Source of the DNA: Candidatus Colimorpha pelethequi
GTDB lineage: Bacteria; Bacteroidota; Bacteroidia; Bacteroidales; P3
Assembly (NCBI GenBank): GCA_018064245.1
Contig: JAGHVO010000020.1
Span: 1 to 64,000, forward strand
DNA length: 64,000 nucleotides
Direction: 5' to 3'
Shown: in pieces, positions 1 through 64,000 of the stretch
Layout of the letters: the number at the start of each line of letters is the position of its first letter
How positions within the stretch are numbered: the first letter of the stretch is position 1
Program-made: the position numbers and the translations under genes
Notes under the pieces: model-generated
The model's database searches: none
The model's input: the letters and a program-made list of their open reading frames with translations, nothing else
What the model was told of the DNA's origin: nothing

Positions 1-1095
1 GTCATTGGCGACAAGCAACAGCTCAACCACATCTGCCTATTGAGCAAGCAAACCGATCTCTCGCTCATTCAGGCGAATGATATTGAAGCACGTTGGTCGT
101 ACCGAGGTTCTTCTATCTACGACCTTGCTGAAAGTATGGCAGAAGCAGAGAATATCATTCAATTGCGTGACCACCATCGCAGTTTCCTTGACATCATACA
201 ATTCTCCAATCAGGAGTTCTATGATAATACTTTGCGCATAGCTACCGACTATAGCCGGCTGCAATCGCCTAACAATGGTAAGCCCATTCTTGGCATGCAA
301 TGGATGGATGTTAAGGGTAAAACTATTCGGCCAGAAGCAGGTGGCGCTTACAATCTGAAGGAAGCGGAGGGCGTAATTCGTATTCTTCGCAGATTAGCCA
401 TTGAACTGGAGTTTGAAGGCTCAATAGGCGTAACCACACCATTCCATCTGCAGGCAGACATGATAACTAAAGCGTTGGAACGAGATGCTGAACTGCGGAA
501 TCATTTGGAACTGCACAATAACATTCTAATTGATACCGTACATAAGTTTCAAGGCGACGAGCGTGATGTTATTGTCTTCTCACCTGTTGTTTCAGATGGA
601 ACTAAATCGCAAAGTTTGCAGTTCCTAAAGTCAACGGGAAATCTGTTCAATGTGGCAATAACACGTGCAAGAGCATTGCTCGTGACCGTGGGTGATAAAG
701 CATATTGCAAACATTGTGGTGTATCGTATCTTGAACACTTTGCCGAATATAGTTGTGGTGAGGATGCGCCAGTCGAAGCATCCGAGTGGGAGCATATGTT
801 GCAAAAAGCGTTATCAGATGCTGGCATTCCGGTAACTGCCCAGTATCACGTTGACAAGTATTATCTAGACCTCGCATTATTCCACAATGGTAAGAAACTT
901 GATATTGAGGTGGATGGCGCAATGTATCATCAAACTTGGACGGGCGAACTTTGCTACAATGACCAATTGCGCAATCAAGCTCTAATGCGTCAAGGTTGGG
1001 CCGTGATGCGTTTCTGGGTGCAACAAGTGCGTGACCAGTTGCCATGGTGTGTGGAGCAGGTGAAGAAGTGGATGGAAATAAATAGTGTAATATGA
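1..1095 (+). CDS. SF1 helicase C-terminal part fused to a DUF559/MTES_1575-like nuclease domain (5' end outside window)
   Basis: The reading frame is open from base 1, so the gene begins to the left of the window. The visible start, VIGDKQQL, is superfamily 1 helicase motif III (GDxxQL). It is followed by motif V (HKFQGDERDV) and motif VI (NVAITRAR), so this is the second RecA-like domain of an AAA_12/Upf1-type helicase. The last 100 or so residues change character: a conserved LDLA, then IEVDG, then a DQLRNQAL segment and GWAVMRFW. This is the pattern of the DUF559/Vsr-related PD-(D/E)XK endonuclease fold, with D and ExD as likely metal ligands. Family knowledge suggests a DNA-processing or anti-phage role, but the N-terminal part and left neighbours are not visible. 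The next gene is 250 bases away and looks unrelated. Confidence 0.75.
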   Translation, partial: VIGDKQQLNHICLLSKQTDLSLIQANDIEARWSYRGSSIYDLAESMAEAENIIQLRDHHRSFLDIIQFSNQEFYDNTLRIATDYSRLQSPNNGKPILGMQWMDVKGKTIRPEAGGAYNLKEAEGVIRILRRLAIELEFEGSIGVTTPFHLQADMITKALERDAELRNHLELHNNILIDTVHKFQGDERDVIVFSPVVSDGTKSQSLQFLKSTGNLFNVAITRARALLVTVGDKAYCKHCGVSYLEHFAEYSCGEDAPVEASEWEHMLQKALSDAGIPVTAQYHVDKYYLDLALFHNGKKLDIEVDGAMYHQTWTGELCYNDQLRNQALMRQGWAVMRFWVQQVRDQLPWCVEQVKKWMEINSVI

Positions 1096-1199
1096 CGAAG
1101 CAGCAATCCGTATTAGAATCCTTTTCGAGCCTTTGCAGGGTTTCACATATGTGGAGATTCATATATATGACGATTATGCTTTGATTTTGTCAAAAATCA

Positions 1200-1243
1200 C
1201 GAAAATGTGTAATTTTGTCGTTTGAAAAAACTCGAAAATGTGT
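1200..1243. repeat. Pair of identical 11-base direct repeats
   Basis: CGAAAATGTGT occurs at 1200-1210 and again at 1233-1243, 33 bases apart start to start, in the otherwise empty 1096-1345 spacer. The surroundings are AT-rich. It could be an operator pair for the gene at 1346 or leftover of a lost element. I see no gene in the spacer. Confidence 0.4.
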
Positions 1244-1345
1244 GTGGAAAGATTGTTTGTAATTGATAATCAATTTGTTTAAAATTGGTTGTTCGGTGGT
1301 TCTCTTAAGGCTTAAAACTTAAAACTATATTCGGTGCGTGGATTT

Positions 1346-2170
1346 ATGGCTAAACGATGGCTTTTGCTACTGATAGCAGCGGTGGGTTTGATGGTTCCTT
1401 GCAGGGCTTTGTCGGGCTGGCAACATGCTACTGACATGTATCGCATTTTTCCGTTCGACAGTGTGCCGCAAAACAAGGCTGTGCTACGGTATTACAAGTT
1501 GGTGAACAGCTATCTCGACTATCCTTATACGCAACCAGGAGAGCGACCCTCGAAGAGCAATCCGAAGCGGCCGAAATCCATCGCCGACCATCCAAAGTTC
1601 AGTAAGATTCATTGGCAAGGAAGACATCGCATTTGGTTTCATTGGGGCTTTAACACCGACCCGCGCCAGTTTGCTCCTATCATCAACAGTTTAAATGCCG
1701 CCATTGCCGATGGGGTGATTCAAAAATCTGACTTGCCTGAGTTCTGGGATTTGATGAATGCGGAAGTGAGCAAGCGTAACCGTGCTTTGATGAATGAGGG
1801 TGCTGCGGTGTTCGGATTCGGCGAGTTGGGCGCCATCTCGGCGGCACAGCGTAGGCAGCTGAACGGCTTGGTGACGGTGCTTTATTCGATTCATATCTTG
1901 GGTGACCACCAAACGACGGATAGCAACGACATCGTTCCCCTCAATAGGGTGTATGCCGACATCTATTCTGCGATAGACAACATCGCTGGCAAGGATGCGG
2001 AAAACTACGCCAAAGCGAAGGCTTTGAAGCAGCAACTCAAACCCTATCAGCAAAATCCGAAGTCGTTTCTCGACGCAATGGAACGCTTTTTCTCGCCATT
2101 TCTGCTCTCGTTATCCGGTCCAGGCTACGACTACAAGGTAAGGTGGAAGGACTATTCGCTTCGCAAATAA
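1346..2170 (+). CDS. Secreted protein of unknown function
   Basis: I chose the ATG at 1346 rather than an in-frame GTG at 1334 because MAKRW followed by a run of L, I, A, V and G makes a standard signal peptide ending near residue 22. The mature protein is about 250 residues, rich in aromatic and basic residues, with no obvious repeat or membrane segment. A segment HILGDHQTTD and an earlier HRIWFHWGF recall the His/Asp zinc sites of the phospholipase C / S1-P1 nuclease fold, but the match is too weak for a call. It stands alone between the helicase-nuclease gene and the FucP block, with the same orientation as both. The product is probably periplasmic or exported, function unknown. Confidence 0.65.
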   Translation: MAKRWLLLLIAAVGLMVPCRALSGWQHATDMYRIFPFDSVPQNKAVLRYYKLVNSYLDYPYTQPGERPSKSNPKRPKSIADHPKFSKIHWQGRHRIWFHWGFNTDPRQFAPIINSLNAAIADGVIQKSDLPEFWDLMNAEVSKRNRALMNEGAAVFGFGELGAISAAQRRQLNGLVTVLYSIHILGDHQTTDSNDIVPLNRVYADIYSAIDNIAGKDAENYAKAKALKQQLKPYQQNPKSFLDAMERFFSPFLLSLSGPGYDYKVRWKDYSLRK

Positions 2171-2226
2171 TAGATGAAATAGATTGCGCTATTTGACGTT
2201 ATTTAATTTGAAACATTCTTGTAATT

Positions 2227-3432
2227 ATGAAACTTCTCGAAAAACAATACCGCACTCCCTTTATCTTGGTGACCTCGCTCTTCCTTTTGTGGGGACTCGC
2301 CAACAATATGACTGATACGCTTTTGGCTGCATTCAAGCGTATTATGAATATGTCCGACACGCAGACTTCTTTGATTCAATTCGCATTTTATGGAAGCTAT
2401 TTCTGCTTTGCGCTTCCGGCGGCTATCTTTATCAAGAAGCATTCCTACCATGCTGGCGTGAAGTTGGGATTGGTGCTCTATGCACTGGGTGCCATTATGT
2501 TTTTGCCTGCCGCCAAGGCGGCTTCGTATGCTTTCTATCTCATCGCCATCTATATCATGGCGGGCGGCTGCTCGGTGTTGGAGACTACCGCCAACCCTTA
2601 TATCCTTTCGATGGGAAGTCCCGACACTGCTACGCGTAGGTTGAACATCGCTCAGGCGTTCAATCCTATTGGAAGTATTTTGGGTATTTTGATGAGCAAG
2701 TATTTTATTCTCAGTGATATATCGCTCTATTCCGTCAGCGGAACCTACGTCGCTTTGGGTTGCGCTTTGGTGGTGATTTTGGTAGTGATGTGTTTCGTGA
2801 AGATGCCACAAGGTGGCGATAGGGCGGAAGGGGATTCGTTGCGTGCCACTTTTGGACGTTTGTTTGCCAACAAGACCTATTGGAGCGGCGTTGTGGCGCA
2901 GTTTTTCTATGTGGGAGCGCAGATTGGCGTGTGGAGTTTTACCATTCGTATTGTCATGCAGGAACTCGGTGTGCTTGAGGCTGAGGCTTCGACGGTCTAT
3001 CTCATCACGATTGTCGGGTTCTGCATTTCTCGATTTGTATATACTTGGCTGATGCGGTTTTTCCAGCCTTCGCGATTGCTCTTGGTTGGGGCTGTACTTT
3101 CCGCCCTTTGCGCGTTCTTGGTGGCGGTATCGGCGGGAAGTGGAATGTTCTTGATTGTCGCGTTGGTACTTATCAGTGTTTTCATGAGTTTGATGTTTCC
3201 GACCATCTACGGATTGGCGCTGGGCAGTGTCTCGCAAGGGTCCCATCCTGAAGATGCCAAGATTGGCGCTTCGGGGTTGATTATGGCTATTCTTGGCGGT
3301 GCGTTGATTACCCCGTTGCAAGGTTTCGTTTCCGACTCTTTTGGTGTTTATACATCCTTCTTTGTTCCTGTAGCCTGTTTCCTTGTCGTCTTGGGTTATG
3401 CCATTGTGGTGAACGGTAGTCGAAATAAATAG
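2227..3432 (+). CDS. fucP: L-fucose:H+ symporter-like MFS transporter (FucP family)
   Basis: Inner-membrane major facilitator protein of 401 residues with about 12 hydrophobic helices. The first helix carries LWGLANNMTD, and D30 corresponds to the proton-coupling aspartate of E. coli FucP (Asp46). The segment SVLETTANPY holds E119, equivalent to Glu135 there. These two acidic residues are the known proton/sugar coupling pair of the family, so proton-driven uptake of L-fucose or a similar deoxyhexose is likely. A mutarotase and a cytidylyltransferase/GHMP-kinase fusion follow on the same strand, which supports a fucose-type substrate. No fucI, fucK or fucA is present nearby, so the catabolic partners must lie elsewhere or are replaced. 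Confidence 0.88.
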   Translation: MKLLEKQYRTPFILVTSLFLLWGLANNMTDTLLAAFKRIMNMSDTQTSLIQFAFYGSYFCFALPAAIFIKKHSYHAGVKLGLVLYALGAIMFLPAAKAASYAFYLIAIYIMAGGCSVLETTANPYILSMGSPDTATRRLNIAQAFNPIGSILGILMSKYFILSDISLYSVSGTYVALGCALVVILVVMCFVKMPQGGDRAEGDSLRATFGRLFANKTYWSGVVAQFFYVGAQIGVWSFTIRIVMQELGVLEAEASTVYLITIVGFCISRFVYTWLMRFFQPSRLLLVGAVLSALCAFLVAVSAGSGMFLIVALVLISVFMSLMFPTIYGLALGSVSQGSHPEDAKIGASGLIMAILGGALITPLQGFVSDSFGVYTSFFVPVACFLVVLGYAIVVNGSRNK

Positions 3433-3435
3433 TGA

Positions 3436-3555
3436 GTAGTGACTGGTGATTAGATTAGGGACAAAAAATTAGGATCAACAAATTTTCTGTCTCAACTCAA
3501 CAAATCAACAATTTTTCCAAATCTCCCAACCTCCCAATCTTCAAATCTCCAAATC
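3436..3555 (+). repeat. Degenerate intergenic spacer repeats (GTGATTAG-, TCAACAA- and AATCTCC-type)
   Basis: The spacer between fucP and the mutarotase gene starts with a GTGAGTAGTGACTGGTGATTAG-like tract (about 3432-3455), continues with TCAACTCAACAAATCAACAA (about 3493-3512) and ends in repeats of CTCCCAATCTTCAAATCTCC type. The same word families recur at many other gene borders in the window. No gene or clear promoter is seen. Confidence 0.6.
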
Positions 3556-3560
3556 TTTTA

Positions 3561-3896
3561 ATGAAGCGTTTTTGTCAAACCCTCCAACTTGTAGCCAATT
3601 CGGAAATGGTTGAGCAGTATCTCGAAGCCCACCGTCATGTATGGCCCGAAATCATTGCAGGACAGCGTGAAGTGGGCATCCTTTCTATGCAGATCTTTCG
3701 CCACGACAGACAATTGTTCATGATTATGGATACCGTAGATGATTTCGACTTCCAGCGCGATATGCAGCGTCTTTCCAAGCTGCCCCGTCAGGCGGAGTGG
3801 GAGGCCTATGTTGCCCAATTCCAAGGCTGTCAAGCTTCCGCCACATCCGCCGAGAAATGGCAATTGATGGAAAAAATCTTTGATTCAGATAACTAA
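3561..3896 (+). CDS. L-rhamnose/L-fucose mutarotase (RhaM, DUF718 family)
   Basis: Small cytosolic alpha/beta protein of 111 residues, the usual size for RhaM-type mutarotases, which interconvert the alpha and beta anomers of 6-deoxy-L-hexoses. The N-terminal segment EQYLEAHRHVWPEI aligns with EEYQRRHNPIWPEL of E. coli RhaM, so Y20 and H24 match the catalytic Tyr18/His22 pair. The later W of QAEWEAYV matches the conserved tryptophan near the C-terminus. It lies 128 bases after fucP and 13 bases before the cytidylyltransferase/kinase fusion. This context suggests it acts on the sugar brought in by FucP, so fucose may be the true substrate. No rhamnose genes are nearby. Confidence 0.85.
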   Translation: MKRFCQTLQLVANSEMVEQYLEAHRHVWPEIIAGQREVGILSMQIFRHDRQLFMIMDTVDDFDFQRDMQRLSKLPRQAEWEAYVAQFQGCQASATSAEKWQLMEKIFDSDN

Positions 3897-3909
3897 ATAA
3901 TCATTGTTC

Positions 3910-5121
3910 GTGTCAAAAAAAGTATTTGTTTCAGGTTGTTACGACCTTTTGCATAGTGGTCATGTCGAGTTTTTCCGACAGGCGGCGCAATATGGCGACC
4001 TCTATGTCGGCATCGGGTCGGACGAGACCATTCTGCATTACAAGCACCACAAGACAGTCTATAGCGAACAGGAGCGACTCTTTATGGTCAAGTCGATTCG
4101 TTACGTGAAGGATGCCTTTATCAATGCAGGCGATGGTATTATGGATTTTGTGCCTACTGTTGAGGCTTTGCAACCCGACATTCTTGTGGTCAATGCTGAC
4201 GGAAGCTCTGACGAAAAACGTCGTTTCTGTGCCGAACATAATATTGAATATGTCGTTCTTGACCGCATTCCTGCCGAGGGTCTCACTGCACGTAGCAGTA
4301 CGGCATTGAAACAGACTCCTTGTCAGATCCCCACACGATTGGATTTGGCGGGAACGTGGATTGACCAGCCTTATGTCTCTCAGTATGCCCCGGGATGGGC
4401 TATCACGATTTCACTTGAGCCTACTTTCGAGATTCGGGAGCGCTGTGGACTCTCCACCTCTACGCGCAACGTCATCAAGAGCATCTGGCCTTACCAGTTG
4501 CCCAACATGGACCCCGAGACTTTGGCGCGTTTGGTGTTCTGTTTCGAAAATCATCCCGAACGAGAAGGCGGACACATCAGTGGTGCGCAGGACTCCATTG
4601 GCATCTGTATGCCGGGGTTGGTGCGTCATCACTACGACAACCATTTTTGGCCCGACAAGATTGAGTCGTGCCACGACGAAAAGGTGCTTTCTTGGTTGGA
4701 AGGTCATCTCTGCATGATTCCTATGAATCCACGACGTCCAGGGTGCTCGGTTGTTGAGGGTAAGGACATTACTCCCGACAAGGTGCGTGCTCTGACGCAG
4801 GCTGCCGATGCTTGTTGGAAAGCAATGCTCGCTTGCAATTTGGATGCCTTCGCCCAATCCTATCGAGCTTCTTTTGAAGCGCAGGTCGCTATGTTCCCAG
4901 GAATGATTCAACCTACAATCATCAATCTTGACGGTTCTCGCGAACAAGATTCCGTACAGCCATTCATTGAGCGATATGCCGCCGAAAAAGGTGTCTTGGC
5001 ATGGAAGATGCCAGGTGCAGGCGGTGGTGGATATTTGGCTTTGGTAGTGGATGACGCTTCCTCTTTTTGTGCTATCCATTCCGAAGCAATCCCTCTTGTC
5101 ATCCGTCGTGCAGGACTATAG
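3910..5121 (+). CDS. Bifunctional cytidylyltransferase-like / GHMP-kinase-like fusion protein
   Basis: The first 130 or so residues are a nucleotidyltransferase: SGCYDLLHSGH carries the HxGH nucleotide-binding motif (H15, H18), and ARSSTALK near residue 130 is the equivalent of the family's second signature. The rest is GHMP-kinase-like: IPTRLDLAGTW near residue 140 is motif 1 (PxRxDLxG), SGAQDSIGICMPG stands where sugar kinases of the HddA type carry a G-x-QD motif, and KMPGAGGGGY is motif 3. The likely chemistry is phosphorylation of a sugar anomeric or other hydroxyl plus NDP-sugar formation, by analogy with HldE and Fkp, which combine the same two activities with other domains. I preferred the GTG at 3910 over a TTG at 3904 because MSKKVFVSG fits the family's beta-strand start. 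The substrate is inferred from its fucP-mutarotase neighbours. Confidence 0.75.
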   Translation: MSKKVFVSGCYDLLHSGHVEFFRQAAQYGDLYVGIGSDETILHYKHHKTVYSEQERLFMVKSIRYVKDAFINAGDGIMDFVPTVEALQPDILVVNADGSSDEKRRFCAEHNIEYVVLDRIPAEGLTARSSTALKQTPCQIPTRLDLAGTWIDQPYVSQYAPGWAITISLEPTFEIRERCGLSTSTRNVIKSIWPYQLPNMDPETLARLVFCFENHPEREGGHISGAQDSIGICMPGLVRHHYDNHFWPDKIESCHDEKVLSWLEGHLCMIPMNPRRPGCSVVEGKDITPDKVRALTQAADACWKAMLACNLDAFAQSYRASFEAQVAMFPGMIQPTIINLDGSREQDSVQPFIERYAAEKGVLAWKMPGAGGGGYLALVVDDASSFCAIHSEAIPLVIRRAGL

Positions 5122-5158
5122 GCAATAATTTATGGATTATTCCGTTATAATATTTAGT

Positions 5159-5272
5159 GATCTGTGAACAGTGATCAGTGAATAGTGATTGGTGATTAGT
5201 GGCTAGGAAACCTAGTGAACCCCTAACTCCTAACTCTTAAAACTTAATACTTAAAACTTAAAACTAAAAACT
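5159..5272 (+). repeat. Degenerate intergenic spacer repeats (GTGATTAG- and AACTTAAAACTT-type)
   Basis: The spacer before galE consists almost wholly of two word families: TGATCAGTGAATAGTGATTG and GTGATTAGTGGCTAGG, then CTAACTCCTAACTCTTAAAAC and repeated ACTTAAAACTTAAAACT. This is the richest example of both families in the window. No coding potential is seen. Confidence 0.65.
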
Positions 5273-5277
5273 TATAC

Positions 5278-6300
5278 ATGTCCAAGATTCTCGTTACCGG
5301 CGGAGCCGGATTTATTGGTTCTCATACTGTTGTTGAACTTCATCAGGCTGGCCACGATGTTGTTGTCATCGACAATCTCTCCAATTCCAACAAGGTCTCC
5401 CTGCAGCGGGTCTCCAAGATTACTGGCAAGGAAGTCCCTTTCTATCAGGTTGATATACGTGACCGTAAAGGTCTTGAAGAGGTGATGGCGGTACACAAGT
5501 TTGATGCTTGCATCCATTTTGCAGGACTCAAGGCTGTCGGTGAGTCTGTTGCCAAACCTTGGGAGTACTATGAGAACAACATCTCTGGTACGCTTGTGCT
5601 GTTGGATGTGCTTCGTCAACATAACTGCAAAAACATCATTTTCAGCTCTTCGGCTACGGTTTATGGCGATCCCGCACAGATTCCCATCACGGAACAATGT
5701 CCCAAGGGGCAGTGTACCAATCCATACGGTTGGACCAAGAGTATGCTCGAACAGGTCTTGATGGATATCCAAAAGGCTGATCCCGAGTGGAATGTGGTGC
5801 TGTTGCGCTATTTCAATCCCGTTGGAGCTCACAAGAGTGGCACCATTGGCGAAAATCCCAACGGCATTCCCAACAATCTCATGCCCTACATCACGCAAGT
5901 AGCGGTGGGCAAACGTGCCGAATTGGGCGTTTTCGGAAACGATTACGACACGCCTGACGGTACGGGTGTGCGCGACTATATCCATGTGGTAGATTTGGCG
6001 CGTGGACATGTATGTGCCATCAAGGCGCTTGAACGCAAATGTGGTTTGGCAATCTACAACCTCGGTACGGGACACGGATACAGCGTGCTTGACATGGTGA
6101 ACGCTTTCGTCAAGGTGAACGATGTCAAGGTTCCTTACAGCATCAAGCCGCGTCGTGCCGGTGATATCGCCACCTGCTACAGTGACCCCGCCAAGGCTGA
6201 GAAGGAATTGGGCTGGAAGGCTGAATACGGCATTGATGAGATGGTCCGCGACAGCTGGAACTGGCAACGCCAGAATCCCGAAGGCTACCCCGAGAACTGA
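5278..6300 (+). CDS. galE: UDP-glucose 4-epimerase
   Basis: Cytosolic extended short-chain dehydrogenase of 340 residues that interconverts UDP-glucose and UDP-galactose with bound NAD. The NAD-binding glycine motif is at the very N-terminus (G8-G9-A10-G11-F12-I13-G14). The catalytic serine is in FSSSATVYGD, and the YxxxK pair is Y150/K154 in NPYGWTKS. The length matches the family (about 338-345). It follows the sugar-nucleotide-type fusion gene after a repeat-filled spacer and ends two bases before the type IX secreted protein gene at 6303, so the two may share a transcript. It supplies UDP-galactose for glycan or polysaccharide synthesis. Confidence 0.95.
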   Translation: MSKILVTGGAGFIGSHTVVELHQAGHDVVVIDNLSNSNKVSLQRVSKITGKEVPFYQVDIRDRKGLEEVMAVHKFDACIHFAGLKAVGESVAKPWEYYENNISGTLVLLDVLRQHNCKNIIFSSSATVYGDPAQIPITEQCPKGQCTNPYGWTKSMLEQVLMDIQKADPEWNVVLLRYFNPVGAHKSGTIGENPNGIPNNLMPYITQVAVGKRAELGVFGNDYDTPDGTGVRDYIHVVDLARGHVCAIKALERKCGLAIYNLGTGHGYSVLDMVNAFVKVNDVKVPYSIKPRRAGDIATCYSDPAKAEKELGWKAEYGIDEMVRDSWNWQRQNPEGYPEN

Positions 6301-6302
6301 TT

Positions 6303-8465
6303 ATGATACAATATTTTTATTTACGGACACTCTACGGTAATTTGCGTTCAAGGGCAATTTATATAAGTATCCTTGCTGCAATACTCTTTGTTCCCGCTAA
6401 TGCCTCGGCGCAAGCCTCGGGAATGCAGGGCACGGAGTTTTGGACAGGCTTTCTGTATCATTCGTCGGCATCATACAACCCTCCCATGCGTGATGTGTTC
6501 CAGTTGTGCTTCATACCTTTGCGCGATTGTGATGTTGTTGTCTCCCATGCTCCAACCTCTTTTCGTACCACCGACGAGGGATTGGTGCCTGTCTATCCCG
6601 ACTCCATTATTGTGCATCTTGTTGCCGACTCGGCCACATTTCTGACTCTCGCCAATGGGCCCGACCTGATGTCGAATGTGTTTCTACCTGTGCCGCAGGG
6701 CATCCATGTCTCCAGCACCGACACCATATCGCTCTTCACTTTCGCGAACACCATAGACCTCGACACCCTCAACGACAATGAGAGCGGCGAGATGGAAATG
6801 ACCTCTGTGTGGCCAGTGGACAAACTGGGGTGCGACTACTTTGTCAATGTTTACAACAACACCATTGGAGGCCATAATCCCGAAATACTTGTTGTGGCGG
6901 CTGAGGATAGTGTGAATGTGACCATTTCGGCTTCGGTGGACGGGACGTTTCCCGAAGTGACACATACCCTCCGCTTGGGCGAGGTGGTGAGGGTGTTCGG
7001 AACCGAGGCGGCGGGACGAAATGTCACATCGGAGGGTGGAAAACGTATTGCCGTGATATCGGGAGTGGGGAATATCTACATTCCCGCAGGCATGTTGTCG
7101 GCAGATCGTATTTTTGCATCCATGCCCCCGACAAACTATTGCGGCAGGCAGTTCCTTCTTTCTGTCACCCCGAACCGTCTCAACGACAGGGTGCAGGTGA
7201 TGGCCTTTGCCGACAATACCACCGTTGCCCTTGACGGCGTACCTGTCGCAACCCTTTCACAAGGCCAGACATACGAGTTTGAGATAGACACAAATCATGT
7301 TGCCTCGTGGTTAGAAAGTTCCCAGCCAGTTTCTGTGTGCGTATTCCTCACGGGGTCGCGCTATGGTAATACGGACTCGTTGCAAAGTTCTCCAGGAAGT
7401 TATAGCGGCGATCCGTCCATGTACCCGCTTTGCCCTGTGGAGCAATGGTATAATCAGTCAAGTTTCTTTTCTTATAACTACCCATATCATGCAAATGTGG
7501 TGCTGGGAATGCCCACGATGACGTTTTATCCGCACAATTTTGTAGGTATAGCCACGCGTACCCAGCATGTTGCGGGGATGATGTTGGACGGGGTGTGCAT
7601 AGATACGGCTTTTCACACCTTGCCCTACAATTCGGAATATAGTTATGCCAGGATGAGGGTGAGCGGGGGTACTCATCGTTTGCAAAACTCGTTGGGTCCT
7701 TTTGAAGCCCACGCCGTCACTCTCAAGAATTGCTCTGCCATAGCTTCGGCCACTGGATGGGCAGCGATAGAGACCCCTCTGGTGCTGCATCAATCTTTGG
7801 AGTTTTGCCAAGACGATGTGATAACCCTCAACCTTGCCGAGTTCACTGATTTCGATCCTCAATTTCTCCCCATTTGGGATTTGGGCAACGGGACAACGAT
7901 GCAGGGTCCTTCGGTGACGTTGGCATCAACGATGGATACGGAATATTTGATAACAGTACTCTTTCAGCATGCTCCTTGTGTCCATTCGGTCGATACGCTC
8001 TATCTCACGGTGACTATTCATCCATCGTATAGTGAGGATGTTTTTGACACAATCAGCGTTGGGGAGCGTTATCTATGGCAAGGAACTCCGTTGACTCAAT
8101 CGGGTGTCTATTCGAAATTGTTTGCTACGGCTCATGATTGTGACAGTCTTGTTACGTTGCATCTTGAAGTTAATACTGATACGCTTGAGTGGTCTATTTG
8201 GGTCCCTAATGTATTTACGCCGAATGGGGAAACCAATAGATTGTTTGGCGCAGTGGGAACAAATATTGGCTCGTTCAGTATTTCCATCTTTACCAGAACG
8301 GGCAATTTGGTGTGGCATGCAGATGATATCATGGCGCGCTGGGATGGAACCCACAAAGGCGTTCCTTGTACTACGGCTTCTTATGCCTATATAATTAATT
8401 ACACTATTATAAACGAACCAAGTGTCAAGCATACCCTTGTCGGACAAGTACTCCTGCTCAGGTGA
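6303..8465 (+). CDS. Type IX-secreted surface protein: IgGFc-binding-like domain with CHU_C (type B) sorting domain
   Basis: A signal peptide (about residues 17-38, hydrophobic stretch ending NASAQ) precedes a large beta-rich region that resembles the IgGFc_binding domain: GTEFWTGF at the start, repeated V-x-V strand patterns, and GDPSMYPLCPVEQW near residue 365. The last 90 or so residues begin WVPNVFTPNG, the hallmark of the gliding-motility-associated CHU_C domain, which acts as a type B signal for the type IX secretion system. The protein is therefore expected at the cell surface or in the medium, possibly as an adhesin. Its ATG lies two bases after galE. No T9SS machinery genes are in this window. 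Confidence 0.8.
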   Translation: MIQYFYLRTLYGNLRSRAIYISILAAILFVPANASAQASGMQGTEFWTGFLYHSSASYNPPMRDVFQLCFIPLRDCDVVVSHAPTSFRTTDEGLVPVYPDSIIVHLVADSATFLTLANGPDLMSNVFLPVPQGIHVSSTDTISLFTFANTIDLDTLNDNESGEMEMTSVWPVDKLGCDYFVNVYNNTIGGHNPEILVVAAEDSVNVTISASVDGTFPEVTHTLRLGEVVRVFGTEAAGRNVTSEGGKRIAVISGVGNIYIPAGMLSADRIFASMPPTNYCGRQFLLSVTPNRLNDRVQVMAFADNTTVALDGVPVATLSQGQTYEFEIDTNHVASWLESSQPVSVCVFLTGSRYGNTDSLQSSPGSYSGDPSMYPLCPVEQWYNQSSFFSYNYPYHANVVLGMPTMTFYPHNFVGIATRTQHVAGMMLDGVCIDTAFHTLPYNSEYSYARMRVSGGTHRLQNSLGPFEAHAVTLKNCSAIASATGWAAIETPLVLHQSLEFCQDDVITLNLAEFTDFDPQFLPIWDLGNGTTMQGPSVTLASTMDTEYLITVLFQHAPCVHSVDTLYLTVTIHPSYSEDVFDTISVGERYLWQGTPLTQSGVYSKLFATAHDCDSLVTLHLEVNTDTLEWSIWVPNVFTPNGETNRLFGAVGTNIGSFSISIFTRTGNLVWHADDIMARWDGTHKGVPCTTASYAYIINYTIINEPSVKHTLVGQVLLLR

Positions 8466-8498
8466 AATCTGTGAATTGTGTGCTATGGATGAAATCTG

Positions 8499-8538
8499 CC
8501 CTTTTGTCGCTTTTTTGCTTCAAAAGGGATTTCTTTTG
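8499..8538 (+). terminator. Possible terminator after the type IX secreted protein gene
   Basis: CCCTTTTG (8499-8506) can pair with CAAAAGGG (8521-8528) across a 14-base loop. A short T-rich run, ATTTCTTTTG, follows. The loop is long, so this is a weak candidate. Confidence 0.35.
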
Positions 8539-8602
8539 TGTCAAAATGTCTTGATTCCGACTTTGGTATGGTTGCTGATAGTAATGTTTACAAAATAAGT
8601 TG

Positions 8603-8660
8603 CAACAATCAAAAAGACTCAAATCAACAGTTCAACAAATCGACAATTTTCAATTTTCTC
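8603..8660 (+). repeat. Intergenic TCAACAA-type spacer repeat
   Basis: The spacer before clpB holds AACAATCAAAAAGACTC, TCAACAGTTCAACAAATCGA and CAATTTTCAATTTTC, members of the same TCAACAA/CAATTTTC word family seen at 3493 and 18034. Confidence 0.5.
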
Positions 8661-8664
8661 AGCC

Positions 8665-11268
8665 ATGAACCTGAATAATTTTACTATCAAGTCGCAGGAG
8701 GCCATTCAAAAAGCACAAGAGATTGCCCTATCGCGCCAACATCAGGCTATCGAGAAATGCCATCTCTTGAAAGGCATCATTTCTGTAGATGAGAATGTTA
8801 CTCCTTATCTTTTCAAGAAGTTGGAGGTCAACCTGCCTCGGCTCTCGCAGCAGGTGGATGCGCTTTTGGAAAAATTGCCTCGAGTGAACGGTGGAAGCCA
8901 ATATCTTTCCAATGATGCAAACCAGGTGTTTGTGAAGGCTTCGCAACTTGCAACCGAGATGAACGATGATTTTGTTTCCATCGAACATCTGCTCATCGCG
9001 CTTTTGTCGGGCAACGATCCTACCGCTCAGGCGCTCAAGGCCGCCGGAGTGGGGGAGAAGGCTTTGCGCACCGCCGTGGCTGACCTTCGCAAAGGCAGCA
9101 AGGTGGGCAGCCAGAGTGCCGAAGAAAGCTACAACGCCCTCAACAAATATGCCAAAAACCTCAACCAATTGGCGCAAGCTGGCAAACTCGACCCAGTGAT
9201 TGGTCGGGATGAGGAAATCCGTCGTGTGCTGCAAATCCTTTCCCGCCGCACCAAGAACAATCCAATCCTCATAGGAGAACCTGGCGTAGGCAAGACGGCC
9301 ATCGCTGAGGGCCTTGCCCATCGTATCGTGAGCGGCGATGTTCCCGAAAACCTTAAATCCAAAACCCTTTTCAGCCTCGATATGGGTGCGCTCATCGCCG
9401 GAGCCAAGTACAAGGGCGAATTTGAGGAGCGTCTCAAGAGTGTTATCCGCGAAATCAACGAGGCTGACGGAGAAATCATCCTTTTCATCGATGAAATCCA
9501 TACGCTTGTGGGTGCTGGTGGTGGTGAGGGTGCCATGGATGCCGCCAACATCCTCAAGCCTGCATTGGCGCGTGGCGAACTGCGTGCCATTGGTGCCACT
9601 ACGTTGGCTGAGTATCAGAAATATTTCGAGAAGGACAAGGCGCTTGAACGTCGTTTCCAGAGCGTGCTTATCGACGAACCAGATGTTCCCGATACCATCT
9701 CCATTCTTCGTGGTTTGAAGGAACGCTACGAGGTGCACCACAAGGTGCGTATCAAAGACGAGGCCATCATTGCTGCCGCTGAACTAAGCAACCGCTACAT
9801 CTCCGACCGCTTTTTGCCCGACAAGGCCATCGACCTCATCGACGAGGCTGCCGCACGGCTGCGTATGGAGATTGATTCTGTTCCTGAGGAATTGGACGAG
9901 TTGGAACGCAAAATCCGTCAACTCGAGATTGAGCGCGAGGCCATCAAGCGAGAAAACGATACCGACAAACTCGAATCTCTTGCCCGTGAAATAGGTCAGC
10001 TATCCGAACAGCGCAGTCAGATGAAGGCGCGTTGGCAGAACGAGAAGTCTATCGTAGAGCAAATCCAGCAGGAGGTCAAAAACATTGAGTCTTACAAGTT
10101 CGAAGCCGAGCAGGCGGAACGTTCGGGCGACTATGGTCGTGTGGCGGAACTTCGCTACGGACGCATCAAGGAGGCTGAAAATCACGTCGAACAACTCAAA
10201 GTGCAGCTCCGTGCCATGCAGGCCGACAATGCGATGATCAACGAGGAGGTTGACAGTGAGCAGATTGCCGAAATTGTCTCCAAGTGGACTGGCATTCCCG
10301 TGACACGTATGCTCCAGAGCGAACGTGAGAAACTGCTCTCGCTCGAATCGGAGCTCCACAAACGTGTGGTCGGTCAGGACGAAGCCATCGCTACTGTTGC
10401 GAATGCCATCCGTCGCAGCCGCACAGGACTCAGCGACCTCCACCGTCCCATCGGCTCTTTCCTCTTCCTCGGCACTACGGGTGTGGGCAAGACGGAACTT
10501 GCCAAGACGCTTGCCGAAACGCTTTTCGACGATGAGGAGATGATGGTGCGCATCGACATGAGCGAATACCAGGAACCTCATAGCATCAGCCGTCTTATTG
10601 GAGCGCCTCCAGGATATGTGGGCTACGACGAAAGTGGCCAGCTTACCGAGGCGGTGCGTCGCAAACCTTACAGCATCGTACTCTTCGACGAAATCGAAAA
10701 GGCGCACCCCGACGTATTTAACACGCTCCTTCAGGTGCTTGAGGATGGTCGTCTTACCGACAACAAGGGCCGTACAGCTGATTTCCGCAACACGATTATC
10801 ATCATGACCTCCAACATTGGAAGCGACATCATCCGTGAACGTCTTGACTCATTTGAGGAACTCTCTGAATACGATCTTGAAGAGACCAAACAGCAGGTCC
10901 TCAATCTTTTGAAAAAGACCGTCCGCCCCGAATTTCTCAACCGTATAGACGAGACTGTGATGTTCCGTCCGTTGTCGCAGAAGCAGATTGTGGGGGTCGT
11001 CAAGATTCAGCTCGCCCAGCTTGCCAAGACTTTGGAAAAGAACGAGATACTTATAACTGCTACCCCAGAGGCAGTCAATCAGTTGGCTGCTGTAGGATTC
11101 GATCCCGCCATGGGAGCGCGTCCGGTCAAGCGAGTCATCCAGCGCATGATTCTCAACCCTTTGTCTCAGCAACTGTTGGAGGAGAAAATCAATCCCAAAG
11201 ACGACATCGTAATAGATGTAATAGACAACCAGTTTGTTTTCTACAATCCTCAATCGTCAAATGTGTGA
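8665..11268 (+). CDS. clpB: ATP-dependent disaggregase ClpB
   Basis: Cytosolic Hsp104/ClpB chaperone of 867 residues, close to the E. coli length of 857. Order of parts: Clp N-terminal double repeat (residues 1-145), first AAA+ module with Walker A GEPGVGKT (204-211) and Walker B LFIDEIHTL, a charged coiled-coil middle domain (about 410-530, many E, R, K and Q), and the second AAA+ module with Walker A GTTGVGKT (603-610) and LFDEIEKAHPDV. It solubilises aggregates together with DnaK, which is not in this window. The gene stands alone and ends at a strong terminator at 11297. No CIRCE-like element or heat-shock promoter was recognised upstream. Confidence 0.97.
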   Translation: MNLNNFTIKSQEAIQKAQEIALSRQHQAIEKCHLLKGIISVDENVTPYLFKKLEVNLPRLSQQVDALLEKLPRVNGGSQYLSNDANQVFVKASQLATEMNDDFVSIEHLLIALLSGNDPTAQALKAAGVGEKALRTAVADLRKGSKVGSQSAEESYNALNKYAKNLNQLAQAGKLDPVIGRDEEIRRVLQILSRRTKNNPILIGEPGVGKTAIAEGLAHRIVSGDVPENLKSKTLFSLDMGALIAGAKYKGEFEERLKSVIREINEADGEIILFIDEIHTLVGAGGGEGAMDAANILKPALARGELRAIGATTLAEYQKYFEKDKALERRFQSVLIDEPDVPDTISILRGLKERYEVHHKVRIKDEAIIAAAELSNRYISDRFLPDKAIDLIDEAAARLRMEIDSVPEELDELERKIRQLEIEREAIKRENDTDKLESLAREIGQLSEQRSQMKARWQNEKSIVEQIQQEVKNIESYKFEAEQAERSGDYGRVAELRYGRIKEAENHVEQLKVQLRAMQADNAMINEEVDSEQIAEIVSKWTGIPVTRMLQSEREKLLSLESELHKRVVGQDEAIATVANAIRRSRTGLSDLHRPIGSFLFLGTTGVGKTELAKTLAETLFDDEEMMVRIDMSEYQEPHSISRLIGAPPGYVGYDESGQLTEAVRRKPYSIVLFDEIEKAHPDVFNTLLQVLEDGRLTDNKGRTADFRNTIIIMTSNIGSDIIRERLDSFEELSEYDLEETKQQVLNLLKKTVRPEFLNRIDETVMFRPLSQKQIVGVVKIQLAQLAKTLEKNEILITATPEAVNQLAAVGFDPAMGARPVKRVIQRMILNPLSQQLLEEKINPKDDIVIDVIDNQFVFYNPQSSNV

Positions 11269-11296
11269 TTGTGTCTTATGCGCTTCCTCATGAGTC

Positions 11297-11329
11297 AAAA
11301 ACGCAAGGTCTTGATGGCTTTGCGTTTTT
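11297..11329 (+). terminator. Rho-independent terminator of clpB
   Basis: AAAAACGCAAGGTC (11297-11310) pairs with GGCTTTGCGTTTTT (11316-11329), a 14-pair stem with two G-T pairs and a TTGAT loop, ending in a T run. Confidence 0.8.
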
Positions 11330-11461
11330 GCGTTGTTAAATCCAATGAAAGCCGCCTCGTAAAATGCGCTATAAGGCTGTGCGGGTGGAGCGCAGATAGC
11401 TTGATGTTGTTGTGTATCAACGTTTATTATTGTAAGATAAGAAATATTATGATTAATTAGG

Positions 11462-11491
11462 TTGTTATATGGAGGAAAAATAGTAAATTTG
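11462..11491 (+). promoter_or_regulatory. Bacteroidota-type promoter
   Basis: TTG at 11462-11464, a 19-base spacer and TAAATTTG at 11484-11491 fit the Bacteroidota sigma-ABfr consensus (TTTG, then TAnnTTTG). The gene starts 77 bases downstream at 11568. The remaining bases of the 11269-11567 spacer hold the clpB terminator and an AT-rich leader, with no gene seen. Confidence 0.65.
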
Positions 11492-11567
11492 CAATTTGTA
11501 TAAAACAAAATACCGTTGAGAAAATAATCTAAATTTCAATTATTTATTAATCTAAAATTATTTATTT

Positions 11568-12902
11568 ATGAAAAAAGTTTTATCTTTGATTGCAGCATTT
11601 GTGATGTTTGCAGGTGTTGCTATGGCTGACCCCATCAACGTGGTGTGCACTGAGGGCTCAGCTAGGTACTATGCAGAGGACAATGACTTGTACATTGTTC
11701 TGCAAAATGCTAACTATGGTTTCGCTTTTGACATTGTTTGCGCTGCTGGTCAGCAGGACATCGTTGATGGTCAGACCTACACTTTGGCTGATATGCTCGT
11801 GGATTACTCCTATGGTGTTGATCAGGCTGCTCAGGATTATATTAATTATGCTTCTGCTTCTATTACAAGAAGTGCAGATGGCGCTTATGTTGCTGATGTA
11901 ACTGACGAGGATGGTGTTCAGTATCACATCACCTACACCATCGTTCCTCCCATCACCGAGCCTACCGACACCGTCATGATTTCCATGTCTAACGCAAACT
12001 ATATGAACCGCGCTTTTGACTTGGTTGCTGACATGGACGTTATCCAGCTTATCGGCTATGGCGATAATAATGATTACCTCTTGAACGTGGTATTCTATGC
12101 AACCTCTTTCGCTGGTAACTACACTTTGGCTGACAGATATGAAGACGATCAATACTTCATGCTTTATGCTGTTGATGCTGATGGAAATACTACTAGTATC
12201 CCCTGCAACAACCTCCTTGGCGCTACTGTTACTGGTAGCCAGGCTTCTTGCACCGCTAACATCAAGTGGGTTGCTGAAGATGGTACCATGTATGACATCA
12301 CCTTCGCCTATGCTGATCCTGTTGCTCAGAACCATGAGACTTTCGCAGCCAACAATTTGACCATTACTCCTAATGCCAATTACGATCTCTATCAGGCTTA
12401 TATGGGTGTTAATGTTTACGATTTCGAGGCTTCCAACGACGATTACATCCTCTATGGTACTGTTTACAACCAGAACACTGACGATGCTTTCGGTACTTGG
12501 GATTTGGCAAATGGTGACATCGAGTTCAATCTCTACGATGCTCAGACCCTTACTGCAGCTACCGAGCCTTACACTGGCGTAATCACCATCACTGACGGTG
12601 GCAACACCATCACTCTTACCGGTACTTCTCTTTTCTATGGCAATGTTGAATATACTTTCAATGTTACCGGTCAGACTGTAGCTATCGAAGATGTTGAAGC
12701 TAACAACTTCTTCGCCTACACCGAAGGCCGCACTGTTGTTCTGAAAGGCGCTCAGGGCAGAATGGTTGATTTCTACGACATGACTGGCCGTATCCTCAGC
12801 CATCAGGTTGCCGCTGAAGACAATGTACGTTTTACCGCTCCCGCAGCTGGTGTTTACATGGTTCGCGTTGACGGCAAGACCACTCGCGTTGTTGTTAAGT
12901 AA
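11568..12902 (+). CDS. Type IX-secreted repeat protein with C-terminal type A sorting domain
   Basis: A clear signal peptide (KKVLSLIAAFVMFAGVAMA, residues 2-20) is followed by three related modules of about 110 residues each. Modules 1 and 2 begin with a NANY-type motif and -AFD- (near residues 45 and 138) and share a TYTLAD/NYTLAD motif. Module 3 begins NANYDLYQA near residue 267. The modules are acidic, rich in D, N, Y and T, and have almost no lysine. The final 70 residues read MVDFYDMTGRIL then APAAGVYMVRVDGK and end TRVVVK, the pattern of the Por/T9SS type A sorting domain. The mature protein is probably cell-surface or secreted. A promoter lies at 11462 and a strong terminator at 12974, so the gene is monocistronic. 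Function of the modules is unknown. Confidence 0.78.
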   Translation: MKKVLSLIAAFVMFAGVAMADPINVVCTEGSARYYAEDNDLYIVLQNANYGFAFDIVCAAGQQDIVDGQTYTLADMLVDYSYGVDQAAQDYINYASASITRSADGAYVADVTDEDGVQYHITYTIVPPITEPTDTVMISMSNANYMNRAFDLVADMDVIQLIGYGDNNDYLLNVVFYATSFAGNYTLADRYEDDQYFMLYAVDADGNTTSIPCNNLLGATVTGSQASCTANIKWVAEDGTMYDITFAYADPVAQNHETFAANNLTITPNANYDLYQAYMGVNVYDFEASNDDYILYGTVYNQNTDDAFGTWDLANGDIEFNLYDAQTLTAATEPYTGVITITDGGNTITLTGTSLFYGNVEYTFNVTGQTVAIEDVEANNFFAYTEGRTVVLKGAQGRMVDFYDMTGRILSHQVAAEDNVRFTAPAAGVYMVRVDGKTTRVVVK

Positions 12903-12973
12903 CTTATTTTGAGAAATGGCCGAAACGAATTCGAGCGTTCCCGCTCGACAAGGATTAGGCTAAACAATAATTG

Positions 12974-13006
12974 AAGTGGGTGCTCCAAACGGGGCACCCA
13001 CTTTTT
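12974..13006 (+). terminator. Strong rho-independent terminator of the 11568 gene
   Basis: AAGTGGGTGCTCC (12974-12986) pairs with GGGGCACCCACTT (12991-13003) around an AAAC loop, with a run of five T from 13002. Confidence 0.9.
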
Positions 13007-13167
13007 GTTCTCTGTTCTCAGGAAGGATCCTAAATGAATCATTCGGGTTATTCGTACTATTCGAGATCTACATCATCACGCAATTATCGTGAGACGACAA
13101 AGAACACGAATCTCACGAATTATACGAATAGATATAGTATGGTATAGGACTGGTTCTATTTATAAGC

Positions 13168-13202
13168 AAAAGAGTCAGCCGCAAAAAGCGGCTGACTCTT
13201 TT
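13168..13202 (-). terminator. Terminator of the 13230 lipoprotein gene, symmetrical enough to work both ways
   Basis: A 15-pair stem, AAAAGAGTCAGCCGC (13168-13182) against GCGGCTGACTCTTTT (13188-13202), closes an AAAAA loop and carries A runs on one side and T runs on the other. It lies 28 bases past the stop of the minus-strand gene. Confidence 0.88.
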
Positions 13203-13229
13203 GTTGTTGTGTTTTGCTATGACAGTTGT

Positions 13230-14075
13230 TTAGTTGGCTTCGGTCTTGAAAGGTACCAGGTGTACGTCACTGCGACGTCCGTTCTCTTGGTCGTATGCGA
13301 AATAAATCAAGTAATAATCCATGTTTTTGAATTTGCAACTATACTCGGCGGGCGTGATTGTTTGGTTGCCGCGCAACAAGGGTATCGTGCCTGAACTTGA
13401 AATCTCTGCTGAAATCAGGTCAACTGCCATCTCTCCGAGCGTGTGACCTTCGCCCTGGAAGTAATCGACGTAACTTTTGCGCTGAAGGGAAATATAGTAA
13501 CTGTCGTTGTTGGTTGTGGTGATGGTTGCATCCACTCCGTTGGAATAGGTTTTGGTAATGTTCACATTAATCTCATTGTTAGAGATAACCATATCAGCTG
13601 TGGTGACTTCGCAAGTGTAGATATAGGTTATGCGCTCCCCTTTGTCGTTGATGCCGTAGGCGTAGATTACATAATCAGACTCGGGGTCCATTACATAGGA
13701 GAAGTCGGCGAAATCGTAGCTCTGTGTGCCCTTGACGCATTGTGAGAGCATTATTTGATACCAAGGCTGTCCATAGGATTGGCTAACGAACTCAAACCAA
13801 CTTTTCTCGAACCCCATGATGCTGTCGGCGCTGTAGGTGCTTTCGCGGAGGTATTTTGATTTCGGCATACCAGAGACGTAGTAGGTGATGCTGGTGTCGG
13901 AGCAATTGGTCGTGAATAGAATGTCGTTGCTTGTAACCTGTGTGACCGTGATTGTTATGGCTGGTTTTGCTGCACTTTCACCCTGCCCTTGAGTGTCGGT
14001 GTTGGATATCTCTTCTTTTTCGCAACTACATAAAAGGACAAGCATGAATGCGAAAGAATATAGAATTTTTTTCAT
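13230..14075 (-). CDS. Lipoprotein of unknown function
   Basis: The N-terminus KKILYSFAFMLVLLCSC is a lipoprotein signal with the acylated cysteine at C18, followed by an acidic tether (EKEEISNTD). The mature part of about 260 residues has a low-complexity start (QGQGESAAK) and then alternating beta-strand patterns in two halves, with ANY-like 'YVIYAYGINDKGE' and 'YYLIYFAYDQENG' at equivalent places. This looks like two fibronectin-III-like modules of the sort common in Bacteroidales surface lipoproteins. It lies 48 bases downstream of the barrel-like gene at 14124 in the same direction, so they may be co-transcribed. The start is fixed by the lipoprotein signal. Confidence 0.7.
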   Translation of the reverse strand: MKKILYSFAFMLVLLCSCEKEEISNTDTQGQGESAAKPAITITVTQVTSNDILFTTNCSDTSITYYVSGMPKSKYLRESTYSADSIMGFEKSWFEFVSQSYGQPWYQIMLSQCVKGTQSYDFADFSYVMDPESDYVIYAYGINDKGERITYIYTCEVTTADMVISNNEINVNITKTYSNGVDATITTTNNDSYYISLQRKSYVDYFQGEGHTLGEMAVDLISAEISSSGTIPLLRGNQTITPAEYSCKFKNMDYYLIYFAYDQENGRRSDVHLVPFKTEAN

Positions 14076-14123
14076 GATATTGTATGTTTTGAAATGTTTC
14101 TATCTCAAAGTAAAGGTGGCTGT

Positions 14124-14687
14124 CTAGAACGCTACACCGATTCTGAAACCGGCAGTGAAGGCAAGGTGTCCATCAGAAGGAAAGAGCATAAAACTGTGGT
14201 AGTAGTTGTTTGTGGCGACGTCGCCGTTAGAAGGACCGAGTCCGGTGTAGATGTCAAAAAGGAACCACTTGTAGATGATTTGGTATCCCACTTCAGCCAG
14301 GAGTGCCCAGTGATTGACGTGCTGGGTAGTGACGATGGACTGTTCGGGATCAGTGTAGTCAAAATTCGCATAGACAAATTCGGGCTTTACGTAAAGTCCC
14401 GCCAAAGCCATGTCGTGGAGGGGGAGTATGTTCCATTTGTAGGCGGCCTTGACAAGCAGACCTTTAGGGTCGGCATCGTTCATAATATCCCATCCCAGTC
14501 CTACGAATCCTATGGTGAGTTCGGCACTATTATGCGTGCTTAGCGCTCGCTCGTATGTGATGCGTGTGGATCCGCTTCCTAAGGACAATAATGTGATTTT
14601 GATGTCGTTTTTTGGATTGTTTTGTGCAATGCAGGGTATCCACAAGCTGCACAGCATAATGATGATAAGTAATGGATTTTTTGACAT
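14124..14687 (-). CDS. Small outer-membrane beta-barrel-like protein
   Basis: The frame is open for a further 23 codons upstream, but those codons fall in the repeat-type spacer. The ATG at 14687 gives MSKNPLLIIIMLCSLWIPCIAQ, a proper signal peptide ending in AQ, so I use that. The mature protein of about 165 residues shows alternating strands (ITLLSLGSGSTRITYERA, LAGLYVKPEFVY, WALLAEVGYQIIY, LAFTAGFRIGVAF) and ends in phenylalanine, typical of an eight-stranded outer-membrane barrel. It probably forms a unit with the lipoprotein gene 48 bases downstream. Function unknown. Confidence 0.68.
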   Translation of the reverse strand: MSKNPLLIIIMLCSLWIPCIAQNNPKNDIKITLLSLGSGSTRITYERALSTHNSAELTIGFVGLGWDIMNDADPKGLLVKAAYKWNILPLHDMALAGLYVKPEFVYANFDYTDPEQSIVTTQHVNHWALLAEVGYQIIYKWFLFDIYTGLGPSNGDVATNNYYHSFMLFPSDGHLAFTAGFRIGVAF

Positions 14688-14699
14688 TCGGATTGGGGT

Positions 14700-14778
14700 T
14701 AGTGAATAGTGATTAGGATCTAGGGATTCTTGACTCATAACTCTCAACTTTTTCAACTGACTCTAAACTCTCAACTTT
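14700..14778 (+). repeat. Degenerate intergenic spacer repeats (GTGATTAGG- and AACTCTCAACTTT-type)
   Basis: The spacer between the COG0523 GTPase gene and the barrel-like gene holds TTAGTGAATAGTGATTAGGA followed by ACTCATAACTCTCAACTTTT and a second CTAAACTCTCAACTTTTTTT. Both are members of the word families seen at 5159. Confidence 0.6.
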
Positions 14779-14781
14779 TTT

Positions 14782-16068
14782 TCACACCAGGCAGGCATCG
14801 AGTTGGCGTATGATTTCTTCTTTGTCCATTTTCTGGCCGATGAAGACGATCTTCTGCATGCGGTCGCCGTAGTCTTCGTCCCAGTCGTGAACTAGCATTG
14901 GCTCACGTTGCATCATGTCAATCAGCTCGTCTTCAGGCATTGTGGCATACCATTGTCCTGCCTCTTTGAGTTTTTTCTGCACACCGGCTTGCTCGAAAAG
15001 GTACGACATGTCGATGTCGTCGTCGAAATAGCATACACCTTTGGCGCGGATGACGCTCTTGGGCCAGTTGAGATTTACAAATCGGTCAAACAACCCTAGG
15101 TCGAAGGCTTGGCGGCGATAATAGACAAATGTCCCGATGCCGTATTCCTCCACCTCGCCGCCTTCATGGTCGTGATGATGGTGGTGGTGATGATGTTCGT
15201 GTTCGTCATCTTCATCGTGGTGATGATGTTCGTGTTCGTCATCATCGTGATGGTGGTGATGGTGATCCTCTTCTTCTTGTTCGTAGTGGATGTATGGGTT
15301 CTTGGCCTCAAAATCCTCTTCTTCGGTGGTCATTCGTTCAATTTCCTTCACCCATCCTGCCGATCCCGAAGTCTCGTTGTAGCTGAACAGTCCAGTGAAA
15401 GTAATCTTTCGAATGTCTAAATCGGCATAGTCGGTTTCGATGATTTTTGCGTCGGGGTTGAGTTGAAGGATTATTTGGCGCAGACGCTCTTTTTCGGTTG
15501 CGGAAACTTCGGAAACCTTGTTGAGCATCACGATGTTACAGAATTCAATCTGTTCAATGAGCAAACGTTCGATGTCCTCTTCGCCGATGTCGTTGCGTGT
15601 GAGTCCTTCGCCACAATTGAACTCGCTCTGCATACGCAAGGCGTCCACCACAGTAACAATGCAGTCGAGCGAGGGAATGCCAAATTGTGTATATTGCTCG
15701 CCCAGTTGCGGAATGGAACAGATGGTGCGGGCGATGGGTTCGGGTTCGCAGATTCCGCTCGCCTCAATGACGATGTAGTCGAACCGTTCCTGCTTGACAA
15801 TGTCGTTCAGTTGTTCGATAAGGTCCATCTTCAGGGTGCAGCAGATGCAGCCGTTTTGCAAGGCCACGAGGCTCTCGTCTTTCTGTCCTACGATGCCCTC
15901 TTTCTGAATCAAGGAAGCGTCAATGTTTATTTCTCCTATGTCGTTGACTATTACTGCGAAACGAATGCCTTTCTTGTTGGCGAGAATATGGTTGACCAAG
16001 GTGGTCTTGCCGCTTCCGAGATAGCCGGTAAGTAGCAGCACGGGAATGCGATGAATGTTTGTATGCAT
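14782..16068 (-). CDS. COG0523 (CobW/ZNG-type) GTPase metallochaperone with long His-rich segment
   Basis: Cytosolic G3E GTPase of 428 residues. Walker A is GYLGSGKTT (15-23), and the metal-binding CxCC motif of the family is C74-I75-C76-C77. The GTP-specificity NKVSE follows near residue 178. About residues 265-300 are a stretch of alternating His, Asp and Glu with more than 20 histidines, a typical zinc reservoir. The CobW C-terminal domain (G-I-G-T-F-V-Y-Y-R-R and beyond) ends the protein. Family members move zinc into target enzymes or act under zinc limitation. It is transcribed away from dnaX, and no Zur box was recognised in the shared 16069-16272 spacer. Substrate metal is inferred. 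Confidence 0.85.
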   Translation of the reverse strand: MHTNIHRIPVLLLTGYLGSGKTTLVNHILANKKGIRFAVIVNDIGEINIDASLIQKEGIVGQKDESLVALQNGCICCTLKMDLIEQLNDIVKQERFDYIVIEASGICEPEPIARTICSIPQLGEQYTQFGIPSLDCIVTVVDALRMQSEFNCGEGLTRNDIGEEDIERLLIEQIEFCNIVMLNKVSEVSATEKERLRQIILQLNPDAKIIETDYADLDIRKITFTGLFSYNETSGSAGWVKEIERMTTEEEDFEAKNPYIHYEQEEEDHHHHHHDDDEHEHHHHDEDDEHEHHHHHHHHDHEGGEVEEYGIGTFVYYRRQAFDLGLFDRFVNLNWPKSVIRAKGVCYFDDDIDMSYLFEQAGVQKKLKEAGQWYATMPEDELIDMMQREPMLVHDWDEDYGDRMQKIVFIGQKMDKEEIIRQLDACLV

Positions 16069-16215
16069 TTTTTATTGAGATTTTTTTGTAAGATAGATTT
16101 GGTCTCTGATCACAAATCACAGCTATAATAACAATATTTATGAAAGTTTATTGTGTAATGATTGATGTTTGCGAGTGTCGCAAAGCGCTGTTTTATTGAT
16201 TTGTTGGTTCGAGTC

Positions 16216-16246
16216 TTGAATATTCCGAATTTTTTTCGTAATTTTG
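16216..16246 (+). promoter_or_regulatory. Bacteroidota-type promoter of dnaX
   Basis: TTG at 16216-16218, a 20-base spacer and TAATTTTG at 16239-16246 match the TTG-N19-21-TAnnTTTG pattern. The dnaX ATG follows at 16273. Confidence 0.6.
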
Positions 16247-16272
16247 AAACGTGATAATTGTTTATTAAAAAG

Positions 16273-17385
16273 ATGGAAAACTACATAGTATCAGCTCGTA
16301 AGTACCGTCCAACTACATTCGAAAGTGTCGTCGGACAACAGCATATCACTACCACTTTGAAGAATGCCATCAAGTCGGGACATCTGGCTCAGGCTTTCTT
16401 GTTCTGCGGTCCGCGTGGCGTGGGCAAGACCACATGCGCCCGTATCTTGGCAAAGACAATCAACTGTACCAATCCTACCGAAAACATGGAGGCGTGCAAT
16501 GAATGCGAGAGCTGTCGTTCTTTCAACGAGAACACTTCGATGAACATTTTCGAGTTGGATGCGGCTTCGAACAATTCGGTAGATGACATCCGAGAGCTGG
16601 TCCAGCAGGTGAATATCCCTCCCCAAACGGGTCGCTACAAAGTATATATCATCGATGAGGTTCACATGTTGAGTTCTGCGGCTTTCAACGCTTTCCTCAA
16701 AACGCTTGAGGAACCTCCTTCATACGCTAAATTCATCTTGGCAACCACCGAGAAGCATAAGATTATTCCCACCATTCTTTCTCGTTGTCAAATATTTGAT
16801 TTCAAACGTATTGAGACAGAAGATATCATCAACCACTTGAAGTACGTCGCAGAACAGGAACACATCCAATACGAGCCTGAAGCGCTTGCACTCATCGCTC
16901 GTGTGGCGGAAGGCGGTTTGCGCGACGCGCTCTCCACGTTCGACCAGTTGGTGAACTTTACTCAAGGCAATCTCACGCGGAAACTTTGTCTGCAAAATCT
17001 CAACATACTTGATACTGAATGCTATTTCTCTTTGGTTGACGCTTTCCTTAAAGGCGACATCAGCAGTTCGCTGCTTCAATATCAGGATGTTATCAATCAT
17101 GGTTTCAACGGACAGCATTTCCTTACGGGACTTTGCGAACATCTGCGTAACCTTATGGTGTCGCTCGACCCTGCAACCCACAAGTTGATGGAGGTCTCTC
17201 CGAACGAACGCATTCATTTTGGCGAACAGGCCGTTACATGTGGTCTGCCTTTCTTGCTCAAAATGCTTGATATGGCGAGCGATTACGAGTATCGTTATCG
17301 TGACGCCAACAACAAGAAACTCTTTGTTGAAATCTGCTTGATGAAACTGGCTTCGCTGCGCAAGTCCATGCAGCAGCCTACATAG
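16273..17385 (+). CDS. dnaX: DNA polymerase III clamp-loader subunit, gamma-like part of DnaX (ends at an in-frame TAG)
   Basis: The ATG at 16273 gives MENYIVSARKYRP, the usual DnaX start in this phylum; an upstream in-frame TTG at 16258 is less likely. The protein carries Walker A GPRGVGKTT (near 47), a four-cysteine zinc module (C-x8-C-x2-C-x2-C near 64-79), Walker B IIDEVHML and sensor 1 ILATTEKHK, followed by the clamp-loader domain III helices. At 370 residues a TAG at 17383-17385 stops translation. The same frame then continues without interruption to 17985 and encodes the tau-specific part. A termination product would be a gamma-like clamp-loader ATPase able to join delta and delta-prime. 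See the next entry for the downstream part. Confidence 0.9.
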   Translation: MENYIVSARKYRPTTFESVVGQQHITTTLKNAIKSGHLAQAFLFCGPRGVGKTTCARILAKTINCTNPTENMEACNECESCRSFNENTSMNIFELDAASNNSVDDIRELVQQVNIPPQTGRYKVYIIDEVHMLSSAAFNAFLKTLEEPPSYAKFILATTEKHKIIPTILSRCQIFDFKRIETEDIINHLKYVAEQEHIQYEPEALALIARVAEGGLRDALSTFDQLVNFTQGNLTRKLCLQNLNILDTECYFSLVDAFLKGDISSSLLQYQDVINHGFNGQHFLTGLCEHLRNLMVSLDPATHKLMEVSPNERIHFGEQAVTCGLPFLLKMLDMASDYEYRYRDANNKKLFVEICLMKLASLRKSMQQPT

Positions 17386-17985
17386 ATAGCAAGAGCGCCA
17401 CAAGCGGAACATATAACCTCGCCAAAACCTGAGCCCAAGAATGAATCTGCGGCTGCGCAACTGTCATTCACGGCCGCTCCAAAACCTGATGCTTCAACGG
17501 TAACTCCCCCCCCAACAGTCGTTCGTCCGTCGGGCATGCCTCGTTTGATGGATTCGGTGTCGGTCAATCCTGTCATCAGTCAAAATGTGGCTTCAAGAGT
17601 CAATGCGATGGCGCAACAACAGTCGGCTACGGCGGTCCAGCCTCTTTCGCAAGAGCGCCTCGACAAGTATTGGGACAAACTTTTGGAGAACGAACTTTAT
17701 GCACCTTTGCTGAGGGACAAGAAAGTGGAGGTGACGAGCGATACGACGTTCGATATCATTGCCAACAACAGTTATTTCGAGACGGAGTTGAAGGAGTATA
17801 AGATGCCTATCTTGGAGCAGTTGAGAACTTGGACGGGCATCCGTGATTTGTTTTGCAGTGTGTCTGTAAGAACCGAAGCCCATGAAGAAAAGATCTATCG
17901 TCCTACCGACAAGTTCAACGCTATGGCCGAGGAAAATCCAGCCATTCACGAACTGCGCAAACTCCTGACGGAAATTGATTATTAG
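17386..17985 (+). CDS. dnaX: Tau-specific C-terminal part of DnaX, in frame after the TAG
   Basis: From 17386 the frame used by the upstream part continues with IARAPQAEH, a Pro/Ala/Ser-rich linker of about 60 residues, and then a folded domain starting near LSQERLDKYWDKLLENEL and ending LLTEIDY. This matches the linker plus C-terminal domain of Bacteroidales tau proteins. It has no start codon at its beginning; the first ATG is at 17536, inside the linker. Possible explanations are readthrough of the TAG, internal initiation at 17536, a real nonsense mutation, or a base error (for example CAG read as TAG). A run of eight C at 17506-17513 lies in the linker, but the frame is the same on both sides. 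The domain itself is unbroken and conserved-looking. Confidence 0.75.
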   Translation: MARAPQAEHITSPKPEPKNESAAAQLSFTAAPKPDASTVTPPPTVVRPSGMPRLMDSVSVNPVISQNVASRVNAMAQQQSATAVQPLSQERLDKYWDKLLENELYAPLLRDKKVEVTSDTTFDIIANNSYFETELKEYKMPILEQLRTWTGIRDLFCSVSVRTEAHEEKIYRPTDKFNAMAEENPAIHELRKLLTEIDY

Positions 17986-17997
17986 TCTATCATAATC

Positions 17998-18066
17998 GTG
18001 ACCAGTGACTAGTGATTAGGAACTAGGGATCAAAAATATCAAATCAACAATTCAACACTTAATCAG
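17998..18066 (+). repeat. Degenerate intergenic spacer repeats (GTGATTAGG- and TCAACAATTCAACA-type)
   Basis: After dnaX comes GTGACCAGTGACTAGTGATT, AGGAACTAGGGATC, then ATCAAATCAACAATTCAACA. Both word families are shared with the spacers at 3436 and 8603 and, for the second, with the repeat inside ligA at 21001. Confidence 0.6.
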
Positions 18067-18077
18067 TTCTACAACCA

Positions 18078-19328
18078 TTGGCAAACGTTTTTATCATACT
18101 GGGCATATTGATTTTCAGTGCGCATTTCTTCTCTTATCTTTTCAGTAAGAGACGTGTGCCGGATGTCCTTTTTCTGCTTGCCATCGGCATTGTGCTAGGA
18201 CCTGTGCTACATTTGGTTACGCCTGATATGCTGGGACGCTTCGCCTCGATGTTCGCATCCTTGACGTTGCTTTTCATTCTTTTCGACAGTGGCGTGGACC
18301 TTAGCATCGACTCCATAAGGCGCTATTGGAAGGGAATGGTGCAAGTTACTTTGCTCTCTTTTTTCCTTTCTATGGCGGCTGTTACTGCCATTGGATTTTA
18401 TTTGTTTAGAATGCCGTGGCAGTCGTCGATGTTGCTGGGTTCGATGATTTCCGGTACGGCTGCGGCCATTGTCATTCCTTTGGTTTGGCAGATGCGTGTG
18501 AGCGAAAAGACCCGCACTACTCTGGCTTTGGAATCGGCTTGCTCAGGTGTGCTTTGTATCGTCATTTCGTTGGGATTTATCGAAGGATTCTCATCCAACG
18601 ATATGGCTTTGGGAACTATGGCGGGAAAGATTCTCGCTTCTTTTGTCATGGCGTTGATTATCGGCATGGTGGGCGGCATCATCTGGGCAGGTTTGCTCGA
18701 TAGGGTCCGCAAGATGAATAACTCCATGTTTCTTACGCCGGCATTTGTTTTTGTGCTTTACGGATTGACTGAGGTGATGGGCTTCAGCGGCGCCATCGCG
18801 GCTTTGGCTTTTGGCGTGGTGCTGGGCAATATAGATTATTTCGACATTGCGCTGCTTCACAAGTTTGGAAACCGTCGAATGATGCCTCTTTCCAACAACG
18901 AAAAAAGCTTCTTCAAGGAATTTGTCTTTGTGCTCAAGACTTTCTTCTTTGTCTATATCGGCATTTGCATTCCTTTCACGAATGTTGAGGCTTTGCAGTA
19001 TGGATTGATTATCACTGCCGCACTCTTTGTGTTGAGATTTATTCTGGTCTTTATCGTGGGACACAAAAACACAATCAACGACCGCCTTACGGTTTCCATA
19101 ATGATTCCCAAAGGACTCGTTTCGGCTGTTTTGGCCTCAATGCCGGAACAGATGAACATCGCTGTGGGCTACGAACTCATTCCTTGCGCTACAATGATTA
19201 AGTACACAACCTATTCTGTGATATTCTTCTCCATTGTATTTACCTCTGTTTTGGTGTTGCTTACCAGCAAGAAATTGGTCAAGCAGGAACCTTTGCATTG
19301 GGAACCCGAAGATGATTGTTTTGAGTAG
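18078..19328 (+). CDS. Cation:proton antiporter (CPA1/CPA2, KefB/NhaP-like membrane domain)
   Basis: Inner-membrane protein of 416 residues with about 12-13 hydrophobic helices and no C-terminal cytosolic domain beyond about 25 residues. GIVLGPVL near residue 37, LFDSGVDL near 75 and LALESACSG near 155 are hallmarks of the Na+/H+ exchanger fold, including the helix-breaking and acidic residues of the ion site. It starts with TTG (18078), the only plausible start for a strand beginning ANVFIILGILIFS. The short tail lacks an RCK/TrkA-N domain, so ligand gating as in KefB is not expected. The role is sodium or potassium/proton exchange for pH or salt balance; the ion is not predictable. Confidence 0.85.
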   Translation: MANVFIILGILIFSAHFFSYLFSKRRVPDVLFLLAIGIVLGPVLHLVTPDMLGRFASMFASLTLLFILFDSGVDLSIDSIRRYWKGMVQVTLLSFFLSMAAVTAIGFYLFRMPWQSSMLLGSMISGTAAAIVIPLVWQMRVSEKTRTTLALESACSGVLCIVISLGFIEGFSSNDMALGTMAGKILASFVMALIIGMVGGIIWAGLLDRVRKMNNSMFLTPAFVFVLYGLTEVMGFSGAIAALAFGVVLGNIDYFDIALLHKFGNRRMMPLSNNEKSFFKEFVFVLKTFFFVYIGICIPFTNVEALQYGLIITAALFVLRFILVFIVGHKNTINDRLTVSIMIPKGLVSAVLASMPEQMNIAVGYELIPCATMIKYTTYSVIFFSIVFTSVLVLLTSKKLVKQEPLHWEPEDDCFE

Positions 19329-19393
19329 GATACATGATGATTTGTGTATGGATATAAATTCTTGACTTTTAACTAATAACTATAGTTTATTTC

Positions 19394-20173
19394 ATGCATT
19401 TCTATAAATTCGACGGGGCGGGAAACGATTTTGTTCTTGTCGATATCCGTGACAACGACCTCCAACTTTCAACCGAAACAATAGCCAATATCTGCCACCG
19501 CCGTTTTGGCGTGGGCGCCGATGGCTTGATGACGCTCTCTAATGGACCAGAAGACTTTGATTTTGAGATGCGTTACTATAATAGTGACGGCCGTCTTGGT
19601 TCTATGTGCGGCAATGGTGGCCGTTGTATAGTCGCTTTCGCTCACTTGCTTGGCATCAAGTCCGACGGACACTATCGGTTTTTAGGATATGATGGTCCCC
19701 ATGAGGCCGACATTCTGCTTTGGAACAAAGATACTCGTAAGGGATTGGTACGCCTGGGAATGAGAGATGTTTCTTGCTCCGAGATTCGCCGTTGTCTCAA
19801 TGGATGGTTTCTCGACACGGGTTCGCCTCATTATGTGCAGCGTGTGAAGAACTTGAATGAGTTTGATGTTGCGGGAGAGGGTTGCCGTCTGCGAAACAAC
19901 CATGATGAGTTTCCACAAGGCACTAATGTCGATTTTATTGAGGAACTTCCCGATGGGACGCTCTTTGTCCGCACCTACGAACGTGGTGTTGAAGACGAAA
20001 CTTGGGCTTGTGGAACAGGTGTGACGGCTTGCGCAATTGTAAGTGGCAACGGCAACGTAAAGACTCGTGGCGGCGATTTCAAAGTCACTTTCGATTCCAC
20101 AGGAACCGCCTGTACCAACGTGCAACTTACTGGTCCTGTATCCCTCAACTTTCAGGGAGAATGGCAGTTGTAG
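19394..20173 (+). CDS. dapF: Diaminopimelate epimerase
   Basis: Cytosolic enzyme of 259 residues that converts LL- to meso-diaminopimelate for lysine and peptidoglycan synthesis. The two catalytic cysteines are C72 in SMCGNGGRC and C206 in WACGTGVTA, the acid/base pair of the family. The N-terminus HFYKFDGAGNDFV matches the standard FxKxxGxGNDF start. Length is at the short end of the usual 260-280. It lies between the antiporter and ligA in the same direction, with spacers of 65 and 105 bases, so co-transcription is possible but not obvious. Confidence 0.95.
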   Translation: MHFYKFDGAGNDFVLVDIRDNDLQLSTETIANICHRRFGVGADGLMTLSNGPEDFDFEMRYYNSDGRLGSMCGNGGRCIVAFAHLLGIKSDGHYRFLGYDGPHEADILLWNKDTRKGLVRLGMRDVSCSEIRRCLNGWFLDTGSPHYVQRVKNLNEFDVAGEGCRLRNNHDEFPQGTNVDFIEELPDGTLFVRTYERGVEDETWACGTGVTACAIVSGNGNVKTRGGDFKVTFDSTGTACTNVQLTGPVSLNFQGEWQL

Positions 20174-20194
20174 TGAATTGAGAATTATAATACT

Positions 20195-20262
20195 TATCAA
20201 TACTATTGCTGCTAAAATCAAAAGTCATAGCTTATAACTTAAAACTTAAAACTGAAACCCGA
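20195..20262 (+). repeat. Intergenic AACTTAAAACTT-type spacer repeat
   Basis: Before ligA the spacer holds AGCTTATAACTTAAAACTTA and AAACTGAAACCCG, the same word family as at 5240-5270. Confidence 0.5.
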
Positions 20263-20266
20263 ATAA

Positions 20267-22351
<2,085 letters not shown>

Positions 22352-22362
22352 ATGTTTGCGCA

Positions 22363-23442
22363 ATGAAGTTGAAACTCTTTTTGTTGACTTGTATTTTGGG
22401 GTCTGCAACAGCGTTGTTTGCGCAACCAAGTTATTATCAGATAAGTGGGCTGGGTGCCTATACCATTCCCAATAGCGATGAATATGGCTATATTGCTTCC
22501 TTTAGTGGCGGTGTGGCTTTTGATGTCGCTTGGAACTTCAATAGGGGTGAAAGGTGGTTCCAGTTAAGACCTGATTCTCAGTTCGGTATTCGAGCTTCTT
22601 TCCTCTGTTTCGACAATCCTATTGCGGGACATCGTTATGTGGTGGAAGGCACTATGAGAAATACTCTGTTGCATTTTCCCAAAACGAAGTTGCAGTGGCT
22701 CTTGAATTGTGGATTCTCTTGCTTTACAAATCCTTATAAACGCTCCGGAGACCAAGAAAATATTTTCATTGGTTCGTACTTGAACTGTATGATTGATGTG
22801 GGCATGGATTGTCAAATCGGCTTGCGCAATGGTGATGTGCTTTCTCTGGCGTTGATGTTGTCCCATTCTTCCAATGGTTATATTCTCAAGCCCAACCAAG
22901 GTTTGAACCTTATGCAAGTGGAGGTGGGCTATCAGTTTTCAACTGCTGTTGATGCGCCTGATAGAAGTGATATGGCTTGTGTCGATTTTGAGCGGTTCGC
23001 CCACTCTCATTTTTTCCTTTCGGCATCTCCTGCCTTTGTCAAGGCGCGCTATCCTTTCGTTGATGATCCATACTATTTCGCCTATACGCTCCAAACGGGT
23101 TATTTGTATGCATTTTCTGCCCACAGAATGGCGGGAGCAAGTCTTGATTTTATGTACAACTTTAGCCATTCCGACATAGCCCGCTCCAAAGGCGTTGATG
23201 TTCCGACTCCGCTTTATTTAGGTGCTTGTGCCGACTACGAAACCTATTGGGGACCCTTTTCAATCCGGCTTGCCATGGGTTGCTATCTCCACAAATCCGA
23301 GTTGGAGTCCATTCCCGTATATGAACGTGTCGGTGCCTACTATCATTTCGGAAAATCTCTTCGCCAATTTGCAGGCATTTCTCTCAAAGCCCACTATGCT
23401 CACGTCGATTACATCGAATGGACCTACGGCATTGAATTGTAA
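22363..23442 (+). CDS. PagL-like outer-membrane lipid A deacylase (acyloxyacyl hydrolase family)
   Basis: The signal peptide ends ALFAQ near residue 21. The rest alternates hydrophobic and polar residues throughout, as in an outer-membrane barrel, and ends in leucine. The segment LSHSSNGYILKPNQGLN matches the active region of PagL and related acyloxyacyl hydrolases, with an H-x-S-N pair as the catalytic His/Ser and N-x-G-L-N after it; the following VEVGY provides the candidate glutamate. At 359 residues it is roughly twice the size of classical PagL, with a second barrel-like half (about 210-359). The start is 11 bases after ligA, so it is probably co-transcribed with it. Expected role: trimming of lipid A acyl chains. 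Confidence 0.65.
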   Translation: MKLKLFLLTCILGSATALFAQPSYYQISGLGAYTIPNSDEYGYIASFSGGVAFDVAWNFNRGERWFQLRPDSQFGIRASFLCFDNPIAGHRYVVEGTMRNTLLHFPKTKLQWLLNCGFSCFTNPYKRSGDQENIFIGSYLNCMIDVGMDCQIGLRNGDVLSLALMLSHSSNGYILKPNQGLNLMQVEVGYQFSTAVDAPDRSDMACVDFERFAHSHFFLSASPAFVKARYPFVDDPYYFAYTLQTGYLYAFSAHRMAGASLDFMYNFSHSDIARSKGVDVPTPLYLGACADYETYWGPFSIRLAMGCYLHKSELESIPVYERVGAYYHFGKSLRQFAGISLKAHYAHVDYIEWTYGIEL

Positions 23443-23460
23443 TTCTTAATCGATATTTGT

Positions 23461-24165
23461 TTATAGTCCTTCCCAAAGATAGAAGTCTTTTGTTGTTTGG
23501 TAGTACCAATCGCTGTAGGTGTTGTCGTTGGTGCGGATGTTGCAGTGGTGTTCTTGACAGAAAGAAACAGCGGCTTTTGTGAAATGCAATACTGTGCGGC
23601 GGATGGCGCTATCAGGTTTGTTGTGGATGTGGTAGCGTTCGCTGCAGTATAGAGCGTTGAGTTCGGCAAGTCGTGTTACCGTCTCGGCTTCGACAGGTGG
23701 AAGGATGCACCAAAAATCGCCTTCTGCGGTCAGCAATCGGGATGCGTGGACAACCAAGTCTTCAAACGACAATGTGTCGTTGTGACGCGCTTTATTGCGT
23801 TTCTCGGAGGGACATTTCAGCGAATTTACAAAGTAGGGCGGATTGGAAACTATTAGGTCGTAATGTGCGTCCTTGTCCCATTGTTGTAATGCGGATAGGT
23901 GAGGGGTGAGGTTGTCGCTCCACGGACTGTTTTTGAGATTTTCCGAGGCATTGGTAATGCTGTCTTTGTCAATATCAATGGCGTCGATGTCGGCATTGTG
24001 AAATCGTTGTGCCAAAATGAGCGCGATGACGCCGCAGCCTGTTCCGATGTCCAAGATATGCTGTGGCTTTGCGCAGTTCACTATGCAACCCAGCAATACA
24101 CTGTCGGTGCCTACCTTCATGGTAGCATTGTTGTCTTGAACTGAGAATTGCTTGAATTGGAACAT
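23461..24165 (-). CDS. trmN6: tRNA1(Val) adenine-37 N6-methyltransferase (TrmN6/YfiC family)
   Basis: Cytosolic SAM-dependent methyltransferase of 234 residues, as expected for this family. FRFKQF-like start (MFQFKQFSVQDN), motif I ILDIGTGCGVIAL near residue 39 for SAM binding, acidic motif II AIDIDKDS, and catalytic NPPY in VSNPPYF near residue 105, which is typical of N6-adenine methylation. Length and motif order match YfiC/TrmN6, which modifies A37 of tRNA-Val; a related HemK-type target cannot be excluded. It is convergent with the PagL-like gene 18 bases away, and no hairpin separates them. Confidence 0.85.
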   Translation of the reverse strand: MFQFKQFSVQDNNATMKVGTDSVLLGCIVNCAKPQHILDIGTGCGVIALILAQRFHNADIDAIDIDKDSITNASENLKNSPWSDNLTPHLSALQQWDKDAHYDLIVSNPPYFVNSLKCPSEKRNKARHNDTLSFEDLVVHASRLLTAEGDFWCILPPVEAETVTRLAELNALYCSERYHIHNKPDSAIRRTVLHFTKAAVSFCQEHHCNIRTNDNTYSDWYYQTTKDFYLWEGL

Positions 24166-24228
24166 TGGGATAAGTACTTGGTGATCTGTGAACTTCTCGC
24201 TTGTTCACTGATGCGTGAATAGATAAAT

Positions 24229-24256
24229 AAAAAAGCCGTCCTTGCGGGCGGCTTTT
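24229..24256 (-). terminator. Terminator of the ExbB/ExbD operon
   Basis: A stem of AAAAAGCCGTCC (24229-24240) against GGGCGGCTTTTT (24245-24256), with one G-T pair and a TTGC loop, lies 18 bases past the stop of the last exbD gene and has A/T runs on both sides. Confidence 0.88.
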
Positions 24257-24273
24257 TATTGAGTTGAATAGGA

Positions 24274-24744
24274 TTACTTCCTTTCGCCCTTGCGAGCGGT
24301 ATAGAAGATTTTGAATGCGCCGCAGTTACGAAGTTCCTGCTTGATGTCGCTTATCATACCCATCTTGGTGTCTTTGTCGGCCTTGATGGCGGTGGTAATC
24401 AAAGGACGGTCGGCTTCTACGCGGGCGGCCTTCTCTTCCTCTACGAATTGACGGATGTCCGATATTTCAGCAATCTGGTCGTTGAGCTGGATACGAGAGT
24501 CCGTACCTAATTTTTTCTGCTCTTTTGGAATAGGTACACCAACATTGATGTAGCTTACCAAACTTTTCTTTTCCAGTTTGCTAACCTCAGTTCCCTGTGG
24601 TACGGTGATCTTTACAAACAGAGTGCTTTCACGCATGGTGGTAATCACCATGAAGAAGAACAATAGCATGAAGATAATATCAGACATAGAACCCATATTC
24701 AGACCAGGGGTCTCTTTTGGTTTTTTACCTGTAAACTTTGCCAT
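24274..24744 (-). CDS. ExbD/TolR-type proton-channel accessory protein (second copy)
   Basis: Inner-membrane protein of 156 residues with one N-terminal helix (IIFMLLFFFMVITTMRE, about 24-40) and a periplasmic domain. The family signature aspartate is in SMSDIIFML, which sits at the head of the helix and takes part in proton flow. It energises outer-membrane receptors through TonB or the Tol system. Its ATG overlaps the TAA of the upstream exbD by one base (TAATG), so the two are translationally coupled. A proton channel with two different ExbD copies is usual in Bacteroidota. The operon ends at the terminator 24229-24256. Confidence 0.88.
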   Translation of the reverse strand: MAKFTGKKPKETPGLNMGSMSDIIFMLLFFFMVITTMRESTLFVKITVPQGTEVSKLEKKSLVSYINVGVPIPKEQKKLGTDSRIQLNDQIAEISDIRQFVEEEKAARVEADRPLITTAIKADKDTKMGMISDIKQELRNCGAFKIFYTARKGERK

Positions 24745-25319
24745 TATTTTGACTCTCCTATTTTTGTGGGCTCTGCTTCCGAGATAGCCACAGGAATGGC
24801 TTTGTCGATAGCATCACGTTGATCATCGTTAATATCGGCGTATTTCTTGCCAAATCGATCCGTAGCAAGTTCGTTACGCATTTCGTTGATGGCGGCAGCC
24901 AATTCGTTCTGTACTTCAATGTACCGATCGTATGACGTACCACGGTCGTTTTGCAGAGAGATGATACCTTTGGTGACTTCCATCTTGCCGAGCAAAGGAA
25001 TTTCAACGGTCTCTTTCTCGGGAAGGTTGTCAAGATTCATTGGGTTGCCAAGGAATTCCTTTGCACGATCCTTCAAATCCTTGATATCACCAATTTCTCC
25101 ATTATAGAGAAGTCTGTCTTTGCTATTGATTTTTACAACGAAGATATTGCGTTCACGAACATCTGGCGGTTCTTGGTTGTCCTGTAATGGCGGCGGCAAA
25201 CGTCTTGCAATACCTTGATCCGTGTTGATGCTTGATGTCATCAGGAAGAAGGTAAGCAACAAGAACGAGATGTCGGCCATTGAACTGGTGTTCAAACCAG
25301 GTGTTGATTTTTTAGCCAT
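24744..25319 (-). CDS. ExbD/TolR-type proton-channel accessory protein (first copy)
   Basis: Protein of 191 residues with a single membrane helix near the N-terminus (SFLLLTFFLMTSSI, about 18-31) preceded by the signature SSMADISFL, whose aspartate is the proton-path residue. The periplasmic part is longer than in the second copy and highly charged, with DDQRDAIDKA near the end. It begins 3 bases after the small membrane protein and overlaps the second exbD by one base, so the four genes form one tightly packed operon. Confidence 0.88.
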   Translation of the reverse strand: MAKKSTPGLNTSSMADISFLLLTFFLMTSSINTDQGIARRLPPPLQDNQEPPDVRERNIFVVKINSKDRLLYNGEIGDIKDLKDRAKEFLGNPMNLDNLPEKETVEIPLLGKMEVTKGIISLQNDRGTSYDRYIEVQNELAAAINEMRNELATDRFGKKYADINDDQRDAIDKAIPVAISEAEPTKIGESK

Positions 25320-25322
25320 ATC

Positions 25323-25772
25323 TTATTTCTTTTTAAACAGTTTGGATACTTCCACATAAACGATAGACAAAGCTGCACCGATAACAAGGATATAAACCAA
25401 GATGCAAGCAGCACCAATCCATTTGGAGGTGGATACCGTGAGGTTGTTTTTATCAAGCAGTCCCTGGCTTACGTCTGTACCGGTAGCCAGCAAGAAGGAT
25501 ACGAGGCAAACGACAATTGCCAAGCCAATGATGGCGAGGGCTTTGATTGCCTTTTTGCGATCGTCCTTGAAATTCTTGAAAAACTGCAATAAAACAAATG
25601 CTAAAATAGCAATGACTGACAATACTACAAATGCGAACGTAATGCCGTAGGCGATGTCGTACAAGCCAGAGTTCTTTTCATTGTCGAGCGCGAAAATTAT
25701 AGCAAAGATAGATGCTACAATTGACAAACCCAGACATATAATTGTGATGAGTTTTCTTGTTTTTTCTTTCAT
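25323..25772 (-). CDS. Small four-helix membrane protein in the ExbB/ExbD operon
   Basis: 149 residues with four predicted membrane helices (about 8-30, 38-64, 77-97 and 119-140) and basic ends (KEKTRK, KLFKKK). It has no recognisable catalytic motif. It sits between the exbB-like and the first exbD gene, 49 bases after the former and 3 before the latter. A gene at this position is a recurrent feature of Bacteroidales proton-channel operons, so it probably assembles with or regulates the channel. This role is inferred from position only. Confidence 0.75.
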   Translation of the reverse strand: MKEKTRKLITIICLGLSIVASIFAIIFALDNEKNSGLYDIAYGITFAFVVLSVIAILAFVLLQFFKNFKDDRKKAIKALAIIGLAIVVCLVSFLLATGTDVSQGLLDKNNLTVSTSKWIGAACILVYILVIGAALSIVYVEVSKLFKKK

Positions 25773-25821
25773 AACAGTTTAAGGATTAAAATTACTAATT
25801 ATTTGTTTACTCCTTATACTA

Positions 25822-26655
25822 TTATCTCTTGTTCTTTACGAGGATGTCCATGAAGCTGATAGAACCATCTTCCATCTGGGCAACGAGGCTTTCGATTTTG
25901 GTAAGGATATAGTTGTAGAAAATCTGAAGAATGATAGCTACGATAAGACCGAACACTGTGGTCAACAAAGCAACTTTCATACCACCAGCAACAACGGTCG
26001 GGCTGATATCACCAGCAGCTTCGATATCATCGAATGCCTGAACCATACCAACAACGGTACCGAGGAATCCGAAAGAAGGAGCCAAAGCGATGAACAAGGC
26101 AATCCAAGTGAGGTTGCTTTCCAAACGAGCCATCTGAACTCCACCGTAGGAGGTAACGGCTTTTTCAACGTTGTCGAGACCTTCGTTTACGCGGTCAAGA
26201 CCTTGGTAGAAGATGCTGGCAACAGGGCCACGGGTGTTGCGGCAAAGATCCTTAGCGCCGTCATAGTCGCCTTTGGAAACTTTTTCTTCAATGCCTTCGA
26301 GAAGTTTCTTTACATTGGTGGTAGCCATGTTCAGATAGAGCACGCGCTCGATAACCAATGCCATACCGAAAATGAGGCAGAGGAGCACGGGGGTCATCCA
26401 ACCTGCACCACCTTCGATATATTTCTGCTTCAAAACTTGGTGGAAAGTCTTTTCGGTTTCTGCTGCGGGAGCAACTTCCTCAGCTTCAGCTTCTGCGGTT
26501 TCTGCAACAGCAGCTGCGTTGTCGGTAGTTTGTTCGTCAACTTGTTCGGTAGCTTCGGCGGCGGGTGCTTTTGCTGCATCCTGTGCCATCAGACCATTGA
26601 GGTTGGTGAATGTCAATAAACCAACGATTGACATCAAAGCAATTACTTTTTTCAT
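25822..26655 (-). CDS. MotA/TolQ/ExbB proton channel family protein
   Basis: 277 residues. A cleavable signal (KKVIALMSIVGLLTF...LMAQ) is followed by an Ala/Glu-rich periplasmic segment of about 50 residues, then a first helix (MTPVLLCLIFGMALVIERV, near 87-105), a cytosolic loop, and two helices that carry the conserved TolQ/ExbB core (LGTVVGMVQAFDDIEAAG near 202-219, and MKVALLTTVFGLIVAI). It forms the proton-conducting ring that pairs with the two ExbD proteins downstream. It is the first gene of the operon; a promoter lies at 26718-26749. Confidence 0.9.
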   Translation of the reverse strand: MKKVIALMSIVGLLTFTNLNGLMAQDAAKAPAAEATEQVDEQTTDNAAAVAETAEAEAEEVAPAAETEKTFHQVLKQKYIEGGAGWMTPVLLCLIFGMALVIERVLYLNMATTNVKKLLEGIEEKVSKGDYDGAKDLCRNTRGPVASIFYQGLDRVNEGLDNVEKAVTSYGGVQMARLESNLTWIALFIALAPSFGFLGTVVGMVQAFDDIEAAGDISPTVVAGGMKVALLTTVFGLIVAIILQIFYNYILTKIESLVAQMEDGSISFMDILVKNKR

Positions 26656-26717
26656 GATTTGTTTGAATGTTGATTATTAATTAGTTAATTAGATTCGACA
26701 CATTGTCAATAATTATG

Positions 26718-26749
26718 CAAATATACACTATTTTTCTGAATCAGCACAA
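26718..26749 (-). promoter_or_regulatory. Bacteroidota-type promoter of the ExbB/ExbD operon
   Basis: Read on the minus strand: TTG (26749-26747), a 21-base spacer and TATATTTG (26725-26718), with the exbB-like ATG at 26655. Confidence 0.6.
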
Positions 26750-26764
26750 TAACAATCATTTTTT

Positions 26765-27739
26765 TTATGATTGCCGGCCTTGCATTGTGTTGAGTAGTTC
26801 TCGCAAGGGCTGTTTCCTTTCTTCGTCAATCTTGATGGCGTTGAGTTCTGAAATTGCCATATTCATTTCTTTTTCAATGGCTTTTTCTACTTCTTCTTGG
26901 ATGTTTATGTGCGAATAGATTGCCAAAACCCGACTTACTTTTTCTTCTGCGTCACCATCAAAATTGGTGAAAAGTTTTTTCAATTCTTCTTTGTCGGTCT
27001 GAGAGGCGAGTTCCATTGCTCGCAAAGGAAGGTATGTTTTCTTGTTGTCACGAATGTCTTGTCCTGTCTGCTTACCGAACACAGCCACATCGCCGTATGC
27101 GTCCAGCAAGTCGTCTTGCAGCTGGAACGCCAATCCGAAGTGAATGCCAAAGTTGTAGAGCCTTTCAACGTCTTCCTTGGGTGCCTGTGCGTAGAGTGCG
27201 CCGATTTTGAGGGCGCCTGCGAGCAAAACTGCGGTCTTGAGGCGAATCATTTCCATGTAGTCGTTGATGGTGATGTCGTTGCAGGACTCGAAATTCATGT
27301 CGTATTGTTGGCCTTCGCACACTCCTATTGCGGTTTCGTTGAAACAGTTGAGGATTTCTTGGAGCTGAGGATGTGGCTGCTTGAGATAGTAGCGCCATGC
27401 TAGCGCAAACATGGTGTCTCCGGATAGAATAGCTGTGTTTTCGTTCCATTTCCGATACACAGTCTCTTTGCCTCTGCGCAAGGGCGATTTGTCCATCAGG
27501 TCGTCGTGTAGCAACGTGAAGTTGTGGAACACTTCTATTCCGATGGCGGCGTTGTGCACCTCTTCGTCCGAACCGCCGAACATTTGGTTGGCTGCTATCA
27601 CTAACGATGGACGTATGCGCTTTCCTCCCAGTCGTAAGGTGTATTCAATGGGTTCGTAAAGTTCCTTAGGTTCGCTCAAGAACGATTCTTGTTCGAAAAT
27701 TGTTCCGACTGTTGTCAAGATCTCTTTTAAAGAAGCCAT
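26765..27739 (-). CDS. Trans-polyprenyl diphosphate synthase
   Basis: Cytosolic all-alpha prenyltransferase of 324 residues that condenses isopentenyl diphosphate with allylic diphosphates. The first aspartate-rich motif is HDDLMD near residue 80 with the following R-R-G, the second is LQDDLLDAYGD near 205; both bind Mg-diphosphate. GGKRIRP near 40 binds IPP. The residues before the first aspartate motif (FTLLH) are aromatic/bulky at the fifth position, but I cannot fix chain length. It lies 55 bases after the TamL-like gene in the same direction. Products could be farnesyl/geranylgeranyl precursors or a quinone side chain. Confidence 0.9.
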   Translation of the reverse strand: MASLKEILTTVGTIFEQESFLSEPKELYEPIEYTLRLGGKRIRPSLVIAANQMFGGSDEEVHNAAIGIEVFHNFTLLHDDLMDKSPLRRGKETVYRKWNENTAILSGDTMFALAWRYYLKQPHPQLQEILNCFNETAIGVCEGQQYDMNFESCNDITINDYMEMIRLKTAVLLAGALKIGALYAQAPKEDVERLYNFGIHFGLAFQLQDDLLDAYGDVAVFGKQTGQDIRDNKKTYLPLRAMELASQTDKEELKKLFTNFDGDAEEKVSRVLAIYSHINIQEEVEKAIEKEMNMAISELNAIKIDEERKQPLRELLNTMQGRQS

Positions 27740-27794
27740 GATGCTATTAATTGATGATTTATAATGTCTTGAATCAAAATCGCTGTTCGCTAAA

Positions 27795-30101
27795 TTAGAA
27801 TGGATAGTCGATTCCGAAATTGGTGACGATGCTCTTGAATTTCAGATTGTCGAATTGCCATCTTTCGCCGCTTGGGAAACCAGGATCGTATATGGGTATG
27901 GCAAAGTCGAGTCGTAGCGTAAGGAATGAAATCTTGAGCCTGAATCCAATCCCTGTTCCAATGGCGATTTCTTTGTAGAAGTCGGTGATGTTGAATTTGC
28001 CGTAGCCGGTGATGTCGTCCAATGGAGAAACCCAAACGTTGCCCATATCGGCGAAAATGGCACCTTCCAAAGGTCCGATTAATGGGAAACGCTCTTCCAA
28101 GTTGACGACCAATGACATATCGCCGATGCAATCGATGCTGTAGCCATCGTTGTCGAACCGAAAGTTGCCAGGTCCCAGGCGGCGAATCTGCCATGCTCGG
28201 ATTGTCGTTGGGCCTCCTCCAAAGAAGCTCTTTTCGTATGGCATTGACTCTGAATTTCCGTAAGGTACGCCGATGCCCAACATTGCACGCAAAACAAACG
28301 AACTCTTCTTGCCGTGGTAGAAATAGTGTTTTGAATCGGTGTAAAAACGCAGATATTGTGAATATTGCACGCCGAACAATTCGTAGCCGCCCCATTCGCC
28401 AGGGGCGTTGGTGGCGGTGCAGATGGCGGCGGCAAGGTTTCCTGCCGACTCGACGGATGCATGCAGATAGGTGAAGTTGTTGCGTGAACCGAAAATCTGA
28501 TTGCTGTAAGTGTAGTCAAACCGCATGGCGGGAATGAAGTGGTCGCTGTATTGGTAGATGAGCCGCTGTTCGGAAGAGTAGGAGAGGATTCTTAAGATGT
28601 AGTCTTCGTCAAGATTGAGAAATCTCACATAGGTGATGTCGATGGGGTAAAACCGAAGTTGCGTGCGTCTGTTTGGACTCCAAGAGTAGCCGAATGAGGT
28701 GTTGAACTGTGTGCGTTCAAAGTAGGAGCGATACTGGTATCGGCCGCCAGCGGTGATTACGGTGTGTGGTATGTTTCGTACTTGTTTGATTCGGTTTCCG
28801 AATGGGGCGAGAAAGGTGGGAAGGTCCAGCGTGGCATTCAATCCGCCTTCAAAGGCCGAGAAAATGCCGTAGAAGTCGTTGGTTTTGTTCTTGAAAGCCA
28901 TCTTGGGTAGCTCGAGCAAGAGGTTGCCTTCTACCGTAAGCTGTTCTGCGCCGCCGAAAAGGTTTTTGTGCTGGTACGAGATGATGCTTTCCAGTCCAAA
29001 GTTCCCGTTGGTGAGGAAGTTGCCGGATTCTTGCTTTACAATGGGAGATGCGTTGGTGAGCTCAAGTGAGAGGCTGACCTTCTGTTGGTTGCTGTTTTTT
29101 AGGTGAATGTAGGCATCAAGCAGTCGTGTGGTGTCGTTGCTTTTCGGCGACTCCTTGAATTCAATGTTGATGTACTTGAAATTCCTGAGGTTCAGTAGCG
29201 AATTGTAGGTCGCCGATACTTGACGAGGGCGATAGGTGTTGCCGGGAATCATGTTGATGGTGCGCCGCAATACGGATTCCTTGACTACCGAACTGTCAAT
29301 ATTTATTGAACTTATATAATATTGTTGTAAGGGTCGCTTGAGAATCTCTCCGTTTGCGTTTACCACTTCAGGGTTTTTGACCAGAACCTCAATGTTCATT
29401 GAACCAGGCGAATAGGTTGTGTCTATAATGAAACTTATGAGGTCTCGGGAGGCGAGATAGTATCCTTCGTTTTGTAGATTTGTCGCTATTTGGTCTCGTT
29501 CTTCCGTTAGTTTTTCTACATCGTAGTAGTCTCCTGCCTGAATCTTGGCGTTGGGGCGCCATTGCTCTAACAAGGGGAGTATTTCTGGCGTTTCAACATT
29601 GTAGGTGATGCTGTTTATCTTATATCGCTCGGACGCATGGATGATGTAGTTGACTATCACTTCGTTATCGCCAGTTTTTATAGTGTCGAAGGTGACGGTG
29701 GTTTGCAGGCAACCTTTGCTTTTCATCATTTCGGCAATCTGTTCGGCGCTTTGTTGTGCCGATGATTTGCTGTAGATGACTGGTTCCTCGCCAACATTCC
29801 TTAAGGTTCGGTTCAGCCAATTGCTTTTGTCGGGATTAGAGAGTATGTAAATGCCCATTTTTTGCCGTCCGAAAATGAGAAAGCGCTGGTTGGACTGTTG
29901 TCGGATATATTTCTTTGATTCGGAGGCGATGTCTTTGATGTCGCTCGAAACCGCGCTGCCGTTTTGCATCTCGACTGAGACTTTGTTGCGTTTCAGCACA
30001 ACTTCGTCATCCTTGAGAAACTTGGATGTGCTACAGGAGCAAGCCATCATTCCCAGAAGGATGATGAAACCGTATCGTCGTATGAACTTTTTCTGTTTGA
30101 T
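27795..30101 (-). CDS. TamL-like outer-membrane assembly lipoprotein (BamA/TamA superfamily), probable AUC start
   Basis: About 768 residues. POTRA-like segments (about 40-300) are followed by a long run of barrel strands to the end; the terminal residues ...TNFGIDYPF end in F as usual for BamA-type barrels. Bacteroidota TamL differs from TamA by having a lipid anchor, and this gene fits: reading upstream of the first ATG (30050) in frame gives KQKKFIRRYGFIILLGMMAC, a perfect lipoprotein signal with the cysteine at 21 or 23. There is no ATG, GTG or TTG before it; an in-frame TAA lies at 30111-30113, and the codon where methionine is expected is ATC at 30101-30099. Starting at 30050 would remove the signal. 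It follows waaA in the same direction by 60 bases. No tamB is seen. Confidence 0.78.
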   Translation of the reverse strand: MKQKKFIRRYGFIILLGMMACSCSTSKFLKDDEVVLKRNKVSVEMQNGSAVSSDIKDIASESKKYIRQQSNQRFLIFGRQKMGIYILSNPDKSNWLNRTLRNVGEEPVIYSKSSAQQSAEQIAEMMKSKGCLQTTVTFDTIKTGDNEVIVNYIIHASERYKINSITYNVETPEILPLLEQWRPNAKIQAGDYYDVEKLTEERDQIATNLQNEGYYLASRDLISFIIDTTYSPGSMNIEVLVKNPEVVNANGEILKRPLQQYYISSINIDSSVVKESVLRRTINMIPGNTYRPRQVSATYNSLLNLRNFKYINIEFKESPKSNDTTRLLDAYIHLKNSNQQKVSLSLELTNASPIVKQESGNFLTNGNFGLESIISYQHKNLFGGAEQLTVEGNLLLELPKMAFKNKTNDFYGIFSAFEGGLNATLDLPTFLAPFGNRIKQVRNIPHTVITAGGRYQYRSYFERTQFNTSFGYSWSPNRRTQLRFYPIDITYVRFLNLDEDYILRILSYSSEQRLIYQYSDHFIPAMRFDYTYSNQIFGSRNNFTYLHASVESAGNLAAAICTATNAPGEWGGYELFGVQYSQYLRFYTDSKHYFYHGKKSSFVLRAMLGIGVPYGNSESMPYEKSFFGGGPTTIRAWQIRRLGPGNFRFDNDGYSIDCIGDMSLVVNLEERFPLIGPLEGAIFADMGNVWVSPLDDITGYGKFNITDFYKEIAIGTGIGFRLKISFLTLRLDFAIPIYDPGFPSGERWQFDNLKFKSIVTNFGIDYPF

Positions 30102-30161
30102 GGCAGTGGGTTATAGAAGTGATGATGTTTAAGATTCCAGATTGCACTTGCAATATATTGT

Positions 30162-31391
30162 TTATAACTCATTCAATATGAGTTCTGTGGATCCGAGGTT
30201 CTTTTGCATGTAGGCGTTGCAGTTTTTTGAGCAAAGGGTGCGGTATTCGGCATTGTCGAACAATTTGTCGAGCGTTTTTTCGAGTTCGATATAGCGGGTG
30301 TAGGTAAATCCACCTTCAAGCGCAATCATGTCGCACGCCTCTTGGAACTTCTTGTGATTGGGTCCAAAAACTACAGGTTTCCCAAATGTTATGGCTTCCA
30401 GTATGTTGTGAATTCCGCGTCCCCAACCGCCGCCAATATAGGCCACATCGCCATATTGATAGAGCGAGGAGAGCATTCCGATGTTGTCTATAATAAGAAT
30501 TGTCGGGTTCTCGTGAAAGGATTGTAATGCGGAATAACGAATACAATTTTTTTCGCCAAACAGATTCTCGATCCATTTGATATGTGACTCGCTGATGACA
30601 TGTGGCGCGAGAATCATCTTGAAGTTGTTGCCGCGATGCAGAATATATTCTTTTAGGTATTCTTCGTCGGGTTCCCAGCTGCTGCCGGCGATGAGCACTT
30701 TTGACTGTGTGCCATCGGCGTTGAGAAACTGTTCGATTTCGGGGAACGATTTCACATGTTGCGCAATGTCGTGGACTCGGTCGAAACGGGTGTCGCCTGC
30801 AATGGAACAGTTTGCAATTCCGTGAGAATTGAGCAGTTGCATAGATTCTTCGTTTTGTACAAAGATGTGCTTAAAGCAACTTTTTAGTTGTCGAAGAAAC
30901 CATTTGCCGTAGCTTTTGAAAAAATACTGGTTGGGACGGAAAATGGCGGAGAAAATGTAGGTGGGGATGCCTTTGTCGCGAAGGGTTGTGAGGTAGTTGA
31001 ACCAAAACTCGTATTTGACGAAAAACACAATGTCGGGATTGACGAGGCGAACCATCTTTCGGACATTTCTCGGCGTGTCCATCGGCAGGTAGCTCACCAC
31101 GTCTGCTTGGTCGTAGTTTTTCCTGATCTCGTATCCAGAAGGGGAGAAGAATGTCACCCAAATTCGGTATTCGGGGTGGCGCTGCTTGAATTTCTCAAGA
31201 ACAGGTCGCGCCTGTTCAAATTCTCCCAGCGAAGCCGCATGAAACCAGGCTGTTGGACGGCTGCTGTCGGCGGGAATGTCCTTGATGGCTTTCCATCCCG
31301 TCACCATTTGGTGCGCCTTTATGTTGAAAAGCGATGCAATTCTTACGCCAAAAGCATATAAATAGATGCCTATCGTGTAGATAATATTCAT
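30162..31391 (-). CDS. waaA: Kdo transferase (3-deoxy-D-manno-octulosonic acid transferase)
   Basis: Inner-membrane-associated GT-B glycosyltransferase of 409 residues that adds Kdo to lipid A precursors. A hydrophobic N-terminal anchor (IIYTIGIYLYAFGVRI) is followed by the catalytic loop HAASLGEFEQ, where E57 is the general base. Family motifs continue: SYLPMDTPRN, FVKYEFWFN in the first domain and GSSWEPDEEY, GGGWGRGIHNILEA and FGPNHKKF in the second, which binds CMP-Kdo. Length is normal. It lies just upstream of the TamL-like gene and downstream of a barrel-like gene, in an envelope-biogenesis block. Confidence 0.94.
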   Translation of the reverse strand: MNIIYTIGIYLYAFGVRIASLFNIKAHQMVTGWKAIKDIPADSSRPTAWFHAASLGEFEQARPVLEKFKQRHPEYRIWVTFFSPSGYEIRKNYDQADVVSYLPMDTPRNVRKMVRLVNPDIVFFVKYEFWFNYLTTLRDKGIPTYIFSAIFRPNQYFFKSYGKWFLRQLKSCFKHIFVQNEESMQLLNSHGIANCSIAGDTRFDRVHDIAQHVKSFPEIEQFLNADGTQSKVLIAGSSWEPDEEYLKEYILHRGNNFKMILAPHVISESHIKWIENLFGEKNCIRYSALQSFHENPTILIIDNIGMLSSLYQYGDVAYIGGGWGRGIHNILEAITFGKPVVFGPNHKKFQEACDMIALEGGFTYTRYIELEKTLDKLFDNAEYRTLCSKNCNAYMQKNLGSTELILNEL

Positions 31392-31396
31392 TTTGG

Positions 31397-31435
31397 AACG
31401 TGTGGGTAGTGACTGGTGAATAGTGATTGGTGAAA
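31397..31435 (+). repeat. Intergenic GTGATTGG-type spacer repeat
   Basis: GTGTGGGTAGTGACTGGTGA and ATAGTGATTGGTGAAAAG lie between waaA and the gene at 31467, a member of the GTGATTAG word family. Confidence 0.5.
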
Positions 31436-31466
31436 AGTATGTGCGAGTGTTAACTTATTGATTATT

Positions 31467-32315
31467 TTAATAATAGTAGTATTCGCTGGATGTCTTGCCT
31501 TTGAGCGGGAACATCCAGCAAAGCTTGAGCGAATAGGTAACGTCGAAATAGTTATTGTTGTCTTTTCCTGCGAGTCCCAAATAGTCGTCAATAATGTAGT
31601 CGCGGGTGGAATGGCTCCAGTTTTGGCTGATTTCGAAAGCAATATAGAAATTGTAATAATTGGAATTGTTGCTCATAAACCAGTAACCCAAGCCTTCGGT
31701 AAGCATGAAGCCTCTGCGTTGATGGTCGTAGAGTAGGGCGTAGTCGCCGTCTAATTGAGGCGCTTTCTCTTCGTTTTTCATGAAGATGGTCTGGTGCTGC
31801 ATCAGTCCCACAGACAGTTTCGCGAGAATGCCCGAGTTTGGGTTTTTGCTCGGAAACAGTGGGAATATCTTGCCGCCGCCCACCTTAAACGACAAGCCTC
31901 TGTTGTAGGCTGTTACAACAGCGTCGGCGCCGTTGCCGCCAATGATGATGCCTTCTTGGGTGTAGATGTTGTTCAACCGCTCTTCTTTGTTTTGAAGGTT
32001 GTCGTTTCCAAACCAAAAATCGCCATCGAGATCTACAATCCAATTTGATTTGTATTTATAATAGGTGCTGACGCCAAAATCAAGCCAGGGCGCTTTGTAC
32101 AGACTGTTCATTGTCGCGTTTTTCGATGTGGAACCATCGGGCAGGTAAACGTTTGACAGTTTTGCGGAAGGACAGATGGCTCCGACGTTAAATCCAAAAA
32201 TATGGCATTCCATTGTGTCTGGTTTCGTGTATTCTTGAGCCGTTGCGCAAAGTGGAATGAATGCCAAAACAATGGCCAAGATGCTGAACCTTATGGATTT
32301 GTTGAGATTGTTCAT
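31467..32315 (-). CDS. Outer-membrane beta-barrel protein of unknown function
   Basis: I take the ATG at 32315, which gives MNNLNKSIRFSILAIVLAF and a signal peptide ending CATAQ; the frame is open for 14 further codons but these fall in the promoter region. The mature protein of about 260 residues alternates strand-like segments (WLDFGVSTYYKYKSNWIVDL, GGGKIFPLFPS, YFDVTYSLKLCWMFPLKG) and ends in four tyrosines, consistent with an outer-membrane barrel. The C-terminal aromatic end fits BAM recognition only loosely. TATCTTTG at 32378-32371 (minus strand) is a possible -7 box. Function unknown. Confidence 0.68.
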   Translation of the reverse strand: MNNLNKSIRFSILAIVLAFIPLCATAQEYTKPDTMECHIFGFNVGAICPSAKLSNVYLPDGSTSKNATMNSLYKAPWLDFGVSTYYKYKSNWIVDLDGDFWFGNDNLQNKEERLNNIYTQEGIIIGGNGADAVVTAYNRGLSFKVGGGKIFPLFPSKNPNSGILAKLSVGLMQHQTIFMKNEEKAPQLDGDYALLYDHQRRGFMLTEGLGYWFMSNNSNYYNFYIAFEISQNWSHSTRDYIIDDYLGLAGKDNNNYFDVTYSLKLCWMFPLKGKTSSEYYYY

Positions 32316-32476
32316 AGTTGATAATCGTAAATTGCGTTTTATTTTGTATTTTTGCAATCAAAATATCTTGCAAAGATACGAATTTATTCCTGAATTTCGA
32401 AAATTGATTGATGGAATAACATACGTTTTGCGGCAAAAAGGATTTCTCCAATCTGTAATTAATAATCACAATAATA

Positions 32477-33949
32477 ATGGCAAAAGATTTTGTTAAACGC
32501 TCAGAAAACTATTCTGAATGGTACAACGAATTGGTTGTACGCGCCGATTTGGCTGAAAATTCAGCTGTTCGTGGATGTATGGTCATCAAACCTTACGGTT
32601 ATGCAATTTGGGAAAAGATGCACGACGCTCTCGACAAGATGTTCAAGGAAACTGGTCACGTCAATGCTTACTTCCCCTTGTTTATTCCCAAGTCGTTCCT
32701 TAGCCGTGAGGCTGAGCATGTTGAGGGTTTCGCCAAAGAGTGCGCTGTGGTTACGCACCATCGTTTGATGAACGATCCCAATGGCAGCGGCGTTGTGGTA
32801 GATCCTTCTGCAAAGTTGGAGGAGGAACTTATCGTGAGACCTACTTCTGAAACCATTATTTGGAGTACCTATAAGAACTGGATCAAATCCTACCGCGATC
32901 TTCCTATCTTATGCAACCAATGGGCAAACGTTGTACGTTGGGAAATGCGTACACGTATGTTCCTCCGCACGGCAGAATTCTTGTGGCAGGAAGGCCACAC
33001 GGCTCACGCTACCCGCGAAGAGGCCGAAGCTGAGGCTCGCAAGATGCTTGACGTCTATGCCGATTTTGCTGAGAACTTTATGTCTGTTCCTGTCGTGAAG
33101 GGCGTAAAATCACCCAATGAACGCTTTGCAGGCGCTTTGGATACTTATTGTATTGAGGCTATGATGCAGGATGGAAAGGCTTTGCAAGCTGGTACTTCCC
33201 ATTTCTTGGGACAGAATTTCGCCAAGGCTTTCGAAGTCCAGTTCCTCAACAAAGCCAACCAGCTGGAATATGTTTGGGCTACCTCGTGGGGCGTTTCTAC
33301 CCGTTTGATGGGTGCGCTCATCATGACCCACTCCGATGACAACGGTTTGGTACTGCCTCCTAAGTTGGCTCCCATCCAGGTCGCTATTGTTCCTATCTGC
33401 AAGAACGACGAGCAGATGGCTGAAATGGACGGCCATGTTGCTCCTATCATTGATGCCATCAAAGCAAAGGGTTTGACCGTGAAATACGACAACCGTACCG
33501 AATACAAACCAGGTTGGAAATTCAACGAATACGAGTTCAAGGGTGTTCCTGTACGTCTTGCCATCGGTCCTCGCGACTTGGAAAATGGCACTTGCGAAGT
33601 GTGCCGTCGCGACACCTTGGAGAAGGTTACCGTGCCTATTGAAGGCATTGCAGAATATGTGGAGAAACTGATGGACGAAATTCAGCGCAACTTGTTCCAG
33701 CGTGCCGCTGATTTCCGTGCCGCCAACACCCGCAAGGTCGATACCTGGGAAGAATTTCAGGTCGAAATCGAAAAGGGCGGTTTCTTGCTCTGCCATTGGG
33801 ACGGTACCACCGAGACCGAGGAAAAGGTCAAGGAACTCACCAAGGCTACCATTCGTTGCATTCCTTACGATGCTCCCGCAGAGGAAGGCAAATGCGTGTT
33901 CAGCGGAAAGCCCAGCCACAGACGTGTCATTTTTGCTCGTTCCTACTAA
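32477..33949 (+). CDS. proS: Prolyl-tRNA synthetase (eukaryote/archaeal-type)
   Basis: Class II aminoacyl-tRNA synthetase of 490 residues that charges tRNA-Pro. The short length, without the large editing insertion of E. coli ProS, and the C-terminal zinc-type extension (CEVCRRDT, and [18 protein letters not shown] at the end) mark the eukaryote/archaeal-like form known in many Bacteroidota. Motif 2 is in [20 protein letters not shown], preceded by RPTSETIIW, and motif 3 is in the region [10 protein letters not shown]. It is monocistronic, with a strong terminator at 33972. Confidence 0.95.
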
Positions 33950-33971
33950 TTTGAGATTATTTGATATCAAT

Positions 33972-34007
33972 AAAATAGCCTAAGACAATCGCCTTAGGCT
34001 ATTTTTT
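33972..34007 (+). terminator. Terminator of proS
   Basis: AAAATAGCCTAAG (33972-33984) pairs exactly with CTTAGGCTATTTT (33993-34005); an 8-base loop and a T run complete it, 23 bases past the stop. Confidence 0.9.
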
Positions 34008-34070
34008 ATTTGTGTACAATATTTCTATGTGTTTTACGTTATTAAAATATCTATTTCAAAATCTACTACT

Positions 34071-34781
34071 ATGAAAATCTCTCAAAAAATGCTTGCAGAA
34101 TGTCTGGGTACATTCTGGTTGGTTCTTGGCGGTTGTGGTACTGCTTTGTTTGGACATGTCGGATTTCTGGGTGTTGCTTTGGCTTTTGGCTTGACTGTCA
34201 TTGCAATGGCTTACGGCATAGGTCATGTAAGCGGTGCACATCTCAATCCTGCCGTCTCTTTTGGCGTATGGGTGAATGGACGTATGTCTTTTAAGGAAAT
34301 GTTGGCGTATTGGGTTGCCCAGTTTGTGGGTGCCAGCATCGCAGCCTGCATCCTTTATATCGTTTGGAACGCATGTGGCTTGGGTGCAACAGGTGTCTTC
34401 GCTGCCAACGGCTTTGGCGCTGACTTCCAAGCGGCCACGGGCAATTCCGACTACCTGGCTGTAAGTTGTGGTGGTGCATTCCTCGTTGAAGCAGTGCTCA
34501 CCTTCGTGTTCTTGATGGTCATCCTCGGTGCTACCGATGAGCGCGCCAACGGCAAATTCGCTGGTCTCGCCATTGGTCTTACCTTGACCCTTATCCATCT
34601 CATCAGTATTCCGCTGACCAACACCAGCGTCAACCCCGCTCGTTCTTTCAGCCAGTGCCTGTTCGCCAACAGCGATACTTGGTCGGCTTGGGGCGATTTG
34701 TGGCTCTTTATCGTGGCTCCGCTCGTAGGCGCAGGTCTGGCAGGTTTGTGCTACAAATGCTTTAATGCAAAGACAAAATAA
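34071..34781 (+). CDS. aqpZ: Aquaporin Z-type water channel
   Basis: Inner-membrane protein of 236 residues with six helices. Both pore NPA motifs are present (HLNPAVS near 61 and SVNPARS near 189), and the constriction arginine follows the second. The start at 34071 (MKISQKMLAECLGTF) places the family's AE-x-x-G-T-F at the correct position; the in-frame open stretch to 34029 is AT-rich leader. The helix-1 Glu and the R in NPAR support AqpZ rather than a glycerol facilitator. It stands alone between two terminators. Confidence 0.92.
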   Translation: MKISQKMLAECLGTFWLVLGGCGTALFGHVGFLGVALAFGLTVIAMAYGIGHVSGAHLNPAVSFGVWVNGRMSFKEMLAYWVAQFVGASIAACILYIVWNACGLGATGVFAANGFGADFQAATGNSDYLAVSCGGAFLVEAVLTFVFLMVILGATDERANGKFAGLAIGLTLTLIHLISIPLTNTSVNPARSFSQCLFANSDTWSAWGDLWLFIVAPLVGAGLAGLCYKCFNAKTK

Positions 34782-35126
34782 CAAGATTTCTCCTTAGAAT
34801 AAATTCATCCGATGCCAGTGGTGTCGGATGAATTTTTTTTTATGAACATGGTGGACTGATATTGTGAAAAGAGGCTTGTTGATGTTTGAATAATGCGTAT
34901 TGCTTTGTTGGATAACTCTTTGTGTTTCTTTTTTTAGGGTGTGGCTGTGTAAAATTGACTTGGATACGATAGCTTGAATTGCAGAAAAAATGAGCTCGGT
35001 TTTCACAATTCACAGACTCTTCTTTGCTTTTTCGTATTGCATTGAAGTCCATGTCACTTTTTTTTCGTAAATTTGCAATTTATTTCTATTGTTAAAAATA
35101 TTATTAATTATAAAAAAATCATTGAG
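34782..35126. other. 345-base spacer between aqpZ and ppdK
   Basis: It holds the aqpZ terminator (34801) and, at 35068-35075, TAAATTTG, a -7 box of the Bacteroidota promoter type 52 bases before the ppdK ATG. A TTG at 35042-35044 is 23 bases upstream of it, slightly wide for the -33 box. The rest is AT-rich with no gene or other structure that I can see. Confidence 0.5.
34801..34841 (+). terminator. Terminator of aqpZ
   Basis: AAATTCATCCGA (34801-34812) pairs with TCGGATGAATTT (34824-34835) across an 11-base loop, followed by a run of T. Confidence 0.85.
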
Positions 35127-37841
35127 ATGACGAAATTTGTTTACACGTTCGGAGGCAAGACTGCCGAAGGCAAGGCTGACATGAAAAACCTGCTTGGCGG
35201 CAAGGGCGCCAACTTGGCAGAGATGTGTCTTTTGGGTCTTCCTGTACCCGCAGGTCTCACCATTACCACGGAATGTTGCACGGCTTATTATGAAAACAAT
35301 TGCCAACTCCCCGCTGGCTTGATGGAGGATGTTTGGAAAGGTATGGAAAATGTTGAGAGACTCATGGGTATGAAATACGACGACCCCGAGAATCCTCTGC
35401 TTGTTAGCTGCCGCTCTGGTGCACGCAGCTCTATGCCTGGTATGATGGACACTGTGTTGAACATCGGTTTGAGCAGCAAGACTATCCCTGGTTTGATTAA
35501 GAAAACTGGCAACGAACGCTTTGTTTACGACTCCTATCGCCGTCTCATTATGATGTACGCCGATGTTGTTATGGAGAAGAGCGAAGGCATCGAACCTGCT
35601 GACGGCAAGGGCATCCGCAAGCAACTTGATGACATGCTTGACGAATTCAAGGCTCAGAAGGGCTACAAGAGCGATACCGATCTTACCGCCGATGACCTCA
35701 AGGAACTTGCCGAAGTTTTCAAGGCTAAGGTTAAAGATGTTCTTGGAACAGAATTCCCCGATGACGCTCGCGCTCAGATGGAAGGCGGCATCAAGGCTGT
35801 CTTCAAGTCTTGGAACGGCAAGAAGGCTGTCAGCTATCGTAAAATCGAAGGCATTCCCGACGATTGGGGTACTGCAGTAAACGTTCAGGCAATGGTATTT
35901 GGCAATATGGGCGACAACAGTGCCACCGGCGTCGCTTTCACCCGTAACCCCGCTACTGGCGACAACCAGTTCTACGGTGAATGGCTCATCAACGCTCAGG
36001 GTGAAGACGTGGTTGCTGGTATCCGCACCCCGAACCCCTTGAACGACGACACCAAGAATGAGCAGAACAAGAATATGCCCTCTCTCCAGCAGCTCATGCC
36101 CGAGACCTATAAGGAGCTCTGCGACATCCGCGCTATTTTGGAGAAGAATTTCCACGATATGCTCGACATCGAGTTCACCATCCAGGACGGCAAGCTCTAC
36201 ATGCTTCAGTGCCGCGTCGGAAAACGCACCGGCGTCGCTGCCCTGACCATGGCTACCGATATGTTGAAGGAAGGTCTCATCGACGAGAAGGAGGTGGTGA
36301 TGAGAATATCCCCCGCCCAGCTCGACGAACTGCTGCACCCCATCCTCGACAGCAGCGACGAGAAGAAGCACGACGTTATCGCCAAGGGTCTGCCCGCAGG
36401 TCCTGGCGGCGCAGTAGGCGTCATCGCTCTCACCAGCGAGAAGGCCAAGGAGTATGCTGCCGCTAAGATTAGCAACATCCTGGTTCGCGAAGAGACCAAT
36501 CCCGAGGATGTCGAGGGTATGCGTGCTGCCGACGGTATCCTTACCGCTCGTGGCGGCATGACCTCTCACGCAGCCCTCGTGGCTCGTGGCTGGGGCAAGT
36601 GCTGCATCGTGGGTTGCGACGCTGTGAAGATTGATTTCGAGAAGGGCATCGTAACCATTGATGGCCGTCAGTTCAAAGAGGGCGACACCCTGGCTTTGAA
36701 CGGCTCTAAGGGCTATGTCTATGCCGAAGAGGTGAAGATGATCAACGCTACCGAGAACCCCCTGTTCCAGGATTTCATGAAGCTGGTTGACAAGAACCGC
36801 ACCATGGGCGTCCGCACCAACGCAGACAACCCCGACGATGCTCTCCGTGCTGTCAGCTTTGGCGCCGAAGGTATCGGACTCTTCCGCATCGAGCACATGT
36901 TCTATGGCAAGAATAGCGAGAAGCCTCTTGAAAAGCTCCGCAATATGATCCTGAGCGACACTACCGAGGAGCGCATCGTCGCTCTGAAGGAACTCGAACC
37001 TTACATCAAGGAGAGTGCCAAGGGCACCCTCAAGGTACTGGATGGTAAGCCCGTCACCTTCCGTCTTATGGATCCTCCTCTGCACGAGTTCGTTCCTCAG
37101 ACCGAAGAGAAACAGCGCATCGCTGCAGAAAAGCATGGATTGAGCTTTGAGGAGGTCAAACGTCGCATTGACGCTCTCCATGAGGTCAACCCCATGATGG
37201 GTCTCCGCGGCGTCCGTCTGGGCATCATCTATCCCGAAATCACCGAGACGCAGTTCCGCGCCCTCTTCAGCGCTACCGCCGAACTGATGAAGGAAGGCTG
37301 CAACCCCATCCTCGAAATCATGGTTCCTCTTACCATTACTATCAAGGAGCTCAAACATCAGAAGGATATCGCCAACCGCGTTAAGGCCGAGGTCGAGGCT
37401 CAGTATGGCGTTGCCATCGACTACAAGTACGGCACCATGATTGAGATTCCTCGTGCCACCCTCGTCGCCGATAAGATTGCCGAGGTTGCCGAGTTCTTCA
37501 GCTTCGGTACCAACGACCTCACCCAGATGACTCTCGGCTTCAGCCGCGATGATGTGAACGCTATCGTCAAAACCTATGTCGATGAGAAGATCATCCCCGC
37601 AGACCCCTTCAACACCCTCGATCAGGAAGGTGTCGGTCAGTTGGTGGAATACGGTGTGCAGCGTGGCCGCAAAACTCGCGAGAATCTGAAGTGCGGTGTT
37701 TGTGGTGAGCATGGTGGCGACCCCGCATCTGTCGAGTTCTTCTATCACGCAGGTCTCAACTATGTGAGCTGCTCTCCCTTCCGCGTCCCCGTGGCACGTC
37801 TCGCTGCCGCTCAGGCAGCCATCAAGGCAAGTCGCAACTAA
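35127..37841 (+). CDS. ppdK: Pyruvate, phosphate dikinase
   Basis: Cytosolic enzyme of 904 residues that interconverts PEP + AMP + PPi and pyruvate + ATP + Pi. The ATG at 35127 gives MTKFVYTFGG, the family start. The ATP-grasp domain carries GGKGANLAEM, then LLVSCRSGARSSMPGMMDT and ARNP-type VAFTRNPATG, and the E-x-Q-x-R site is in IEFTIQDGKLYMLQCR. The swivelling domain holds the phosphohistidine at H481 in GGMTSHAALVARG. The C-terminal PEP/pyruvate barrel has GLRGVRLG, ILEIMVP, and the acid residue CGVCGEHGGDP. Codon usage is strongly biased (mostly GCN/GAC/AAG), as for a very highly expressed gene. It is followed by pckA. Confidence 0.97.
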   Translation: MTKFVYTFGGKTAEGKADMKNLLGGKGANLAEMCLLGLPVPAGLTITTECCTAYYENNCQLPAGLMEDVWKGMENVERLMGMKYDDPENPLLVSCRSGARSSMPGMMDTVLNIGLSSKTIPGLIKKTGNERFVYDSYRRLIMMYADVVMEKSEGIEPADGKGIRKQLDDMLDEFKAQKGYKSDTDLTADDLKELAEVFKAKVKDVLGTEFPDDARAQMEGGIKAVFKSWNGKKAVSYRKIEGIPDDWGTAVNVQAMVFGNMGDNSATGVAFTRNPATGDNQFYGEWLINAQGEDVVAGIRTPNPLNDDTKNEQNKNMPSLQQLMPETYKELCDIRAILEKNFHDMLDIEFTIQDGKLYMLQCRVGKRTGVAALTMATDMLKEGLIDEKEVVMRISPAQLDELLHPILDSSDEKKHDVIAKGLPAGPGGAVGVIALTSEKAKEYAAAKISNILVREETNPEDVEGMRAADGILTARGGMTSHAALVARGWGKCCIVGCDAVKIDFEKGIVTIDGRQFKEGDTLALNGSKGYVYAEEVKMINATENPLFQDFMKLVDKNRTMGVRTNADNPDDALRAVSFGAEGIGLFRIEHMFYGKNSEKPLEKLRNMILSDTTEERIVALKELEPYIKESAKGTLKVLDGKPVTFRLMDPPLHEFVPQTEEKQRIAAEKHGLSFEEVKRRIDALHEVNPMMGLRGVRLGIIYPEITETQFRALFSATAELMKEGCNPILEIMVPLTITIKELKHQKDIANRVKAEVEAQYGVAIDYKYGTMIEIPRATLVADKIAEVAEFFSFGTNDLTQMTLGFSRDDVNAIVKTYVDEKIIPADPFNTLDQEGVGQLVEYGVQRGRKTRENLKCGVCGEHGGDPASVEFFYHAGLNYVSCSPFRVPVARLAAAQAAIKASRN

Positions 37842-37852
37842 TGAGATAATCG

Positions 37853-37895
37853 AAAATGCGGAGTTTGTCATAGTTGCAGCTCCGCATTTTCTCTT
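37853..37895 (+). terminator. Terminator of ppdK
   Basis: AAAATGCGGAG (37853-37863) pairs with CTCCGCATTTT (37880-37890) with a 16-base loop; TCTTTTG follows. Confidence 0.75.
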
Positions 37896-37947
37896 TTGTA
37901 GGAGATAACATTATCTCTAAATCGTCTAATTTTCAAATCTTCAAATT

Positions 37948-39558
37948 ATGGATAAAATCATCGACGCTCTGGAAAAAATCGGTATTACCGGTGTCAAGAA
38001 AATACATTACAATCCTTCCTACGAAGAATTGTTCCAGATGGAAATGGATCCCACGTTGACGGGCTACGACAAAGGTCAGCTTACCGAACTCGACGCAATC
38101 AACGTAATGACGGGCATCTATACTGGTCGTTCGCCTAAAGACAAATACATTGTAATGGACGAGAACTCCAAGAACACCGTTTGGTGGACTTCCGAGGAGT
38201 ACAAGAACGACAACCACCCCTTGAGCGAAGCCAACTGGGCAGTGTTGAAAGACCTTGCAAAGAAGGAACTCTGCAATAAGGAACTTTTTGTTGTTGATGC
38301 TTTCTGCGGCGCCAATAAGGACACTCGCATGGCTGTTCGCTTCATCATGGAAGTGGCTTGGCAAGCTCATTTCGTCCGCAACATGTTCATCAAGCCAACT
38401 GATGAGGAACTCAAAAGTTTCACTCCCAACTTCACCGTCTATACCGCCAGCAAGGCAAAGGTGGAGAACTACAAGGAATTGGGCTTGAACAGCGAGACCG
38501 CCGTGGCTTTCAACATTTCCAGTCGCGAACAGGTTATCCTCAACACTTGGTATGGTGGCGAGATGAAAAAGGGTATGTTCAGTATGATGAACTACTATCT
38601 TCCTTTGCAGGGCATCGCCGCTATGCATTGCTCAGCCAACACTGACATGGAAGGCAAGCATACCGCTATCTTTTTTGGCCTTTCCGGAACGGGCAAGACC
38701 ACTTTGAGCACCGACCCCAAACGTCTGCTTATTGGTGACGATGAGCATGGTTGGGATGACGAAGGCGTGTTCAATTTTGAAGGTGGTTGTTATGCCAAGG
38801 TCATCAACCTCGACAAAGACAGCGAACCCGACATCTACAATGCCATTCGCCGCAATGCTTTGTTGGAAAATGTTACTGTTGATGCTAATGGCAAGATCAA
38901 TTTCGCCGACAAGAGCGTTACTGAGAACACCCGCGTAAGCTATCCTATCGACCATATCGAGAAGATTGTACGTCCTATTTCTGCCGCTCCTGCTGCCGAG
39001 AACGTCATCTTCCTCAGCGCCGACGCTTTTGGCGTATTGCCTCCCGTCAGCATCCTTACTCCCGAACAGTGCAAATACTATTTCTTGAGTGGCTTCACCG
39101 CCAAGTTGGCAGGTACCGAGCGCGGCATCACCGAGCCTACTCCTACCTTCAGCGCTTGTTTCGGTCAGGCTTTCCTCGAACTCCATCCCACCAAGTATGC
39201 TGAAGAACTGGTGAAGAGAATGGAAAAGAGTGGCGCCAAGGCTTATCTGGTCAACACTGGCTGGAATGGTACTGGCAAACGTATCTCCATCAAAGATACC
39301 CGTGGAATCATAGATGCCATCCTCGATGGTTCTATCGACAAGGCTCCTACCAAGAAGATTCCTTATTTCGATTTCGAAGTGCCTACCGCATTGCCCGGCG
39401 TAGATCCCAAAATTCTCGATCCTCGCGACACATACGGTTGCGCTTGCGAATGGGAAGCCAAGGCAAAAGACCTTTCCGCTCGTTTTATCAAGAACTTCCA
39501 AAAGTTCACCTACAACGAAGCAGGCAAGGCTCTTGTCGCCGCAGGCCCTAAACTGTAA
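37948..39558 (+). CDS. pckA: ATP-dependent phosphoenolpyruvate carboxykinase
   Basis: Cytosolic kinase of 536 residues that links oxaloacetate and PEP; in anaerobic Bacteroidota it mainly runs toward oxaloacetate for succinate and propionate formation. The P-loop is [11 protein letters not shown] starting at residue 244, and the metal and substrate residues are in GRSPKDKY (near 60), NMFIKP and [29 protein letters not shown] binds the nucleotide. The length is normal for the ATP-using family. It begins 107 bases after ppdK, but a hairpin lies between, so it probably has its own control. It ends with a terminator at 39578. Confidence 0.97.
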
Positions 39559-39577
39559 TTTTGAATCATACCATAAG

Positions 39578-39608
39578 AAAAGGGTAGTGCAGATGCGCTA
39601 CCCTTTTT
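39578..39608 (+). terminator. Terminator between convergent pckA and the 39630 gene
   Basis: AAAAGGGTAGTGC (39578-39590) pairs with GCGCTACCCTTTT (39595-39607), with one G-T pair and an AGAT loop. The A/T runs on both sides allow termination in both directions. Confidence 0.85.
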
Positions 39609-39629
39609 CATTTAATGGTTCTCGGCTGA

Positions 39630-40319
39630 CTATTTTCGGCTCGTTGTTTTGCAAAGGTGATAGACCACGCGAAGACTTTTGGGCGTTTCTATCTCTTTGG
39701 TCTCCTCTTTCACGATGCTGTCGTTGACTGTTTGTATGATATGGCTCAAACCAGGGGTGATGGTAGATAAAGTGTCGTAGTTGATGTTGCTCAGCACATT
39801 GCCGATGGCCTGCATCAAGAGCTTGTCGATTTCTTTCCCCAGATTGGAAATGACCGTTTCGGAAATGGATGTGATTTCCGATTTTGTGTTGCCGTTCTCG
39901 TCAGTAAGGTTGTTGACGAAACCATTTTTTCCGTTTGTGAGGTTTTGCGTGAAGAATTGAATGCAGTTGGAAGTGTTGATTTCGTATGCCAGCACCAACG
40001 TGTCTCCATTCTGATATTGAATCATATAGTTGATGGTATCATCAGTTGTGAAGATTGACAGAGTGGAATCGGTGCGCGAGAATGAAGCATAGAGGTTTTT
40101 GTGTCCAAAATCGTCAGTTAGCACGACCTTTTGCCCGTCGAGAAAATTCAGCGAGAGTTGCAGGGAATCGCCTTGAAACAAGGAGTTTAGAAGTTCGTTT
40201 CCTTCAATTTCCGCCTTTGTGGTTGTGTAGTTTCCCGACAAACTGTTGGTAGTCGAGCAACTTGTTGTGCATACCAAAAAAACTGTAACCAGCAGAGCTT
40301 GATGCAAAATCTTTTTCAT
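39630..40319 (-). CDS. Lipoprotein of unknown function
   Basis: The signal KKILHQALLVTVFLVCTTSC places the acyl cysteine at 21. The mature part of about 208 residues is rich in N, T, S and L. Its first half, with LSGNYTTTKAEIEG followed by regular strands (LQLSLNFLDGQKVVLTDDFG), looks like a lipocalin-type beta sheet, and the second half is helical (ISNLGKEIDKLLMQAIGNVL). No family was recognised. It is transcribed alone, convergent with pckA and divergent from the arginine deiminase gene. Confidence 0.68.
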   Translation of the reverse strand: MKKILHQALLVTVFLVCTTSCSTTNSLSGNYTTTKAEIEGNELLNSLFQGDSLQLSLNFLDGQKVVLTDDFGHKNLYASFSRTDSTLSIFTTDDTINYMIQYQNGDTLVLAYEINTSNCIQFFTQNLTNGKNGFVNNLTDENGNTKSEITSISETVISNLGKEIDKLLMQAIGNVLSNINYDTLSTITPGLSHIIQTVNDSIVKEETKEIETPKSLRVVYHLCKTTSRK

Positions 40320-40634
40320 AGGAATTATTTGAATTAATAATTGATTAGTTTCTTTGTGAAGTCGAAAAGATATATTGTGAACGAAAAAATAAACGACCCA
40401 ACCATTTCGTTATTATTATAAACGCAAATAGGATTAGTATATTGCTTTGGCTGTAATTCTGGAAATTGGGAATTTTGAATTTCAAAGGCGTATAGATATG
40501 ATATATATTAAATTACGACATTTTTGCTCAAGTCACTTATTTTTCGTATATTTGCAAGATTGCTAATTGTATGATGTATTGAGGAAATGTATTGTTTCTC
40601 AATACACAATTGATGTGTGAGAAAAACTATATTT
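40320..40634. other. 315-base divergent spacer: promoter only
   Basis: Between the lipoprotein (minus) and arginine deiminase (plus) genes. I see the arcA promoter at 40524 and otherwise AT-rich DNA, without a gene, RNA structure or spacer-type repeat. Confidence 0.5.
40524..40554 (+). promoter_or_regulatory. Bacteroidota-type promoter of the arginine deiminase gene
   Basis: TTTTTG ending at 40526 (TTG 40524-40526), a 20-base spacer and TATATTTG at 40547-40554; the ATG is 81 bases downstream. Confidence 0.7.
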
Positions 40635-41867
40635 ATGCTACAACAAACATCGCAAAAAAATATCAAAGTCAACCTAAACTCTGAATATGGATTGTTGAAT
40701 GCAGTTCTGCTTCATCGACCGGGTGTCGAGATTGAGCGAATGACGCCTCAAAATGCAAGTAAAGCGCTCTATAGCGATATCTTGAACAAACCAATAGTTG
40801 ATCAGGAATATAGTAATTTCTGTGGCGTGTTGGAACGCTGGACCAAGGTCTATTACGTGATGGATTTGGTTGCGGAATTGCTTGCAAACAATACCACAAA
40901 GGAGTTTTTGGTACGTGAAAGCTGTCGCCACGACAAATGCGAATACTTGATTGATGAACTTCTGGGTCACGACAACACGACTTTGGCACGTGAACTTATC
41001 GAAGGTGTTGAACACCCCAAGTGCGCCGAACGCTATGCGCTGAAACCGCTTTATAATCTGTTTTTTACGCGCGATGCCTCTTCGTCGGTCTATGACCGCG
41101 TGCTGATTAACTCAATGTCGTTTGAGGTGCGTGAACGAGAGACTTTGCTTTACAAGACGATTTTTGAGCAATATTTTGGCGCTCAGTTGCTTAATGCACA
41201 ATCATGGAATCCCGAAGCACATACCGAGGGCGGTGATGTTCAGATAGCTCGTCCAGACTTGCTCTGCATCGGTCAAGGCATCCGCACCAACAAATTAGGC
41301 ATTGAATATCTGGCGCAGACATTCGGAAAGGAACGCGAAAGGTTCTACATCATCTCGCAGGAACTGCCTCATGAACCAGAATCTTTTATCCATTTGGATA
41401 TGGTGTTCACCTTCCTGAGTGGCAACCAATGCATGGCCTATGAGCCTATGCTGAAAAAGACCGACAACTTCGCGGGCAAAGCTACAACCCTTATTTCAAT
41501 CGAAGGCGGAAAAGCTTCCTATCGTGAATATCCCAATATCTTGAAGGCGCTTAGTGCCGTTGGAATGGAAATGGAACCAGTGTTGTGTGGTGGCTCTGAC
41601 TTTTGGATGCAGCAACGCGAGCAGTGGCACAGTGGTGCAAACTTCTTCGCTTTGGGCCCTGGCAAGGTGCTTGGTTACCATCGTAATACCCACACTATCG
41701 AGGCTTTGGACAAGGCTGGCTTCAGCATCCTCAATGCCGAGGATATTTGTTCTGGCAAGGTGGACATGCATCAGTATGAGAAATTTGTGGCTGCCTTCAA
41801 GGCAAGCGAACTGCCCCGTGGAGGTGGTGGCGCACGTTGCATGACAATGCCTATCAATAGAGTGTGA
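40635..41867 (+). CDS. arcA: Arginine deiminase
   Basis: Cytosolic amidinotransferase-fold enzyme of about 410 residues that hydrolyses arginine to citrulline and ammonia. Active-site residues are visible: TEGGDVQ near 195, HLDMVFT near 255 (catalytic His and Asp) and the nucleophile C402 in GGARCMTMP near the C-terminus. FFTRDASS is the family's substrate-loop aspartate. I chose the ATG at 40635 over a GTG at 40617 because MLQQTSQKN precedes the conserved EYGLLNAVLLHRPG start of the fold closely. No ornithine carbamoyltransferase, carbamate kinase or antiporter lies nearby, so the complete ADI energy pathway is not shown here. Confidence 0.88.
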   Translation: MLQQTSQKNIKVNLNSEYGLLNAVLLHRPGVEIERMTPQNASKALYSDILNKPIVDQEYSNFCGVLERWTKVYYVMDLVAELLANNTTKEFLVRESCRHDKCEYLIDELLGHDNTTLARELIEGVEHPKCAERYALKPLYNLFFTRDASSSVYDRVLINSMSFEVRERETLLYKTIFEQYFGAQLLNAQSWNPEAHTEGGDVQIARPDLLCIGQGIRTNKLGIEYLAQTFGKERERFYIISQELPHEPESFIHLDMVFTFLSGNQCMAYEPMLKKTDNFAGKATTLISIEGGKASYREYPNILKALSAVGMEMEPVLCGGSDFWMQQREQWHSGANFFALGPGKVLGYHRNTHTIEALDKAGFSILNAEDICSGKVDMHQYEKFVAAFKASELPRGGGGARCMTMPINRV

Positions 41868-41940
41868 AGAGTGGAGTGTGAATAGTGTCCTTTTACTAAT
41901 TCTCAATTCATAAAGCTCTTAACTAACTAGAAACTATCAA
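41866..41940 (+). repeat. Degenerate intergenic spacer repeats (GAGTGTGAATAGTG- and CTCTTAACTAACT-type)
   Basis: Before the DUF2723 gene: GTGAAGAGTGGAGTGTGAAT, AGTGTCC, AATTCTCAATTC and CTCTTAACTAACTAGAAAC. This is a more diverged copy of the families at 5159 and 56708. Confidence 0.5.
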
Positions 41941-41968
41941 CAAACTTTAATTCATAACAATTCAAACA

Positions 41969-44900
41969 ATGAAAAAGTATCACTTGGCGAACAACATTAT
42001 AGGCTGGATCGTATGTATCGTGGCTTGTACTGTTTACATTCTCACTGCCGAGGCGACTGCATCTTGGTGGGATTGCGGTGAATACATCGCAACAGCCTTC
42101 AAATTGCAGGTGGGTCACCCTCCGGGAGCACCTACTTTCCAACTGATTGGACGTCTCTTCTCGATGTTCTCCGATCCTGCGACTGCTGCATATGCCGTAA
42201 ATGTTATGTCGGCAGTATGTAGTGGATTTACCATTCTGTTCCTTTATTGGGGAATTACCTTGTTAGGCAAACACCTTTTGCCCGACCCGAAGAATCCTTC
42301 TTTGAAGGACGCTCGCACCTGGGGTGTGTTTGCCGCTGGTGTGGTGGGCGCATTGGTCTATACCTTCAGCGACACTTTCTGGTTCTCCGCTGTCGAGGGT
42401 GAGGTCTATGCTATGTCTTCGTTCTTTACCGCTCTGGTTTTCTGGGCGATATTGAAATGGGAAGAGCAGTCGGAAGATCCCCGCTCTTTGCGTTGGTTGA
42501 TTTTGATTTGCTTGTTGGTGGGTGTCGCTATTGGTGTTCACTTGCTTAACTTGCTTACCTTGCCCGCCATCGTGTATGTGGTCTATTTCAAGAAATGGCA
42601 AAAAACTACGTTCAAAGGATTTGTTTTGAGTGGCGTCATCTCCGTGGTGTTGCTCGCCGTCATTTTGTGGGGCATCATTCCCGGCATCGTAAATGTGGAT
42701 TCCGCTTTCGACGTATTCTTTGTCAATAAGTTGGGATTGCCTTTCAATAGCGGTACAATCTTCTTCTTTGTGGTGCTTATTGCCGCCATCGTTTGGGGAC
42801 TTTGGTACACATCGGCAAAGAAAAAGAACAAGCCTGTCATCAACGCCGCCATCTTGGGCTTCTTGATGTTGATTGTTGGCTATTCCACTTTCTTCTTGCT
42901 GATTATCAGAGCTAACACCAATACTCCGTTGAACGAGAACGCTCCTAAGGATGCTGTTGCTTTGCGCGCTTATCTTGGTCGTGAACAATATGGCGAAACA
43001 CCTTTAATGAGTGGTCAGTTCTACACCGCAGGCAAGCCTATTGATGCCGAGAAAGGCTATACGAAATATGTTCGTGGCAAGAGCGAGACGGGTAAAGACC
43101 GTTATATTCCAGCATCCTATGCTCAGAAGTATATCTATCGCCAGAACCATACAGGAGCATTCCCTCGTATGTGGAGCGATGACGCCAGTCGTCAACACCC
43201 AAAATTCTATGAATATTGGGCAGGTCCCGTTCGTGGCGACCGCAGACCGTCGGGTGCGCAGAACCTCAAGTTCTTCAACAAATATCAGTTGAACTGGATG
43301 TATTGGCGCTACTTTATGTGGAATTTCGCCGGCCGACAGAACGATATCCAAGGTCATTATTTCAATGATGATGGTACGCGCGACTATCTAAACGGCAACT
43401 GGATTTGTGGCATCAAGGCTATCGACCAGTCTCGTTTGGGTCCTCAAGACAATCTGCCCGATCATCTGAAGGACAACAAGGCTCGCAATGTCTATTATTT
43501 GCTTCCTTTATTGCTCGGTATCTTGGGCTTGATTTACCATGTAAAGAAGAACCCGAAAGATGCATTCATTGTCTTTACGATGTTCTTCATGACGGGTCTT
43601 GCCATCGCAATCTACTTGAATATGCCTCCGCGTCAGCCGCGTGAGCGTGACTACGCCTTTGTAGGTTCCTTCAGTTTCTTTGCCATGTGGGTCGGCTTCG
43701 GCGTCATGGCTTTGGCTGAATGGATTACAAAACTCTGCAAGAAAGAGGAGGTTTACAAGATTGTCCTTCCCGTAGTCTTTGTGCTCTGCATGGGCGTGCC
43801 CACCTTGATGGCTTCCGAAAACTGGGACGACCACGATCGTTCGGAGAAATATGCCGCTCGCGACTTCGCCAAGAACTATCTCCAATCGGTGAAGCCCAAT
43901 GGCGTATTGATTACCTTCGGCGACAACGATACCTTCCCCTTGTGGTATGCTCAGGAAGTTGAAGGTGTGCGTACCGATGTACGTATCCTCAACTACACTC
44001 TTTCGGGCATGCATTGGTATGTGGAACAGTTGTTTAACAAGCTGTATGAGTCAGAGGCATTGCCATTTACGTTGCCCAAGGAGTTTTATGGATTGGGTCA
44101 CGACGTGGTTTATTTGCAAGACCGTACCAGCGAGTTTCTTGAAGTGACCGATGTGTTGGCGTTGTTGCGCGACCATCCCGAACATTTTACAATGAACTAT
44201 CAAGGCGAAGATGTGGTGATTCTGCCCACCAAGCGCTTCAAGATTACCATTGATACTGCTGATTTGGCCGCTCGTGGCGTCATTCCCGCCGAGTTGCGTG
44301 GCCAAATTCCAACGGAAATTCGTTGGGAAATAAGCAGCAACGCTTTGATGCGCCATCAGTTGATGATGCTCGATATCTTGGGAACCAACCGTTTCCAGCG
44401 CGACATCAACATCATGAACCCAGGCTACATCAAGGATGTGTTCCCCATTGTGGAAAGCTTCTGCGTACAGGATGGAATGAACTATAAGTTGGTTCCTTAC
44501 CGTGGAATGAACCGTTTTACCGCCGAAACTTTTGACTATTTGTTGGAAGGTGTCGACGGCAAACCTTTGCAGTGGGGCAACCTGAATTCCGACATCTATG
44601 TCGATCCTGTCAGTATGAACATGGGTGACGCTCAGCGTCAAACCTTTACGTTCGCCACTGAGGAATTGCTCCGCCTTGGTGACACGGCAAAGGCTCGTCG
44701 TATGATGGACACCTGTGAGTACTACTTCCCCAAGAAGAACTTCTACCACAATAAATATTGTATCTATATGATTCCGCTATTCAAGTCGGTTTATGGACAG
44801 GAAAAGGCAACGGAAATGTGGAATGATATTTATGATTACTATGCCCAGGATTTGGCATACTATGCTCAGTTCACTGGTGAAAAGGCCGCAGGCGTGAAAG

Positions 44901-45025
44901 CCGTCAAGGAAGAGGCTATCTCTATCATTTACACCCTTGGCAACGATTCCCATTTCAACATGGAAAACCCGCAGCTGAAAGATAAATCCAGACAACTCTT
45001 GTCGCTTTATGGCATTAGTCTATGA
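41969..45025 (+). CDS. DUF2723 family membrane glycosyltransferase (GT117-like)
   Basis: Inner-membrane protein of 1018 residues. The N-terminal domain has about 10-12 helices and opens with EATASWWDCGEYIA and KLQVGHPPGAP, the DUF2723 signature, in which the acidic residues of the first periplasmic loop correspond to the catalytic Asp/Glu of GT-C oligosaccharyl/mannosyltransferases. A second helical block (about 510-600) carries NMPPRQPRERDYAFVGSF. The C-terminal 380 residues are soluble, with WDDHDRSEKYAARDFAKNYL. In Bacteroidota such proteins are thought to glycosylate exported proteins; this is family inference. Its TGA overlaps the next ATG (ATGA). Confidence 0.88.
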   Translation: MKKYHLANNIIGWIVCIVACTVYILTAEATASWWDCGEYIATAFKLQVGHPPGAPTFQLIGRLFSMFSDPATAAYAVNVMSAVCSGFTILFLYWGITLLGKHLLPDPKNPSLKDARTWGVFAAGVVGALVYTFSDTFWFSAVEGEVYAMSSFFTALVFWAILKWEEQSEDPRSLRWLILICLLVGVAIGVHLLNLLTLPAIVYVVYFKKWQKTTFKGFVLSGVISVVLLAVILWGIIPGIVNVDSAFDVFFVNKLGLPFNSGTIFFFVVLIAAIVWGLWYTSAKKKNKPVINAAILGFLMLIVGYSTFFLLIIRANTNTPLNENAPKDAVALRAYLGREQYGETPLMSGQFYTAGKPIDAEKGYTKYVRGKSETGKDRYIPASYAQKYIYRQNHTGAFPRMWSDDASRQHPKFYEYWAGPVRGDRRPSGAQNLKFFNKYQLNWMYWRYFMWNFAGRQNDIQGHYFNDDGTRDYLNGNWICGIKAIDQSRLGPQDNLPDHLKDNKARNVYYLLPLLLGILGLIYHVKKNPKDAFIVFTMFFMTGLAIAIYLNMPPRQPRERDYAFVGSFSFFAMWVGFGVMALAEWITKLCKKEEVYKIVLPVVFVLCMGVPTLMASENWDDHDRSEKYAARDFAKNYLQSVKPNGVLITFGDNDTFPLWYAQEVEGVRTDVRILNYTLSGMHWYVEQLFNKLYESEALPFTLPKEFYGLGHDVVYLQDRTSEFLEVTDVLALLRDHPEHFTMNYQGEDVVILPTKRFKITIDTADLAARGVIPAELRGQIPTEIRWEISSNALMRHQLMMLDILGTNRFQRDINIMNPGYIKDVFPIVESFCVQDGMNYKLVPYRGMNRFTAETFDYLLEGVDGKPLQWGNLNSDIYVDPVSMNMGDAQRQTFTFATEELLRLGDTAKARRMMDTCEYYFPKKNFYHNKYCIYMIPLFKSVYGQEKATEMWNDIYDYYAQDLAYYAQFTGEKAAGVKAVKEEAISIIYTLGNDSHFNMENPQLKDKSRQLLSLYGISL

Positions 45026-45264
45026 AGAAACCAAAAGTGAACAAAAATAAAAAGGTCAGCTTCTCCCTCCCGCAAAAGGAGGGAGAATTGCTGCGCCTTT
45101 ACGCCCAGCAGCAGGGAATCTCACGTCCCGATGCCATTAGGCGTATTTTGAAGCAGTTTTTGAAAGAACATGCACAGGCCGAGCTGAAGTCTGTACCAAA
45201 GAATCAACTCGACATTTTCGATTCCGTTCAAATCGATATCTTTAACAACACGTCAAAATCATGA
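45022..45264 (+). CDS. Small ribbon-helix-helix-like protein with QLDIF/QIDIF tail
   Basis: 80 residues. A very basic head (KKPKVNKNKK) is followed by VSFSLPQKEGELLRLYAQQQ, ISRPDAIRRILKQFLKEH: a strand followed by two helices, the plan of CopG/MetJ-type ribbon-helix-helix DNA-binding proteins. The tail carries two similar pentapeptides, QLDIF and QIDIF, separated by three residues; these resemble the beta-sliding-clamp binding consensus QLxLF. The gene overlaps the DUF2723 gene by 4 bases (ATGA) and atpB by 4 bases, so all three are translationally coupled. I do not recognise a named family. A regulatory role is an inference from fold pattern only. Confidence 0.7.
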   Translation: MKKPKVNKNKKVSFSLPQKEGELLRLYAQQQGISRPDAIRRILKQFLKEHAQAELKSVPKNQLDIFDSVQIDIFNNTSKS

Positions 45265-46382
45265 AGATAAAATCTGTAGTTTTCTTGTTGGTAATGGCAC
45301 TGATGGGTTTCGGCTCTTTTGCCGCCGAAAATAGCGCCACCGATAGTGCTGTCAATGAGACCGAGTCGCTTGATGCGGGTCCAATTATCATTGGGCATGT
45401 CACCGACGCACATTCTTGGCACCTTTTCGACATCAACCGCAAAGACGGTACGGAACACGCCGTTGCCATTCCTCTGCCGATCATCCTCATCAACGATGGA
45501 CATCTTGACATCTTCATGTCTTCGAGATTCCAACATGGACACGCCGACTACAAAGGCTATCGTCTTGTTGGTGGCGGCTCCGAAAAAGAGGTCGTGGTTT
45601 GTGTTGATGCCGAAGGCAACGTAAAGACGGACGCTGACGGCAAAGCCATTTCTCCTGTGGATTTGTCAATCACTAAAACCGCTGCTGCAATTATGATTGC
45701 CGTGGTGTTGCTGATAGTGATTGTATTCGTTGCAAAGAAAGGTTACAGCAAGCGCAAGAATCAAGCGCCGCATGGGTTGCAGTCGTTGGTTGAAATGCTT
45801 GTGCTTTTTGTGCGCGACAGCATCGTGCGTCCGATGATTGGAGAGAAGCATAGCGACAAGTATCTTCCATATCTGCTTACGCTGTTCTTCTTCATCTTTT
45901 TGTGCAACATTTTGGGATTGATACCTTTCTTCCCCGCAGGTGCCAATATTACCGGCAATATTGCTGTTACGGCCACATTGGCACTTATCACGTTCTTTAT
46001 TACGAACATCAGTGGCAACAAGCACTATTGGATTGACATTTTCAATACTCCAGGAGTTCCCGCTTGGTTGAAAATCTTCCCATTGATGCCTGTTGTAGAA
46101 CTTGTAGGTGTGTTCACGAAACCTATCGTGTTGATGGTACGACTTTTCGCCAACATGACTGCTGGTCATATTGTCATCCTTGGCTTTGTGGTCATCATCT
46201 TCATTTTGAGCAATCTGTTCGGTATGGCAATTGGCGGTACCGTGTCAGTAGTATCAGTCTTGTTCAGTGTCTTCATTAGCTTGCTGGAATGTCTGGTTGC
46301 CTATATCCAGGCATTCGTCTTCACCATGCTTTCCGCTTTGTACATTGGCATGGCAGTAAGCGAACCTGCTCACGAACATTAA
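45261..46382 (+). CDS. atpB: F0F1 ATP synthase subunit a
   Basis: Inner-membrane proton-channel subunit of 373 residues, about 100 longer than E. coli subunit a. The extra length is an exported N-terminal part: signal peptide (MKIKSVVFLLVMALMGFGSFA) and about 115 periplasmic residues with many His and Asp (HVTDAHSWHLF, DGHLDIF), typical for Bacteroidota. Five helices follow. The essential arginine is in VLMVRLFANMTAGH, equivalent to E. coli Arg210, and the C-terminal helix has YIQAFVFTMLSALYIGMA. Its ATG overlaps the small ribbon-helix-helix gene. No other ATP synthase gene is next to it: pgk follows after 73 bases. Confidence 0.93.
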   Translation: MKIKSVVFLLVMALMGFGSFAAENSATDSAVNETESLDAGPIIIGHVTDAHSWHLFDINRKDGTEHAVAIPLPIILINDGHLDIFMSSRFQHGHADYKGYRLVGGGSEKEVVVCVDAEGNVKTDADGKAISPVDLSITKTAAAIMIAVVLLIVIVFVAKKGYSKRKNQAPHGLQSLVEMLVLFVRDSIVRPMIGEKHSDKYLPYLLTLFFFIFLCNILGLIPFFPAGANITGNIAVTATLALITFFITNISGNKHYWIDIFNTPGVPAWLKIFPLMPVVELVGVFTKPIVLMVRLFANMTAGHIVILGFVVIIFILSNLFGMAIGGTVSVVSVLFSVFISLLECLVAYIQAFVFTMLSALYIGMAVSEPAHEH

Positions 46383-46455
46383 TTTAGAGAATTTATAAAT
46401 TTATATTTCTCAATAAACTTTTGTCAGTGAAACAAAAAATCTAAAACAATATATT

Positions 46456-47652
46456 ATGAAATCAATAAAAGATGTAAACTTCAAAGGTCGCAAAGTCCTG
46501 CTGAGAGTCGATTTTAACGTTCCCATGGATGAGAACAAAAATATTACCGACGACACACGTATGCGTGAATCGTTGCCCACCATCAACAAACTTTTGGCTG
46601 ACGGTGCTTCCATCATCATTATGGCGCATTTTGGCCGTCCCAAGAAAGGTGGTTTCGAGCCCGAACTTACGTTGCAGCCTGTTGCAAAATATCTTGAGAC
46701 TTTGATCAACCGTCCCGTTCAGTTCACCCAGTCTTTGCTTGGCGAAGGCAAGGTAGAAGAGATGGCCAAGAACCTCAAGGAAGGTGAGGTGATGTTGCTT
46801 GAAAACATCCGCTTCTATCCCGAAGAAACCAAGGGTGGCGTAGAACTTGCTGAGCAACTTTCGAAACTTGGCGACTGCTACATCAACGACGCATTCGGCG
46901 CAGCTCACCGTGAGCACAGCTCGACGGCCGTCATCGCTCGTTTCTTCCCCAACGACAAATATTTCGGTTTCTTGATGGAGAACGAGGTTCGCAATCTTGA
47001 GAAACTGATGCAGAATCCTCCTCGTCCCTTCACGGCTATCATTGGTGGTAGCAAGGTGAGCAGCAAGATTGGCATTTTGGAAAACCTTCTCGACAAGGTT
47101 GACAACATGGTCATCATTGGTGGCATGCGTTACACCTTCACCAAGGCTTTGGGTGGAAAAATTGGCAATTCTATCTGCGAAGACGACAAGATGGATCTCG
47201 CCCTTGAACTGATGAAGAAAATGGACGAACGTGGTGTGAAGTACTATCTTCCTACCGACAGCGTGATTGCCGACAATTTCAGCAACGACGCCAATACGCA
47301 GATTGTTCCTTCCAACGCCGTTCCCGATGGTTGGGAGTCGATGGACTGCGGTCCCGAAAGCTGCAAGATGCTTCGTGACGTTATTATGAGCAGCAAGACC
47401 ATCCTTTGGAACGGTCCTGCCGGCGTATTCGAGTTGCCCACTTTTGCCAAGGGTACCCACGAAATTGCTTCCTATGTTGCCGAGGCTTGCAAGCAAGGTT
47501 GTTTTGCGGCAGTTGGTGGTGGCGACTCTGTTGCCGCTGTCAAGCAGATGGGTCTTGCCGACCAGATGAGCTATGTTTCTACCGGCGGTGGCGCTATGCT
47601 CGAATATCTTGAAGGCAAGGAACTTCCCGGCATTAAGGCTATCAAAGGTTGA
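46456..47652 (+). CDS. pgk: Phosphoglycerate kinase
   Basis: Cytosolic glycolytic enzyme of 398 residues that makes ATP and 3-phosphoglycerate from 1,3-bisphosphoglycerate. The N-terminal domain has RVDFNVPMDENK and HFGRPKKGGFEP (substrate-binding Arg/His), FGAAHREHSS follows near 151, and the C-terminal nucleotide domain has IIGGSKVSSKIGIL, WNGPAGVFELP and GGGDSVAAV (diphosphate loop). Length and motif order are complete. It follows atpB and ends at the terminator at 47675. Confidence 0.97.
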   Translation: MKSIKDVNFKGRKVLLRVDFNVPMDENKNITDDTRMRESLPTINKLLADGASIIIMAHFGRPKKGGFEPELTLQPVAKYLETLINRPVQFTQSLLGEGKVEEMAKNLKEGEVMLLENIRFYPEETKGGVELAEQLSKLGDCYINDAFGAAHREHSSTAVIARFFPNDKYFGFLMENEVRNLEKLMQNPPRPFTAIIGGSKVSSKIGILENLLDKVDNMVIIGGMRYTFTKALGGKIGNSICEDDKMDLALELMKKMDERGVKYYLPTDSVIADNFSNDANTQIVPSNAVPDGWESMDCGPESCKMLRDVIMSSKTILWNGPAGVFELPTFAKGTHEIASYVAEACKQGCFAAVGGGDSVAAVKQMGLADQMSYVSTGGGAMLEYLEGKELPGIKAIKG

Positions 47653-47674
47653 TGCGCAAGAAGTAGTCGATAAC

Positions 47675-47712
47675 AAAAGGACTTTAAGGCTTGAATGCCT
47701 TAGAGTCCTTTT
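47675..47712 (+). terminator. Terminator of pgk
   Basis: AAAAGGACTTTAAGGC (47675-47690) pairs with GCCTTAGAGTCCTTTT (47697-47712), 16 pairs including one G-T, around a TTGAAT loop. Confidence 0.9.
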
Positions 47713-47739
47713 ATGAATTTTAACGTATAACGTCCTCTA

Positions 47740-49557
47740 ATGTCAGTTCCTTTTCTCCCCATCACTTTGGAAGAAGTCAAGCACCTCGGTTGGTCGGAGG
47801 TGGACATTGTCATCGTTTCGGGTGATGCTTACGTCGATCATCCTTCGTTTGGCACCGCCGTCATTGGCCGCACCCTTGAAGCCGCAGGCTATCGTGTTGC
47901 CATTATTCCCCAGCCCAACTGGCGTGATGATTTGCGCGATTTCCGCAAGTTTGGCAGGCCACGGCTATTCTTTGGGGTGACTTCAGGCGTGATGGATTCG
48001 ATGGTGAACCACTATACCGCAGCGCGGCGTTTGCGCCACGACGACGCCTATACGCCTGGTGGCGCTTTCGGTTTCCGTCCCGACTATGCAACCTACGTCT
48101 ATAGTCGTATCTTGAAACAAATCTATCCCGATACGCCTGTAATCATCGGCGGAGTTGAGGCTTCCATGCGTCGTTTGGCGCATTACGACTATTGGAGTGA
48201 TGCGTTAAAACCTTCCATCTTGATGGAGTGTCCTGCCGATTTGTTGGTCTATGGGATGGCGGAACGCATTATGGTGAAGGTGGCGAGATTGATAGAGCAG
48301 GAGGGCCCTAAGGCTGATCTTTCCTCGTTGTTGCAGACGGCATACGTCTCTCAATCAAAGCCTGAGGTGTCGGATCTCTTGGAATTGCATTCCTTTGCGG
48401 ATTGTCAGAAAAGCAAGAAACTTCATGCCGAGAATTTCCATGTCATCGAACGAGAGTCAAACAAGATTGAGGCTGCCACTATTTCGCAGTACTATGAGAA
48501 GGGGAGTGCGGCGCTTTCTGAGGAAGGTTCCTACGTTGTCGTCAATCCGCCCGAGCCGCCAATGACGACGGAGGAGATGGATGCCTCGTTCGACTTGCCC
48601 TATTCCCGTTTGCCACATCCAAAATATAAGAAGCGGGGTGCCGTTCCAGCCTACGAGATGATCAAATATTCTGTCAATATCCATCGTGGTTGTTTTGGTG
48701 GTTGCTCTTTCTGCACAATCTCGGCCCATCAGGGCAAGCAGATTGCTTCGCGCAGTGAAGAATCCATTCTCAAAGAGGTGAACCAGCTGACGCAGATGTC
48801 TGATTTCCACGGTGTGCTAAGCGACTTGGGAGGACCTTCCGCCAACATGTACGGTATGAGGGGTAAGAATCAGGAACTTTGCAAGAAATGTGCGCGCTAC
48901 AGTTGCATCCAACCTTCGATATGCAAGAATCTCGACAGCGACCACCGTCCGTTGATGGACCTTTATCGCAAGGTCGCTTCTGTTCCCGGCATCAAACATG
49001 TCTATATTGGTAGTGGTATCCGTTGCGACCTCTTTACAGCAGAAAACCATGGTTGGGACTATTTCAAGGAGGTTGTGTTGCACCACGTCAGCGGTCGTCT
49101 AAAGGTGGCTCCCGAACATACCTCCAGCCAAGTGCTGAAGCGAATGAGGAAACCTTCCTTCGACCTGTTTCTGCGCACTAAGCAAGAGTTTGACGCTATC
49201 TGTCGCAAGGCGGGTCTTCGCTATCAATTGATTCCCTATTTCATCAGTTCTCATCCAGGTTGCCGTTTGCGCGATATGGCCGAATTAGCAGTGGAGATGA
49301 AGAGATTGGGCTATCGCTTGGAGCAGATACAGGATTTCACGCCTACGCCCATGACGCTTTCTACTGAGATGTACTACACAGGCATCGATCCCGAAACTAT
49401 GGAACCTGTTTATGTCGCTACGCATCCCAACGAGAAACGAGAGCAAAACCTAATGTTCTTTTTCTACAAACCCGAAAATCAATCCCAAATCCGCCAAATA
49501 CTCCAACGCAGCCATAACGAGCAATACATCCCTAAATTATTCGGGAATCGCAAATGA
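47740..49557 (+). CDS. YgiQ family radical SAM protein
   Basis: Cytosolic protein of 605 residues. The N-terminal 300 residues form the UPF0313 domain (DIVIVSGDAYVDHPSFG, GVTSGVMDSMVNHY, IGGVEASMRRLAHYDYW). The radical SAM iron-sulfur cysteines are C318, C322 and C325 in HRGCFGGCSFC. Conserved LGGPSANMYGM and ISSHPGC follow, and QDFTPTPMTLSTEMYYTG is the family's C-terminal motif. It is shorter than E. coli YgiQ at the C-terminus. The reaction of the family is unknown. It lies 20 bases before the retropepsin-like gene, so they may be co-transcribed. Confidence 0.9.
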   Translation: MSVPFLPITLEEVKHLGWSEVDIVIVSGDAYVDHPSFGTAVIGRTLEAAGYRVAIIPQPNWRDDLRDFRKFGRPRLFFGVTSGVMDSMVNHYTAARRLRHDDAYTPGGAFGFRPDYATYVYSRILKQIYPDTPVIIGGVEASMRRLAHYDYWSDALKPSILMECPADLLVYGMAERIMVKVARLIEQEGPKADLSSLLQTAYVSQSKPEVSDLLELHSFADCQKSKKLHAENFHVIERESNKIEAATISQYYEKGSAALSEEGSYVVVNPPEPPMTTEEMDASFDLPYSRLPHPKYKKRGAVPAYEMIKYSVNIHRGCFGGCSFCTISAHQGKQIASRSEESILKEVNQLTQMSDFHGVLSDLGGPSANMYGMRGKNQELCKKCARYSCIQPSICKNLDSDHRPLMDLYRKVASVPGIKHVYIGSGIRCDLFTAENHGWDYFKEVVLHHVSGRLKVAPEHTSSQVLKRMRKPSFDLFLRTKQEFDAICRKAGLRYQLIPYFISSHPGCRLRDMAELAVEMKRLGYRLEQIQDFTPTPMTLSTEMYYTGIDPETMEPVYVATHPNEKREQNLMFFFYKPENQSQIRQILQRSHNEQYIPKLFGNRK

Positions 49558-49576
49558 ATTTATTTTTAGGTGAATT

Positions 49577-50479
49577 ATGCGTCGTTTTTGTATTTTCGTA
49601 GTGTCCATTTTAGCGTTTTTGCAGTCCTTCTCGTATAGTGTAATGGCTCAGGAACGGGTGGACTTTGATCTTGCAAAAATCAACGGACATTTCTTTTTTC
49701 ATGCCAAGTCGGTGCAAGGCAACTCGTTGCAGATAATGCTTGAATCGGGATTGCCGGCGTTTTTGGTCAGTCGTGATTTCTATGAGCAGAATCGTTCCGC
49801 AATTCATTTTGATTCGTCCGATTCAAAAATCCGTTTGTTCAACGAACTGTATCACATATCGTTCAAGGCTGACGATTTTGTGAATGTTGGCGGGGCTGTA
49901 TATGATGGACCAATCTTTGTGTTGGACGATTTTGAGGGATATAGTATGCCGATTCAATATCTGCGACTTCCGTCCGACAGTACTGCTTTGGTGCTTGTTG
50001 ATTTGCCCAATGGGAGGTTGTCGGTGCTGCCAAGAAATGGTGTTGATGTTGATTCGCAATTAGTTGTGTCTCTACCAATGGAAATAGACAAGCAGATTGG
50101 CTTTCCTGTGGTAGAGGACACCATTTTTGTGGAATCTGATTCAAACAAATTTTCTTTGCAAGGTCGACTTATTGTTGATTTTGGCAATCCGATGCTACTG
50201 TTTTTGCGCAAGCAGCATCCAAGCATAAAAGATGCAATGGATCGAGGTTCATTGGTGTTACACGACACATTCAACTCTCAAGGCGAGGTCGTCTCGCAAG
50301 GTTTGTATGCTCAAAAAGTTACGCTTCTGGGATATACGTTTCAAGAAGTGAGCATTGGCGTGACCGACAAAATGCCAGCCCTCAACCATTTGGGTCTATT
50401 AGGCATCCCGTTCTTCAAAGTGCCGGTCCTTTTTGATTTCAATCAAGGCCGCATGATGTTGTTACATAATCACAAGTGA
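49577..50479 (+). CDS. Secreted retropepsin-like protein lacking one standard catalytic motif
   Basis: 300 residues with a signal peptide ending SVMAQ near 25. Two halves look alike: each opens with a strand-turn that in aspartyl proteases would be DTG/DSG. In the first half the segment reads LQIMLESGLPAFLVS, with E-S-G in place of D-T/S-G. In the second, LIVDFGNPMLLFL has D-F-G. The end, LGLLGIPFFKVPVLFDFNQGRMMLL, matches the GLLG-x-x-F-F ... hydrophobic-hydrophobic-D-F pattern of periplasmic retropepsin-like proteins. So the fold is likely, but proteolysis is doubtful. It sits 20 bases after the YgiQ-type gene. Probably periplasmic or surface; role unknown. Confidence 0.6.
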   Translation: MRRFCIFVVSILAFLQSFSYSVMAQERVDFDLAKINGHFFFHAKSVQGNSLQIMLESGLPAFLVSRDFYEQNRSAIHFDSSDSKIRLFNELYHISFKADDFVNVGGAVYDGPIFVLDDFEGYSMPIQYLRLPSDSTALVLVDLPNGRLSVLPRNGVDVDSQLVVSLPMEIDKQIGFPVVEDTIFVESDSNKFSLQGRLIVDFGNPMLLFLRKQHPSIKDAMDRGSLVLHDTFNSQGEVVSQGLYAQKVTLLGYTFQEVSIGVTDKMPALNHLGLLGIPFFKVPVLFDFNQGRMMLLHNHK

Positions 50480-50490
50480 TTTTGTGACAT

Positions 50491-51393
50491 TCATTTCCCA
50501 TTCACCCATTTGTGGATTAGCTTGATGGCTTCGATGTTTCGAGGCACTTGAAGGTCTATTAGTCCGCTTTCAATGGGGATGACGTTGCCGCTTTTGACGG
50601 CGGTAAGGTCGGTATAAGGTGAGGTCTTGACGAAAGTTTCAGCATCTTCCTGTCGGATGAGAATGTAGTCTGGGTCGGCTTGCATCAATGCTTCAAGGCT
50701 GTAGTTCCAACCTTTGATGTCGTTGGCAATATTTTCTGCCCCAGCCATTTGTATTATTTCGTTGATGAAAGTGTTTCCTCCAGCGGTGAAGTTGCCCGCA
50801 GCGCCAAATCCCACCACATAATAGAGCGTGGGACGCTTTGCGAGGGAGTCGGTCTTGATGTCGAGGATTTCGTTTTTTAGCAGATTTACCAAACTGTCGG
50901 CTTCGTGACGGCGATTGATGAGGTTTCCGATGCGTTGGATGTTTTCGTAGAGACCATCGTATTGCGCTTTCTCAATCACGCAAGCCAAAGGAATTCCCAT
51001 TGCGTCAAGATGCTCAGCGGATTTCTTGGGAACCATCGAGCCGCTGATGACCAAGTCGGGCTTGAGGGTGAGTATTTTTTCGATATTGATGTTGCTGATG
51101 CCGCCGATGCTTTCGATCTGTTGTGCCTCATCTGGATATTTGCAAAAATCCGTTCTTCCAACCAAAAGATCATCGCCGCCCAAGGCAAAGATGATTTCGG
51201 TCACGGCAGGAGAGAGCGACACAACTCGCTGAGGTTGATCAGGTACGGCAATGTCGCGACCGTAATCGTCATGAAAAATAGTATTGGAATGGGACTTGCT
51301 TGAAGTATTGCCACAGCCAATGCACAGCAAGACTAAGAAAAAGGATAGGGCAGTGGTGAACAGTAATCTGTGATAGGTGGTCGAGCAATACAT
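50491..51393 (-). CDS. BtuF-like periplasmic binding lipoprotein
   Basis: 300 residues. Signal ending LCIGC (acylated cysteine about 27), then a type III periplasmic binding fold: RVVSLSPAVTEIIFALGGDD at the first lobe, the long linking helix around residues 150-180, and a second lobe with WNYSLEALMQADPDYILI. This is the BtuF/heme/iron-chelate family (Peripla_BP_2). The transporter permease and ATPase genes are not adjacent. It begins 24 bases after fabG in the same direction and may be co-transcribed with it. Ligand (cobalamin or an iron complex) cannot be decided from sequence. Confidence 0.85.
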   Translation of the reverse strand: MYCSTTYHRLLFTTALSFFLVLLCIGCGNTSSKSHSNTIFHDDYGRDIAVPDQPQRVVSLSPAVTEIIFALGGDDLLVGRTDFCKYPDEAQQIESIGGISNINIEKILTLKPDLVISGSMVPKKSAEHLDAMGIPLACVIEKAQYDGLYENIQRIGNLINRRHEADSLVNLLKNEILDIKTDSLAKRPTLYYVVGFGAAGNFTAGGNTFINEIIQMAGAENIANDIKGWNYSLEALMQADPDYILIRQEDAETFVKTSPYTDLTAVKSGNVIPIESGLIDLQVPRNIEAIKLIHKWVNGK

Positions 51394-51417
51394 GACTGGT
51401 GAATAAAATATGAATTA

Positions 51418-52167
51418 TCAAGCATCCTCCATGCCACCGCAGAGGTGCATCACGTCGCCAGTGTTGTAGGAAGAGAGTTCGCTGGCATAGTAGAGGCAAG
51501 CTTTTGCCACTTCGTCGGCAGTGCCGGGACGGCGCAACGGAATCCTTGTCTGCCAGTAGGCTTTCAACTCGGGAGGCATGTCTTGTGTCATCTCCGTTTG
51601 GATGAATCCTGGAGCCACCACGTTGACGCGGATGTTTCGAGCGCCCAATTCCTTGGCGGCAGCCTTGCTGAATCCGATGATGCCGGCTTTGGAAGCCGCG
51701 TAGTTGCATTGGTTGTTGTTGCCGGCGATACCCACCACGGAACTGATATTGACGATGCTGCCAAAACCTTGTTTCCACATTGCGGGTTGCACCGACTTGG
51801 TCATGCAAAACACCGACTTAAGGTTAGTGGCGAGGACGTCGTCCCACTGTTGTTCGGTCATACGCTTCAAGGCAGCGTCGGCGGTAATTCCTGCGTTGTT
51901 GATGAGGATGTCGATGTGGCCAAAATCGGCGAGCACTTGTGCCACCATCTGTTGGGCTTGTTCTAGGTTGGATGCGTCGGCAGCGTAGCCTTTGGCTTGT
52001 ACGCCCATGTCTTGTAGCTGTTGCTCAACGGCAATCATGTTTTCGTTGCGTGAACGTCCGCTGAAAGCGATGTTGCAGCCCTCTTGGGCAAAACGAAGCG
52101 CGATGGCCTTGCCGATGCCGCGCGTGGCGCCAGTAATGATGGCAACTTTATCTTTGAGTAGTTCCAT
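51418..52167 (-). CDS. fabG: 3-oxoacyl-ACP reductase FabG
   Basis: Short-chain dehydrogenase of 249 residues when started at the ATG at 52167 (MELLKDKVAIITGATRGIG). An open stretch to 52212 is AT-rich leader. The NADPH motif is TGATRGIG, NNAG is in ILINNAGIT, and the catalytic Ser, Tyr and Lys are in NISSVVG and CNYAASKAG. C-terminal G-G-G-M-E substitutes for the usual NGGM ending, so a small sequence difference exists there. In fatty-acid synthesis it reduces 3-oxoacyl-ACP; other SDR substrates are possible as no fab genes are adjacent. It is followed by the BtuF-like gene. Confidence 0.88.
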   Translation of the reverse strand: MELLKDKVAIITGATRGIGKAIALRFAQEGCNIAFSGRSRNENMIAVEQQLQDMGVQAKGYAADASNLEQAQQMVAQVLADFGHIDILINNAGITADAALKRMTEQQWDDVLATNLKSVFCMTKSVQPAMWKQGFGSIVNISSVVGIAGNNNQCNYAASKAGIIGFSKAAAKELGARNIRVNVVAPGFIQTEMTQDMPPELKAYWQTRIPLRRPGTADEVAKACLYYASELSSYNTGDVMHLCGGMEDA

Positions 52168-52257
52168 TAAGTTATATGCAATTATGTTAATACTAAAATA
52201 ACGTATTTTCAAGCATTATAGTATATGAGATTACTCCTAAAATGCTTCCATGTGATC

Positions 52258-53439
52258 TCAAATGTAAGGTTCAATTGTATTTATTTCTCCCATAAGCATT
52301 TTGAGGTAGCCAGCCTTTTGGGCTATGGATTCTATCTGTTTGGGATATTTTTTCCACAAATGATATTCAACCTCCCAAGTCTCCTCTGCTACGCCTCCGT
52401 CGGACCATTGCCAGCAGGCAGGAAGGAACTTCTCTATAATCTCAAAGTCCCCCTTATCCATCTCTCCCATCACGGCCTCGTCAAGATAGTAGTCTCTACC
52501 TTTCCCATCCTCTGAGAAATGTGCCGGGTCCCAAAATTGCCAAAACTGGTTCTTGCTCTGTGGCATAAGGGCAAGGAAATCTTCATGTGTCAAGGCCTGT
52601 TTGCTGATAAGCTTGTGGTAGATGGTTTCGAGTACCTTCTCATACGCCCAATCAATATTCTGCCATGGAACGTTATGCATATTCATCCAGTCTTTGTCTC
52701 TTTCGCAGAGGATTGAATCTTCGTCCACCATGCAGTAGTTACCCCAACCTCGTCCTCCTTGAGGGGAAAAAACACCGCAGCCTATGTCGTGTTTGCTAGA
52801 TCCTGGAATGCGGAAATCGCCCCAGTTGCAGACTTTCTCACCATCTTTGGTGGTCATCACACCCTTGTAGGCGTTGTTACTATAGCCATCACTATCGTTA
52901 TATACTGTGGAATAATGGTACTTTCCCTCTATCACATCGTATTCGTACGAGGCCGTACCTTTCCACGCATTTCCAAAATCGTCGTTGAGTTCGACGGTGG
53001 CGTATATTATTCCGCATTCGGTGCGATGGATGAGGCTGTCGTAGTCCTCAAATTCGGAAGGGGAGAGTTTTATGGAATCCAAATATATATAGCCCTTGAT
53101 ATTCTTTACAAAACCTTCGTCTTCATACCAGCTCCAGACACCACTTACAGAATATAAAAGGCCTGCGACTTTCTCCACCTTGGTGAACTTGATTCGAAAA
53201 CGGTCGAAGTCGCCGATAAACCCTAGCACGTCGGGACGTACCCACTTTTCGATAGTATGCGATACTGGCATGCCATTTTCAAATTTGATTTCGTAGTCCG
53301 TCAGCGTGTCGGGATTGATTATGGTGAGTGAGATGTCGGCTTGGGATAATTGGTCCATGGGTTCGGATTGCACCTTTTTTGATGAAGAGCAAGAATATAT
53401 TATTACGATAGTCAGCAAAGTGAAGAACGCTTTTTTCAT
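52258..53439 (-). CDS. Large orphan lipoprotein of unknown function
   Basis: 393 residues. Signal KKAFFTLLTIVIIYSC with the acyl cysteine at 17, followed by a SSSKK linker. The rest is acidic and unusually rich in tryptophan, tyrosine and aspartate (EKWVRPDVLGFIGDF, VWSWYEDEGF, FWQFWDPAHFSEDG, CWQWSDGG). The first half (about 30-210) looks like beta strands, the second is helical. Five cysteines in the mature part may form disulfides. No family recognised. A promoter at 53554 drives it alone. Its location on the surface or periplasmic face is set by the lipoprotein anchor; function unknown. Confidence 0.68.
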   Translation of the reverse strand: MKKAFFTLLTIVIIYSCSSSKKVQSEPMDQLSQADISLTIINPDTLTDYEIKFENGMPVSHTIEKWVRPDVLGFIGDFDRFRIKFTKVEKVAGLLYSVSGVWSWYEDEGFVKNIKGYIYLDSIKLSPSEFEDYDSLIHRTECGIIYATVELNDDFGNAWKGTASYEYDVIEGKYHYSTVYNDSDGYSNNAYKGVMTTKDGEKVCNWGDFRIPGSSKHDIGCGVFSPQGGRGWGNYCMVDEDSILCERDKDWMNMHNVPWQNIDWAYEKVLETIYHKLISKQALTHEDFLALMPQSKNQFWQFWDPAHFSEDGKGRDYYLDEAVMGEMDKGDFEIIEKFLPACWQWSDGGVAEETWEVEYHLWKKYPKQIESIAQKAGYLKMLMGEINTIEPYI

Positions 53440-53553
53440 AAATTATTTGTTGTTTGTATGTTATAAATGGATAAGTGGTGAATATTGTTGAAATGTGTTA
53501 GTTTGCTGAATTTTAGTTTATTGAGATGGATTATGATAGGTGTAAATTCTAAT

Positions 53554-53584
53554 CAAAGATACAAAAATAACAATAGGATGACAA
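53554..53584 (-). promoter_or_regulatory. Bacteroidota-type promoter of the 52258 lipoprotein gene
   Basis: On the minus strand: TTG (53584-53582), a 20-base spacer and TATCTTTG (53561-53554), 115 bases before the ATG. Confidence 0.6.
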
Positions 53585-53626
53585 ATTTTATTGTAGTTGT
53601 TTGCTTGGTATGCTGAATAACAAAGC

Positions 53627-53647
53627 GGGGCGCGCGAAGAGCGCCCC
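53627..53647 (-). terminator. Probable terminator of gapA
   Basis: GGGGCGC (53627-53633) pairs with GCGCCCC (53641-53647) around a 7-base loop, 27 bases past the gapA stop. A weak GCTTTGTT run follows on the minus strand. Confidence 0.6.
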
Positions 53648-53673
53648 CCTTGAATATTTAAATTACTAAAAGA

Positions 53674-54681
53674 TTAGAGCAGTTTTGCGAGTTTTGCGGC
53701 GAGGTCGCCAACGCGGGTGCTGTAACCCTTCTCGTTGTCGTACCAAGAAACAACCTTTACGAAGTTGCCGTCCATAACCTGGGTGAGCAAGCTGTCGAAA
53801 ATGGAGCTGTTGGTGTTGTCGATGATATCGATGCTGACGATAGGATCTTCAACATACTGGAGAACGCCTTTCATAGGACCTTCAGCAGCTTCCTTAATGG
53901 CAGCGTTGATTTCTTCCTTGGTAACGTTGCAGTTCATCTCAGCGGTGAGGTCAACAACAGAACCATCGGGAGTAGGAACGCGCATTGCGAAACCATCGAG
54001 TTTGCCTTTGAGTTCGGGGATAACCAAACCTACAGCCTTGGCAGCGCCAGAGGAAGTGGGGATGATTGATACGGCGGCAGCGCGAGCACGACGGAGGTCG
54101 CTATGGGGCTGGTCGAGGATTTTCTGGTCGTTGGTGTAGCTGTGGATGGTGTTCATCAAACCACGCTTGATGCCGAATTTGTCGTTCAAAACTTTGGCAA
54201 CGGGAGCCAAGCAGTTGGTAGTGCAGGAAGCGTTGGAAACAAGCTGCATCTCTTTGGTGAGCACGTTGTCGTTTACGCCCATAACTACGGTAGCGTCAAC
54301 GTCGTCGGCCTTGCCTGCGGGAACGGTGAGGATGACTTTCTTTGCACCAGCGTTGATGTGCTTCATCATCTGCTCGCGTTTTTTGAAGAGACCAGTGGAT
54401 TCAACAACGATGTCGATGCCGAGTTCTTTCCAAGGAAGCTGTTCGGGGTCGCGTTCTGCATAGATGCGAACTTTCTTGCCATTGACAACGAGGTATTCGC
54501 CTTCAGCGTGAACATCACCGTCGAAGTTCTCGTGTACGGAATCGTACTTGAAAAGATATGCGAGGGTGTCAGCGCTTGTCAAGTCATTGACTGCTACGAT
54601 GTCAAGTTCGGGATGAGCCATCATAGCGCGGAAGGACATACGTCCGATACGGCCAAAACCGTTAATAACTACTTTTGCCAT
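53674..54681 (-). CDS. gapA: Glyceraldehyde-3-phosphate dehydrogenase
   Basis: Cytosolic tetramer-forming enzyme of 335 residues of glycolysis and gluconeogenesis. NAD motif NGFGRIGR at the start, catalytic C153 in SNASCTTNCLAP, the S-loop with HSYTNDQKILD, and YDNEKGYSTRV near the end. Residues after the glycine motif (ALND-like VAVNDL) fit NAD use. Codon usage is strongly biased, as expected for high expression. It has its own promoter (54734) and terminator (53627). Confidence 0.97.
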   Translation of the reverse strand: MAKVVINGFGRIGRMSFRAMMAHPELDIVAVNDLTSADTLAYLFKYDSVHENFDGDVHAEGEYLVVNGKKVRIYAERDPEQLPWKELGIDIVVESTGLFKKREQMMKHINAGAKKVILTVPAGKADDVDATVVMGVNDNVLTKEMQLVSNASCTTNCLAPVAKVLNDKFGIKRGLMNTIHSYTNDQKILDQPHSDLRRARAAAVSIIPTSSGAAKAVGLVIPELKGKLDGFAMRVPTPDGSVVDLTAEMNCNVTKEEINAAIKEAAEGPMKGVLQYVEDPIVSIDIIDNTNSSIFDSLLTQVMDGNFVKVVSWYDNEKGYSTRVGDLAAKLAKLL

Positions 54682-54733
54682 AATATATTGTTTTAGATTG
54701 GTTTGAATAAATTAATATTGATTATTGAAAGTA

Positions 54734-54764
54734 CAAAGATACAAAATAAATTGATATTTGCCAA
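54734..54764 (-). promoter_or_regulatory. Bacteroidota-type promoter of gapA
   Basis: On the minus strand: TTG (54764-54762), a 20-base spacer and TATCTTTG (54741-54734), 53 bases before the gapA ATG. Confidence 0.65.
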
Positions 54765-54774
54765 TTGCCAATAG

Positions 54775-54890
54775 ATAATTGATTATTGATGATTGATTAT
54801 TATTTAGTTAAGAGCTTTGCGGATTGCGAATTGCGAATGATTTCCTAGTCACTGTTCACTATTCACTAATCACCATTCACTATTCACATA
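54775..54890. repeat. Degenerate intergenic spacer repeats between gapA and mtgA
   Basis: AATTGATTATTGATGATTGA words (54778-54800) are followed by GGATTGCGAATTGCGAAT (54823-54840) and ACTGTTCACTATTCACTAAT, CACCATTCACTATTCAC (54851-54888). The last is the reverse complement of the GTGAATAGTGATTAG family. TAATTTTG at 54899-54906 is a possible -7 box of the mtgA promoter. Confidence 0.6.
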
Positions 54891-54939
54891 TTTTTTCGTA
54901 ATTTTGCAATCCGAATTTTTTCATACTTTATAATATATA

Positions 54940-55767
54940 ATGGAAAAAGAATCACGGAAAAAAGGGCTAAAGCCGTGGAAGGAAATCGGCTTTGGCAGAA
55001 AGATTTGGCGCATTGTGTGGATGGCAGTCGTGGGACTTTGGCTGCTTTCGTTGTTTCTGGTGATGCTCTATAAGTTTGTCAACCCACCATTGACGCCTTT
55101 GATGGTGCAGCGTTTCTTTCAGCAAGTGACTGAGTCGGACCGAAAGGTGAATTTTGAGCGCGACTATGTGAAAATAGAGGACATTTCGCCAAATCTCGTG
55201 ACGGCTGTGGTCTATTCCGAGGACGGCCTCTTTATGTACCATCATGGTTTTGACGTCAAGCAACTCAAAAATTCATACCGAGAAAACAAGCGTGGCCGAC
55301 GTGTGCGTGGCGGAAGCACTATCAGCATGCAGACCGCGAAAAATGCTTTTCTCCCTCACCGTCGCAGCTATCTTCGCAAAGCGTTGGAAGCATATTATAC
55401 CATTCTTATAGAAAAGGTTTGGGGCAAGGAACGTATCATGGAGGTTTATTTGAATATTATCGAGTTTGGCGACGGAATTTATGGCTGTGAGGCGGCGAGC
55501 CAGCACTATTTTGGTCACAGCGCCAAGAATCTCTCCCGTCGAGAGGCCGCCCAGCTTGCAGTAACCTTGCCTAGTCCTTTGAAACGCAATCCTGGCCATT
55601 CCACGTTCTTTTTCAGAAGTCAGACCAACGTGGTGATGGGTCGAATGGGATGGGGTAGGGTGTGCGTAGATCCCGACAAGATGCGCCCCAACAAGAAATA
55701 CCAAAATCAAGAGACCATTTGGGACTTCGTAAAGTGGCTTTGGGAAGAAAAGAAGAAAGAAAAGTGA
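54940..55767 (+). CDS. mtgA: Monofunctional peptidoglycan glycosyltransferase
   Basis: Inner-membrane GT51 enzyme of 275 residues that polymerises lipid II glycan strands, without a transpeptidase domain. One N-terminal membrane helix (IVWMAVVGLWLLSLFLVML, about 26-44), then the GT51 motifs: the catalytic glutamate in SEDGLFMYHHGFD, GGSTISMQTAKN, ERIMEVYLNIIEFG (second catalytic Glu region) and RREAAQLAVTLPSP. Length is normal for MtgA. It begins after a repeat-filled spacer and is followed by xerD after 30 bases. Confidence 0.93.
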   Translation: MEKESRKKGLKPWKEIGFGRKIWRIVWMAVVGLWLLSLFLVMLYKFVNPPLTPLMVQRFFQQVTESDRKVNFERDYVKIEDISPNLVTAVVYSEDGLFMYHHGFDVKQLKNSYRENKRGRRVRGGSTISMQTAKNAFLPHRRSYLRKALEAYYTILIEKVWGKERIMEVYLNIIEFGDGIYGCEAASQHYFGHSAKNLSRREAAQLAVTLPSPLKRNPGHSTFFFRSQTNVVMGRMGWGRVCVDPDKMRPNKKYQNQETIWDFVKWLWEEKKKEK

Positions 55768-55790
55768 TTAGTGACTAGGATACCAACGAA
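55765..55790 (+). repeat. Short GTGATTAGTGACTAGG spacer repeat
   Basis: GTGATTAGTGACTAGGAT overlaps the mtgA stop and fills the gap to xerD. It also creates a spurious in-frame GTG upstream of the true xerD start. Confidence 0.5.
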
Positions 55791-55797
55791 TAAATAT

Positions 55798-56703
55798 ATG
55801 GACTCTTGGCAACGATATGAGCGTGATTTCAAGACTTTCTTGAAATTGGAGAAAGGTCTGGCGGACAACAGCGTCCAGTCCTATCTCACCGATTATGCCC
55901 ATCTGTCACGTTTTGCCCAAGAGCAAGGTCTTGAACCCGAGCAGGTGAAATTGGAACATTTGCAGTTGCTTATAAAGAATTTGAATGACATGGACATTGC
56001 CGTTTCCACGCAGTGTCGCATGATTTCGGGCTGGAGGGAGTTTTTCAAGATGCTGCTCATCGAGGACGCAATCGCCGAAAGTCCAGCCGATCTGCTCGAT
56101 ATGCCTTCCCGTCCCAAGCGCTTGCCCGACGTGCTGACCGACGAAGACATCCTCAAGATACAAAACACTTTTGATCGTAGCCGTCCCGACCAAGACCGTA
56201 ACTACATCATCGTTGAAGTAATGTATGGTTGTGGACTGCGTGTCTCGGAACTCGTCAATCTCAAACTTTCCAATATCTACGAAGAAGATGAATGCCTGCG
56301 TGTTATGGGTAAAGGAAACAAAGAACGCTGGGTGCCCATCAATCGGAGAGCATTGGACTTGATGCTGATGTACATCACCAAAATCAGATGTCATCAGCCC
56401 GTCAAGCCAGGTGAGGAGAAATATGTTTTTCTCAACCGCCGAGGAAGTCATCTTTCCCGCAACTATGTCTTTATGTTTTTGCAAAAGGCGGTTGCTGCGG
56501 CGGATATCAAGAAACATGTGAGTCCCCATAGTCTGCGTCATAGCTTTGCCACTGAGTTGGTGCAGAACGGCGCCGACCTGCGTGCCGTACAGGAAATGCT
56601 CGGACACGAAAGCATCACAACCACAGAAATCTACACCCACCTCAGCCGACAATATCTTCGCGAAACAATCTCCACCTATCACCCACACTATAGACTGAAT
56701 TGA
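55798..56703 (+). CDS. xerD: Tyrosine recombinase XerD (or XerC)
   Basis: Cytosolic recombinase of 301 residues that resolves chromosome dimers at dif. I use the ATG at 55798 (MDSWQRYERDF). The N-terminal SAM-like domain has ADNSVQSYLTDYAHLSRF. The catalytic residues are R in GCGLRVSELV, K in GKGNKERWVPI, H-x-x-R in HSLRHSFA, H in MLGHESI and the tyrosine nucleophile in EIYTHLS. The full size, lack of mobile-element neighbours and core location point to XerD rather than an integrase. XerC and XerD cannot be separated with certainty here. Confidence 0.9.
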   Translation: MDSWQRYERDFKTFLKLEKGLADNSVQSYLTDYAHLSRFAQEQGLEPEQVKLEHLQLLIKNLNDMDIAVSTQCRMISGWREFFKMLLIEDAIAESPADLLDMPSRPKRLPDVLTDEDILKIQNTFDRSRPDQDRNYIIVEVMYGCGLRVSELVNLKLSNIYEEDECLRVMGKGNKERWVPINRRALDLMLMYITKIRCHQPVKPGEEKYVFLNRRGSHLSRNYVFMFLQKAVAAADIKKHVSPHSLRHSFATELVQNGADLRAVQEMLGHESITTTEIYTHLSRQYLRETISTYHPHYRLN

Positions 56704-56707
56704 GAAC

Positions 56708-56770
56708 TTATCAAATTGAGAATTGAGAATGTAAAACCTAATCACTATTCACAAAATCACACAATAATTC
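56708..56770 (+). repeat. Spacer repeats (AATTGAGAATTGAGAAT- and AATCACTATTCAC-type)
   Basis: AAATTGAGAATTGAGAATGT and CCTAATCACTATTCACAAAA lie between xerD and the kinase gene. The second is an inverted copy of the GTGAATAGTGATTAGG family. Confidence 0.55.
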
Positions 56771-56829
56771 CCTAAGATACGTCGTTATATTAAATTCACG
56801 GAAAACAATCGATAAAATACACTATAAAA

Positions 56830-57699
56830 ATGAACGTTGAAGAATACATTGTGGCAAGACTTAACGCCTTGATGCACACCAATGACGCCGAAATCGTCAA
56901 ACGATTGGAGGGCGGTATGAGCAATTACACCTATGTGGTGGAATCTCAAGGAAAGAAATATACCTACCGCGTGCCAGGCAAATTCGCAGAGAAATTCGTT
57001 GACAGAGATGACGAACTGCTCAATCTTCGCGAAATCGACCAATTGGGCTTGAGCAATGTCACCACATACGTGGAAGTACGTTCTGGTGAGAAACTGGCTG
57101 AATATGTGGAAGGTACCATCATGTCCGAGACAGATGTCGTTTCATACAACCAGATGTCTGTCGCTGCACTGAAGAAGATCCATTCCAGCAAGGTACATTT
57201 CAAGGACTACAATGCTTTTGGTCGTCTTGACGACGATGAGCGTTATTGTCGAGAGACTGGTTTCTCCCATCCCGATGAGTATCTTGCACTACGTCATAAA
57301 CTTGACGAGATGCGTCGCACCCATGCCGCTGTACCCCAAGTTCCTTGCCATTGCGACTACCAACCTACCAATTTGGTCATCCAAGGCGAAAAACTTTTTG
57401 TCCTTGACTGGGAGTTCGCCGGTATGAACGACCCATTCTACGATATCGCTTGCTATGGTAACGCTGGTTTTGACAAGGCTCTTTCCTTGCTTGACGCCTA
57501 TTTGGGACGCAAGGCCAACAAAGAGGAGTTGCAGCGTCTCTATTTCCATCGTGCATTCCAGTGCCTCCAGTGGTACAATGTAGCCATCTTCAAAGACCGT
57601 GTAGGGCTCAGCAAAGACCTCAACATGGACTTCAACCAAGTGGCGCTGATGTTCCTTGGTATGGCAAAAGACCTTATCGAAAATTACGAGAACTTGTAA
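56830..57699 (+). CDS. Choline/ethanolamine kinase-like phosphotransferase (LicA/APH family)
   Basis: Cytosolic protein-kinase-like fold of 289 residues. RLEGGMSNYTYVV near residue 25 forms the glycine-rich loop, CHCDYQPTNLVI near 175 carries the HxDxxxxN catalytic loop, and VLDWEFAGMNDPFYDIA near 190 the metal-binding DxE motif of choline/ethanolamine kinases. It probably phosphorylates choline, ethanolamine or another small alcohol; the substrate is not certain. A licC-type cytidylyltransferase is not adjacent. The start is the first ATG after an AT-rich leader, and the gene is preceded and followed by spacer repeats. Confidence 0.82.
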   Translation: MNVEEYIVARLNALMHTNDAEIVKRLEGGMSNYTYVVESQGKKYTYRVPGKFAEKFVDRDDELLNLREIDQLGLSNVTTYVEVRSGEKLAEYVEGTIMSETDVVSYNQMSVAALKKIHSSKVHFKDYNAFGRLDDDERYCRETGFSHPDEYLALRHKLDEMRRTHAAVPQVPCHCDYQPTNLVIQGEKLFVLDWEFAGMNDPFYDIACYGNAGFDKALSLLDAYLGRKANKEELQRLYFHRAFQCLQWYNVAIFKDRVGLSKDLNMDFNQVALMFLGMAKDLIENYENL

Positions 57700-57704
57700 C
57701 CTGT

Positions 57705-57770
57705 TGTGAGTAGAATCGACAATCTACCATTCAAACTCTTAACTCTTAACTCAATAACTCTTAACTTTTC
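57705..57770 (+). repeat. Spacer repeat (AACTCTTAACTCTTAACTC-type)
   Basis: Before sufB: CAAACTCTTAACTCTTAACT, CAATAACTCTTAACTTTTC. Same family as at 5220 and 14740. Confidence 0.6.
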
Positions 57771-57772
57771 TC

Positions 57773-59221
57773 ATGTCCGAAAAGAACAACGACATCATCC
57801 AACAAGTCACGAACGAAGAATACAAATGGGGCTTCGTGACGGATATTGACACTGACACTATTGGCAAAGGTCTCAACGAAGACGTTATCCGCCTTATCTC
57901 CCAAAAGAAGAACGAACCTGAGTGGTTGCTCGAATTCCGCCTTAAAGCTTTTCGCCGTTGGCGTCAGATGGAAGAGCCAGACTGGGCACATCTGGATTAT
58001 GAAAAAGTTGACTATCAAGACATCATCTATTATGCTGCTCCTAAGCAGCAGGAACAGAAAAAAAGTCTTGACGAGGTGGATCCCGAGTTACTTGCCACTT
58101 TCGACAAGCTCGGAATCCCTTTGCGTGAACAGAAACAGCTTGCAGGCGTGGCATACGATGCCATTATGGACTCTGTTTCCGTCAAGACCACTTCGCAAAA
58201 AATGCTCGAAGAACAGGGCATACTCTTTTGCCCTATCAGCGAGGCGGTACAGAAATACCCAGACCTCGTCAAGCAGTATATGGGAAGCGTAGTTCCTGCT
58301 GGCGACAATTTCTTTGCTGCACTCAATTCCGCAGTCTTCAGTGACGGTTCTTTCTGCTATATCCCTAAGGGTGTTCGTTGTCCTATCGAGCTCTCTTCGT
58401 ATTTCCGTATCAATGCCAAAGGTACGGGTCAGTTTGAACGTACCCTTATCATCGCCGACGAAGGCGCCTATGTCTCCTACATGGAAGGCTGCACCGCTCC
58501 TCAACGTGATGAGAACCAGCTCCACGCTGCTATCGTCGAGATTGTTGCTCTTAAAGATGCAGAGGTTAAATATAGTACTGTACAGAATTGGTATCCAGGC
58601 GACAAAGACGGCAAGGGCGGTATCTACAACTTTGTCACTAAGCGTGGCATCTGCAAGGGCTCTCACAGCAAAATCTCTTGGACGCAGGTGGAGACGGGAT
58701 CGGCAGTTACTTGGAAATACCCCAGTTGCATCCTTCAGGGCGACGATTCCACCGCCGAGTTCTACAGCGTGGCAGTTACCAACAACTATCAGCAGGCCGA
58801 CACCGGTACCAAGATGATTCACATTGGCAAAAACACTCGAAGCACTATTATGTCAAAGGGTATCAGCGCAGGTCATAGTCAGAACTCCTACCGTGGTCTT
58901 GTGCAGATCAACAAAAGCGCCGAAAATGCACGCAATTTCTCGCAGTGCGACTCCCTTTTGTTGGGTGATACCTGCGGCGCTCATACTTGGCCCTACATCA
59001 AAGCCAACAACACCACCGCCATTCTTGAGCACGAGGCCACTACCAGCAAGATTTCTGAAGACCAGCTTTTCTATTGCCAGCAACGTGGCATTTCTCCCGA
59101 AAGCGCTGTGGGTCTTATCGTCAACGGCTACGCCAAGGATGTGCTCAAAAAACTTCCCATGGAATTTGCCGTAGAAGCGCAGAAACTTCTCAGCATCTCT
59201 CTTGAAGGAAGCGTGGGATAA
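57773..59221 (+). CDS. sufB: Fe-S cluster assembly scaffold protein SufB
   Basis: Cytosolic scaffold of 482 residues (family about 480-495) that builds iron-sulfur clusters with SufC and SufD. The body is the right-handed beta-helix region with [40 protein letters not shown] and the conserved [16 protein letters not shown] segment, [19 protein letters not shown], and the C-terminal [15 protein letters not shown] [20 protein letters not shown] with the conserved cysteine. Structure is complete. sufC and sufD do not follow: a 62-base low-complexity spacer and then an RNA methyltransferase come next. They must be elsewhere in the genome. Confidence 0.95.
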
Positions 59222-59231
59222 AAAACGGTTC

Positions 59232-59275
59232 AACGTCAAGGTCAAGGTAAAGGTCAACATCAAGGTTTTAAAGGT
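59232..59275 (+). repeat. Imperfect 6-base tandem repeat after sufB
   Basis: AACGTCAAGGTCAAGGTAAA, GGTCAACATCAAGG is made of diverged AAGGTC units. It occupies the spot where sufC would follow in a standard suf operon. Confidence 0.6.
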
Positions 59276-59283
59276 AACGTAGG

Positions 59284-59826
59284 ATGAAAAAACTGAGTAT
59301 GGAGGAACTCAACCGCATCTCGGTTCAGGAGTTCAAAGAAGTGGAGAAAATTCCGCTCACTGTTGTTTTAGACAATGTGCGAAGTCAGAACAATATAGGT
59401 TCGGTCTTTCGTACGTCCGATGCTTTTCGGGTAGAACGAATCTGTCTTTGTGGCATCTGCTCCACACCGCCACATCGTGACATTCATAAAACGGCTCTTG
59501 GCGCAGAGGATTCCGTTGATTGGACCTATTTTGAAGACAGCGTGGCTTGCGTTCAGTCGCTCAAAGAACAAGGATATAAAGTATATGCCATTGAGCAAGT
59601 CGATGATAGCATCAAACTTGACAAATTGTCCCAAAGTTTGACATTGGATGCAAAGGATAAAGTCGCCATCGTATTTGGCAACGAAGTCGAGGGTGTTATG
59701 GATGAGGTCATTGCACTTTGTGACGGCAGTATTGAAATTCCACAATTCGGAACCAAACACTCTCTCAACATCTCTTGCGCCGCCGCAATAGTTTTGTGGG
59801 AATTCTTCCAATTACTTAAGAAATAG
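59284..59826 (+). CDS. TrmH/SpoU family RNA 2'-O-methyltransferase
   Basis: Cytosolic SPOUT methyltransferase of 180 residues. Motif 1 is VLDNVRSQNNIGSVFRTSDA near residue 30-47, with the catalytic asparagine and arginine. Motif 2 is VAIVFGNEVEGV near 130, and motif 3 SIEIPQFGTKHSLNISCAAA near 150 completes the SAM-binding knot. The protein is short, without the N-terminal substrate domain of RlmB, so the target (tRNA or rRNA) is not predictable. It lies after sufB and 21 bases before the thioesterase gene. Confidence 0.88.
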   Translation: MKKLSMEELNRISVQEFKEVEKIPLTVVLDNVRSQNNIGSVFRTSDAFRVERICLCGICSTPPHRDIHKTALGAEDSVDWTYFEDSVACVQSLKEQGYKVYAIEQVDDSIKLDKLSQSLTLDAKDKVAIVFGNEVEGVMDEVIALCDGSIEIPQFGTKHSLNISCAAAIVLWEFFQLLKK

Positions 59827-59847
59827 TCATTCAATTCGCAATTTTCA

Positions 59848-60249
59848 ATGTCAATGACGCTCGACGATATTCGTCAAACTTTCTCCAAGGACCTATACGC
59901 AACAGAGGCTACTGGTGTACAAATCCTAGAAGTGGGCGACCATTTTGCTCGTTGCGGCGTTACGCTCACTCCAATACATCGCAATGCCATGGGGTCAGTG
60001 ATGGGGGGTGTGTTGTTCACTATTGCCGATTTCGCCTTTGCCGTAGCTGCCAATAGCAATGGTCTGGAATGGGTCTCTTTGGAAAGTTCTATCCACTATC
60101 TTTCTTCAGCACCCTCGCAACAAATCTTTGCTTCAACCAAGTGCATCCGCCAAGGTCGCACCACCTGCCTCTACGAAATAGAAATACGCAACGAGTCGGA
60201 CAAATTGTTGGCAATTGTCACCACATCGGGGATGAAAGTTAACTCATAA
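59848..60249 (+). CDS. PaaI-type hotdog-fold thioesterase
   Basis: Cytosolic protein of 133 residues. GSVMGGVLFTIADFAFAVAAN (near 50-70) is the hotdog central helix with the PaaI-type G-G-x-x-F-x-x-x-D pattern, whose aspartate polarises water for acyl-CoA hydrolysis. The preceding HRNAMG carries the conserved N and G. The substrate is a CoA thioester, perhaps an aromatic or medium-chain one. It shares the strand of the RNA methyltransferase and ends near a weak hairpin shared with the convergent gene at 60308. Confidence 0.85.
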   Translation: MSMTLDDIRQTFSKDLYATEATGVQILEVGDHFARCGVTLTPIHRNAMGSVMGGVLFTIADFAFAVAANSNGLEWVSLESSIHYLSSAPSQQIFASTKCIRQGRTTCLYEIEIRNESDKLLAIVTTSGMKVNS

Positions 60250-60284
60250 GAGAATTAAGAAGTTGTGTACATATGAGATAAAAT

Positions 60285-60306
60285 GGTCAAATGTTTGAAA
60301 TTGACC
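60285..60306 (-). terminator. Weak hairpin between convergent genes
   Basis: GGTCAA (60285-60290) pairs with TTGACC (60301-60306) around a 10-base loop; on the minus strand ATTTTATC follows. Only six base pairs, so weak. Confidence 0.3.
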
Positions 60307-60307
60307 G

Positions 60308-62935
60308 CTATTCTGTTATTTTCTTTGCTTCCACTTGGGCTTTTATCCAAGGTTTGGACATGTCGAACAGTTCTTCGATAGGCAGCGCCAACTTTTCAAC
60401 CAGCATGTGGGTGTTTTCTTGGTGTTCAATGCTTTCGAGTTCGCTCTTGATGTGATTCCAATCGTGGTTGGCATATAGCAACGGCACAAAGTTGTAGAGG
60501 TCGAAATTCTTGATGACCATATTGTCGATGCCAGTAGTCTCTATTCTTGAATGAGCTCTTGCCAAGCGGATTTCGCCCACTTCTTCCAATACATGCAAGT
60601 ATTTTTCATAAAGCACATATTCGTTGAGCAGAAAGGCTGTGGCTGTGTCGCTGAGATTGTTCCAAACAATGGTGGGCAACGGTTTTGACACAAAACGTCC
60701 CAGCATAAACGCTCCAGCAGTCAATCCCGAGATGCCACGGATGAGGCAGGCTTCGCAGGCTTGCTTGAAAAAAACTATCTTGTTGTTGTTGTAGAGCAGG
60801 TTGAATACCCTTGATTGATCTTGATGGTCGCCCATCTTGCTTTCAAGCACTTGTTTAATGTATAGGTCTGAATGGTCTTGATACCAATTGTTTACGATAA
60901 TCATTGCCTGCTCTGGCTTGTTCTGTAAGTCGCAGCGTATCAGTCGTGCCAAGGTGTCCACGTCGGCGATGTAGTTGGCCTTGGTGGAGTTCACGATTTC
61001 CTGGTATTGGGCATAGGCGACTTTCATGTCTTCGAAAAACACTTTCTCTTCGTCGTTCAGCTCCACGGGTTCGTTGTTGAGATATTTGGTGAATCGTGCA
61101 GGCTTGAAGTCGGCGACACCTTTGTAGATGGTTTGCCGTTTGCTTGAAACGGTGATCATGTCCATCTCCTTGAGTTCCAAACCGTCTTCGTTAATCAGTT
61201 TGTCGCCTTCCTTGCGAATGCCGAAACTCTGCAAATCCATGAATGCAGGAATGCCGTAGCCTCGGCAAGCCGTAACCACATGAATGGCTGCGGGAGTCAT
61301 ACTCATGATGGCGTCCACCTCGTTGAGTGTGATGGTGTCTTCGGGAATAAATCTGTCTTGGCAAAGGCAAACGTTCATTCCCAAGCTTTTCAGTTCGTGG
61401 GCTTTCATCGCACTGAAACAGAGCGTTGCCGTGATGGCGGTACGCGGCAGCACACTCAGTCCTTTGCCGAAATATTGCAGTTTCTCCAACGACGAATCGT
61501 CAATAGAAGCCGAAATGATTTGTCGGAGGTGGTAAGGCTTGATGAGATCCATCACCTGCGGCTCGTCAATCATGCCTTCTTGGTACAGGTTAATGGCAGA
61601 AAGCAGCGCGGCACGGCCCGTCATTTCCGACATATTGAGTTGTAGCACAGAGAAAAGGCTCACTTTGTGGTGCAATGTCTCCACGGCAAACTCAATGGTA
61701 ACGGGCGAGTGGTGGCGCATCTCCAATTTCTTAAGCAGGGGATGGAAGTGATAGACGGCAGGGAAGATGTCCTTGATTTCGTTTCGGTTATGATAGCAGC
61801 GGTCTTCCGAAGTAACGTCTCCCGTCATGATTTCCTCACCGAAAATATTTCTGTAACTTTCAATTTGACAACCACTTCCAGTGCGACTGTGGTGACTGTA
61901 AAGCACGCCTGGGTAGGACTCGTTGTTGCCGATGGTCCACACCATTTTTTGCAAGATGAACGAAGGAAATGCCTGTTTGCCTTGCATGAAGGTCAGGATG
62001 AGGTCCTGGTTTTCGATGTAGAAATCGCGTACATGTAAAATCAGTCTTATGGCCTGGTAATGAGCGTCGTGCAGCGTGCGCTCACCTTCCGTTCCGGTAG
62101 CGATGATTTTCTGCTCCATTTCTTCGATGCGAGCAGTCTGCATCTCGTTCGATAGCTCAATGTCGCTTTTTTCGTAACGATGTTCAATCTTGAGCATTTG
62201 GCAGATGCTGTGCAACGTGCTCAAATAGACTCGGTTGGCCATTGTTTCGGTATGGTTCAACCTAAAACCTTCGTAAGCCTCTCTTGTCATACCAATGTTT
62301 AGCAACGTAGGCATGAGTCCTGGAATGTATTGAGGCATTGCGCAGCGAATGGCGAAAACAAGCGGATGACGCGAGTCTCCCAACTTGTTGCCGGTCATTA
62401 TTTCAAGGTTGGTTATTGCATGTTCAATCAATTCGGGCATGTGCTCGGGATGGTTGAATGCCGCTGCAGTGATGATGCAAAAATCAGGCACAGGATAGCA
62501 GTTTCGCGTAAGGTCAAGCAGGATGCGTCCTTTGTGGCTGATTTCTTCGTCTGTGAAATTACCTGTTGTAAGTGTGGTAATCAGTTCGTTGCTGTCCCAC
62601 AATGGATTTGCCTGGGCGTATTCTTGGCAGTTCTTCCAAAATGCGTCACGACTTTTTTCAAGTTCCTCATGATGTTCTTTTTCGTTGAGAAGCAAGTTGA
62701 AATAGTCCTCACGTTCTTTGTCGTGCAATTTCAGAAGGTAGAACATATCGTACCAACGAGGAGGAAACTCCTTGACAGATCCGTCGTTGTCGGTGTAAAT
62801 CACCGTGCCAGGTTTGTTGCCCTCCAAGGTGTTGGCAATGTCGTCGTTGTCTTTGTTGAAGATTTCGCGGCCTTCCTTGGCGTAAAGCCGAATCATGTAG
62901 TAATTGGGGTAACTTGCTCGAATTAAGAAACTCAT
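60308..62935 (-). CDS. Divergent PPDK-like protein with phosphohistidine swivel domain but no PEP/pyruvate barrel
   Basis: 875 residues with no signal or membrane segment. It aligns with the canonical ppdK of this window in several places. HPLVFAIRC and YIPGLMPTLLNIGM (190-216) match [27 protein letters not shown] in order; IGNNESYPGVLYSHHSRTGSG (335-355) matches GDNSATGVAFTRNPATGD; TIEFAV...VLQLN (413-434) matches the E-x-Q-x-R site but with N434 in place of R; TGRAALLSAINLYQEGMIDE matches TGVAALTMATDMLKEGLIDE; AIHVVTACRGYGIP (550-563) matches TSHAALVARGWGK with the phosphohistidine H552 kept. Instead of the PEP barrel, residues about 606-875 are a helical domain without any PPDK motif. Also the N-terminal 140 residues are unlike PPDK. 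A phosphotransfer or regulatory role is an inference. Confidence 0.75.
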   Translation of the reverse strand: MSFLIRASYPNYYMIRLYAKEGREIFNKDNDDIANTLEGNKPGTVIYTDNDGSVKEFPPRWYDMFYLLKLHDKEREDYFNLLLNEKEHHEELEKSRDAFWKNCQEYAQANPLWDSNELITTLTTGNFTDEEISHKGRILLDLTRNCYPVPDFCIITAAAFNHPEHMPELIEHAITNLEIMTGNKLGDSRHPLVFAIRCAMPQYIPGLMPTLLNIGMTREAYEGFRLNHTETMANRVYLSTLHSICQMLKIEHRYEKSDIELSNEMQTARIEEMEQKIIATGTEGERTLHDAHYQAIRLILHVRDFYIENQDLILTFMQGKQAFPSFILQKMVWTIGNNESYPGVLYSHHSRTGSGCQIESYRNIFGEEIMTGDVTSEDRCYHNRNEIKDIFPAVYHFHPLLKKLEMRHHSPVTIEFAVETLHHKVSLFSVLQLNMSEMTGRAALLSAINLYQEGMIDEPQVMDLIKPYHLRQIISASIDDSSLEKLQYFGKGLSVLPRTAITATLCFSAMKAHELKSLGMNVCLCQDRFIPEDTITLNEVDAIMSMTPAAIHVVTACRGYGIPAFMDLQSFGIRKEGDKLINEDGLELKEMDMITVSSKRQTIYKGVADFKPARFTKYLNNEPVELNDEEKVFFEDMKVAYAQYQEIVNSTKANYIADVDTLARLIRCDLQNKPEQAMIIVNNWYQDHSDLYIKQVLESKMGDHQDQSRVFNLLYNNNKIVFFKQACEACLIRGISGLTAGAFMLGRFVSKPLPTIVWNNLSDTATAFLLNEYVLYEKYLHVLEEVGEIRLARAHSRIETTGIDNMVIKNFDLYNFVPLLYANHDWNHIKSELESIEHQENTHMLVEKLALPIEELFDMSKPWIKAQVEAKKITE

Positions 62936-62944
62936 GATGTAGTG

Positions 62945-62995
62945 TGTAATAGTTTTAAGTTTTAAGCTTTAAGTTTTATGTTGTAAGGGCTATTT
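62945..62995 (-). repeat. Spacer repeats (AAGTTTTAAG- and CAATTGTCAATT-type)
   Basis: Between the S41 peptidase and PPDK-like genes: TTTTAAGTTTTAAGCTTTAA, GTTTTATG and TTTGTCAATTGTCAATTATC. In reverse complement the first is the AACTTAAAACTT family. Confidence 0.55.
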
Positions 62996-62996
62996 G

Positions 62997-64000
62997 TCAA
63001 TTGTCAATTATCCAATCGCAAGCCCTTTCTATCACATTGTCGATTCCGATGGCTATGGAGTCTTTGTCGAGAATGACGTACAGGTCGGGAGGTACTCCGT
63101 TTTCGTAGTTGTTGCCGTCCAAGGCGATGGTGCGTGTTACAGGGAAACGATATCTCCATCCGTTTGGCAATTCTCCTCCGTTTGGCAAGCCTAATCCGCC
63201 GCCGGTAGTGTCGCCCACAAGAATCATGTTTTCGTAACCTTGTGTGCAGATGGCGAAAGTAGATGTTGCGCTATAGGAACCTCTGTCCACCAGCACCGCG
63301 ACGGGTTTTGCATAAGGCTTGAAATCACCGCAGTCGGCTGGTGCATAGAGCGTTTGTCTTGGCCCGAAATCTTCGTGTTTGGGACCATTCTTGATTTGTG
63401 TCGTATAAAGTGCTTGGCCGTGGTTTGGCATGATTTGGAGCAGGTTCCAGATATTTGCGACGCTGCCGCCTCCATTCTGTCGTAGGTCGAGGATGATGCC
63501 TTTTGCCTTTGGATATTGCTTGATGATGTAGTCCATCTGGCTGGCACTTACTGCGTTGGAGAACGATGCATAGCGGATATAGATGACATTGCTGTCTCTT
63601 AGGCAGTTGTGTTGTAAGTTGCCTGTTGAATGATGGTTGATGGTGAGGTAGTTGAGCATTACCACGTTCCAGTCGAGATTGCTCTGGGCATACATCTTGT
63701 AGTAGATGGAATCGCTATGCGACGCGTCGAAGGTTGCGATGAGGTTTACATGTCCATCTTTTAGTGTATTGAGCATTTCTGCCATAATGCTGAACAATTG
63801 CTCATTAGACATTCCGTCATAAACCTTTGGTCGAAGTGTGTCATATACCATCTGCCAATCCACATCCTTGACATCGAAAAAGGAGTATTGCTGGTCGATG
63901 CGCTCCCAAAGATAGTCGAACGATTCCACGGCACTACCTTGAGGGTCGTCATCCATCAAGGCTTTTTCGCATCCAATAGTCAGCAAGCATCCGATAAATA
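62997..64000 (-). CDS. S41 family peptidase lipoprotein (5' end outside window)
   Basis: The frame stays open to the window edge at base 64000, so the start lies beyond it; the visible beginning FIGCLLTIGC is the end of a lipoprotein signal with the acyl cysteine in LTIGC. The mature part of about 320 residues has an N-terminal helical domain (YLWERIDQQYSFFDV), no clear PDZ domain, and the C-terminal processing protease fold: VIYIRYASF, ILDLRQNGGGSVAN, the nucleophilic serine in DRGSYSATSTFA and the following VGDTTGGGLGLPNGG. It is expected on the outer side of a membrane. It is upstream of the PPDK-like gene in the same direction; no functional link is visible. Confidence 0.82.
   Translation of the reverse strand, partial: FIGCLLTIGCEKALMDDDPQGSAVESFDYLWERIDQQYSFFDVKDVDWQMVYDTLRPKVYDGMSNEQLFSIMAEMLNTLKDGHVNLIATFDASHSDSIYYKMYAQSNLDWNVVMLNYLTINHHSTGNLQHNCLRDSNVIYIRYASFSNAVSASQMDYIIKQYPKAKGIILDLRQNGGGSVANIWNLLQIMPNHGQALYTTQIKNGPKHEDFGPRQTLYAPADCGDFKPYAKPVAVLVDRGSYSATSTFAICTQGYENMILVGDTTGGGLGLPNGGELPNGWRYRFPVTRTIALDGNNYENGVPPDLYVILDKDSIAIGIDNVIERACDWIIDN

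Follow-up and report, generated by a model that had tools for sequence, protein, structure and literature searches.

The window analysed here, a stretch of 64,000 nucleotides from Candidatus Colimorpha pelethequi, carries a canonical ppdK and a second gene whose product resembles PPDK through the ATP-grasp and swivelling domains and departs from it on either side. What might a protein do that keeps the half of PPDK which makes phosphohistidine from ATP, and that has a different domain at the place of the PEP/pyruvate barrel? We put at about one in two the probability that it is a swivelling histidine phosphoprotein that derives from PPDK and has gained a new domain for an acceptor or partner, the acceptor not being pyruvate. 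The features on which the argument rests are the following.

60308..62935, minus strand: whole PPDK paralogue gene, 875 aa; open frame, with frames intact in related genomes
62543..62935, minus strand: N-terminal extension, residues 1-131, without assignment to a known family; invariant residues Y9 and N11
61487..62542, minus strand: putative nucleotide-binding domain of the ATP-grasp type with its linker, residues 132-483, from PPDK alignments and TIGR01828
61121..61486, minus strand: putative swivelling phosphohistidine domain, residues 484-605, from PPDK alignments; 24 of 122 columns invariant
61280..61282, minus strand: codon of H552, candidate phosphohistidine position; H in 27/27 family members, aligned with the PPDK catalytic His
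61634..61636, minus strand: codon of N434, which replaces the Arg of LQxR; among 27 members 26 have N and one has D, and at least 20 of the 21 local PPDKs have R
60311..61120, minus strand: C-terminal domain, residues 606-875, predicted all-helical, at the place of the PEP/pyruvate barrel
35127..37841, plus strand: canonical ppdK paralogue, the comparison gene; PPDK_N, PEP-utilizers and PEP-utilizers_C each above cut-off

The frame at 60308-62935 on the minus strand is uninterrupted and encodes 875 residues, as the preliminary description of this locus had stated. To that description can be added a second part with no apparent PPDK counterpart, the N-terminal 131 residues: residues 1-132 gave no match in a Pfam search and none to the PPDK profile (hhalign), and only two of the 131 columns are invariant in the family. 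As for the comparison gene, the next gene after it encodes a PEP carboxykinase of the ATP type (PF01293, E 1.3e-201), so that two genes of the PEP node are neighbours there, together spanning 35127-39558 on the plus strand.

Homology to PPDK in the ATP-grasp and swivel regions

Colinear matches to PPDK through the ATP-grasp and swivelling domains had been proposed for this protein, and phmmer, TIGR01828 and hhalign all recovered them. The NCBIfam PPDK model TIGR01828 matches residues 133-620 with an E-value of 1.7e-36, its score of 125.6 bits being below the curated cut-off of 843.45 bits. With the single sequence as query, phmmer aligned residues 134-612 with residues 21-514 of the Clostridium symbiosum enzyme (C. 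symbiosum PPDK, 1dik_A; E 1.5e-20), and hhalign against a profile of 21 Bacteroidales PPDKs gave a colinear alignment with a probability of 99.7% and an E-value of 9e-27; this local alignment extends at low similarity beyond the swivel, to residue 673 (PPDK 634). When a profile of 27 family members was run against the PDB, PPDKs were found at about 1e-33, the best matches stopping at PPDK residue 514-515. The Pfam PPDK_N match on the 875-residue protein (E 0.0031, under the cut-off) is suggestive at most; at E <=0.1 this family is found in 18 of the 27 members. Judged by these alignments, the homology of the predicted ATP-grasp and swivel regions to PPDK is far above chance.

In the alignment with the canonical PPDK of this window, H552 falls opposite H481 (H455 in 1dik); it is present in 27/27 members, which bears out its earlier designation as the equivalent of the PPDK histidine. 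The full-length AlphaFold model has a pLDDT of 52, too poor to support the N-terminal folds (residues 1-605) directly, and their assignment as ATP-grasp and swivel is thus a prediction from sequence comparison.

Conserved and altered residues

Residues were counted over 27 aligned family members, of which the other 26 are 40-68% identical to the window protein, and PPDK numbers were counted on the 1dik alignment. Six positions are invariant in 27/27: K135 (PPDK K22), R197 (R92), E359 (E271), E415 (E323), Q432 (Q335) and H552 (H455). Both substitutions that had been pointed out in the ATP site hold throughout the family: the second arginine of RSGAR is lost (P 21, S 6, n = 27), and the arginine of E-x-Q-x-R, the LQxR Arg (R337), is N in 26 members and D in one. 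In addition, the aspartate two positions ahead of E323 (D321) is T in 27/27, the phosphate-loop position S262 is occupied by R351 in 27/27, an arginine just past LQxN (R441) is found in 26/27, and the PPDK histidine loop GGMTSHAA reads P(A/V)A(I/V)HV in the family. Ahead of residue 545 there are 207 columns that are near-invariant in PPDKs: in 48 the family conserves the PPDK residue, in 42 each group conserves a residue of its own, and 10 are gapped in most family members. Since part of the ATP-site residues is conserved and others are replaced, the nucleotide site appears partly kept and partly rebuilt. E323 is the metal-site glutamate of PPDK, and R337 and D321 have functional roles in that enzyme; loss of the LQxR arginine together with the aspartate near that glutamate suggests altered or lost chemistry.

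The C-terminal domain

The absence of the PEP/pyruvate barrel, also claimed in the preliminary description, was confirmed: none of the 27 members has PF02896 among its listed Pfam families, and residues 606-875 alone gave a probability of 0.2-0.3% and no alignment with PPDK or the PPDK barrel in hhalign. An 18-member profile of these residues found nothing better than E 0.022 in the PDB, and no Pfam family matched more than 3 of the 18 members at E <=1. Modelled alone from five sequences, residues 606-875 gave a pLDDT of 80.2 and a pTM of 0.77, with 15 helices and zero strands; a model with 15 helices and no strand is unlike a beta/alpha barrel. The suggested structure prediction of the whole protein succeeded in one part: the C-terminal region, modelled by itself, is predicted to be helical, as had been proposed for the roughly 270 residues in the barrel's place, and shows none of the complete barrel that would have contradicted that proposal, whereas the full-length model lends no support to the N-terminal folds. 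Searches with this model (Foldseek, VIA-align) returned weak helical-repeat likenesses only. Within the domain 31 of 270 columns are invariant, including R614, E630, H704, R747, E772 and K778. The PEP/pyruvate barrel is absent, and a conserved, unrelated domain occupies its position.

Distribution, selection and origin

Among 61 genomes of relatives that were searched, 29 contain a full-length member without internal stops. In the same genus 28 of 37 genomes carry one (the window's own included; the others are 64-71% identical), and beyond the genus, in the same order, one of 24 does (56% identical). The weaker matches of this search look like canonical PPDKs, and all 20 that were retrieved proved to be so, with 52-85% identity to the window's ppdK. 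In genome G031 (L010:1459-5130, minus strand) the frame stays open for 335 codons further upstream (1224 aa), which may reflect a fusion or simply a stretch without stops.

It had been recommended that residues 606-875 be sought elsewhere, and they do occur elsewhere: in 295 genomes of the order, the domain was found in 16 carriers (the window's own included) from 14 of 184 genera. Of the 15 other carriers, the 13 read whole have members of 883-913 residues that are 40-43% identical end to end, that of G039 shows 54% identity, and the last is truncated at a contig end; the 16 matches sit in frames of 886-921 residues or in one contig-cut frame. Three genomes from another genus of the same family were without a match to the C-terminal domain in this search. 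In 395 genomes across the phylum, 5 of the 20 listed non-matching ones belonging to the order, the window's own protein was the sole match (whole-family profile, E 1e-40; C-terminal profile, E 0.001). A scan of named bacterial contigs with the single protein, which reaches close relatives, gave four metagenome-assembled Bacteroidales/Bacteroidetes records, one of them, to judge by its title, from buffalo rumen. The gene is absent from five same-genus genomes that are each at least 93% complete, which indicates an accessory gene with a patchy spread.

For the eight closest pairs, in which many dS values are near saturation, dN/dS was 0.03-0.14 in the C-terminal domain (computable in 6/8 pairs), 0.06-0.12 in the ATP-grasp region (5/8) and 0.12-0.30 in the N-terminal extension (6/8). 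The new C-terminal domain is under purifying selection.

A maximum-likelihood tree of 55 sequences over 467 columns set the 27 family members beside 28 PPDKs, of which 21 come from this order and the other 7 belong to different phyla. The PPDKs split from the family with 100% ultrafast bootstrap, and the 21 PPDKs of this order form their own clade (94). The gene is a deep paralogue and did not arise by recent duplication of the ppdK in this genome. That it is a paralogue rather than a replacement, as first proposed on the strength of the canonical gene in the same window, is borne out by the fact that all 15 carriers outside the genus also hold a canonical ppdK, and in the 61-genome search 28 of 29 carriers have a second, PPDK-like match, the exception (G033) being 78% complete. 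In two of those 15 the canonical PPDK is split, by a contig end in G131 and over two frames in G176 (C63:7568-10284), where the frames overlap and the split, which may be real or an assembly error, falls near residue 466, between ATP-grasp and His.

Gene neighbourhood

In 23 neighbourhoods that were compared, no directly adjacent gene is common to loci beyond the genus. An S41 peptidase gene (with Tricorn C1) lies directly upstream in the window, on the same strand and 61 bases off (62997-63986, minus strand), as it does in five of eight loci of the genus. Five families encoded further away are each shared by two genera; for one of these, side and orientation also agree, at 7-8 genes upstream. 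Ten chosen same-strand neighbours have unrelated functions. In some species of the genus the frame touches, or overlaps by a little, the gene of a TPR protein upstream or that of a PAP2 phosphatase downstream (L070:8911-9435, L071:11871-12638), the partner varying by species. The idea that the protein is a sensor of the PEP node finds no support here, there being no immediate neighbour common beyond the genus, and an acceptor is named neither by the 23 neighbourhoods nor by the fold matches.

Relation to known dikinases and dikinase-derived proteins

The family shares with PPDK (TIGR01828; C. symbiosum 1dik) the ATP-grasp domain, linker and His swivel, colinear over about 480 residues, and keeps the catalytic histidine. 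It differs in the missing barrel, in the N- and C-terminal extensions, in the exchanges of the LQxR Arg for Asn and of Asp for Thr, and in the altered histidine loop. A barrel-less relative of PPDK has already been published: VadK (Rv1127c), a truncated PPDK, is described as autophosphorylating on its histidine with ATP and Mg (PMC13400623). The kind as such is accordingly not new. By its published description, VadK shares the PPDK ATP-grasp and swivel and the absence of the barrel but stops after the swivel, whereas the present protein continues with a 270-residue helical domain and begins with a 131-residue N-terminal part. What is new is the C-terminal domain, the N-terminal part and the altered ATP site; among the papers listed by literature word searches, none describes the 875-residue family.

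Rifampin phosphotransferase (RPH; PMC4844700) and the two-component HpeHI (PMC12167813) are described as ATP-grasp/His-swivel pairs that serve another acceptor; the present family would share that pair with these dikinases, whose acceptor domain is not for pyruvate. In the published account of RPH, the domain for the acceptor is placed between the ATP-grasp and the swivel and is partly alpha/beta, whereas here the domain follows the swivel and is predicted to be all-helical. The family has no large insert of the RPH type between ATP-grasp and swivel, being colinear with PPDK through both. No sequence match of residues 606-875 to RPH or HpeHI was found in the PDB and Pfam profile searches, and the RPH acceptor domain is not among the fold matches listed by Foldseek and VIA-align.

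Four of the 15 carriers from other genera also have a second type of barrel-less PPDK relative (L103:2620-6501 and L104:2221-6000, both minus strand; G131:C145; G215:C30), in frames of 1357-1422 residues. The L103 and L104 proteins share the PPDK ATP-grasp and swivel without the barrel, but have a very long unrelated N-terminus, then PPDK_N, and close to the C-terminus a swivel with TSHAA, beyond which almost nothing follows. Unlike the 875-residue family they retain LQTR and TSHAA, and in a FastTree tree they group with PPDKs, away from that family. In the window's own genome the canonical ppdK is the sole match to PPDK_N. A Jeotgalibaca plasmid (L096:2001-3512) has a 613-residue PPDK frame, the longest open frame found there, by the gene of a pyruvate, water dikinase regulatory protein.

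Possible functions

As a swivelling phosphoprotein, the protein would bind ATP through its ATP-grasp domain (132-483) and phosphorylate H552 on the swivel (484-605), which would then bring its phosphate, or itself in phosphorylated form, to whatever acceptor or partner the helical domain (606-875) holds, the acceptor being something other than pyruvate. By analogy with VadK, RPH and HpeHI, the helical domain, with its invariant R614, E630, H704, R747, E772 and K778, would most probably be where the acceptor or partner is bound. Such a function is favoured by the PPDK homology over 133-620, by the invariance of H552, K135, R197, E359, E415 and Q432, by the conserved columns and low dN/dS of the C-terminal domain, and by the precedents of VadK, RPH and HpeHI, as far as these are described. 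The lysine at the PPDK Lys22 position corresponds to RPH Lys22, which is reported to be essential in RPH (PMC4844700). The initial proposal of a histidine phosphorylated from ATP, with the phosphate passed elsewhere, is thus plausible in view of what is described for VadK, but it is weakened by the loss of the LQxR arginine and the aspartate. Further points against the swivelling phosphoprotein are the loop ahead of the histidine, which differs from GGMTSHAA, the retention of just 48 of 207 near-invariant PPDK columns, the inadequate confidence of the model of residues 1-605, and the silence of neighbours and fold matches as to an acceptor.

The losses of the LQxR arginine and of the aspartate are the reason why we give some weight, well short of an even chance, to a pseudo-dikinase that binds nucleotide and may swivel without forming phosphohistidine, acting through its N- and C-terminal parts as a scaffold or regulator responsive to ATP/AMP. 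A pure scaffold, however, would not need H552, K135, E415 and Q432 all to be invariant, and it may be guessed from the alignment that R351 or R441 could replace the lost arginine.

Less probable still is a regulatory histidine kinase in the manner of VadK, which would autophosphorylate and control metabolic enzymes by binding them, the C-terminal domain serving for docking and holding no acceptor site. VadK is described as interacting with methylcitrate-cycle enzymes (PMC13400623), a predicted all-helical C-terminus would suit docking, and NF004531 (NCBIfam), which from its model length we infer to cover VadK-type proteins, matches 27/27 members at E <=0.001. The NF004531 score of 84.2 bits is nevertheless below the curated cut-off of 456 bits; moreover, VadK as published stops after the swivel and is encoded close to the enzymes that it targets, whereas here no immediate neighbour is common beyond the genus.

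A two-component PPDK, in which the retained ATP-grasp and swivel would use a stand-alone PEP barrel or that of the canonical enzyme in trans, is very improbable: a single PF02896 barrel was found in the genome (2.38 Mb, 95% complete), within the canonical ppdK, and a conserved unrelated domain has taken the barrel's place. A decaying gene or artefact, to which the five same-genus genomes without the gene might point, we regard as refuted by dN/dS values of about 0.30 or less in every domain and every computable pair, and none of the 29 family matches has an in-frame stop.

Returning to the swivelling phosphoprotein, we tentatively propose, at somewhat less than even odds, a more specific form of it: a Bacteroidales family of phosphohistidine enzymes, PPDK-derived dikinases with a rebuilt ATP site, which would phosphorylate an acceptor held in the new all-helical domain. 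The rebuilding would consist in the loss of the LQxR arginine and the gain of an invariant phosphate-loop arginine, as read from the alignment. As these systems are described, new kinases have come about through new acceptor or partner domains behind the ATP-grasp/His-swivel pair (RPH, HpeHI), and a regulator through simple loss of the barrel (VadK). A conserved family that has a domain of no known family where the barrel would be, and that lacks the LQxR arginine of the PPDKs compared, offers a direct test of how far this chemistry can shift; in Bacteroidales it may uncover a new phosphorylated metabolite or a regulator that works by histidine phosphate. If the proposal is true, the dikinase would equip its carriers with a new kinase for small molecules or with a route of signalling by histidine phosphate.
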